From NCBI RefSeq assembly GCF_000376225.1, contig NZ_AQXL01000104.1, positions 1 through 33,244 of the forward strand: 33,244 bases of DNA, read 5' to 3'. The notes beneath the pieces were generated by a model that was given only the letters and a program-made list of their open reading frames with translations, had not been told where the DNA came from and did no database searches. Positions 1 through 33,244 of the stretch are shown here, piece after piece. Within the stretch, counting starts at the first letter, position 1, and every line of letters begins with the position of its first letter. A program made the translations under genes and the position numbers. Source of the DNA: Effusibacillus pohliae DSM 22757. Its GTDB lineage: Bacteria; Bacillota; Bacilli; Tumebacillales; Effusibacillaceae.

Positions 1-72
1 GACGTGGTGGAAGACAGCCACATCCAGCGGGTACTGACGGACCTGGATCGGCAACGGGGAGCAGTCGGTTAA
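1..72 (+). CDS. C-terminal end of an unrecognised protein (partial)
   Basis: Reading from base 1 in frame 1 gives 23 codons (beginning DVVEDSHIQR and ending RGAVG) closed by TAA at 70-72. The composition (charged, Arg/Asp rich) looks like real protein, and a stem-loop straddles the stop codon, as expected at a gene end. I do not recognise the family; the window starts too late to judge. It could equally be a chance open frame. Confidence 0.35.
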   Translation, partial: DVVEDSHIQRVLTDLDRQRGAVG

Positions 73-83
73 CCGGCTGCTTT
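60..83 (+). terminator. Stem-loop over the stop codon of the left-edge gene
   Basis: AGCAG (60-64) pairs with CTGCT (77-81), and CGGTT (66-70) with AACCG (71-75), giving a nearly continuous hairpin with one T/G mismatch. Only a short TTTCTC follows, so it is a weak intrinsic terminator at best. The inner arms meet without loop bases, so the tip must open. Confidence 0.35.
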
Positions 84-142
84 CTCGTGCCTGCGATGAC
101 TGTCGACACAGCGCTCACTCGGCTGGCGGATTGACGGTAGAG

Positions 143-191
143 CGCTCACGACAATGGCGGTGAGAAATTCACCGCCAAATAGCGTGAGCGG
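143..191. repeat. Two-tier inverted repeat; shares 20 bp with the right edge of the window
   Basis: The outer arms CGCTCACG (143-150) and CGTGAGCG (183-190) enclose a perfect inner 9-bp stem TGGCGGTGA (155-163) / TCACCGCCA (169-177) with loop GAAAT. Bases 172-191 are the exact reverse complement of 32959-32978 at the other end of the window. A further partial copy of the AGCGCTCAC motif lies just upstream at about 110-118. This is a small dispersed hairpin repeat. The gap 73-264 that contains it shows no gene. Confidence 0.6.
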
Positions 192-264
192 CTACAAAAC
201 ATCTCAAGCATCGTCTCGTCATAGAGGTTGGTGGCAACAGGATTGATCCAGAGAATACGTTTTT

Positions 265-603
265 TTAATCCCTGTTGACAAGCGTCCATACAATCATCAC
301 CTCCTCATTTCCGTCATTGTAGGCCCAATGCGGTACCCCCGCCGGAATCAACGTGGCGTCCCCCGCCTGAACCCGGTATTCCCGCTCTCCGCTCCCGACA
401 ATCAAGGATCCACTGATCACATAGGAATATTCATCCTCGGCATGTGAACCTGTTCCTTCCAGCGGGATGCGGGTACCGGGAGGAATTATCACAATACCGA
501 AAGTCGCCCGTCCTTTCGCTACTGCGTCTTTCGTTAACAGGGTTCTTATTTTAGCTCCCGACGTATCTTCCGCTTCGATCCCTCCCGCATGCACAATAAC
601 CAT
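265..603 (-). CDS. Small cupin-domain protein of the hydantoinase-like cluster
   Basis: A 112-residue single-domain cupin. The first cupin motif is visible around residues 48-66 (GTGSHAEDEYSYVISGSL, with His and two Glu as likely metal ligands), the second around residues 77-95 (VQAGDATLIPAGVPHWAYN). Its start codon overlaps the stop of the hyuB-like gene (TGATG), so the two are translationally coupled and it is the third gene of the operon. The role is unknown. In such operons small cupins may be auxiliary enzymes or substrate-binding proteins. The fold call is firm, the function is not. Confidence 0.8.
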   Translation of the reverse strand: MVIVHAGGIEAEDTSGAKIRTLLTKDAVAKGRATFGIVIIPPGTRIPLEGTGSHAEDEYSYVISGSLIVGSGEREYRVQAGDATLIPAGVPHWAYNDGNEEVMIVWTLVNRD

Positions 604-2351
604 CAGTTGGCCTCCAGTCTTTCTTTTGTAAAGCCGGTCACCTCAAATGCTTCCGGATCAACGATCACACCGTATTTTTCCTTGGCCTGTTCAATAGAGA
701 TATAACCGTTTTTGACGTCCGAAGCGACTTTTTCAGCCGGTCGCTTAAATGGATTTCCATACCCGCCACCCGTTGCCGTTACAAGGCGTGCAACATCCCC
801 CTTGTTCAGTGGATACCGGGCGCATTTGCCAAACGGTTCAGACATTTCACCGTTCTGTTTAATAATCTGGACATAATTGTTGCTTCCCGGGAGCCCTCCA
901 TTCATCCCCCAAGGCAGATATTTGTGTCTGCCGAACGTGGCGGTGATTGTAGTCCCGTCACTTAAAGCCCGGTAAGATCGTACAAGGCCGATTCCTCCCC
1001 TGTATTCGCCGGCTCCGGCACCGTCTGTATGCAGACTGTATTCTTCCACCATCACGCCGTAACGGGTCTCGGCAACTTCCACCGGAACATTGTAAGTCTC
1101 TCCGTCTCCAATGCAGAACTGTCCGTTTTCCCCATCCTTGCCAAGGCCGGCACCCCAACCTCCAGCCGACGGCTCCACAATTAAAAACGGCTCTTTCGTA
1201 TCAGGATGGATGCCGGACACAACCACACCGCATACACTGAGCAAATGCCCCGCCGTCAAACGATCAGGCAGAACAGGAGCAAGTGCCTTCCAGATCAAAT
1301 CAGCTGCGTAAAGCATTGTCTCCCAGTAGGTGGAAACCGGAGCCGGTCGTTCCGCCGAAAAAATTGACTTGGGATCGTACAAGATCTTTAATGGACGGAA
1401 AATCCCATCATTGATATCCTGACTGGGGTTGGTGATGCCCACATAGATCGCCCGAACAGCCGAAACCAAAGCGGTGACGCTGCAATTCACTGGACCCGGT
1501 ACCTGCGGATGGCTCCCCCGAAAATCACAGACAAATTCGTCATCGGTAATCGTAATCTTAACCTGTACCTTGAACGGTCCGTTGCCGATTCCGTCGTCAT
1601 CAATCCAGTCTTCCGCCTCATACACCCCGTTTGGGATTTTTTGAAGTTCCTTGCGGGCAAGCTGTTCACCATGGTCAAGCAGATACTCAATACTTGCGAG
1701 AACCACTTCTTTTCCATATTTTTCGCACAGTTCATTAAACCGTTTCTCCCCAGTCCGAAGAGCAGCCACCTGTGCCCACATGTCTCCCAACGACAGATCG
1801 GGAAATCTGACGTTCGCAGCGATGATGTCAACGAGAGCCTGGTTTAATACTCCTTGATCGAACAGTTTCACACAGGGCAATTGCAAACCTTCTTGGTAGA
1901 TTTCTGTCGAATCGGTCGTCCAGCTCCCCGGATCCTTACCGCCTACCTCCGTCCAATGCGCTTTGTTCGCTGAGAAAGCTACCAGCTCGCCTTGATAGAA
2001 AATGGGCATCACCAACCCGACGTCAGATAGGTGAGATCCGCCGCCACCATAGGGATCATTGATGATAATGATGTCCCCTGGCTTGAGTTGTCCCTTTTTC
2101 CCAAACTTCTCTATCACTTCTTTGACAGCAAATGTCAGCATGCCAAGGAACCCGGTCACTCCGTTCCCTTGCGTCAACAGCTGTCCCTTTGCGTCCGTAA
2201 GACCGCTTGCAAAATCAAGTACCTCATAGATGATCGGACTCATGCTGGTGCGGGCCAGTGTAAGAAACATCTCGTCGCCGATCGCAATCAGTGAATCCTT
2301 TACAATTTCAAGTGTAAACAGGTCAATTTTTCGTGTGGTGGTCTGAGTCAT
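603..2351 (-). CDS. Hydantoinase B / oxoprolinase beta-type subunit
   Basis: 582 residues, the usual size for the HyuB family. It carries the conserved motif NDPYGGGGSHLSD near residue 100 and a glycine-rich C-terminal stretch (TATGGGYGNPFKRP) typical of the family. HyuB proteins act with HyuA as ATP-dependent amidohydrolases (N-methylhydantoin, 5-oxoproline) or, with further subunits, as acetone or acetophenone carboxylases. Only two large subunits are encoded here, which argues for the hydantoinase/oxoprolinase type rather than the carboxylase type. It begins just after the hyuA-like stop with GGGGGTG as ribosome site, and its stop overlaps the cupin start. The substrate cannot be read from the sequence. 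Confidence 0.9.
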   Translation of the reverse strand: MTQTTTRKIDLFTLEIVKDSLIAIGDEMFLTLARTSMSPIIYEVLDFASGLTDAKGQLLTQGNGVTGFLGMLTFAVKEVIEKFGKKGQLKPGDIIIINDPYGGGGSHLSDVGLVMPIFYQGELVAFSANKAHWTEVGGKDPGSWTTDSTEIYQEGLQLPCVKLFDQGVLNQALVDIIAANVRFPDLSLGDMWAQVAALRTGEKRFNELCEKYGKEVVLASIEYLLDHGEQLARKELQKIPNGVYEAEDWIDDDGIGNGPFKVQVKITITDDEFVCDFRGSHPQVPGPVNCSVTALVSAVRAIYVGITNPSQDINDGIFRPLKILYDPKSIFSAERPAPVSTYWETMLYAADLIWKALAPVLPDRLTAGHLLSVCGVVVSGIHPDTKEPFLIVEPSAGGWGAGLGKDGENGQFCIGDGETYNVPVEVAETRYGVMVEEYSLHTDGAGAGEYRGGIGLVRSYRALSDGTTITATFGRHKYLPWGMNGGLPGSNNYVQIIKQNGEMSEPFGKCARYPLNKGDVARLVTATGGGYGNPFKRPAEKVASDVKNGYISIEQAKEKYGVIVDPEAFEVTGFTKERLEAN

Positions 2352-2354
2352 CTT

Positions 2355-4406
2355 TTACACCCCCGTATCAATCATCAGGTTGCCATACTCATCAACACTT
2401 AACGTTTGCCCCGGCTCTACAACGGTAGATGCAGATGATTCCTCTACAATTGCAGGCCCTTGAACTGTTATTCCGGCTCCCATCCGGGCACGGTCGAATA
2501 CCGGTGTCTCCTGCCAGCCAAACGTTTCAAACAAAACCGGTCGTATTTCCTTCAGTGCCTCGTCGACCGATCCCCCTATTTTCTCCAACTTAGAAAGAGT
2601 TGGTTTCTGGACGGTGCCAAGGGCAGTCAGGTGCAGATTGACAATTTCTATGGGTGCACCTTCCAGCTTGAACGTGTAATGCTGTTCATGCAACTCGTGG
2701 AAACGGCGTTCCGCTTCCTGCAATCCGGTTATATCCAATACGCCACCCGGAACAGGAACCTTTACCGTATGTTCCTGGCCGAGATAGCGCATATCAGCGT
2801 AACGAACAAACACCACTTTATCAGAAGGTATATGTTCTGATTCGAATTGGGAAATCGCTTGTGCCTCCAACCGTTCCCACTCGGTGTTCAATTCATCCAT
2901 CGAAAGTTGATGGGTCCGCCGGATATACGTTTGAATGTAATCGTGACGCAAATCGGTCATCAACATCCCCCACGCAGAAAATACGGAAGCAGCAACCGGC
3001 ACAATCACCTTTTTGATTTTCAATTCTCTGGCGAGTGCCATCGCATGCATCGATCCGCCTCCCCCGAACGCCACCAAAGTGAAATCGCGCGGATCGTAGC
3101 CTCTTCGAACGGAAATCAATTTAAGAGCGTTGAGCATATTGGCGTTTGCAATGCGAATAATGCCAAGCGCTGCTTCCTCGACCGAAACGCCTAAACGACG
3201 GGCCACTTTTTCTTCAATGGCGCGGCGGGTAGCTTCCACATCAACTTGAATCTCGCCACCAAGAAAGTTTTTCGCGCTTAACCGACCAGTGATTAAGTTC
3301 GCATCGGTGGTGGTTGGTTCCGTGCCGCCTCGTCCATAAGCGACCGGTCCCGGCATGGCTCCGGCGCTCTGCGGACCCACTTTCAGCGAGCCCACTTCAT
3401 CGATCCAGGCAATCGATCCCCCGCCGTTACCAATCTCAACGATATCGACAACTGGTACCTTGATGGGATAACCGGCATGGCGTCGGTCCCATTCAATCTT
3501 GTAATCGGTCGTGACTTTGACTTCACCTGACTCGATCAATGAGCATTTCGCGGTGGTTCCGCCGATATCGAACGCGATAATGTTTTTCTCTCCAAGCAGT
3601 TTTCCGAGCATTGCCGCCCCAAAAATTCCCGCAACCGGTCCCGATTCGACCATATGGATCGGGGACTGTTTCGCTTGTTCAAATGTGGTTGTTCCTGAAT
3701 TCGACTGCATGATGTATTTGTTGCCGCCCACACCGATCTCTTCCAGCTTCTTTTCCAGTGAGTCGATGTACTTGGCTGCAATCGGTTTTACGTAACTGTT
3801 CAAAACCGCGGTACTGGTTCGTTCGTATTCCCGCCATTCTTTCGTTACCTCATGAGAGGCAGTTACCGCGACCTCCGGCCATACCTGTTTGATCAAAGCA
3901 ACCGCTTCCTGTTCATGCGAAGGGTTGGCATATGCATGCAGGAAACAAACAGCGATTGCCTGCACACCTTCTTTTCGAAGGGCTTCCACTGCATTACGCA
4001 AGTTTTCCCGGTTAAGGGGTACCAGTTCCTCCCCCTTGTAGTTGAGGCGCTCTTCGACTTCATAACGGAGATAACGAGGTACAAACGGCACCGGCTTCTT
4101 GTAATGAATGTTGAACAAATCAGGCCGGTTGCCCCGTCCGATCTCCAGTACATCGCGGAATCCTTTCGTCGTAATGAGACCGGTTTTCACACCTTTCCGC
4201 TCCGTTAACGCGTTGATAATGACTGTGGTGCCATGAATGAAGTCCTGAATGTCTTCCTCCCGGAGACCCGCTTTCCGGATCACGTCCATTACACCCTGTT
4301 CAAAATGCGGCGGAGTCGTGTCGCTTTTCGCTACTCCGATCCGCCCCTCATGATCCACATAGACCAGGTCGGTAAATGTTCCTCCGATGTCAGTTGCGAC
4401 TCTCAT
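2355..4406 (-). CDS. Hydantoinase A / oxoprolinase alpha-type ATP-binding subunit
   Basis: 683 residues from the ATG at 4406, chosen because GGAGG lies 7 bases ahead; an upstream ATG at 4424 lacks such a site. The N-terminal hydantoinase A domain starts with the phosphate-binding motif DIGGTFTD (residues 6-13) and HGTTVIINALTER (about 58-70). A second actin-fold motif, FDIGGTTAKCS, lies near residue 280, and a glycine-rich FGGGGSMHA about residue 430. It is the ATP-hydrolysing partner of the HyuB-like protein encoded 3 bp downstream. The pair belongs to the N-methylhydantoinase / 5-oxoprolinase superfamily; the actual substrate is unknown. First structural gene of the operon, directly after its probable regulator. 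Confidence 0.9.
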   Translation of the reverse strand: MRVATDIGGTFTDLVYVDHEGRIGVAKSDTTPPHFEQGVMDVIRKAGLREEDIQDFIHGTTVIINALTERKGVKTGLITTKGFRDVLEIGRGNRPDLFNIHYKKPVPFVPRYLRYEVEERLNYKGEELVPLNRENLRNAVEALRKEGVQAIAVCFLHAYANPSHEQEAVALIKQVWPEVAVTASHEVTKEWREYERTSTAVLNSYVKPIAAKYIDSLEKKLEEIGVGGNKYIMQSNSGTTTFEQAKQSPIHMVESGPVAGIFGAAMLGKLLGEKNIIAFDIGGTTAKCSLIESGEVKVTTDYKIEWDRRHAGYPIKVPVVDIVEIGNGGGSIAWIDEVGSLKVGPQSAGAMPGPVAYGRGGTEPTTTDANLITGRLSAKNFLGGEIQVDVEATRRAIEEKVARRLGVSVEEAALGIIRIANANMLNALKLISVRRGYDPRDFTLVAFGGGGSMHAMALARELKIKKVIVPVAASVFSAWGMLMTDLRHDYIQTYIRRTHQLSMDELNTEWERLEAQAISQFESEHIPSDKVVFVRYADMRYLGQEHTVKVPVPGGVLDITGLQEAERRFHELHEQHYTFKLEGAPIEIVNLHLTALGTVQKPTLSKLEKIGGSVDEALKEIRPVLFETFGWQETPVFDRARMGAGITVQGPAIVEESSASTVVEPGQTLSVDEYGNLMIDTGV

Positions 4407-4449
4407 GACGCATCCTCCGTTCATTGGATTAGATTTTGCAGATTTTCCA

Positions 4450-4998
4450 TTATGGAAAAATTGCAGGTGTCAGCACACTTAAAATTTGTGCAGGTTTGTC
4501 CTGACTTGGATTAAACCAGTAATGCGGCAGATGGGATGGAAAATGTATACTGTCCCCCTCGCCCAGCCGGTACTCTTTTCCGTCAATTACCATGACCACG
4601 CCCCCTTGTAAAATAAAGTAAAACTCTTCTCCCGGATGAGAGTAGGGCGTCTCCTGTCCTTGGCCCGGATTTAAGGTAACCAGCAACGGCTCCAATAAGC
4701 GCCCGGATATCTCTCCGCTTAACCGGCAATAAATTGTGCTTGAGCCTTCGATCTGGAAAGGCTTCCGATCGGCCACCGAAACCATGTAATTCTGATTTGC
4801 ATCACTTTCGAAAAACTGTGTGATTGGTACTCCAAGCGCCTGGGCAATCTTCTGCAACGAAGTAATTGCCAGAGACGATCCACCTCGCTCCACCTGAGAC
4901 AAAAAGCTGATGGAAAGACCCGTTCTCTCCGCCAGATCTTTTAGAGTCATGTTCTGTTGAGTCCGGTAATGTCGAATTTTTTCGTAAATCCCGTCCAT
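4450..4998 (-). CDS. XRE-family regulator with C-terminal cupin domain
   Basis: 182 residues. The N-terminal helix-turn-helix (about residues 7-62) contains LKDLAERTGLSISFLSQVERG, the classic XRE recognition region. The C-terminal half is a cupin sensor (SHPGEEFYFILQGGVV, later FPSHLPHYWFNP). Proteins of this build (the SutR/PuuR type) sense a small molecule and control a neighbouring catabolic operon. It lies immediately upstream of the hyuA-like gene on the same strand and probably regulates it. Translation starts at the ATG at 4998 behind AAGGAG. A clear promoter lies 40-65 bp upstream. Confidence 0.88.
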   Translation of the reverse strand: MDGIYEKIRHYRTQQNMTLKDLAERTGLSISFLSQVERGGSSLAITSLQKIAQALGVPITQFFESDANQNYMVSVADRKPFQIEGSSTIYCRLSGEISGRLLEPLLVTLNPGQGQETPYSHPGEEFYFILQGGVVMVIDGKEYRLGEGDSIHFPSHLPHYWFNPSQDKPAQILSVLTPAIFP

Positions 4999-5034
4999 AT
5001 TGACTCCTTATAATCTATAATATTTTCTGACTTT

Positions 5035-5064
5035 ATTATATAGGAAAAAAACATTTTGATGCAA
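5035..5064 (-). promoter_or_regulatory. Sigma-A promoter of the XRE-cupin gene
   Basis: Read on the minus strand: TTGCAT (5064-5059), an 18-bp AT-rich spacer containing seven T, then TATAAT (5040-5035), about 40 bp ahead of the start codon. It should drive the regulator and probably the whole hyu-like operon. Confidence 0.65.
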
Positions 5065-5312
5065 GTGAAATTTTTTCTCTAAACAAGAAAAAATTTTGGC
5101 GGTACTTTAAAATCGAAGTAACTTCGTGTGTTTTAGGAGTGTCGAGCAGTTTCGTGCAATGTTACCTACCTAGTCACCATTGACCGGATAGTTCACTTAT
5201 TGAACGATTTGTGTAGGTGACAATTTTCTCTTCCCGTTGTAAATATCGTTGTAAATATAGAGAGATGCGCCAAAAGGTAACCCTAAAATCAGTCCGTCCC
5301 AAAATTTGAATG
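5065..5312. other. AT-rich intergenic stretch without a gene
   Basis: No coding frame of note. It holds a weak hairpin with arms ACCTAC (about 5164) and GTAGGT (about 5213) enclosing GTTCA-CTTAT-TGAAC (5191-5205), and a perfect tandem duplication of the 12-mer CGTTGTAAATAT at 5235-5246 and 5247-5258. The base composition is far more AT-rich than the flanking genes, which fits old insertion or decay. Confidence 0.5.
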
Positions 5313-5356
5313 AAGAAGCCTCCAAAACCACTCTAAAGTGGAGATGGAGGCTTCTT
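5313..5356. repeat. Perfect 12-bp inverted repeat with nested 5-bp stem
   Basis: AAGAAGCCTCCA (5313-5324) is the exact reverse complement of TGGAGGCTTCTT (5345-5356); inside, CCACT pairs with AGTGG around a CTAA loop. It lies downstream of the ectD remnant. It could be that gene's old terminator, although no T-run follows on either strand, or the end of a lost mobile element. Confidence 0.6.
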
Positions 5357-5393
5357 GTGCTTATGAATTATTAGCCAAAGTAGGGTGCAAAAA

Positions 5394-5826
5394 TCACAAA
5401 ATAAACACCCGCGTCGCAATATATTCCGGGCGCGGCTGCTGGCCGGAGAACGGTGTGACCGGTTTGGTTTGTTTTCCACGCTGTTGTACACAAAAAACAC
5501 GTTGCTGCGCGGCAGCGTGCAGTGACGGCAAACACCGACCGGATTTCCCGGCTCTCCGGCTCGCGGATCACCTCTTTCGCGTCCGAATCGCGATTGTCCT
5601 GCCAGATCCGGCGCAGTTCGTCGCGCAGCTCCTGCACCTCCTCCGTGGAAAACAAGCGTTCAAAGAACAGATACCCGTTTTTTTCATACCATGCGAGCTG
5701 TTCCGCATCCAGCGGCCCCTGGCTCGCATCCGCGTAGATGACAGGATCTTTCCGTTCCAGGATGGCCGGCTTCTCGTTCACCCGCGACGGATAAAGGTCT
5801 GTAACTGCGTTTTGCAGCCTGTTCAT
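5394..5826 (-). pseudogene. ectD: Ectoine hydroxylase (ectD) remnant with its centre deleted
   Basis: Starting at the ATG at 5826 behind GGAGG, the first ~95 codons match the start of EctD (LYPSRVNEKPAILERKDP, then YEKNGYLFFERLFS, and VIREPESREIRSVFAV). The frame then becomes nonsense. From about 5510 a different frame (shifted by 2) restores the EctD C-terminus: LPRSNVFFVYNSVENK, then PRPEYIATRVFIL and a TGA at 5396-5394. EctD has about 300 residues; roughly 160-170 codons are missing, including the catalytic Fe/2-oxoglutarate ligands. The gene is dead. It lies 42 bp downstream of the ectC tail, the normal ectC-ectD order. Confidence 0.88.
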
Positions 5827-5868
5827 GATCGTCTCCCTCCCCATACGGCGTTTTCGCCAATCATCCGG

Positions 5869-5940
5869 TTAGACCCATTTCACGCGCGGCTCGTCTTCAA
5901 TCAGCGGATAGACCCCATCCGCGTTATGCACCTCGCGGCC
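5869..5940 (-). pseudogene. ectC: Ectoine synthase (ectC) C-terminal remnant
   Basis: Only the last 23 codons remain: GREVHNADGVYPLIED followed by EPRVKWV and TAA at 5871-5869. The segment GREVHxxDGVYPLIED is the conserved C-terminus of ectoine synthase. The upstream part is gone; beyond about 5952 no EctC-like reading is visible and the VIT-like gene's promoter begins soon after. With the ectD remnant it shows that an ancestor carried an ectABCD-type operon for the compatible solutes ectoine and hydroxyectoine. Confidence 0.82.
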
Positions 5941-6025
5941 GCACAGATGGTTTCCGCCAGGCCCTCGACGCCGACGGATCCTCCCATATCATGCCAAATC
6001 CTCGCCTGCTCACCTTTCTTGCCGC

Positions 6026-6053
6026 TTGTTATACAGACACGCTTTGGTATGAT
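6026..6053 (+). promoter_or_regulatory. Promoter of the VIT1/CCC1-like gene
   Basis: TTGTTA (6026-6031), a 16-bp spacer, then TATGAT (6048-6053) preceded by TGG, i.e. an extended -10 element. It gives a leader of about 70 nt before the ATG at 6129. Confidence 0.55.
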
Positions 6054-6128
6054 AGTGAAAAGCAAGTCGAGCAAAAAGGAGAAACCATTTTGTTTTGTAA
6101 CAAACCTGGAGTGATGGGAGAGGATACA

Positions 6129-6824
6129 ATGCCACACACGGAACATGTCGAGAAACATTTCGAGGCGCCCGATGTGATCCGCGATATCGTGATCGGCCTG
6201 ACGGACGGGCTGACCGTGCCGTTTGCTTTGGCTGCCGGCTTGTCCGGGACGGTCACAAACACCAGTCTGGTGGTGATTGCCGGCCTGGCCGAGATTGCCG
6301 CCGGTTCCATCGCCATGGGGTTAGGCGGATATTTGGCCGCCCGTTCCGAGCGGGAACATTATTTTTCCGAATTGGAGCGAGAAAAACGGGAAATCGTCGA
6401 ACTTCCCCACCGCGAACGGGAAGAAGTGGCCGAGATTCTGCGGGAGTTTGGGATGCCGGAAGAAAACATCCCGTCCACCGTGGATGCCATTTGCAAAGAT
6501 CCGAACCGCTGGATCCATTTTATGATGAAGTTTGAACTCGGCCTCGTCGAACCGGAACCGAAACGGGCAAGGAACAGCTCACTGACGATCGGCCTTTCCT
6601 ACATCGCCGGTGGATTGATCCCGCTCGCGCCCTATATGTTTACCGACCATGCGCAAACCGCGTTGCTCGTTTCTGTGATCCTGACGCTGATCGCGTTGTT
6701 TGTGTTCGGGCTCGTCAAAGGAAAATTCAGCGGCACCCGCCCGTTCAAGAGCGCGTGGCAAACCACCCTCGTGGGAGGACTCGCGGCGGGAGCCGCCTAT
6801 CTGGTGGCCAGGTGGATCGCCTGA
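6129..6824 (+). CDS. VIT1/CCC1-family membrane protein (Fe2+/Mn2+ transporter-like)
   Basis: 231 residues from the ATG at 6129, which has GGGAGAGG 5 bp ahead. An in-frame TTG at 6090 with AAAAGGAG is a possible alternative. The signature of the family is the first helix DIVIGLTDGLTVPFALAAGLSG (about residues 17-38) followed by a second helix rich in small residues and a Glu-rich cytoplasmic segment (SEREHYFSELEREKREI), the metal-binding region. Three more helices follow (about residues 153-175, 180-200, 211-231). Family members move Fe2+ or Mn2+ out of the cytosol. No metal regulator is adjacent. Confidence 0.88.
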   Translation: MPHTEHVEKHFEAPDVIRDIVIGLTDGLTVPFALAAGLSGTVTNTSLVVIAGLAEIAAGSIAMGLGGYLAARSEREHYFSELEREKREIVELPHREREEVAEILREFGMPEENIPSTVDAICKDPNRWIHFMMKFELGLVEPEPKRARNSSLTIGLSYIAGGLIPLAPYMFTDHAQTALLVSVILTLIALFVFGLVKGKFSGTRPFKSAWQTTLVGGLAAGAAYLVARWIA

Positions 6825-6861
6825 ACAATCATCCGCTTGGCGCGATGACTTACCACAATGG

Positions 6862-6887
6862 AAAAAGGACCCTCTCATTGAGGGTCC
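6862..6887 (-). terminator. Intrinsic terminator of the SbtA-like gene
   Basis: On the minus strand GGACCCTC-AATGA-GAGGGTCC (6887-6867) is followed by TTTTT (6866-6862). The perfect 8-bp GC-rich stem could also stop the VIT-like gene from the other side, so it sits between two convergent genes. Confidence 0.8.
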
Positions 6888-6967
6888 GTACTTCTCGGAC
6901 AGGACCGGCTTCCTACTGCGTCGATTTCCATGCCTTATCCAGCAATATCACCAACCCGAAGCTGCGT

Positions 6968-7987
6968 TTACCCGATCCATTGGGCAATATGGTAGTAAAG
7001 CGGAATCCCGGCCACAAGATTGAAAGGAAAAGTCACGCCTAAGGATAACCCCAAATAGATCGACGGATTGGCTTCCGGCACGGAGGTGCGCAATGCAGCC
7101 GGTGCCGCAATATAGGAAGCGCTGCCAGCCATCACTCCCATAACCGTCATTCCACCGAGGGAAAGTCCGCTCATTTTTCCGACCCAAACACCCAAGGTGC
7201 CAAACAGAATCGGCATCACGATGCCTAAAGACACCAGTTTCAGGCCATGTTCACCAAGTTCGGTCACACGTTGTCCCGCCAAAAGCCCCATGTTCAGCAG
7301 AAACAGCACCAGAATGCTTTGGTACAAGTCGAAAAAAAGCGGTTTTACAATCGGCAGGGCACGTTGCCCGACAATCAAACCGATGAACAGGCTTCCCAAC
7401 ATCAGCAAAACGCTTTTGCCCAACAAACTTTCTCTCAGTACGTTCCTGTCCATCCATTTTATTCCAAATAAAGAGGTCTGGGTGGTCCTTTCATGAGTTC
7501 CCGCATATCCGAGGGATACCGATTTTACATTTTGCAATATGCCATACAGCACCAAAGAAACGAGGATGGCGGGACTTTCCAATAAAACCACCATGGCGTT
7601 CATAAAGCTTTCATATTTAATTCCAGCGTTGTTGAGAAAAGCGATAGCAGCCCCGAATGTGACGATGCTGACCGATCCATAAGTGGCCGCCAAAGCGATC
7701 GAGTTGTGTAAATCCAAACGGATCCAGCGGCCAAGAATCAGCGCGAACAATGGAATGACCACTCCCAGGAACAGGGTTCCTGCCATGGGACCGATCAGAT
7801 TTTGGACAGATTGATCGGAAAGTTCGATGCCTCCTTTGAAGCCGATCGCAATCAAAAGATACAGACTGAGAGACTCACTGAGACCTGACGGGAATTTCAG
7901 GTCTGATTTCGTGACGGATGCGATGAATCCCAGAGCGAAAAACAACACGCTCGGCGATAGCAGGTTTTGCAAAATAATGTCATACAT
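6968..7987 (-). CDS. sbtA: SbtA-like sodium-dependent bicarbonate permease
   Basis: 339 residues from the ATG at 7987 (GGGAG 9 bp ahead; the ATG at 7993 is an alternative but only 3 bp from that site). About ten hydrophobic segments form two inverted halves. The signature GFKGGIELSDQ (near residue 50) matches the SbtA family (formerly DUF897), which imports HCO3- with Na+ in cyanobacteria. No PII-like sbtB gene is adjacent. A dead mpsC copy and a strong terminator hairpin lie directly upstream. Transport of bicarbonate is inferred from family membership and from the other inorganic-carbon genes in the window. Confidence 0.82.
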   Translation of the reverse strand: MYDIILQNLLSPSVLFFALGFIASVTKSDLKFPSGLSESLSLYLLIAIGFKGGIELSDQSVQNLIGPMAGTLFLGVVIPLFALILGRWIRLDLHNSIALAATYGSVSIVTFGAAIAFLNNAGIKYESFMNAMVVLLESPAILVSLVLYGILQNVKSVSLGYAGTHERTTQTSLFGIKWMDRNVLRESLLGKSVLLMLGSLFIGLIVGQRALPIVKPLFFDLYQSILVLFLLNMGLLAGQRVTELGEHGLKLVSLGIVMPILFGTLGVWVGKMSGLSLGGMTVMGVMAGSASYIAAPAALRTSVPEANPSIYLGLSLGVTFPFNLVAGIPLYYHIAQWIG

Positions 7988-8031
7988 ATTCATCCACTCC
8001 CTGTTTCTATATTTTTTATATTTTTTGCAAG

Positions 8032-8100
8032 AAAAAAACCGGCAATCTCCGAATTGCGAATGATCTGATAGACCATCCCCTATTCGGAAATTTGCCGGTT
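8032..8100 (-). terminator. Strong terminator hairpin between the mpsC remnant and sbtA
   Basis: On the minus strand AACCGGCAAATTTCCGAAT (8100-8082) pairs, with one bulge and one mismatch, with ATTCGGAGATTGCCGGTT (8054-8037), followed by a T-run (8038-8032). It lies about 40 bp before the sbtA start. It is either the old mpsC terminator, now a barrier in front of sbtA, or a leader attenuator. Confidence 0.82.
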
Positions 8101-8161
8101 TATCTTCAACCAACCTCATCCACGCAGATGTGCCGTTGTTTGAAGATCTACCTGAGAAGAT

Positions 8162-8297
8162 CTAGTTTTGCAACGGTTCCTCAAGCATAAATACGATGAT
8201 GCGTTCCCCGGTTCTCGTGCTGATATCGGTATTCTTTCTCCCATTGCGTCAATGCCTTGCTAATCTTGTCCTCCAACTCCCCTTTTGAGCTGCGCAT
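8162..8297 (-). pseudogene. Second mpsC (DUF2294) copy with its centre deleted
   Basis: From the ATG at 8297 (GGAGG ahead) the frame reads MRSSKGELEDKISKALTQ then WEKEY, nearly identical to the start of the intact mpsC at 20015. It then jumps: a frame shifted by one base reads DISTRTGERIIVF then MLEEPLQN and TAG at 8164-8162, matching the end of the intact protein (DVSTRTGERVMVF). About 75 of 121 codons are missing and the two halves are out of frame. The junction GAATACCGATATC fits deletion across a shared ACC. A small hairpin (TTCACC / GGTGAA) abuts the old ribosome site. Confidence 0.88.
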
Positions 8298-8560
8298 TTT
8301 TTCCTCCTTCACCAAAAAACGGTGAACTGCACCGACTTATCGCCATCTACGTCCTCATCCCCAAGTTTACCTTTTCGGACTGTCATGTCTCATAACAGCC
8401 CGCTAAAGTAAATGGGTACCAGGGAGTCGATCACCGATCATTCGGAAAACGTTTAAACTCTATTGTATTGAATCTTTCCTTCTTGTCAATGCTGTCACGT
8501 ACTTGTGTTGTCACGCACTTGCCGCCCAACTGCGCATGCTCGCCGCCTGGCTTTCGTCGT
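8298..8560. other. Intergenic stretch without a gene
   Basis: No convincing coding frame on either strand. It contains an imperfect tandem repeat, TGTCACGTACTTG at 8493-8505 and TGTCACGCACTTG at 8509-8521 (16-bp period, one difference), and presumably the distant promoter of the mpsC remnant. No clear terminator for glcF is visible. Confidence 0.5.
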
Positions 8561-9892
8561 TTATGGCGCTGGTTCTGCCACCGCCTCGTACAACAGATCG
8601 GCAATATGCACCGCCCGCATCCGGTCTTGCAACCCGGCGCGCACAATGCCAGCCCGCATTTGCAACAGACAGCCGGGGTTTGACGTGACGACCAGATCCG
8701 CTTTCGTCTCTTTCACCTGTTGCATTTTTCCGTCCAGAATCCGCATTGACATGTCAAAATTGGTGATGTTGTAAATGCCGGCCGATCCGCAACAGCGATC
8801 CGCCTCCGGCAATTCGACATACTCGATGCCCGGAATGCTCTTCAGAAGTTCCCGCGGCTGCCAGCGGACCTTCTGCCCGTGCGCCAGATGGCAGGAATCC
8901 TGATAGGTCACCCGGCACGGCAGGGGGCGCATTTTGGGCAATGGCAAGGTGGCCAGCAGTTCATTCACATCCCGCTGGGCCTCCACAAACCGTCGGGCGC
9001 GCGGTTCCCATTCCGGATCCCCTTGAAACCAATGGTGATATTCCTTCAATGCGGCACCGCAACCGCCCGCATTGTTAACCAGTCCCTCGACACCGGAACC
9101 TTCAAACGCTTCGATGTTTTGTTTCGCCAATTGTTTGGCCGCCTCCTTGTCACCGGCGTGCGCATGCAAGGCGCCGCAGCAGGTTTGCCCCTCGATGTAC
9201 ACCACATCGCAGCCAAAAGCGGACAACAGCTTGGCGGTGGCTTCATTCGTGTTAAAGAACATGACATCCATCACGCAACCGGTAAACAGGCCGACTGTCA
9301 TCCGCTTTTCTCCCTTCGCCGGCACAAACCGCTGGCGTGCTTTTCGCTCCGCCGGTGAAGCCGCTTGCGGCACGGCTTTTTCCATTTCCGCCATGCTCCT
9401 GGGCAACAGTTTCATGATACCGCTCTTGCGTGCGAGGGTGGCCAAGCCTGATTTTTGATAGAAGTACAGCAGACTGCCGAGTTTTTGCATGCGGTTGGGA
9501 TAAGGAAACAGCCGCTGCATCGTCAGATTGTGGACAAGCCGGATGAAAATCGGCCGTTTGCGATAGGTCTCCACCACTTCCCGCGCCCCTTCGATCAGCT
9601 TTCCGTACGGGACGCCGGCCGGACATGCCGTTTCGCAAGCGCGGCAGCCAAGGCACAGGTACATGTCAGAATCGAATTTTTCCGAGATGTCCAACTGACC
9701 ATTGACGACCGCTTTCATCATCGCGATCCGGCCGCGGGGGGATGCGGTCTCTTTTCCCGTCTCCCGGTACGTCGGGCAGGCGGGGAGACAGAAGCCGCAC
9801 CGCATGCAGTTGAGAATCTCATCATAATGCATCGTCTCCATCAATTGGAGAATGTCGTTAGCTGGCTGTGTGTTCATCGCATCCACATCCAT
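8561..9892 (-). CDS. glcF: Glycolate oxidase iron-sulfur subunit GlcF
   Basis: 443 residues. Two 4Fe-4S ferredoxin motifs lie near the N-terminus (CMRCGFCLPACPTYRETG, about residues 29-46, and CLGCRACETACPAGVPYG, about 79-96). Two CCG domains follow (GCVMDVMFF ... TCCGALHAHAG, and DSCHLAHGQ ... DRCCGSAGIYN). The protein carries electrons from the GlcD flavin to the membrane quinone pool. The start overlaps the end of glcD by 35 bp, so the two are co-translated; ATG 9877 is an alternative start. As in Bacillus YsfC/YsfD there is no separate glcE. Confidence 0.93.
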   Translation of the reverse strand: MDVDAMNTQPANDILQLMETMHYDEILNCMRCGFCLPACPTYRETGKETASPRGRIAMMKAVVNGQLDISEKFDSDMYLCLGCRACETACPAGVPYGKLIEGAREVVETYRKRPIFIRLVHNLTMQRLFPYPNRMQKLGSLLYFYQKSGLATLARKSGIMKLLPRSMAEMEKAVPQAASPAERKARQRFVPAKGEKRMTVGLFTGCVMDVMFFNTNEATAKLLSAFGCDVVYIEGQTCCGALHAHAGDKEAAKQLAKQNIEAFEGSGVEGLVNNAGGCGAALKEYHHWFQGDPEWEPRARRFVEAQRDVNELLATLPLPKMRPLPCRVTYQDSCHLAHGQKVRWQPRELLKSIPGIEYVELPEADRCCGSAGIYNITNFDMSMRILDGKMQQVKETKADLVVTSNPGCLLQMRAGIVRAGLQDRMRAVHIADLLYEAVAEPAP

Positions 9893-11333
9893 TTCCCCGG
9901 GCGTGCTGCTGAACCGGAGCGCCGCCGTTGACCACGACCCGGCGCCGATTGTCCCTGGCGAACAGCTTGCCGGGATTCATCAGATTTTGCGGGTCGATCG
10001 CCCGCTTCAGCGCCTTCATCAGCTCGATGCCCGCTTCGCCGATTTTGAGTGACAGATAATTCATTTTCGCCATGCCGACTCCATGTTCACCGGTGATCGT
10101 GCCGCCCAGTTTGATCGCCGCCAGGAAAATTTCCTCAAACGCCCGCTCGACCCGCACTATCTCATCCCGATCCCGTTCGTCAGTCATGCAGGTCGGATGC
10201 AAATTGCCGTCTCCGGCATGGCCGAACGTGCAGATCTGCACGCCGTATTTTTGCGCGATCTCATTGATTCTCTCCACCATCTCCGCCAACCGGGCGCGGG
10301 GGACAGTGGCGTCTTCTAGAATCGTGGTCGGCCGCACGCGTGCCAATGCCGACAGCGCAAACCGGCGAGCCTGCATCAGCTGTGCGCCCTCTTCCGGCGT
10401 GTCAGCCACTTTCATTTCGACCGCTCCCTCTTTCCGGCAGATGTCGGCGATCTTGGCGATATCGCGCTCGACCACCGCTTCCGGACCATCCTGCTCGATC
10501 AGCAAAATCGCACCCATATCGGTCGGCAGACCGATCCGCGCGAAGTCCTCGACCACCCGGATCGTCGGATTGTCCAAAAATTCGAGCGTGGCCGGAATGA
10601 TCCGTTCAGCAATGATCCGCGAGACGGCGCGGGCCGAACCGGTCAGATCCCGGAACATCGCCAGCATGGTTCGCTTGCTTTCCGGCAGCGGAATCAATTT
10701 TGCGGTGGCTTCGGTGATGATCGCCAGCGTTCCTTCCGAACCGACCAGCAGCTTTGTCAGGTCGTAACCGGCCACATCTTTCGCCGATTTACCGCCGGTG
10801 CGCAGAATCTCGCCGTTCGGCAGCACCGCCTGCAGGCCCATGATATAGTCTTTGGTCACGCCGTATTTGAGGCCGCGCAGGCCGCCGGCGCATTCCGCGA
10901 TGTTGCCGCCGAGCGTTGAGATGTTCATGCTGCCGGGGTCGGGCGGGTAGAACAGGCCCACTTTTTCCACTTCACGGTGCAGATGGGCAGTGATCACCCC
11001 CGGCTGAAACGTGGCCGTCAAATTGTCCTGGTCGATCTCAAGGATCCGGTTCATCCTCGTCAGCACGATCACCAGACCACCTTCTACGGGAACCGTTCCG
11101 GCCGACAGATTCGACCCGGATCCACGTGACACAATCTTCAGATTTTCCCGTGCACACACTTTCACGATCGCCGCCACTTCCTCCGTCGAAGCCGGCATCA
11201 CCACACCATCCGGCAGGCTCTGGTAGAGCGGAGTGGCGTCATACGAATAGGCGAGGCAATCTTCCGGGGTGTCCATCACCCAGTTGTCCCCAACGATCGC
11301 CCGCAGCTCTTTTGCTATATGCGGTTTCAGCAT
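9858..11333 (-). CDS. glcD: Glycolate oxidase FAD subunit GlcD
   Basis: 491 residues. The N-terminal PCMH-type FAD domain shows VSRGSGSNLSAGTVPVEGG (about residues 68-86) and the GSEGTLAIITEAT motif. The C-terminal FAD-oxidase domain shows FGHAGDGNLHPTCM and GTITGEHGVGMAK. The family oxidises glycolate to glyoxylate, or D-lactate to pyruvate; the GlcF partner and the FadR-type regulator upstream favour glycolate, but lactate cannot be excluded. GAGGAGG lies 7 bp before the ATG. A promoter with a palindrome in its spacer lies 105-133 bp upstream. A glycolate-clearing enzyme would suit a cell handling phosphoglycolate or DNA-repair products. Confidence 0.93.
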   Translation of the reverse strand: MLKPHIAKELRAIVGDNWVMDTPEDCLAYSYDATPLYQSLPDGVVMPASTEEVAAIVKVCARENLKIVSRGSGSNLSAGTVPVEGGLVIVLTRMNRILEIDQDNLTATFQPGVITAHLHREVEKVGLFYPPDPGSMNISTLGGNIAECAGGLRGLKYGVTKDYIMGLQAVLPNGEILRTGGKSAKDVAGYDLTKLLVGSEGTLAIITEATAKLIPLPESKRTMLAMFRDLTGSARAVSRIIAERIIPATLEFLDNPTIRVVEDFARIGLPTDMGAILLIEQDGPEAVVERDIAKIADICRKEGAVEMKVADTPEEGAQLMQARRFALSALARVRPTTILEDATVPRARLAEMVERINEIAQKYGVQICTFGHAGDGNLHPTCMTDERDRDEIVRVERAFEEIFLAAIKLGGTITGEHGVGMAKMNYLSLKIGEAGIELMKALKRAIDPQNLMNPGKLFARDNRRRVVVNGGAPVQQHARGNGCGCDEHTAS

Positions 11334-11437
11334 CGCGGTTCCTCCTCATCCCGGCACCGCGGCACCACATGTGATACCATGACCGCACACGATTGCCGCT
11401 GTACCGAACTTGTGCCGCAGGAATCCTGTTATCTACC

Positions 11438-11466
11438 AGTATATCATAGAGGTATGATGACCTGAA
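11438..11466 (-). promoter_or_regulatory. glcDF promoter with operator-like palindrome in the spacer
   Basis: Minus strand: weak -35 TTCAGG (11466-11461), 17-bp spacer, -10 TATACT (11443-11438). Inside the spacer and touching the -10 lies the perfect palindrome ATCATA-CCTC-TATGAT (11458-11443). That position is ideal for repression by the GntR-family protein encoded just upstream. Confidence 0.5.
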
Positions 11467-11508
11467 CATAAAAAAGCATAACAAAAAAGCAAAAGTCGGT
11501 GAATTCCT

Positions 11509-12216
11509 TCAGGACTCCCCTTCTTTTGCTTGTACCACATGGGATTTGACCCGCTGCATCACCCGGTCGATATGGTTGTACATCGCCTGGCGGGCAGCTT
11601 CCGGCTGTTTCGCTTCGATGCCACGGTACACCTGGATGTGATCGTACAACAGGTCGCGTGGCGGACCGGAAATGCTCCGCGACCGGTTCATCGTGCTTTG
11701 CATCGTCGGAGCGATCGTCTGGATCAGCGAAATCAGCATGGAGTTGCCGGATGCTTTCGCCACCGCCATGTGAAACTGAAAATCGGCTTCCACGCTCTCT
11801 GGCTCCGATTCCTGATGGGCTCCCATCACATCAAGCGCCTGGCGCATGTCTTCCAGATCGGCTTCCGTCCGGTTGCGGGCGGCCAGTTCGGCGGCTCCCA
11901 CCTCGAGGATTTTTCGTACTTCCAGCAGTTCGAGCAAATCGTCCCCTCGCATCAGAGCGATGCTCATCGGCTCCTGCAACTGTTCCAGATCGATGCTTCT
12001 GACGAATGAGCCTTCGCCGTGCCGGATCTCGATCAGCCCTTTCGCCTGCAGCGCAGAGAACGCCTCGCGGACAGTCGCCCGTCCGACATTCAGCAACTCC
12101 GCCATCTCGACCAGCGTGGGCAGCTTATCGCCCGGTTTATACACGCCCTGCTCGATCAGCGATTGAATGTGCTGGGCCACCTGTTCATACACTTTTTTCG
12201 GCTTTAATTTTTCCAT
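11509..12216 (-). CDS. GntR-family regulator, FadR subfamily (glycolate/lactate type)
   Basis: 235 residues. Winged helix at residues 1-75 (YEQVAQHIQSLIEQGVYKPG, then GRATVREAFSALQAKG, then GEGSFV). The FCD effector domain follows (LLELLEVRKILEVGAAELAAR ... FHMAVAKASGNSML), with the His residues expected to bind metal and carboxylate ligand. GlcC, LldR and PdhR belong to this group. It lies directly upstream of glcD on the same strand and most likely controls glcDF through the palindrome at 11443-11458. Confidence 0.9.
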   Translation of the reverse strand: MEKLKPKKVYEQVAQHIQSLIEQGVYKPGDKLPTLVEMAELLNVGRATVREAFSALQAKGLIEIRHGEGSFVRSIDLEQLQEPMSIALMRGDDLLELLEVRKILEVGAAELAARNRTEADLEDMRQALDVMGAHQESEPESVEADFQFHMAVAKASGNSMLISLIQTIAPTMQSTMNRSRSISGPPRDLLYDHIQVYRGIEAKQPEAARQAMYNHIDRVMQRVKSHVVQAKEGES

Positions 12217-12320
12217 CTGTCAACCTATCCTCCGTCGGCAGGGAACAGCTAATGTGCGTATTTTCAATATAACACATATGACGATCGAGTGCTTTTCAAA
12301 AATGGGGCCCATGTCCGTTG

Positions 12321-12875
12321 CTATTCAATCATGTTTTCCAGCACCACCGGCTTGTTCGTCTGCGGGATTTCCACCACATCGATCGGCGTGGTGATGACTT
12401 GCGCATACATCATGCCGGGCTCCGGGTTGCGAAGATCCACCTGCACCACGAGCCGGTCCGGTTCCTCAATTACGTTGCGAATCCCGATTCCATAGCCCGG
12501 ATTCGGCTTCTCGCCCCGCGACACCAGGATGTAGGTTTTTCCCTCGATCATCGCGGAATGAACTCCGGGTATCGGTTTTTGGCCGGCCACCCACGTTTGC
12601 ACCGCCGGACCGGTTGTCGCAAGATCCACTTTTTGAAAAGGCATCGGTCGTCCCCTTTCGCCGCTTTCCATGCGGCTTCGCAATTTTTCCAACAGCGTTT
12701 GCGCTTCCTCTCTCAGCCCGATCAGATTGAGGATTTTCTCGATCAGAGATTCCCTCTCAGGCGACTCGTTCGAGGCATATTGGCTGTCCCCGGCTGCTTG
12801 CTGAACCTGTGCTTGCGATGACTGGGTGACAGACAGTGCAAAAACAATGGCGAGTGCAATCATCGGTTTTTTCAC
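12321..12875 (-). CDS. Secreted protein with PrcB-type C-terminal domain
   Basis: 184 residues from a GTG start at 12875, chosen because GGGAGGGG lies 6 bp ahead; an ATG further upstream would add residues without a ribosome site. A signal peptide is clear (KKPMIALAIVFALSVTQSSQAQ). After a charged linker with a helical segment (about residues 40-70), the C-terminal half (YILVSRGEKPNPGYGIGI ... VITTPIDVVEIPQT) matches the PrcB_C domain found in exported proteins of unknown function, originally a subunit of the Treponema dentilisin protease complex. It stands alone here. Confidence 0.72.
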   Translation of the reverse strand: MKKPMIALAIVFALSVTQSSQAQVQQAAGDSQYASNESPERESLIEKILNLIGLREEAQTLLEKLRSRMESGERGRPMPFQKVDLATTGPAVQTWVAGQKPIPGVHSAMIEGKTYILVSRGEKPNPGYGIGIRNVIEEPDRLVVQVDLRNPEPGMMYAQVITTPIDVVEIPQTNKPVVLENMIE

Positions 12876-12996
12876 GGCCAACCCCTCCCTCGTATCATAT
12901 TTCCGCTGTGTTTCATTCAAATTCTTCCCACTAGATTCCTTCGAATATCCACACCCCGTTTATTCCAGCGGCTGCAATAATCGGCCGCTTCCAGAC

Positions 12997-13941
12997 CTAC
13001 TCTCGGACCCGGAACGCCGGAAGCAATTTGTCGAGATTGACCGTCCGCCGTTTCTTCCATGTCGCCGGGTTGTCCGGGTCAAACTGCTCCAACCAGTCGA
13101 TCACTTCCTTCGTAATCGGCGTCGGAGTCGACGCACCGGAGGTGACGCCCACCACTTTCTTGCCGATCAGCCACTGTGGATCGATCTCTGTCACATCCGC
13201 CACGCGGTAGGCCGGGACGCCTGCCATTTCTTCCGCTACCTGCGCCAACCGGTTAGAGTTGTTGCTGCGGGGATCACCGACGACGATCACGACATCCGCC
13301 TGTTTCGCCTGCTCCGCCACCGCCTCCTGCCGCACCTGCGTCGCCAGGCAGATTTCGTTGTGGATCTCCGCGTGCGGGTAGACCTCGAGAATTTTGTTCA
13401 TCAGTTCTTTCACATCCCATTGGCTCATCGTGGTCTGATTGGTTACCAAAATTTTATCGCTTGTGATCCGGATGCGCTGCAGATCCTCAAGTTTCTCGAC
13501 CAAGTGGACGCGATCGGGCGCGACGCCGATCGCCCCCTCCGGTTCCGGATGCCCTTTTTTCCCGATGTAGAGCACCTCGTATCCTTCAGCCGTCTTCTCG
13601 CGAATCAGTTCGTGCGTTTTCGTCACATCCGGACAAGTGGCGTCGATAATCGTCAGTCCTTTTTCGCGGGCGCGCCGACGAACTTCCGGCGACACCCCGT
13701 GCGCCGTGAACACCACCGTACCTTTGTCGATTTTTTCAAGCAACTCAAGCCGATTTCCACCGTCCAGGGTGATGACGCCCTGCTGCTCAAACGCTTCCAC
13801 CACATGCTGGTTGTGCACAATCATGCCAAGTATATAAATCGGGCGAGGCAGATTCAGGTCCTTGACCGCCTGTTGGGCCAGTACCATCGCATCAACCACT
13901 CCATAACAATAGCCCCGCGGCGTAATTTTCAACACTTCCAT
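12997..13941 (-). CDS. ispH: 4-hydroxy-3-methylbut-2-enyl diphosphate reductase IspH
   Basis: 314 residues from the ATG at 13941, with AAAGGAG 8 bp ahead. Longer readings upstream lack a start site. The last step of the MEP isoprenoid pathway: HMBPP is reduced to IPP and DMAPP at a 4Fe-4S cluster. The three cluster cysteines are visible in GYCYGV (C12), [11 protein letters not shown] and NEICLATQ. The substrate-binding SNNSNRL and SGASTPTP motifs are present. It has its own promoter and forms no obvious operon. Confidence 0.95.
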
Positions 13942-13995
13942 AAAAAAGCTCCTTTCGAAGTACTTCTGGCGAAGCGGTCCCAATTCGGCAGGTCT

Positions 13996-14004
13996 AGTAT
14001 ACCA
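13996..14004 (-). promoter_or_regulatory. Extended -10 promoter of ispH
   Basis: Minus strand TGG-TATACT (14004-13996), an extended -10 element about 55 bp ahead of the ispH start. No good -35 is seen, which is usual for this promoter type. Confidence 0.45.
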
Positions 14005-14236
14005 CAGCCAACCGGGTTCCGCGCATAGTCCCGTCACCTCACACGATACTCTGCAAGTCAGTTTACAAAATCTTTGCGAGGTGTCATATTGATAGTAGGT
14101 GCGTGCAATCTGTGCCTGAACAAAGGGCCGCATCGTGCGATGGAGCCTTTCAACATCGTGCAACGCTCTCACAAAGCGGAAGCACACGGGCTCCGATGTC
14201 TCAGTCGACAGTTCGTTCTGGACCAGGGAGGTTGCA

Positions 14237-14611
14237 ATGTACGGTACAATCAAGCGATGCAAATGGCTCGGCCTGCTGTTCTTGTGCATCGTCCTGCTCA
14301 CAGGCTGCGCGGCCGAAAAGTCAAACGCCGTTCCGCAATTCGCTTCACAGGAACAACTGGACAGCCACTACCAAAAACATGTGATCGAACAGAAGGAATT
14401 TGGCAACATCAGCAAGCAAGAATACCTCAAACGAGCGCAAACCCTCGTTACATCACCGCCGGGCGATTCGATTTTGACGAAAACGCGCTCGAACGGGGAC
14501 CGGCTCTACTACAACAAAACCACAAATGAATTTGCTGCGGTGACAAAAGACGGGATCATTAAAACGTTTTTCAAGCCAAAAGATGGAATCGACTATTTCA
14601 ACAAACAATAG
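14237..14611 (+). CDS. Lipoprotein with a polymorphic-toxin-like C-terminal domain
   Basis: 124 residues from the ATG at 14237 (GGGAGG 6 bp ahead). A lipoprotein signal peptide ([15 protein letters not shown], lipid-modified Cys about residue 23) is followed by one small domain: [20 protein letters not shown], then [20 protein letters not shown], then [15 protein letters not shown] and YFNKQ at the end. The order (H..KH, EFG, EYL..A, GD..YY..TNEFA, DG.I.TFFKP) resembles the short C-terminal toxin modules of CdiA, Rhs and haemagglutinin-type polymorphic toxins, thought to be RNases. Here it is free-standing and lipid-anchored rather than fused to a large delivery protein. A Cys-rich zinc-ribbon gene follows after 15 bp. 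The resemblance is from memory of the motif; function is inference. Confidence 0.65.
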
Positions 14612-14626
14612 AGGGGTTGGAACTTT

Positions 14627-14881
14627 ATGCCAAACATTTGCCCCGTGTGCGGGTATGACGAGCTGCGCGAGCCCCCTTACGACCGGGCAGGGAATCCCTC
14701 GTACGAGATTTGCGCATGTTGCGGCTATCAATTCGGATTTGATGATCAAAGCGAAGGAATCAGCTATAAAGAACACCGGGAAAAGTGGATTGCAAAAGGG
14801 GCAACATGGTTTTCCCCACAACGGAAACCGGAAAATTGGAGCTTACAAGACCAGTTGCGTCGCATTAACGCATCCCTCTAG
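14627..14881 (+). CDS. Small Cys-rich (CPCC-like) zinc-ribbon protein
   Basis: 84 residues. Two knuckles, CPVCGYDELREPPYD (Cys 5 and 8) and YEICACCGYQFGFDD (three Cys), form a probable zinc ribbon; the rest (YKEHREKWIAKGATWF) is helical and ends with QDQLRRINASL. Such CPCC-type proteins are common small cytosolic proteins in Firmicutes and are often seen near polymorphic-toxin genes. The start lies 15 bp after the stop of the toxin-like lipoprotein, behind GAGGGGTTGG, so the two form an operon. A protective or partner role toward the lipoprotein is inference only. Confidence 0.78.
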   Translation: MPNICPVCGYDELREPPYDRAGNPSYEICACCGYQFGFDDQSEGISYKEHREKWIAKGATWFSPQRKPENWSLQDQLRRINASL

Positions 14882-14889
14882 CACTAGCA

Positions 14890-15852
14890 CTAAAAAGCGA
14901 ATGATAATTGCTCTTGGTTGCCGACCGGCGATCGGCCGGACGGACGAACCGTTGCCTGCATGCTTGCCTGCATCGTCGGAGACACTCCGTCTTCCCTCGT
15001 CACAGGCGCTTTTGCATATCCGTACTGCTCAAGCAACGGAGCGATTTTTTCCCGGAACCGCTTCGCGTACTGCGGATCCACATAAGTTCCCCGGTACAAG
15101 CTGCGGTACAGCGGGACTTTATCCGGAAATTGGCATTCCAGCTGTTGGAAGAACCACTGTTTGACTTCCGGTTTCAGCCGCAACAGCGACGCCACCACAA
15201 ACGAGGCGTCTGCTTCCCGCGCCCGCTGCAGCAGCGTCTGCAGCGTCGACAGGTCATCCGTCAGGAACGGCAGCACAGGGGCCAGAAAAATACCCGTGCG
15301 GATGCCCACCTCCCGCAACTGGCGGACGGCGGCAAACCGGCTCTCGGGATGGGGCGATTCCGGCTCGATCGAACGCCACACTTGAACATCCAGCGTGTTG
15401 ATTGAGATATTCACGGAGCAGCCGGCATAGCGGCCCAATTCCTGCAACAGTGTAACATCGCGCAGAATCAGCGGCGACCGTGTGGTAATCGTCACAGGGA
15501 TCCTGTACAATGCCAACACTTCCAAAATTCCCCGCGTGATCTGCCGCTGCTTTTCCAAAGGTTGGTACGGGTCGGTCGCCGTTCCGATCGCCACCCATCC
15601 GCCTTTCCATTTTCCTTTCGCCAGCTCCCGCTGCAACAAGGCCGGCGCGTCCGCTTTCACAAACAGGTGTGTGCGAAACGTGTCATCCGTCCCCATGCCG
15701 ATATACGTATGCGTGTCCCTTGCATAACAGAATGCGCATCCGTGCGAGCATCCTCGATATGGGTTAATCGACCAAGTGAACGGCATCGACGGGGCAGCCA
15801 CCCGGTTCAGCACCGTTTTGCTTTTCAGCGTAAAGACACGGCGTTTTTCCAT
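14890..15852 (-). CDS. SPL-family radical SAM protein
   Basis: 320 residues, start at 15852 with GGGGGAGAAAG ahead. The radical SAM cluster motif is CSHGCAFC (C35, C39, C42), a CxxxCxxC spacing, within INPYRGCSHGCAFCYAR. TATDPYQPLEKQ and ISINTLD belong to the SAM barrel. The family (Rv2578c/SplB-related) includes spore photoproduct lyase, but many members have no known substrate; the C-terminal part lacks the full SplB layout, so a direct photoproduct-lyase role is not assured. It has its own strong promoter overlaid by a LexA-type SOS box, which supports a DNA-repair function. Convergent with the zinc-ribbon gene (8 bp apart). Confidence 0.88.
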   Translation of the reverse strand: MEKRRVFTLKSKTVLNRVAAPSMPFTWSINPYRGCSHGCAFCYARDTHTYIGMGTDDTFRTHLFVKADAPALLQRELAKGKWKGGWVAIGTATDPYQPLEKQRQITRGILEVLALYRIPVTITTRSPLILRDVTLLQELGRYAGCSVNISINTLDVQVWRSIEPESPHPESRFAAVRQLREVGIRTGIFLAPVLPFLTDDLSTLQTLLQRAREADASFVVASLLRLKPEVKQWFFQQLECQFPDKVPLYRSLYRGTYVDPQYAKRFREKIAPLLEQYGYAKAPVTREDGVSPTMQASMQATVRPSGRSPVGNQEQLSFAF

Positions 15853-15886
15853 TCTTTCTCCCCCGTTATTGAATCTCCCCTCATAC

Positions 15887-15900
15887 AGAACGCGTGTTCG
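15887..15900 (-). promoter_or_regulatory. LexA/DinR SOS box in front of the radical SAM gene
   Basis: CGAACACGCGTTCT on the minus strand matches the Bacillus LexA consensus CGAACRNRYGTTYC at 13 of 14 positions. It lies just downstream of the -10 element, near +8 to +21, where LexA binding blocks transcription. Confidence 0.72.
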
Positions 15901-15914
15901 TATCCTTTCTTTGT

Positions 15915-15942
15915 ATTATACCAAACAGTTTGGATTCCGCAA
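15915..15942 (-). promoter_or_regulatory. Sigma-A promoter of the radical SAM gene
   Basis: Minus strand TTGCGG (15942-15937), 16-bp spacer, perfect TATAAT (15920-15915). The spacer contains a second palindrome, CCAAAC-T-GTTTGG (15933-15921), which may be another operator. Confidence 0.68.
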
Positions 15943-15953
15943 CTCTCTGCACC

Positions 15954-16424
15954 CTATTTCTGGCTGATTTTTGTGAACCATTGTTTCAGCAGGAGACCGA
16001 TTGCAACGCCCAGAAGCAAAAACAGGATCGGCAACCAAACGGGTCCCCACAATCCCCCCAGAATCTGCAATGTTGCGGAATAGGCGACACCTACCGTACC
16101 AAAATAAGCTCCCATAACAAACGGCAGGTAGGCAAAACGGGAGGTTCCCCCGCCCGCATCCCGGTAGGCATCCCACATGGCAAACATGTATAGACACGGG
16201 TAAAACATCAGCCACTGGAAGTTCGTCTGCTGCACCGCCGTCCATACGTCTCCGTGAAAACTCGCAATAATCACTCCGTTCAAGCGCGAATTCAGATTGA
16301 TCCAAAATTCCAGTCCAATAAACAACAGCCCTTTCAGATACTTCCCGTTCAGAATCTGCCCGAACCCGGGCAGGGCTACGCTCCACAAAATCGTTTCCAC
16401 AGGTTCGTCCACTCGCATTCGCAT
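15954..16424 (-). CDS. Small multi-pass membrane protein of unknown function
   Basis: 156 residues with four to five hydrophobic segments (about residues 11-30, 34-50, 68-88, 100-120, 128-148). The N-terminal PGFGQILNGKYLKGLLF is the kind of start seen in TM2-like and DUF5683-like membrane proteins, where a Gly-rich turn follows the first helix. I do not recognise a specific family. No good ribosome site is seen before the ATG at 16424, so the start may be a few codons off. It lies upstream of the radical SAM promoter on the same strand. Confidence 0.65.
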   Translation of the reverse strand: MRMRVDEPVETILWSVALPGFGQILNGKYLKGLLFIGLEFWINLNSRLNGVIIASFHGDVWTAVQQTNFQWLMFYPCLYMFAMWDAYRDAGGGTSRFAYLPFVMGAYFGTVGVAYSATLQILGGLWGPVWLPILFLLLGVAIGLLLKQWFTKISQK

Positions 16425-16625
16425 TCACACTCAACGATTTGTCTCGACCGCCGGCCATTGCCCCGTTGTTCCAAAGACTGTTCATCGACCGCAGACAAAA
16501 TGGAAGCTTAGGCTCATATAACAAACGGTTCTTGACAACAAATTCTATTGTGTATTATGGTCAGTTATAACCTTCTTCCAAACATTAATTTTATTGAAAT
16601 CCCCATCCCCAAGACGGTAGATTGA

Positions 16626-17108
16626 TCAAATTTTTCTTTTAAAAACAGCCTTCCTAATCACAAACCAGCGATAATTCCTTACAGAAGCCGGGGCCGCCCG
16701 AAGCAATTCGTCAGGGACTTCGGCGCCGCCGATCTCCTCCGCGTACGGCAGCTTTTGCGCCGCTCGGATGGATCTTGTGTTGCCTGGCTCAATACAGAGA
16801 TACACCCGGTCAATATCCGGACGCTCGGCAAACAGCAGCTGCAGCATCAGCCGTTTGACAGTTGCGTTCACGCCGCTGCCCCACACTTCCGGAATCAGCC
16901 GCGTGCCAAGCAAACCGCACCTTTTTTCCGAATCCAACTGGCGAACCTGAATCAGTCCGACGATCTCCTGATCCTCACAGACGAGCCGCGACATCGACCA
17001 GCCGAGGACTTCTTCCGCCAGATACCCGTCCAGCGCCGACCGGTCGATTGCAAACCGCTGCCGCAACACATCCGCATAGCGAGCATCCAATTCCAGCAAG
17101 CGAACCAT
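16626..17108 (-). CDS. GNAT-family N-acetyltransferase
   Basis: 160 residues from the ATG at 17108, which has GGGAG 5 bp ahead; a GTG at 17114 overlaps that site and is unlikely. The fold is the RimJ/RimL type: IVGLIQVRQLDSEKRCGLL (strands 2-3), LGTRLIPEVWGSGVNATVKR (motif A region, binding acetyl-CoA), and YLCIEPGNTRSIRAAQKL (motif B, the typical NxxSxxxxxKL). The substrate is unknown; proteins of this group acetylate protein N-termini, amino-sugars or small amines. Confidence 0.82.
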   Translation of the reverse strand: MVRLLELDARYADVLRQRFAIDRSALDGYLAEEVLGWSMSRLVCEDQEIVGLIQVRQLDSEKRCGLLGTRLIPEVWGSGVNATVKRLMLQLLFAERPDIDRVYLCIEPGNTRSIRAAQKLPYAEEIGGAEVPDELLRAAPASVRNYRWFVIRKAVFKRKI

Positions 17109-17167
17109 AGCCACTCCCGCTGCTTCCCGATTTTTCCGTCCAAATCCTGACAGAATGGCAGCCAGCC

Positions 17168-18271
17168 CTATTTTCGGGCGACCGGCGGTTTCTTTTCGAT
17201 ATTTCCCAGAATAAAATCAAACGCCCGCACTTTCAAAAGCGACTGGAACGCGATCAGGATAAACGGAGCCAGCAGCAGGCCGAGAAAACCGGCAGCCGTA
17301 TAGCCGGCATACATCGCAACGATCATCGCCAGCGGGTCAAGCCCGATCGTATTCGCCAAAATCCGCGGTTCCATCAGCTGCCGAACCACCACAATCAACC
17401 CGTAGACGATCAACAGCCCGATACCCAGCCGCAAATCGCCCGTCAGCAGCGAATACAATGCCCACGGCACAAACAGCGTTCCGGTGCCAAGCAACGGCAA
17501 AATATCAAGAAAAGCGGCCAACAAAGCGAACGAAAACGCGTACGGCACCCGCAGGATCATCAGTCCGGCCAGCGTTTGCACAGCGGTGATCGTAATCAAA
17601 ATCGCCTGTCCCCGCACATAACCGCCGATCGCGCTTGCCAAATCTTCATACACCACGCGGCCTTTCTCGCGAATGCCGACCGGCACCCAAGCGCCGATTT
17701 TGCGCTTGAAAAGAAGCAAATCTTTGCTGATAAAATAACTGATAAACAGCGACACCAGAAAAACCACGATCAAATTCGGCACCGAACTGACCGCCTGCAG
17801 GGCCGCTTGTGCCAAGGACACGCCGAATTTGCCGGCCGCCTGCCCGAGATTCATCAGATTCTCGTTGATTTTGGCCTGCAATGCCAGGTCCACGTTCGCG
17901 TAGTACAAATCGATCAGGCGTGCGATATCGCCGTAAAACCGGTCGACCACCGACTGCGCCCAGCCGGGGATTTTCGTCGCCAGATCAGCCAGTTCGACCA
18001 CCAGCTTGGCACTGATCACCACCACCAAAGCGATGCCCCCGCCAAACACCAGCAGCAGGGCGGCGATCGCCGACAGCCAGCGGGGAAGCCCGATCCGCCG
18101 GTGGAGAAACCGCACCAGCGGTTCAATCAGCAGTGCGATCAGCATGCCGATCACCAGCGGCGTGACGAACGGCAGCAACCATTTTAACAGGCAATACACC
18201 AAAAACACAGCCGCCAGAAACAGCGCGAGATTCAGTACCTGTTTTCGGTAGGCAAGGATCCAGTCCAGCAT
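17168..18271 (-). CDS. AI-2E family (PerM/YtvI-like) membrane protein
   Basis: 367 residues from the ATG at 18271, chosen for GGAGG 5 bp ahead; a longer frame upstream has no such site. Eight or so hydrophobic segments in the AI-2E transporter arrangement: two N-terminal helices, a re-entrant LVVVISAKLVVEL stretch, a long soluble segment (about residues 95-150), then VSLFISYFISKDLLLFKRK and the C-terminal LDILPLLGTGTLFVPWALYSL, which is characteristic of the family. Members include B. subtilis YtvI (sporulation) and Na+/H+ antiporter-like proteins; the transported species here is unknown. Confidence 0.87.
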   Translation of the reverse strand: MLDWILAYRKQVLNLALFLAAVFLVYCLLKWLLPFVTPLVIGMLIALLIEPLVRFLHRRIGLPRWLSAIAALLLVFGGGIALVVVISAKLVVELADLATKIPGWAQSVVDRFYGDIARLIDLYYANVDLALQAKINENLMNLGQAAGKFGVSLAQAALQAVSSVPNLIVVFLVSLFISYFISKDLLLFKRKIGAWVPVGIREKGRVVYEDLASAIGGYVRGQAILITITAVQTLAGLMILRVPYAFSFALLAAFLDILPLLGTGTLFVPWALYSLLTGDLRLGIGLLIVYGLIVVVRQLMEPRILANTIGLDPLAMIVAMYAGYTAAGFLGLLLAPFILIAFQSLLKVRAFDFILGNIEKKPPVARK

Positions 18272-18375
18272 CGTTTCCTCCGCAGGTTGTTTTCGCATCC
18301 AATATATCAAACTCATTGAAGATTCACAATTCCTTCCAGACGAAAGACAACCCCCTCTCTACTTTCACTATACGA

Positions 18376-18404
18376 AACAAAAAACCCCGGTAGAATCCGA
18401 GGTT
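18376..18404 (-). terminator. Intrinsic terminator after the inositol-phosphatase family gene
   Basis: Minus strand AACCTCGG-ATTCTA-CCGGGGTT (18404-18383) followed by a T-run (18384-18378). Eight base pairs with one G-T pair, directly after the stop. Confidence 0.8.
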
Positions 18405-18415
18405 CCGTTCAAATT

Positions 18416-19243
18416 TTAAAATCCGGTCCCGTCCGCCTGCTTCAGCACGCGGATCAGATCATCATGGATGTGCCCGTTGGTGGCAACGATATGCCTTACC
18501 TCCAGCGTGTACGGATCGCCCTCCGTATCCGTCACCTCGCCGCCCGCTTCCTGCACCAGCAAACTGCCGGCCGCCAGATCCCACGCGTTCAGGTCGATTT
18601 CCCAAAATCCGCTGAGCCGTCCGCAAGCGACATAAGCAAGGTGCAGCGCGGCCGATCCGGCTGCCCGAATGTTGCGGCACAACGGGCTCAGCGCCGCGAT
18701 CCCCCGCATGTTCACATCGCGCGCCCAGCCCCTGTCTCCCGGAAAGCCGGTCGCCAACAGGCTCACCTGCAGGTCGTACTCTTTCGAAACGGAGATTCGC
18801 TGCCCGTTTCGGTACGCCCCCGCGTTCCGCCGGGCGGTGAACATCTCGTCCCGCAGCGGGTCATAGATCACGCCGACGATCACTTCGCCCCGGTGCGCCA
18901 ACGCGATCGACACGGTGCAGCCGGGATACCCGTGCACAAAATTGGTCGTCCCGTCGATCGGGTCGACGATCCACAAATATTCGGCCGACAGCGCTTTCGA
19001 CAACGCTTCCGCCGACGCCTGGGAACCGGGCGCCACTCCTTCTTCCCCCAGAATTTTATGTTCCGGAAAAGCGGCCAACAACTCTGTGCGGATGACCGAC
19101 TCCGACTGCTTGTCCACTTCCGTCACAAGGTCGACTTTCGAAGTTTTCTCGCCGACCTCCCTCGCCTGACCGATGCGTTCCCGAATGAGGTTGCCCGCTT
19201 CGCGGGCGGCAGCCTCGGCGACAGCGGCAAATCTGTCGTACAT
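18416..19243 (-). CDS. suhB: Inositol monophosphatase family protein
   Basis: 275 residues from the ATG at 19243, with GGGAGG 7 bp ahead. Metal-dependent sugar-phosphate phosphatase fold. Motifs present: LVTEVDKQSE, ILGEEG (metal-binding Glu), IVDPIDGTTNFVHGYP (Asp ligands, residues about 95-110), and LNAWDLAAGSLLVQEAGG (last Asp ligand). The family covers inositol-1-phosphatase, fructose-1,6-bisphosphatase and PAP phosphatase (CysQ-like); substrate cannot be chosen from sequence alone. Stand-alone gene with its own terminator. Confidence 0.9.
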   Translation of the reverse strand: MYDRFAAVAEAAAREAGNLIRERIGQAREVGEKTSKVDLVTEVDKQSESVIRTELLAAFPEHKILGEEGVAPGSQASAEALSKALSAEYLWIVDPIDGTTNFVHGYPGCTVSIALAHRGEVIVGVIYDPLRDEMFTARRNAGAYRNGQRISVSKEYDLQVSLLATGFPGDRGWARDVNMRGIAALSPLCRNIRAAGSAALHLAYVACGRLSGFWEIDLNAWDLAAGSLLVQEAGGEVTDTEGDPYTLEVRHIVATNGHIHDDLIRVLKQADGTGF

Positions 19244-19258
19244 CCCAGCGCCTCCCAA

Positions 19259-19544
19259 TGTATGTATGTTTCCTCTAATGTATCGAAAATCAGCCGTTTG
19301 CGCAACGCGCTGGACAGCAGTGTGTGAGTCAACTCCTTGTGAGCGGGGATCTATTGAGCGGACATCTTCTACAGCTACCTGCTTCCTATAAGCGCTCCCA
19401 TTTCCTATTGTTCAGATGCTCATTCCGTTTTTTCGTTATCCGTGCAGTCCCTTTACCTTTAACACCTGCAAGTTCCGCTTTTGGCCCTATTCCGGCCAGC
19501 ACAAGGGCATCATATGCCAAAGCTTCTTTACGGATGCTTGAAAT
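19259..19544. other. Intergenic stretch with a possible decayed reading frame
   Basis: No intact gene. On the minus strand a frame of about 48 codons runs from about 19545 to a TAG near 19395, reading RKEALAYDALVLAGIG ... TKKRNEHLNNRKWERL. It looks protein-like but begins inside the mpsC terminator region and has no ribosome site. It may be the tail of a lost gene; I do not recognise it. Confidence 0.3.
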
Positions 19545-19615
19545 AAAAAAACCGGGAAACATCACGACATTTTGAATCGTGAAGCGCGGTTCAAAATGTC
19601 TGAAATTTCTCGGTT
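19545..19615 (-). terminator. Two-tier terminator of mpsC
   Basis: Minus strand: AACCGAGAAA (19615-19606) pairs with TTTCCCGGTT (19559-19550), and inside, GACATTTTGAA (19600-19590) pairs with TTCAAAATGTC (19576-19566). A T-run (19551-19545) follows. Outer 10-bp and inner 11-bp stems give an unusually long terminator, 35 bp after the stop codon. Confidence 0.85.
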
Positions 19616-19649
19616 TTCCTTCAACCGTCCTGAATGGCCGTTTGCAGAT

Positions 19650-20015
19650 CTACCGATATTGTTCTTCCAGATTATCCGACAGGATGAACACCATCACACG
19701 TTCTCCGGTTCGGGTGCTGACGTCCGTGTAGAAACTGGTCACGTTCGAACCTGTCAAATTGGCGAGGAGCTCCTTCAGTTGGTCGCTGCCCGATTCCACC
19801 AAGTCGGCCCGGATTTTTTTTATGGAGAGCATCCCTTCAATCGTTTGAGCCAGGTTGCGTTCGGCAGGGGTTAAAACCCCCTTGAGTAAAACGATGACCA
19901 TATTTCGTACAATATCCGTCTTTACCGAAACGGAACCGCGGCCCAGGTATTCTTTTTCCCATTGGGTAAGGGCTTTGCTGATTTTGTCCTCCAGTTCCCC
20001 TTTTTTTATTTGCAT
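19650..20015 (-). CDS. mpsC: MpsC (DUF2294) protein of the inorganic-carbon uptake locus
   Basis: 121 residues, the whole DUF2294 domain: IKKGELEDKISKALTQW at the start, GRGSVSVKTDIVRNMVIVLL in the middle, and DVSTRTGERVMVFILSDN at the end. In Staphylococcus aureus mpsC lies beside mpsA and mpsB, which form a membrane-potential-generating CO2/bicarbonate transporter. The role of the small soluble MpsC is not settled. Here it is transcribed divergently from dabB-dabA, unlike an mpsABC operon. It has a perfect TTGACA promoter and a long terminator. A gutted second copy lies at 8162-8297. Confidence 0.85.
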   Translation of the reverse strand: MQIKKGELEDKISKALTQWEKEYLGRGSVSVKTDIVRNMVIVLLKGVLTPAERNLAQTIEGMLSIKKIRADLVESGSDQLKELLANLTGSNVTSFYTDVSTRTGERVMVFILSDNLEEQYR

Positions 20016-20073
20016 ATCAAAACCTCATGAAGGTAAAATAGTGGACAGTAGAAGCCATTCCTAACGAGCTCAT

Positions 20074-20101
20074 CTTATATGTTTCGGTTTGTATTTGTCA
20101 A
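20074..20101 (-). promoter_or_regulatory. Sigma-A promoter of mpsC
   Basis: Minus strand TTGACA (20101-20096), 16-bp spacer, TATAAG (20079-20074), about 60 bp before the mpsC start. Confidence 0.72.
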
Positions 20102-20186
20102 GAGACCGGAGTGCTACGGTGCAAATTGATTTCGTGACCGCCAATGACATGATTCCTTCAGTCTGAACACAAAAGCCAGCAAATGT

Positions 20187-20215
20187 TTGCAATTCAAATC
20201 GAAGTGCGTTATAAT
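20187..20215 (+). promoter_or_regulatory. Sigma-A promoter of dabB-dabA
   Basis: TTGCAA (20187-20192), 17-bp spacer, perfect TATAAT (20210-20215). Transcription would start near 20222, giving a 5' leader of about 240 nt before the dabB start, ended by a terminator-like hairpin. Confidence 0.75.
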
Positions 20216-20362
20216 CTTGAAATCGAATACCGTTGATTCAACATATCGGGCAGACCTTTTGAACTTCCGTTTTTCAACCGGATGTGTTCAGGGTAAGCCA
20301 TTATCGCATGTGGGAACAAGGTAGATTTTCAAAAAGTCCTCATTAGGATTTGTTGAGAATAG

Positions 20363-20443
20363 ACCGACTATACCATCTGTACCGAGCCCTGCTTTCAATA
20401 TTGAAAGCAGCGTGTTCCAAAAGGATGGTATAGTCGGTTTTTT
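20363..20443 (+). promoter_or_regulatory. Leader hairpin with T-run ahead of dabB (candidate attenuator)
   Basis: ACCGACTATACCATC (20363-20377) is the perfect complement of GATGGTATAGTCGGT (20424-20438), followed at once by T6 (20438-20443). Between them CTGCTTTCAAT (20389-20399) and ATTGAAAGCAG (20400-20410) form a second perfect 11-bp stem. The T-run ends only 4 bp before the AGGAGG ribosome site of dabB. No plus-strand gene lies upstream, so this is not a normal gene-end terminator; it is built like a transcription attenuator. No known riboswitch consensus was recognised in the leader. Confidence 0.75.
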
Positions 20444-20462
20444 AGTTAGGAGGAGAGTCGTT

Positions 20463-21965
20463 TTGAACGTTGCGATACTTATTGCCCTATTTGCGGGGTT
20501 GGCCGTGACGTTAATCAGTGCATGCTTCCTGCTCCATCCCCGCGTTTCCGACCGATACATTCGCTTGCACGTCCTGTTGCTGGCTTTGCCAGCCGCCGCG
20601 GCATTTGCCGGATTAATTAACGCCGATCAGGCTCAGGAGATGGGGATTTGGCGCTCCGACAGGCTTGCATGGTTGATCTCGCTTTATGTGTGGTTGCTCG
20701 GGTGGACCATCCAGCGGTTTTGTATACGGTATATGCACGGAGACCGCTCCTATCGCTTCTACTTTTCGCTTTTGACGCTCACAGCGGAGGCCGCGTCCGT
20801 CACCTGGTTAAGCGACGATTTGCGCCTGCTCGTGTTGTTGTGGGGACTTCCTTTGTTCGGGTTGGTTCAGTTGGCAGCTCTAAAAAAAGAGTGGGAGCCG
20901 GCCAGGAACGTTTCCCGGCTCATGGCCAAGATGTTTGCCGCAAGCTGGATCTCCCTTTTGTTGGCCGCCGTATGGCTGTGGCAGGCTACCGGACATTGGC
21001 GGATCTCGCTTGCATTGTCGGAGGAATCGCTCACACGGATTGGATGGGAACACGCAACGGGGATCAGCCTATTGCTTGTACTTGCCGCGATCATCCCGGC
21101 GGGCCAGTGGCCGTTTCAGCGATGGTTACTCGAGTCTTCGGTGATACCGACGCCAGTTTCGGCCGCGATGCACGCGGGTCTGGTAAATGCCGGAGGAATG
21201 TTACTGGCCAAATTTTCTCCGCTGATGGATGGCGGTATTCCACAAACTCTGCTGTTGTTTCCGGCCGTCGTATCGGTGTTTGTCGGAACGGGAATTCTCC
21301 TGGTTCAACCGGACTACAAACGGCAGCTTGTCGCGTCCACAATGGCGCAAATGGGCATGATGTTTATCCAATGTGCCTTGGGAGCCTATTTGCTGGCGGT
21401 CTTGCATTTGATGTTTCACGGCCTGTTCAAGGCTGCCCTGTTTTTACGTTCTGGATCCGTTGTCCCGCGATCCCAACCGGCACTTTTTTCGTCCGACTCC
21501 CCCTCAAAAATGTGGCTCCTCTACGGAATGCTGGGAGGAATCGCGTTTGGTGTCGGATTTTGGCTTGCGACTCCCCACGAGCCGCTCAGACTGTTGCGAG
21601 CGCTGTTGCTGGGCTGGTCGCTGGCGTTTGCCGGGTGGCAAATGTCCGTTTTTCACAGCGGTCGCTGGGTGGGATTTCTTGTATTGTCGGGACTCGGGCT
21701 GTCTGCGATGACGTTTTATGACGCGCTGGCTGCATGGTTGGGCGGAACGTTACTTGCCACCGGAACCTCAAGGGGAGCCGAAGCCGGAATCGTGTTGTTG
21801 CTTACTTGCGGAGGAATAGCGGGCATTTGTTTGTCCGCCCGCCGTTCAACAGATTTATGGGCAAAATTGTATATGAGGCTGATCCATCTCGGAGAAGCTT
21901 GTGACCGGGCGGTTGAAAGCCATCCCCGGTATCTTGAGGCATACATCCGTGGGGAGGGAAAATGA
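20463..21965 (+). CDS. dabB: DabB/MpsA, NuoL-like subunit of the bicarbonate/CO2 uptake system
   Basis: 500 residues from a TTG start at 20463, chosen because AGGAGG lies 9 bp ahead; the frame is open further upstream but runs into the leader hairpin. It is a proton- or sodium-translocating antiporter-type protein related to NuoL/MrpA, with about 12-13 membrane helices. The core motif PVSAAMHAGLVNAGGMLLAKF (about residues 230-250) is typical of NuoL/DabB. It forms a membrane complex with DabA that drives vectorial hydration of CO2 to bicarbonate with the ion gradient. The stop is 1 bp before the dabA GTG. Confidence 0.87.
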   Translation: MNVAILIALFAGLAVTLISACFLLHPRVSDRYIRLHVLLLALPAAAAFAGLINADQAQEMGIWRSDRLAWLISLYVWLLGWTIQRFCIRYMHGDRSYRFYFSLLTLTAEAASVTWLSDDLRLLVLLWGLPLFGLVQLAALKKEWEPARNVSRLMAKMFAASWISLLLAAVWLWQATGHWRISLALSEESLTRIGWEHATGISLLLVLAAIIPAGQWPFQRWLLESSVIPTPVSAAMHAGLVNAGGMLLAKFSPLMDGGIPQTLLLFPAVVSVFVGTGILLVQPDYKRQLVASTMAQMGMMFIQCALGAYLLAVLHLMFHGLFKAALFLRSGSVVPRSQPALFSSDSPSKMWLLYGMLGGIAFGVGFWLATPHEPLRLLRALLLGWSLAFAGWQMSVFHSGRWVGFLVLSGLGLSAMTFYDALAAWLGGTLLATGTSRGAEAGIVLLLTCGGIAGICLSARRSTDLWAKLYMRLIHLGEACDRAVESHPRYLEAYIRGEGK

Positions 21966-21966
21966 A

Positions 21967-24627
21967 GTGAAAGGATCCGTTCTGCTGCCTGAGCAGACTG
22001 TGGATAATGTGGATAATGTGTCGGAAAATAATAGGAAAAATACGGAGGCTTCCGCCGACAACCTGCGGGTCGATGAACTGGTAGGCAGGGCGAGCCAGGT
22101 CATCGCGCCGCTGTGGCCTCTCCGGACGTTTGTCGCAAGTCACCCCTGGGCAGGACTGGAGCATCTGACGTTTGAAGAAGTTGCCGACCGTTTGCGGAGT
22201 TCCCGTGGTCTTGACTTGTACCCCTCGATGAGGATGTTTCGTGAGGCGCTGCGAAGAGGGGAATTGGATCCGACCTATTTGGAGGAAAGACTTCAGAAGT
22301 GGCTGAAGGAGCAGCCGTCAGTCATTCCCATCGTCGAAGCGGAACGTTTGTGCCGCGGCCTGTTATGGCACGAACAAGTTCCCCACGAGGTTATGAATTC
22401 GTTGAAGATGAAACATCTGATCGCCCGGATAAAAGATGGGAAAACGCCGTCGGATCACATGCCTTTCAGGTGGGTCAGAACGAAAAGCGCGATTCTGGAA
22501 GCGCAAGGAGAAGACCGCTGGGTACGAGTGCTGGATCGCCACATGATCAAATGGTGCAAGCTGTTTTTGGACGAATCGCAAGCCATGTGGGGGATGCCGT
22601 TTCGGGAACAGGGATTTTACAACGCTTGGCGGAAACTGGTGCATCATGACCCGTCCCTGAGCCAGGCGCAGCGCAAACGGTTGAAACAGATGCCGACATG
22701 CGCGGAAGATGCATTGAAGCAGGCACTATTGAACCTGGGCGTTGCGCGGACGGATATGGAGCGCTATCTGGAGGAACATCTAATGGCGCTACCGGGCTGG
22801 GCCGGTATGTTGCTTTGGCGTTCGCGGAAATCCGGACAAGGGCATCGTTTGCTGACGGAATATTTGGCGATTCGCCTCTCGATGGAATGGGCGCTGATTG
22901 CCCCCCGTCTCCCCTTGGCGGAAGCGGGAGAAGACGGGGGTGACGCCGATTTCTTTCCCTGGCTGGCGGCATGGGTGTATTGGGGGGAATGTACACCCGA
23001 ACGGTGGTTAGGTCTGCCGCCGGAAGAGAGGCACTTGCGGCTGGCTTTCGCCCGTCGTTTCGGCCTGACGGTTCGACCCAGACTTTGGCTGGAAGCCTGG
23101 GAGGATACACAAGAAGAGAAGTTGTTGAGAAACCTGTCGTCTGCGCCTACACATGACAGTGCCCAACAGGCGGCTGTGCAGCTCATCTTCTGCATCGACG
23201 TCCGTTCCGAACCTTTTCGCCGGAATTTGGAACGGGAGGGGCCGTTTGAAACATTCGGATGCGCAGGATTTTTCGGCCTTCCCATCCGGACGCGCTTGCC
23301 GGACGGACACGTTCACGCAGCCTGTCCGGCGATTGTGGATCCCCGCCATGAAGTGCGGGAACAGCTGTCCCCCGACGACACCCGAAAGTATCTTTGGAAG
23401 GAATCCGCTAGGCTTTTCGTTTCCCATGTGTTCAAAAAAATGAAGCAGGGGCTCGTCACCAGCCTGTTGTTACCGGAAATGAGCGGACCGTGGCTGGGAT
23501 TGTATATGCTTGCGCGAAATGCGGCTCCGGATCGGGTGATCAGCGCCGTCCATCGTTGGCGGAAACGGTTGACTGAGAAAGCGGAGACAAATCTTACTCT
23601 GAATCATGAGGGTTGTTACGGAGATACAGATTTGCCGGTGGGATTTTCTCTGGATGAAAAAGTGAACTATGTGAGCCAATTGTTGAAAAGCATCGGACTG
23701 ACGTCCACATTCTCACCCCTCGTGGTGGTTTGCGGCCACGAAAGCGCGACAACAAACAATCCGTACGCATCTGCTTTGGATTGCGGCGCATGCGGCGGGG
23801 CAGCCGGGGGACTGAACGCCCGCGTCTTTGCGGAACTCTGCAACCAGGAAGAAGTACGAACGGCGCTGGTTGCGAAAGGAATTGGCATTCCGAAAGACAC
23901 CGTTTTTATCGCGGCTGAACATAATACTACGGTCAACGAGTTGCGCTGGATCTATGTTCCGGAACTTCCCGCAGCAGCCCGGGACGCTTTCGCCATGCTC
24001 CAGACCAGGCTCCGGACTGTAACGCGAAAAGTGAATCTGGAGCAATTGGCAAAACTGCCGGGTACAGGCGGCACAGGACGCAATCCGGTTGCCGAAGCGT
24101 ACCGGCGTGCGGAAGATTGGAGCGAAATTCGTCCGGAATGGGGATTGGCGGGCAATTACGCGTTTGTAATCGGGAGACGACAGTTGACCGCACATTGCAA
24201 CCTGGAAGGAAGGGTGTTTTTGCACAGTTACGACTGGCGGGAAGATCCGGACGGCACCTTGCTGGCGAATATCGTAGCCGGTCCGGTGACTGTCGCCCAA
24301 TGGATTAACCTGCAATATTACGCATCGACGGTCGCTCCGCATGTTTATGGGAGCGGCAACAAGGCCACACAGACCATCACGGCCGGAATCGGCGTCATGC
24401 AGGGCAACGGAAGCGATTTGCTAGCAGGATTGCCGTGGCAATCGGTCATGGCAAGCGATCGGGAATGGTTCCATACTCCGCTGCGTCTGCTCGTCGTCAT
24501 TGAAGCCCCGCGGCAACATATTGCGTCCCTGCTTGAAAAGGATCTTCACTTCCTAAGAAAAGTGAGCAACGGATGGCTGCGCCTTGTGTCCATTGACCCG
24601 ACGAACGAACAATGGGAAATATGGTAA
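21967..24627 (+). CDS. dabA: DabA/MpsB (DUF2309), carbonic-anhydrase-like subunit
   Basis: 886 residues from the GTG at 21967 (GGGGAGGG 8 bp ahead), beginning right after the dabB stop. The zinc site of DabA is intact: FCIDVRSE gives C409 and D411, VVVCGHESATTNNPYAS gives H591, and ALDCGACGG gives C606. The H-to-C spacing of 15 equals that of Halothiobacillus DabA (H524/C539). A WPLRTFVASHPWAG motif lies near residue 52. The protein is a peripheral beta-carbonic-anhydrase-like subunit that supplies the cell with bicarbonate; in S. aureus the pair replaces carbonic anhydrase for growth in air. Confidence 0.92.
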   Translation: MKGSVLLPEQTVDNVDNVSENNRKNTEASADNLRVDELVGRASQVIAPLWPLRTFVASHPWAGLEHLTFEEVADRLRSSRGLDLYPSMRMFREALRRGELDPTYLEERLQKWLKEQPSVIPIVEAERLCRGLLWHEQVPHEVMNSLKMKHLIARIKDGKTPSDHMPFRWVRTKSAILEAQGEDRWVRVLDRHMIKWCKLFLDESQAMWGMPFREQGFYNAWRKLVHHDPSLSQAQRKRLKQMPTCAEDALKQALLNLGVARTDMERYLEEHLMALPGWAGMLLWRSRKSGQGHRLLTEYLAIRLSMEWALIAPRLPLAEAGEDGGDADFFPWLAAWVYWGECTPERWLGLPPEERHLRLAFARRFGLTVRPRLWLEAWEDTQEEKLLRNLSSAPTHDSAQQAAVQLIFCIDVRSEPFRRNLEREGPFETFGCAGFFGLPIRTRLPDGHVHAACPAIVDPRHEVREQLSPDDTRKYLWKESARLFVSHVFKKMKQGLVTSLLLPEMSGPWLGLYMLARNAAPDRVISAVHRWRKRLTEKAETNLTLNHEGCYGDTDLPVGFSLDEKVNYVSQLLKSIGLTSTFSPLVVVCGHESATTNNPYASALDCGACGGAAGGLNARVFAELCNQEEVRTALVAKGIGIPKDTVFIAAEHNTTVNELRWIYVPELPAAARDAFAMLQTRLRTVTRKVNLEQLAKLPGTGGTGRNPVAEAYRRAEDWSEIRPEWGLAGNYAFVIGRRQLTAHCNLEGRVFLHSYDWREDPDGTLLANIVAGPVTVAQWINLQYYASTVAPHVYGSGNKATQTITAGIGVMQGNGSDLLAGLPWQSVMASDREWFHTPLRLLVVIEAPRQHIASLLEKDLHFLRKVSNGWLRLVSIDPTNEQWEIW

Positions 24628-24685
24628 TCATCTACCTGGCGCGATGGTTATCAGTCTTTCCTTCGTACGACGAATTCGCAAACAA

Positions 24686-24712
24686 GAGGGCTGCGCCACC
24701 ACGCAAGCCCTC
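24686..24712 (+). terminator. Probable terminator of dabB-dabA
   Basis: GAGGGCT (24686-24692) and AGCCCTC (24706-24712) form a perfect 7-bp stem with a 13-nt loop, 58 bp after the dabA stop. No T-run follows, so termination may be weak. Confidence 0.45.
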
Positions 24713-24774
24713 AGCCGATCCCCCTTGGCGAAAACAGGCAATTCCGTCAAAACTCGTGCAACAGCCGTGCAGCC

Positions 24775-25278
24775 TTAACGCGAGCGAAGTTGATGTTTCT
24801 CGATCAGGTGCTGCAGCAACTCCCGGCACGATCGCTCGATGATCGCATACGTCTCCTCATACGCGGCGTCCCCCATGCCCCACGGATCGGGTACGTCTGC
24901 CGCGGCGCCCGCTTCCCGCTCCGGGTCAAAATCCCGCATCAGAAAGACCTGCGCCTTGCCGCTGCCCATTTTTTCGATATCGCGGCGGTTTGACGCATCC
25001 ATCGCGATAATATAGTCAAAATCGTCCAGATCCCGCCGTGCAAACTGCCGCGCCCGCTGGTCGTCGATCGACAGGCCCCGGCGTTTTGCAACCTTGCGGG
25101 AACCGGGGTGCGGCGCTTCGCCGATGTGATAGCCGGCCGTCCCGGCTGAATCGACCTCAAACTGATCGGACAACCCCCACTGCCGTACCAACTCTTTAAA
25201 AATCCCTTCCCCCAGCGGAGACCGGCAAATGTTTCCTAAACAGACAAACAGAACGCGGATCGGTTGTCGTCGTTCCAT
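24775..25278 (-). CDS. Low-molecular-weight protein tyrosine phosphatase
   Basis: 167 residues from the ATG at 25278, with GGAGG 7 bp ahead. The catalytic loop CLGNICRSP (C15, R21 by count) sits at the N-terminus, and the general-acid Asp is in VPDPWGMGDAAYEETY near residue 130. The family (YwlE, YfkJ, PtpA-like) removes phosphate from tyrosine or arginine. A Thr in the loop would point to arginine phosphatase YwlE; here the residue is Ile (CLGNICRS), which favours tyrosine. It is convergent with dabA. Confidence 0.92.
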   Translation of the reverse strand: MERRQPIRVLFVCLGNICRSPLGEGIFKELVRQWGLSDQFEVDSAGTAGYHIGEAPHPGSRKVAKRRGLSIDDQRARQFARRDLDDFDYIIAMDASNRRDIEKMGSGKAQVFLMRDFDPEREAGAAADVPDPWGMGDAAYEETYAIIERSCRELLQHLIEKHQLRSR

Positions 25279-25479
25279 GCTGATTCCTCCCCAACAACAA
25301 AACTCCTTCTCCAATATACCACAAACGGAAACGTCTCTTTCGCGTAGCTGTCAGCCGGTTGTTTCCCGAACAGGGAGTCCGGCCCGGCGGGCTATCCGGA
25401 TGTTTGCCAACTGCAGCAGCCCATGGAGTTTTCCCATCCGCCCGTTTGTGATATTGTTCTGTACAAGGAGGTTCAAAAC

Positions 25480-26184
25480 ATGCATCGCAAACTGACACTG
25501 CTCACACTCGGTACATTGCTGGCAGCCAGCATGCTGGCCGGATGCGGCACGGATAGCGGCAAGCAGCCGGCGCCCGGCGGCCAAGGGCAGCCGCAGCAGG
25601 GACAAGCTCCGCAGATGCCGGCGCCGCCGACATCCGATACAGCGGCGAAAAACAATAAATACAAACAGGCTCCGCAAATGACGATCGATCCGAACAAGTC
25701 CTATTTTGCCACCCTGCACACCAGCAAAGGGGATATCAAAATCCAGCTGTACGCAAAAGACGCCCCGAAGACGGTGAACAATTTCGTGTTTCTGGCGCGC
25801 GACCATTTTTATGACGGCATCCGCTTTCACCGGATTATGAAGGGCTTCATGATCCAGACGGGCGACCCGCTGGGCAACGGAACGGGCGGTCCCGGCTACA
25901 CGTTCGAGGATGAGCTGCCGCCGAAACATCCGTACGAGCCGGGTGTGGTGGCGATGGCAAACGCCGGTCCCAACACAAACGGCAGCCAATTTTTTATCGG
26001 CAACGGCGACGCTGTGCGGAACCTGCAGCAGATGCCCAACTACACCGTGTTCGGCAAAGTTGTGGAAGGCATGGATGTGGTGCAGGCGATTTCGTCCGTG
26101 CCAGTGGGTGTCGGTCCCACAGGGGAGATGAGCCTGCCGAAAGAAGAAGTGATCATCAAATCGGTCACGATCGAAGAGAAATAA
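25480..26184 (+). CDS. Cyclophilin-type peptidyl-prolyl isomerase, lipoprotein
   Basis: 234 residues from the ATG at 25480 (AAGGAGG 8 bp ahead). Lipoprotein signal LAASMLAGC with Cys at about residue 22, then a Gln/Pro/Gly-rich linker (about residues 27-62) that spans the wall, then the cyclophilin domain. Active-site motifs: FHRIMKGFMIQTGDP, GTGGPGYTFEDELP, and GPNTNGSQFFI. It probably folds exported proteins outside the membrane. A strong terminator follows. Stand-alone gene. Confidence 0.93.
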   Translation: MHRKLTLLTLGTLLAASMLAGCGTDSGKQPAPGGQGQPQQGQAPQMPAPPTSDTAAKNNKYKQAPQMTIDPNKSYFATLHTSKGDIKIQLYAKDAPKTVNNFVFLARDHFYDGIRFHRIMKGFMIQTGDPLGNGTGGPGYTFEDELPPKHPYEPGVVAMANAGPNTNGSQFFIGNGDAVRNLQQMPNYTVFGKVVEGMDVVQAISSVPVGVGPTGEMSLPKEEVIIKSVTIEEK

Positions 26185-26208
26185 CCCTCTCGCTCTTCAG
26201 AATATCGC

Positions 26209-26241
26209 AAAGCCCCCAATCGAGCGGCGGGGGCTTTCCCT
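26209..26241 (+). terminator. Intrinsic terminator of the cyclophilin gene
   Basis: AAAGCCCCC (26209-26217) and GGGGGCTTT (26229-26237) form a perfect 9-bp stem with an 11-nt loop, 25 bp after the stop, followed by a short pyrimidine run. Confidence 0.82.
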
Positions 26242-26456
26242 CTTCCCGTATTTTCGCCGTTTCTTGTCCCCAACCGTTTTCCTTCCCCAATACTTGGAAA
26301 GGAAACCAGTCGGCTCGCTACCGGTACGTTTTCTGATCGAGCCGTACATACATGACAAGGCAAATTTGCCGCTATAGACAGACAATTCGACAAAATTTCC
26401 AAAATCGCCGCCGGGGCGGCTTCACAATCGATTCCCTGCCTCCCAGCGGCAGCCAA
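26242..26456. other. Intergenic stretch without a gene
   Basis: No protein-like frame, promoter or repeat beyond minor hairpins was seen between the two convergent terminators of the cyclophilin gene and of etfA. Confidence 0.5.
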
Positions 26457-26489
26457 AACAAAAAGCGACCCTGCGCCCCGCAGGTCGCA
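26457..26489 (-). terminator. Intrinsic terminator of the fadR-etfB-etfA operon
   Basis: Minus strand GCGACC-TGCG ... CGCA-GGGTCGC (26488-26465) with a one-base bulge, then TTTTTG (26464-26459). Confidence 0.78.
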
Positions 26490-26539
26490 GAATCGCTTGC
26501 CTAGCCAATCTTTGTAACAGAACGAACCGTCCGCCGCCG

Positions 26540-27520
26540 TTACTCCGCCAACACTTTTTTCAGTTCTTCCGTCAGTACGGGAACCACTTCGAACAGGTCA
26601 CCGACGATCCCGTAATCGGCCACTTTGAAAATCGGCGCTTCCGGATCTTTGTTGATCGCGACGATTACCTTCGAGTTCGACATGCCTGCCAGATGCTGGA
26701 TCGCGCCAGAAATGCCGCAGGCGATGTACAGATCCGGCGTCACCACCTTGCCGGTTTGCCCGATTTGCAGTGCATAATCGCAGTAGCCCGCGTCACATGC
26801 GCCACGCGAAGCACCGACAGCAGCGCCCAATACGTCAGCCAGTTCCTGCAGCGGTTTGAATCCTTCCGCGCTTTTCACGCCGCGGCCGCCCGACACGATG
26901 ATCTTCGCTTCCGACAGGTCGACGCCGCCAGTGCTCTTTTTCACCACTTCCTTGATGAACGTGCGCAGCGAATCAGCAGGCAAATCGACCGAAACGGTCA
27001 CCACATTCGCGCTACGCGACGTGTCCGGTTCGCCCGCGGGCAGGTTGTTCGGACGGACGGTTGCAAAAATCATGCCGTCGCGGATCACATTTTTCGTGAA
27101 CGCTTTGCCCGCGTAGATCGGGCGGGTGAAAATCAGCTTGCCGTCGGCCAGCTCCACGTCGATAATGTCGGATACCTGGCCGGCTTCAAACCGGGCCGCC
27201 AGCTTCGGAGCCAGGTCGCGGCCGATGGCGGAGTGGGCCATCAGGATGACATTCGCGCCGCTCTCCTGGATCACCGTTTCCATCGCCTTCGCGTACGCAT
27301 CCGGCACATAGTTGCCCAAGACCTCATGGTCGACCACAAATACTTTGTCCGCCCCGTGATGGGCCAGCGCGTCCGCCAGATCCGCCACATTGCGGCCGAG
27401 CAGGACACCGTACACCTCGCCGCCTTCCGCGATTTTGCGAGCCGCAGCCAGCGATTCAAACGTCACGTTCCGCAGTTTGTCATGCCGAATATCTGCCAGT
27501 ACAAGTACATTGCGTGCCAT
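26540..27520 (-). CDS. etfA: Electron transfer flavoprotein alpha subunit EtfA
   Basis: 326 residues from the ATG at 27520, which has AAAGGA 9 bp ahead; an ATG 6 bp upstream is too close to it. The N-terminal domain pairs with EtfB; the C-terminal FAD domain is clear: [40 protein letters not shown] and [19 protein letters not shown]. It passes electrons from acyl-CoA dehydrogenases to the respiratory chain. The last gene of the fadR-etfB-etfA operon. Confidence 0.96.
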
Positions 27521-27545
27521 TTTCATCCGTCCTTTCCGTTTTTTC

Positions 27546-28304
27546 TCAGATCACTTTGTCCTGCGTCCGCAAGAGTGTCACCAGTTCTTTCACCCGCTGC
27601 GGCGTGTCGCCTTCGAGGATGCGGCCGCCCGTTTTTTCTTTCGGCAGGAAGGTTTCCACGATCTCATTCTTCGCTTCCGCCGCCACGTTCAGATCGCCAG
27701 CTGCCACCACTTTGAGCGGAATCTTGTTCGCTTTGCGGATCCCCAGCAAGGAAGGATAGCGCGGCTCATTCAATCCCTGCTGTGCGGTCACCAGCACCGG
27801 CAGTGTCGCCTCTACGATCTCGACGTCCCCTTCCGCGTCGCGATGAGCCGTTACCTTGTTGCCGTCGATCTCCAATTTGGTGATCGTCGAGATATGCGCA
27901 ATTCCCAGCAATTCGGCGACGCGCACCGCCACCTGGCCGGACCCGTCGTCGACCGCCTGGTTGCCACCGAGGATGATGTCATATTCCTGCGTCTTGATAT
28001 AGTCGGCCAGCACTTTCGCCGCCTTGTACTCGTCGCCAAACAGCGCCGGATCATTGATATGCACCCCGTGATCGGCCCCCATGGCGAGCGCTTTGCGCAG
28101 CGATTCTTCCGCCCGGTCCGGACCGAGGGTAATGACGGTCACTTCCCCGCCGAATTTTTCCCGCAGCACCAGCGCCTCTTCAATCGCGTACTCGTCATAC
28201 GGGTTGATGATGTATTGCACCCCGTCTTCCTTCACCTTGCCGTCTTCCAGCACGATCTTCTCTTCCGTGTCAAACGTTTGTTTCATCAGCACCAGAATTT
28301 TCAT
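27546..28304 (-). CDS. etfB: Electron transfer flavoprotein beta subunit EtfB
   Basis: 252 residues. Family features: the N-terminal MKILVLMKQTFDTEE, the INPYDEYAIEEALVLRE motif, LGPDRAEESLRKALAMGAD and the AMP-binding GGNQAVDDGSGQV segment, then ATLPVLVTAQQGLNEPRYPSL. It carries AMP structurally and docks to acyl-CoA dehydrogenases. It ends 25 bp before etfA and follows the FadR-like gene, the arrangement of Bacillus fatty-acid degradation operons. Confidence 0.96.
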   Translation of the reverse strand: MKILVLMKQTFDTEEKIVLEDGKVKEDGVQYIINPYDEYAIEEALVLREKFGGEVTVITLGPDRAEESLRKALAMGADHGVHINDPALFGDEYKAAKVLADYIKTQEYDIILGGNQAVDDGSGQVAVRVAELLGIAHISTITKLEIDGNKVTAHRDAEGDVEIVEATLPVLVTAQQGLNEPRYPSLLGIRKANKIPLKVVAAGDLNVAAEAKNEIVETFLPKEKTGGRILEGDTPQRVKELVTLLRTQDKVI

Positions 28305-28351
28305 ACCGGCATCTCCTCTCTTGAAATCTGTGAAAATGAAACCATGCCTCG

Positions 28352-28939
28352 CTACTTTTTCATTCCATGAACAAGCAGGTCGACCACCTGATCGACCAGG
28401 CCGGTCAGATCATACTTGGCCCCGGTCAGCACCCAGGCTGTGATCGTCTCATCCAGCGTACCAAACACCATTCTGCGGGCGATCCGGGGGTCGATCGTCG
28501 GCCGGAACATCCCCTTTTCAATGCCGTCTCGTACGATATGTTCGATCAGCGCGTAATAGGGGCGGATAATCTCGCCGATCTGACGGCGCAGAGCTTGATC
28601 CGCCTGACGCAGGTGAATCTGGATCACCAGCGCCAGATTCTTATCGCGGCCAAACGTTTCAAACATAATGGACACCAGGTGGTGCAGCTTGCGGACCGGA
28701 TCGGACTCGGCGGCAAACCGGTCTTCGATCCGGGCCGCAATCCGGCCGATCGTCTCGCGCAAAATGGAGATCAGCACATCTTCCTTGTTCTTGAAATATA
28801 AGTAGACCGTTCCGTCCGCCACCCCCGCTTCCCGGGCAATGCGGGAAATCGGGGCGTTGTGGTAGCCGAATTGGCCGATCACGTTGATGGCGGCGGTCAG
28901 GATGGCATCGTATTTTTCCGGGTTCTTCTTCTGCGCGAT
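28352..28939 (-). CDS. fadR: TetR-family FadR (YsiA)-like regulator of fatty-acid degradation
   Basis: 195 residues if read from an ATC codon at 28939. That frame begins AQKKNPEKYDAILTAAINVI and completes helix 1 of the TetR DNA-binding domain, as in B. subtilis FadR. No ATG, GTG or TTG exists between the upstream stop (28948) and codon 20; GGGGAGGTGA lies right ahead of the ATC. The first standard start, GTG at 28882, would cut off helix 1. The recognition helix region is ISRIAREAGVADGTVYLYFKNKEDVLI. The ligand domain (IQIHLRQADQALRRQIGEII, RRMVFGTLDETITAWVL) closely follows YsiA, which senses long-chain acyl-CoA. The operon continues with etfB-etfA. Confidence 0.85.
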   Translation of the reverse strand: MAQKKNPEKYDAILTAAINVIGQFGYHNAPISRIAREAGVADGTVYLYFKNKEDVLISILRETIGRIAARIEDRFAAESDPVRKLHHLVSIMFETFGRDKNLALVIQIHLRQADQALRRQIGEIIRPYYALIEHIVRDGIEKGMFRPTIDPRIARRMVFGTLDETITAWVLTGAKYDLTGLVDQVVDLLVHGMKK

Positions 28940-28957
28940 CGCGGATCACCTCCCCGC

Positions 28958-28981
28958 AAAAATGAATCACCATTCATTTTT
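28958..28981. promoter_or_regulatory. Palindrome overlapping the fadR transcript start (operator candidate)
   Basis: AAAAATGAAT-CACC-ATTCATTTTT is a perfect 10-bp-arm palindrome between the -10 element and the ribosome site of the fadR-like gene. The half-site TGAAT recalls the B. subtilis FadR box (TGAATGA...TCATTCA) but the spacing is shorter. Autoregulation is likely. Confidence 0.6.
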
Positions 28982-28986
28982 CTTTC

Positions 28987-29026
28987 ATTGTACGATGCGC
29001 CCTCCCGCCTGTCAACCGGTCGGTTG
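28987..29026 (-). promoter_or_regulatory. Promoter of fadR-etfB-etfA with palindrome at the -35
   Basis: Minus strand TTGACA (29015-29010), 17-bp spacer, TACAAT (28992-28987). A second perfect palindrome CAACCG-AC-CGGTTG (29026-29013) overlaps the -35. Two operator-like sites, one on each side of the promoter, suggest tight control. Confidence 0.72.
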
Positions 29027-29035
29027 AGGCGAACA

Positions 29036-29080
29036 ACAAAAAAATATCCCCCTCCAGACAGGCGTCTGGAAAAAGGGGAT
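29036..29080 (-). terminator. Intrinsic terminator of the permease gene
   Basis: Minus strand ATCCCC (29080-29075), then CCAGAC-GCCT-GTCTGG, then GGGGGAT (29051-29045), followed by a T-run to 29038. Two stacked stems separated by a T-rich bulge. Confidence 0.82.
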
Positions 29081-29097
29081 GACAATTCCGAAACGGT

Positions 29098-30174
29098 CTA
29101 GATCAGGATCGCGGCCAATCCGGTGACGATCCCAAACGCAATCACCATTCCGGTGACAAACCAGAGAACTTTCGCCGGGAACACTTTCCGCACCATAATC
29201 AGCGACGGCAGGCTGATGGCCGGCAAGGTCATCATCAGCGCGGCCGCCGGACCGGCTCCCAATCCGTATGACATCATCGTTTTGGCGATTGGAATTTCGG
29301 CTGCGGTCGGAATCACGAACAAGGTTCCGGTAATCGCCAGAAACACGATCGCCCATAAACTGTTCCCCCAATCCGGGTTGACGGCCGGGAACAGCCACGC
29401 CCGGGCGGCACCGAGCAGCAGCACGGTGATCAGGTAGACAGGTGTTACCGACCAGAACAGCGACCACAGCGATTTGCCCCAGCGAACCGCCAGTGATCCG
29501 GATTGCGCCGTGACTGCAGTCTGCTCCGGCAGTTCGAGCGTCTCCGCCTGTACTTCCTCTTCTTTCACGAATCGGTTGGCAAAATACGCCACGCCAAACA
29601 CCAGCAGCAGTCCAAACACGATGCGCAGTACGGCAAACTTCCAGCTGAGAACGAATCCCATAAAGATGATCGTCGCCGGGTTCAAAACCGGATTGCCCAG
29701 CCAGAATGCCAAAGCGGCACCGACAGAAGCAAACCGTTTCCGCAGGCCCACGGCTACCGGTGCAGCACAGCAGGAACACATCATACCGGGCAGCGAAGCC
29801 ACCCCGGCAATCGCGGTGCTTCGGAAAGAGCGGCTGCCAAGCGCACGGATCAGCCAGTCGCGGGGAATCAGCACCTGTACCAGAGACCCCAACACGATCC
29901 CCAGAACGGCCGCTTTCCAAACGGCAAGAAAATAGGTCTTCGCATATTCCCAAGCCGTCTGGATCGACGGTTCCGGTGCAGCATTTGCCCCGCCGCTGAG
30001 GATCGATTTTCCGATATCGTGTTTCGTGGCAGCGATAAACGCTTTCTCGTAGTAAGGACTCCATTTTACATAGTATAAACCTGCAGCTGCCACCACAAAA
30101 AACAACAATGCCAGTCCAATTGCTTTCGCCGGTTTGAGCGATTGGTTGGAAGAAGTCGTCAGATTCGGTTGCAT
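29098..30174 (-). CDS. DUF318/ArsP-type permease with a CSCC motif
   Basis: 358 residues, start ATG at 30174 with AAAGGAGG 8 bp ahead. Eight or so membrane helices: about residues 18-36, 80-100, 120-140, 155-175, 180-200, 235-255, 265-290, 330-355. The first half contains GVASLPGMMCSCCAAPVAVGL and FWLGNPVLNPATIIFM, the second half PTAAEIPIAKTMMSYGLGAGPA, both conserved in the DUF318 permease family that includes ArsP (organoarsenical efflux) and relatives linked with Cu/Zn efflux. The adjacent cysteines CSCC probably bind a thiophilic substrate. No ars-type or thioredoxin-like partner gene is adjacent, so the substrate is open. Confidence 0.85.
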   Translation of the reverse strand: MQPNLTTSSNQSLKPAKAIGLALLFFVVAAAGLYYVKWSPYYEKAFIAATKHDIGKSILSGGANAAPEPSIQTAWEYAKTYFLAVWKAAVLGIVLGSLVQVLIPRDWLIRALGSRSFRSTAIAGVASLPGMMCSCCAAPVAVGLRKRFASVGAALAFWLGNPVLNPATIIFMGFVLSWKFAVLRIVFGLLLVFGVAYFANRFVKEEEVQAETLELPEQTAVTAQSGSLAVRWGKSLWSLFWSVTPVYLITVLLLGAARAWLFPAVNPDWGNSLWAIVFLAITGTLFVIPTAAEIPIAKTMMSYGLGAGPAAALMMTLPAISLPSLIMVRKVFPAKVLWFVTGMVIAFGIVTGLAAILI

Positions 30175-30272
30175 GTCCTGACCTCCTTTCTGGAACCCAG
30201 ATGATATTTTTCAATACAGATCTTATAACAGAATATTATTGTTGTCATTAGAAACTTTTCGCAGCTTCGACG

Positions 30273-30287
30273 GGTTCGGGCCGAACC
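30273..30287. promoter_or_regulatory. 15-bp palindrome between the divergent permease and MFS genes
   Basis: GGTTCGG-G-CCGAACC is perfect, and lies 2 bp before a TTGACG (-35-like, 30290-30295) facing the MFS gene; the matching -10 is poor. Operator candidate only. Confidence 0.4.
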
Positions 30288-30363
30288 GCTTGACGAACAT
30301 CCGCCGGAAAAATTAAAGTGAAAGGAACCGGCGATTCTCAGCCGTCTGGAAAGGGCGATCACT

Positions 30364-31623
30364 ATGCAAAGCATGCTGCATCAAGCCGACCAATTGCGTG
30401 CGCGTATTGCCGGTTGGTACTCGTCGATTCCGGCCGTGGTCTGGATCCTGTTCACAGGCGGGCTGCTCAATTCGATCGGCAATTCCTTTCTCTGGCCGCT
30501 CAACTCGCTTTACATCCATACTGTGCTCGGCAAAAGCATGACAACCGCCGGCATCGTACTGATGCTGATGAACGGAGCGGGCATTCTGGGGAACCTGGCC
30601 GGCGGCGCCCTGTTTGACCGGATTGGCGGAAAATGGGTGATCCTCGTGGGGCTGTTGGGATCGGCCGTTTGGGTGACAGCGCTCGGATTCACTCACTCGT
30701 TCCCTCTGTATGTCGCGCTGATGATCACGCTCGGTTTTACGCAAAGCATGGTGTGGCCGTCGTTTCACGCGTTAATCGGACAGCTATGGCCGTCCGGTGG
30801 GCGCCGGGCGTTCAACATGTTCTATGTGGTGAACAACCTGGGAGTCGCGATCGGGACGGCAATCGGCGGATTTCTGGCGGAGATCTCGTTCTTGCTGGTT
30901 TTTTTGCTAAACGGATTGTCGTACTCGCTGTACGCGGCGATTTTTCTGTATGCGCTTCGCCGGCATCGCGTCCCTGAGGAATCGGACAGCCTGGATCCTG
31001 CGTCAGCTCTCCCGGAAAATCAGCCTGCCGCAGTCACCCAAACGGCCGTTTCCATCGCGGCGCCGGTCGCCCTTTTATCGATCGGCATTCTGATCGCGTG
31101 GACCGCTTACTCCCAGTGGGCCGGTCCTCTGGCGGTCTACACACAACAAGCGGGCTACCCGCTATCCTCCTACAGTTTTCTGTGGACGTTGAACGGGATC
31201 CTGATCGTCGCGGGACAGCCGTTTTTGACTCCCCTGCTGAGCAGATTTTTACGCAGCCTGACCTTGCAACTGATAACAGGCGGCCTTCTGTATGTGGCAA
31301 CATTTGTGTTAATCGCCGGATTCCCCGTCTACACCGGTTTTGTGCTAGGTATGGCGGTGATGACGATCGGCGAGATGATCATCCTGCCCGGCGTGCCCGC
31401 CGCCATTAACCGGTTGGCGCCAAAAGAGCGGATGGGGTTCTACCAGGGAATCACCGCCAGCGCCGCAACGGCCGGACGCATGCTGGGACCGGTGCTGGGC
31501 GGCATGGTGTTCGACCATGCGGGAGCGATCCGTTTGTTCCTGTTGGCAGCCATCGCCTGCCTCGCGGCAACTGCCTGTTTTGTCGGGTTTCACCTGTCTT
31601 CAAAAAAATGTCCTGCAGAATAG
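30364..31623 (+). CDS. MFS transporter
   Basis: 419 residues with twelve predicted helices. Start ATG at 30364 with AAAGGG 8 bp ahead. The conserved loop 2-3 motif appears as GGALFDRIGGKWVILVGL (about residues 80-97), the drug/H+ antiporter signature form of motif A. Helix 5 contains VNNLGVAIGTAIGGFLAE, the motif C region of DHA-type exporters. Substrate unknown; multidrug or metabolite efflux is likely. A carbonic anhydrase remnant follows on the same strand. Confidence 0.87.
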   Translation: MQSMLHQADQLRARIAGWYSSIPAVVWILFTGGLLNSIGNSFLWPLNSLYIHTVLGKSMTTAGIVLMLMNGAGILGNLAGGALFDRIGGKWVILVGLLGSAVWVTALGFTHSFPLYVALMITLGFTQSMVWPSFHALIGQLWPSGGRRAFNMFYVVNNLGVAIGTAIGGFLAEISFLLVFLLNGLSYSLYAAIFLYALRRHRVPEESDSLDPASALPENQPAAVTQTAVSIAAPVALLSIGILIAWTAYSQWAGPLAVYTQQAGYPLSSYSFLWTLNGILIVAGQPFLTPLLSRFLRSLTLQLITGGLLYVATFVLIAGFPVYTGFVLGMAVMTIGEMIILPGVPAAINRLAPKERMGFYQGITASAATAGRMLGPVLGGMVFDHAGAIRLFLLAAIACLAATACFVGFHLSSKKCPAE

Positions 31624-31649
31624 CCGAAACACAAGGAAGAATTGTGCGA

Positions 31650-31901
31650 ATGGCAGACAAAACGAATCTGCAGCGAATCCTGGCAGCGAACGAAGTTTGT
31701 CAATGACCGGGAGTACAAATCGTATCAAACGGATAAATTCCCCGACCGGCGAATGTTCATTCTCACCTGTATGGACACCCGTTTGGCTCGGCGATGCATT
31801 CCATCTTGAACGCTGTGCATATGCTGGAAGGGTTGCTGATCGATCCGCATACGGGAAAACTGGAGCTTGTGGTGGACGGTTATCAAGCATCAGTCAACTG
31901 A
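31650..31901 (+). pseudogene. Beta-carbonic anhydrase remnant with internal deletions and frameshift
   Basis: From the ATG at 31650 (AAGGAAG ahead) the frame reads MADKTNLQRILAANE, then breaks; in the next frame FVNDREYKSYQTDKFPD and MFILTCMDTRL follow, the N-terminal zinc-binding region (Cys, Asp, Arg) of a YvdA-type beta-carbonic anhydrase. At CACCCGTTTG the reading jumps to a middle piece, HPFGSAMHSILNAV, and then to the C-terminus GLLIDPHTGKLELVVDGYQ, ending with TGA at 31899-31901. The HxxC zinc ligands are gone. About 84 codons remain of roughly 190. Confidence 0.85.
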
Positions 31902-31949
31902 TGTTCCCTGTCTCTCGTTATTGCTTCGGAAAGGTAAAATTTACGAATT

Positions 31950-31978
31950 TTTCTTTTCGAAAAGATGTATAGTATAAT
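31950..31978 (+). promoter_or_regulatory. Promoter of the riboswitch-yugP transcript
   Basis: Perfect TATAAT (31973-31978) with a weak TTTCTT -35 (31950-31955) at 17-bp spacing. Transcription would start about 31985, at the first base pair of the riboswitch. Confidence 0.6.
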
Positions 31979-31984
31979 TGTGGC

Positions 31985-32086
31985 GTAAGGGGAGTAGCAA
32001 CCGGATGTTCCGGTCGGCATATCGTCACTACGGCAGCCCGGCTGCCCGGTATGTCGGACCCGTTGGTGGGTTACGCAAGACCTTCA
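31985..32086 (+). ncRNA. Mn2+-sensing yybP-ykoY riboswitch aptamer
   Basis: All conserved blocks of the yybP-ykoY class are present in order: AAGGGGAGTAGC (31987-31998), a hairpin (ACCGGA-TGT-TCCGGT), ATCGTCACTACGGCAGCC, a GC-rich hairpin, and the closing GCAAGACCTT (32075-32084), which pairs with the 5' AAGG to form P1. Loops L1 (GGGGAGTA) and L3 (CGTCAC) build the Mn2+ site. The class senses Mn2+ and normally switches genes on. It is followed by a terminator that shares P1 bases and then by a YugP-type gene. Confidence 0.93.
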
Positions 32087-32111
32087 TGCACTGCGGCGTG
32101 AAGGTCTTTTT
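32077..32111 (+). terminator. Riboswitch expression-platform terminator
   Basis: AAGACCTTCA (32077-32086) pairs perfectly with TGAAGGTCTT (32099-32108), followed by TTTTT. Its left arm is also the 3' side of aptamer helix P1, so ligand-bound aptamer and terminator exclude each other: Mn2+ should allow read-through. Confidence 0.9.
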
Positions 32112-32147
32112 GTATATCTATACATTCAAAAGGGGGAGTATGGAAAC

Positions 32148-32840
32148 ATGCTGTTTCACCCGATGGACATCCTCATCTTTATCGCCTTTGGCCTTTCGCT
32201 CTGGGCACAGTTCAAGGTCAAGGGCAATTTCAGCAAATGGGAGCAGGTGCCCGCTTCCTCCGGCTTGACGGGCGCGCAGGCGGCCCGCATGTTGCTCGAC
32301 CGCCAGGGGCTGTATGACGTGCCGGTCGAACCGGTGCCCGGTGCTCTGACCGACCATTACGATCCGATTGATCGGGTTGTGCGTCTCTCGGAACCGGTTT
32401 ATTACGGCACTTCGATCTCGTCTCTGTCGGTCGCCTGCCATGAAGTAGGACACGCGATTCAGCACAAGGTGCATTACCCGATGCTGGTGCTTCGCCACCG
32501 GATTTTCCCGGTCGTCAACTTTGCGTCGGGCGTCGCGCCGCTGCTGCTGTTGGCCGGCTTCTTTCTGCACGCCGCGAACCTGATCGGCCTGGGCATCATC
32601 CTGTTCTCGGCTGCCGTCGCCTTCCAGGTGATCACGCTGCCGGTCGAATTCAACGCAAGTTCCCGTGCGAAAGCGTTGATGCTGTCGGAAGGATTTATCC
32701 GCAACGAAGAAGAGCGTGGTGTCAATCAGGTGCTCGGGGCCGCGGCGCTGACCTACGTGGCGGCCGCACTGATCTCCCTGCTGGAGCTGGTCAAGTACAT
32801 CCTCATCTTCATCGGACAGACACAGCGGGAAGAGGATTAA
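32148..32840 (+). CDS. yugP: YugP-type zinc-dependent membrane metallopeptidase
   Basis: 230 residues, start ATG at 32148 with GGGGGAG 9 bp ahead. The zincin motif HEVGH (residues 98-102) lies in SVACHEVGHAIQHK; the third ligand is probably the Glu in PVEFNASSRA (about residue 167). An N-terminal helix (about residues 5-22), two helices in the middle (about 122-155) and one near the C-terminus (about 200-222) anchor it in the membrane. The YugP/DUF2268-like family (Zn_peptidase_2) has no well-established substrate. Control by a Mn2+ riboswitch is unexpected; see the findings. Confidence 0.9.
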   Translation: MLFHPMDILIFIAFGLSLWAQFKVKGNFSKWEQVPASSGLTGAQAARMLLDRQGLYDVPVEPVPGALTDHYDPIDRVVRLSEPVYYGTSISSLSVACHEVGHAIQHKVHYPMLVLRHRIFPVVNFASGVAPLLLLAGFFLHAANLIGLGIILFSAAVAFQVITLPVEFNASSRAKALMLSEGFIRNEEERGVNQVLGAAALTYVAAALISLLELVKYILIFIGQTQREED

Positions 32841-32854
32841 TCTGCCGATCGAGT

Positions 32855-32911
32855 AGGAGGGGGCGGCTAATCCCCCGTCCTCTCACACCTAGCATGCGGG
32901 TCCGCACTAGG
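32855..32911. repeat. Two adjacent GC-rich stem-loops
   Basis: AGGA-GGGGG (32855-32863) pairs with CCCCC-G-TCCT (32872-32881). CCTAG and TGCGG (32888-32899) pair with CCGCA and CTAGG (32902-32911). The sequence after the yugP stop resembles stretches often seen near group II introns or insertion sequences, but no intron or transposase is visible here. Confidence 0.45.
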
Positions 32912-32957
32912 CGGTTCCGAAAGGTTGACGAAGTTCCGGATAACGAACAAGCATGTT

Positions 32958-32995
32958 ACCGCTCACGCTATTTGGCGGCGAGTGAGCGGTTTTTT
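32958..32995 (+). terminator. Terminator-like hairpin; carries the 20-bp repeat shared with the left edge
   Basis: ACCGCTCAC (32958-32966) and GTGAGCGGT (32982-32990) form a perfect 9-bp stem followed by TTTTTT (32990-32995), a good intrinsic terminator for yugP read-through. Bases 32959-32978 (CCGCTCACGCTATTTGGCGG) recur, inverted, at 172-191. Confidence 0.7.
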
Positions 32996-33024
32996 GTCAT
33001 GTTCAATGTCGGAGGATTCTTCGG

Positions 33025-33064
33025 ATGATTGTCGTATCATGATCCGTATCGTAACGACAATCAT
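33025..33064. repeat. Inverted repeat, 11-bp perfect arms
   Basis: ATGATTGTCGT (33025-33035) and ACGACAATCAT (33054-33064) flank an 18-bp centre containing ATCATGAT. No T-run follows. An excellent GGAGGTGA ribosome-site sequence (33069-33076) comes next but no start codon stands at the right distance. Confidence 0.55.
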
Positions 33065-33080
33065 TACGGAGGTGAAAAAA

Positions 33081-33124
33081 GGAAGAGAGACCCTGCAGGT
33101 TGGCCGCCTCTGAGTCTCTCTTCC
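33081..33124. repeat. Inverted repeat, 11-bp perfect arms
   Basis: GGAAGAGAGAC (33081-33091) and GTCTCTCTTCC (33114-33124) around a 22-bp centre. A third small stem, CCCGGT / ACCGGG (33129-33144), follows at once. The row of hairpins looks like mobile-element ends or a regulatory leader. Confidence 0.55.
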
Positions 33125-33163
33125 GGTGCCCGGTTGTTACCGGGTACAACAATAACTATGCCT

Positions 33164-33244
33164 TCATGTTACAGCGCCCTCTTTGCTGATGTCCAGTCCT
33201 ATATGCAATTTTGTGAGGCTCCTGACCTGGATGCGATTCGCCCG
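33164..33244 (-). pseudogene. Possible IS110-type transposase N-terminal remnant at the window edge
   Basis: On the minus strand a frame open from the window edge reads RANRIQVRSLTK then LHIGLDISKEGAVT and stops with TGA at 33166-33164. The string GLDISKE after a short basic leader is the usual start of IS110/IS1111 transposases (GxDxxK, with the first catalytic Asp). If so it is cut off after the motif. On the plus strand an ATG at 33158 opens another frame to the edge without a ribosome site, so this call is weak. Confidence 0.25.

Follow-up and report, generated by a model that had tools for sequence, protein, structure and literature searches.

The window analysed here, a 33,244-nucleotide stretch of Effusibacillus pohliae DSM 22757 DNA, carries upstream of yugP a terminated RNA leader that the original prediction had assigned to the Mn2+ riboswitches. 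This raises the question of whether the leader belongs to the yybP-ykoY class and, if it does, what control by Mn2+ would mean for a gene whose product is predicted to be a membrane peptidase and not a transporter or a TerC protein.

The leader upstream of yugP and its class

The yybP-ykoY (Mn2+) riboswitch was located at window positions 31983-32111, on the plus strand and 5′ of yugP. The features of the locus are as follows.

31973-31978, plus strand: putative −10 box TATAAT, recognised by eye, with no good −35
31983-31990, plus strand: P1.1 5′ strand (GCGTAAGG) with the core AAGG at 31987-31990, able to pair with 32081-32089 around a bulged C32085
31991-31998, plus strand: L1 5′ strand (GGAGTA) and P1.2 5′ strand (GC), invariant in 29/29 aligned RNAs, which were picked by a pattern that includes most of this stretch
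32000-32014, plus strand: P2 hairpin, ACCGG/CCGGT, from the model alignment
32015-32056, plus strand: P3.1 (32015-32021/32050-32056), L3 with CGTCA (32022-32031), P3.2 (32032-32036/32042-32046) and the conserved CGG (32047-32049), with compensatory changes in P3.1 and P3.2
32058-32071, plus strand: P4 hairpin, ACCC/GGGT, from the alignments, the least supported helix
32075-32080, plus strand: P1.2 3′ strand (GC) and L1 3′ strand (AAGA); GCAAGACC is invariant in the same 29/29 pattern-selected RNAs
32077-32111, plus strand: intrinsic terminator with a 13-pair stem (32077-32089/32096-32108) and a T-run (32107-32111), from the terminator scan and folding
32148-32840, plus strand: yugP, encoding a 230-aa predicted membrane zinc metallopeptidase (PF04298; HEVGH at residues 98-102; E167)

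The transcript would start near 31983-31987, given the TATAAT box; this box is separated from the GGGG by 10 bases in the window and by 11 bases in the relatives L003 and L005, and it is not among the sites listed by a strict promoter scan. The conserved core that the original prediction had reported was found again in three blocks, GGGGAGTAGC from 31989, CGTCACTACGG from 32023 and GCAAGACC at 32075-32082, so that the window RNA contains the L1 (GGGGAGUAG), L3 (CGUCA) and 3′ strand (GCAAGAC) blocks of the class. The three-block pattern was present in 148 of the 398 class genomes, and a reversed control pattern in one (G049) among the matches listed, a difference beyond chance. Since all the RNAs were first chosen by a pattern that contains these blocks, the invariance of the blocks is built in, whereas the helices were not selected in this way.

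A match to the Rfam family RF00080 had been proposed as the test of the assignment, and its absence as the refutation. This test turned out negative for the window RNA at every threshold used: there was no match at the gathering score (45 bits, which the window RNA does not reach), a local scan with E as high as 5 did not report it either, and a search of its own genome at E up to 10 returned another place only. However, the result is not decisive, because sister leaders before TerC also fall below the cut-off (24.2 bits against 45 for the leader of the TerC gene, PF03741, of the same genome) and because, of 14 well-known control genomes, just 2 gave a match above it. At 20 loci, RF00080 gave 14 matches, four of them reaching 45 bits, indicating that members of the class cannot be told apart by this cut-off here; the family model was blank at the YugP-type loci L002, L003, L005 and L006, the Aneurinibacillus-type loci L025 and L026, and the TerC-like locus L016.

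We therefore used two purpose-built models. R1 was built from four YugP-type and three Aneurinibacillus RNAs, and it recovers TerC leaders, including all four RNAs that pass the RF00080 gathering score; over eight whole genomes it gave 16 matches, of which four lie before yugP, 10 before TerC-like genes and one by a contig end, with one unexplained. R2 was built from 21 other leaders with no YugP-type RNA among them. In this training set 19 leaders precede TerC-like genes by eye (one of these genes was checked with Pfam), L036 lies before another gene and for L053 no gene was read. R2 gives a single match in the window, at this RNA (51.8 bits, E 7.8e-12), and it also detects the three other yugP leaders and gives nothing at the motif-less yugP paralogue L120. 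The argument that the lack of an RF00080 match means the lack of a riboswitch was dropped, because sister leaders before TerC are also below the cut-off and an independent model detects the window RNA. At the level of sequence and modelled structure, the RNA 5′ of yugP is confirmed as a member of the yybP-ykoY class, and together with the Aneurinibacillus RNAs the YugP-type RNAs form a recognisable common subtype in P2, P3 and P4.

The four-way junction of the class (P1.1, P1.2, P2, P3 and P4) was found with covariation, which was measured in three alignments. Among seven sequences, double changes occur in 5 of 28 pairs, and the share of paired cells is 98.0%, compared with 94.9% after shuffling; of five measures, two were equalled by shuffles (53/500 and 403/500) and three by none. 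With 32 sequences aligned to the model, double changes are seen at 23 of 28 pairs, counts that lean upward since this alignment was fitted to the structure, and a MAFFT alignment of the R2 set showed them at 16 of 25 pairs. P4 has the lowest support (92.9% of cells paired in the seven sequences, 67.9% in the R2 set), and P1.2 never varies, so that covariation is silent on it.

The best Rfam match of the window RNA, a weak one far under threshold, is SSRC10 (RF02617; 18.7 of 56 bits). SSRC10 is reported as a Northern-positive sRNA located 5′ of a putative calcium transporter gene in S. pyogenes (PMC3675131), and in S. agalactiae a Ca2+/Mg2+ ATPase gene has a leader that is annotated as yybP-ykoY and described as responsive to acid stress and pH (PMC4448216). 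The two may well be the same leader; SSRC10 is then probably a leader of the Mn2+ riboswitch class, because its likely S. agalactiae counterpart is annotated as such. RF02617, although filed as an sRNA family, thus resembles a cation transporter leader of this class.

Predicted competition between P1.1 and the terminator

The terminator had been claimed to be exclusive with the aptamer, and on paper this is right, both by pairing and by energy: the P1.1 3′ strand (32081-32089) lies wholly within the terminator 5′ arm (32077-32089). When the transcript is folded without constraint up to 32094, it takes the aptamer form, with P1.2, P2, P3 and P4 present and the P1.1 strands paired, although shifted out of register by one base (31988-31991 with 32081-32084); the energy of this fold is −45.9 kcal/mol, and forcing P1.1 into register gives −44.9 kcal/mol. 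Once the transcript extends to 32115, the terminator form reaches −61.4 kcal/mol, compared with −47.3 kcal/mol for the form in which P1.1 is forced. The terminator wins once its 3′ arm is made, and Mn2+ would therefore need to stabilise P1.1 in order to allow read-through.

Folding of four relatives placed AAGG/CCUU in register in L001 and L005, paired the strands out of register in L003 and left them unpaired in L006. A different P1, GCGUAA/UUACGC beside the terminator, was rejected since it does not transfer to the relatives, whereas AAGG/CCUU, which falls within the terminator arm, recurs in the majority of them.

When Mn2+ is low, the terminator 5′ arm AAGACCUUCAUGC would pair with GCGUGAAGGUCUU and transcription would stop at 32111. 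At high Mn2+, the aptamer docked through L1 and L3 would hold P1.1 (31983-31990 with 32081-32089), no terminator would form and yugP would be transcribed. Stabilisation of P1.1 by Mn2+ leading to read-through is the mechanism reported for L. lactis (PMC11087558); contrary to this, one review terms Mn2+ riboswitches OFF switches (PMC11477304).

YugP and the distribution of the RNA-yugP pair

The original prediction that the next gene encodes a membrane HExxH peptidase agrees with what we found. The yugP ATG (32148) lies 36 bases past the T-run, which ends at 32111, and the product matches PF04298 (Zn_peptidase_2, the YugP family) over residues 8-221 with 289.3 bits (E 2.3e-86). The full-length match, the HExxH motif and a further conserved Glu place it in this family, and H98, E99, H102 and E167 are invariant across 65 homologues. 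The AlphaFold2 model has a mean pLDDT of 95.2 and contains long helices, which, together with the B. subtilis namesake (PMC13393411), point to a location in the membrane. A sequence search for solved relatives gave none at E up to 1, and Foldseek with the model gave nothing at E 0.001 or better. Against gluzincins of the M48/M56-like fold the matches carry little weight (abylysin 4jiu, E 0.8, probability 0.85 in Foldseek), and the values against BlaR1 (Z 5.4) and BepA (Z 5.2) are both within background. The literature searched, as far as it was available in part, names no proven YugP substrate; for B. subtilis, YugP appears there in a study of spore germination whose subject is YpeB (PMC13393411).

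The coupling of RNA and peptidase was present in all four genus genomes examined, but in the samples examined it was seen only inside the genus, and it is thus not a general YugP property. The four genomes contain five yugP genes, four of which are preceded by the RNA, at least one per genome; the second yugP of one genome (the G001 paralogue) is without it. R1 at E up to 10 gave no match upstream of 63 yugP genes outside the genus and of the G001 paralogue, a survey comprising 60 stretches that reach some 900 bases upstream (about 500 for L066, at a contig start), three order-level loci and the paralogue. R2 over 67 stretches gave a single weak match (E 0.055, L126), located downstream of yugP, and a comparison by eye of yugP and motif positions found no yugP outside the genus beside a motif among the matches listed. 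A wide association of YugP with the RNA was consequently rejected for these samples, and yugP itself was found in 318 of the 398 class genomes. In a collection of named genomes that is described as covering 84,980 species and may leave out records close to the window's own genome, the subtype pattern was present in three contigs, one from a MAG of the genus, with yugP, and two from Aneurinibacillus. In a tree of 65 YugP proteins the four RNA-linked copies are not on one side of a branch, so that loss of the leader and transfer are not distinguishable.

The surroundings of the pair vary. A carbonic anhydrase gene lies upstream in L118 (by eye) and L121 (by Pfam), and the surroundings differ in L119. 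Window positions 31640-31900 contain, by eye, an out-of-frame and shortened remnant of a beta-carbonic anhydrase gene, at whose place an open frame is present in G002 (L118, by eye) and G003 (L121:780-1367, Pro_CA). A 6S RNA gene is located near yugP in the relative G002 (L003:594-787, 81.3 bits).

Other leaders of the class were observed in unusual settings. In Aneurinibacillus (L055:4952-6691, L025, L026 and L057) the RNA subtype most similar to that of the window precedes a kinase-like gene without a Pfam match, followed in L055 by EcsC (PF12787), which makes a second unusual target of the leader. In L047-L049 a leader lies, by eye, before a Spo0M-like gene; in L047 this gene is preceded by a gene for a small basic protein and a TerC-like frame follows. 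Paired Mn2+ riboswitch-like RNAs about 1.1 kb apart are found in L036 (468-567 and 1492-1604, minus strand) and L039 (1491-1590 and 2582-2680, plus strand). The window's genome has a third Mn2+ riboswitch-like RNA (G000:C88:337-448, L196, 28.3 bits), where the contig ends before any downstream gene.

A possible role for YugP in the response to Mn2+

In the window's genome, the TerC gene is preceded by a leader of the same kind as that of yugP. Our explanation, which we regard as likely, is that a Mn2+ riboswitch turns yugP on at high Mn2+ and that YugP aids the clearance of membrane proteins alongside TerC. Taken alone, the regulation of yugP by Mn2+ is highly probable, with ligand and direction extrapolated from the family. 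The role of the product is put forward more tentatively: YugP may act, beside the co-regulated TerC, in membrane proteolysis under Mn2+ stress, where the predicted HExxH peptidase would remove or trim membrane proteins that excess Mn2+ has damaged or mismetalated. TerC proteins of B. subtilis are reported to co-purify with the membrane proteases FtsH and HtpX (PMC10550928).

Outside the genus, the neighbours of yugP bring in another side of metal transport. A CNNM gene lies beside yugP on the same strand, with a gap of up to 195 bases, in 13 of 60 neighbourhoods from five families, and a MerR-type gene lies just upstream, with a gap of up to 207, in 14 of 60; both are raw counts without a background rate, and both are lower bounds because a single protein of each kind served as query, with a cut-off of E 1e-5. 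The loci with an adjoining CNNM/CorC exporter gene are L124, L127, L128, L133, L134, L137, L148, L149, L156, L161, L162, L166 and L180, and a MerR regulator gene is just upstream in five of these 13. The G001 yugP paralogue is also part of a MerR-CNNM-yugP cluster. MpfA-type CNNM proteins are reported to export Mg2+, and their loss to relieve Mn2+ toxicity in B. subtilis with certain strains and media but not with others (PMC11332163, PMC9334652). On this view YugP would be a candidate for regulating the Mg2+/Mn2+ balance; the link to the CNNM exporters is suggestive. Each of the four genus genomes has one rhomboid. MgtE and CNNM were both considered as YugP substrates and set aside, MgtE since the four genus genomes gave no match, and CNNM in the window's genome (99.85% complete) since PF01595 gave no match there.

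These neighbourhoods (at least 13/60 yugP beside CNNM and 14/60 after a MerR gene, and the G001 cluster) are what speaks for YugP being a regulatory protease of CNNM/MpfA-type transporters, induced by Mn2+ and cutting a Mg2+ exporter, so that Mg2+ would be retained and Mn2+ tolerated. It is also in line with the relief of Mn2+ toxicity in B. subtilis by loss of MpfA or by suppressors in the MerR gene yhdQ (PMC11332163, PMC9334652). The same work reports, however, that the mpfA mutation helped an efflux-deficient strain with glucose only and that a yqgC-sodA strain was not rescued (PMC11332163), and given a genome with no CNNM match and four genus genomes with no MgtE match, we consider this role rather unlikely for the window's yugP. 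For the same reason the general membrane-proteolysis reading is favoured. That YugP simply needs Mn2+ as its cofactor, the switch allowing its synthesis only when Mn2+ is at hand, would fit the predicted metal-dependent active site and the four residues (H98, E99, H102, E167) invariant in 65 homologues; the Pfam annotation, however, is that of a putative zinc metallopeptidase, and these residues are also present in the sampled homologues that lack the switch, which makes it very improbable.

The ligand itself could be another divalent metal, to which the aptamer would be a tuned variant and yugP would answer. According to one review, variants of this sort are to be expected where yybP motif RNAs are linked to odd genes (PMC7266159). 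A recognisable subtype does precede yugP and, in Aneurinibacillus, the kinase-like gene (with EcsC in L055), but in L1 (GGGGAGUAG) and L3 (CGUCA) it does not differ from the aligned TerC leaders, although these were selected by a pattern that includes both blocks. We know of no selectivity residue that is changed, and we regard another ligand as improbable. Even further from what we expect, to the point of being most improbable, is a terminated leader that acts mainly as a small RNA while yugP is read from elsewhere. The Northern-positive SSRC10 is the best Rfam match (18.7 of 56 bits), but it precedes a putative calcium transporter gene and is probably itself a yybP-ykoY leader (PMC3675131, PMC4448216), and a strict scan of 31600-33100 listed no plus-strand promoter-like site, a scan that also misses the likely promoter of the leader.

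The Mn2+ riboswitch that we propose for yugP is of a known kind, and yugP as its target gene is the new part. The RNA is like the RF00080 type of L. lactis yybP in its L1 and L3 blocks, its P1.1-P1.2-P2-P3-P4 junction and the position of the P1.1 3′ strand inside the terminator (PMC11087558), and differs from it in falling below the RF00080 thresholds, in its own P2/P3/P4 subtype and in having a peptidase gene downstream instead of a transporter or TerC gene. The Mn2+ riboswitch targets named in the literature that was available to us in part are transporters, ATPases and TerC proteins. No pairing of a yybP-ykoY RNA with YugP was found in the literature searched at the level of titles, abstracts and passages, and the tables of Dambach 2015, Price 2015 and Martin 2019 could still list the pair.

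Regulated membrane proteolysis in Mn2+ stress is already a known idea, since the rhomboid YqgP is reported to cleave MgtE in B. subtilis (PMC7231995). The YqgP-FtsH-MgtE system resembles the one proposed here in that a membrane protease is tied to Mn2+ stress, but YqgP is a rhomboid with its own Mn2+-binding domain, whereas YugP is a predicted zincin under control at the level of transcription. TerC/MeeY proteins, in turn, are under a Mn2+ riboswitch (PMC10550928), a leader of the same kind that is present in the same genome, but TerC is described as a metal transporter or chaperone and YugP is a predicted peptidase. The YugP of the B. subtilis spore inner membrane (PMC13393411), studied for germination, bears the same name and is presumably of the same family.

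Since RF00080 misses this subtype, at four YugP-type and two Aneurinibacillus loci, surveys of Mn2+ regulons based on it are likely incomplete. A Mn2+ riboswitch driving a membrane peptidase could signify that the cell answers Mn2+ stress with programmed proteolysis, either of mismetalated exported proteins or of a divalent-cation transporter, a reading that we advance as a possibility somewhat short of even chances. If true, YugP would be a metal-linked protease family, with a Mn2+ switch in this genus and MerR and CNNM genes elsewhere. The conserved leader before a gene for a predicted membrane peptidase also gives a starting point for studying what the widespread YugP family does.
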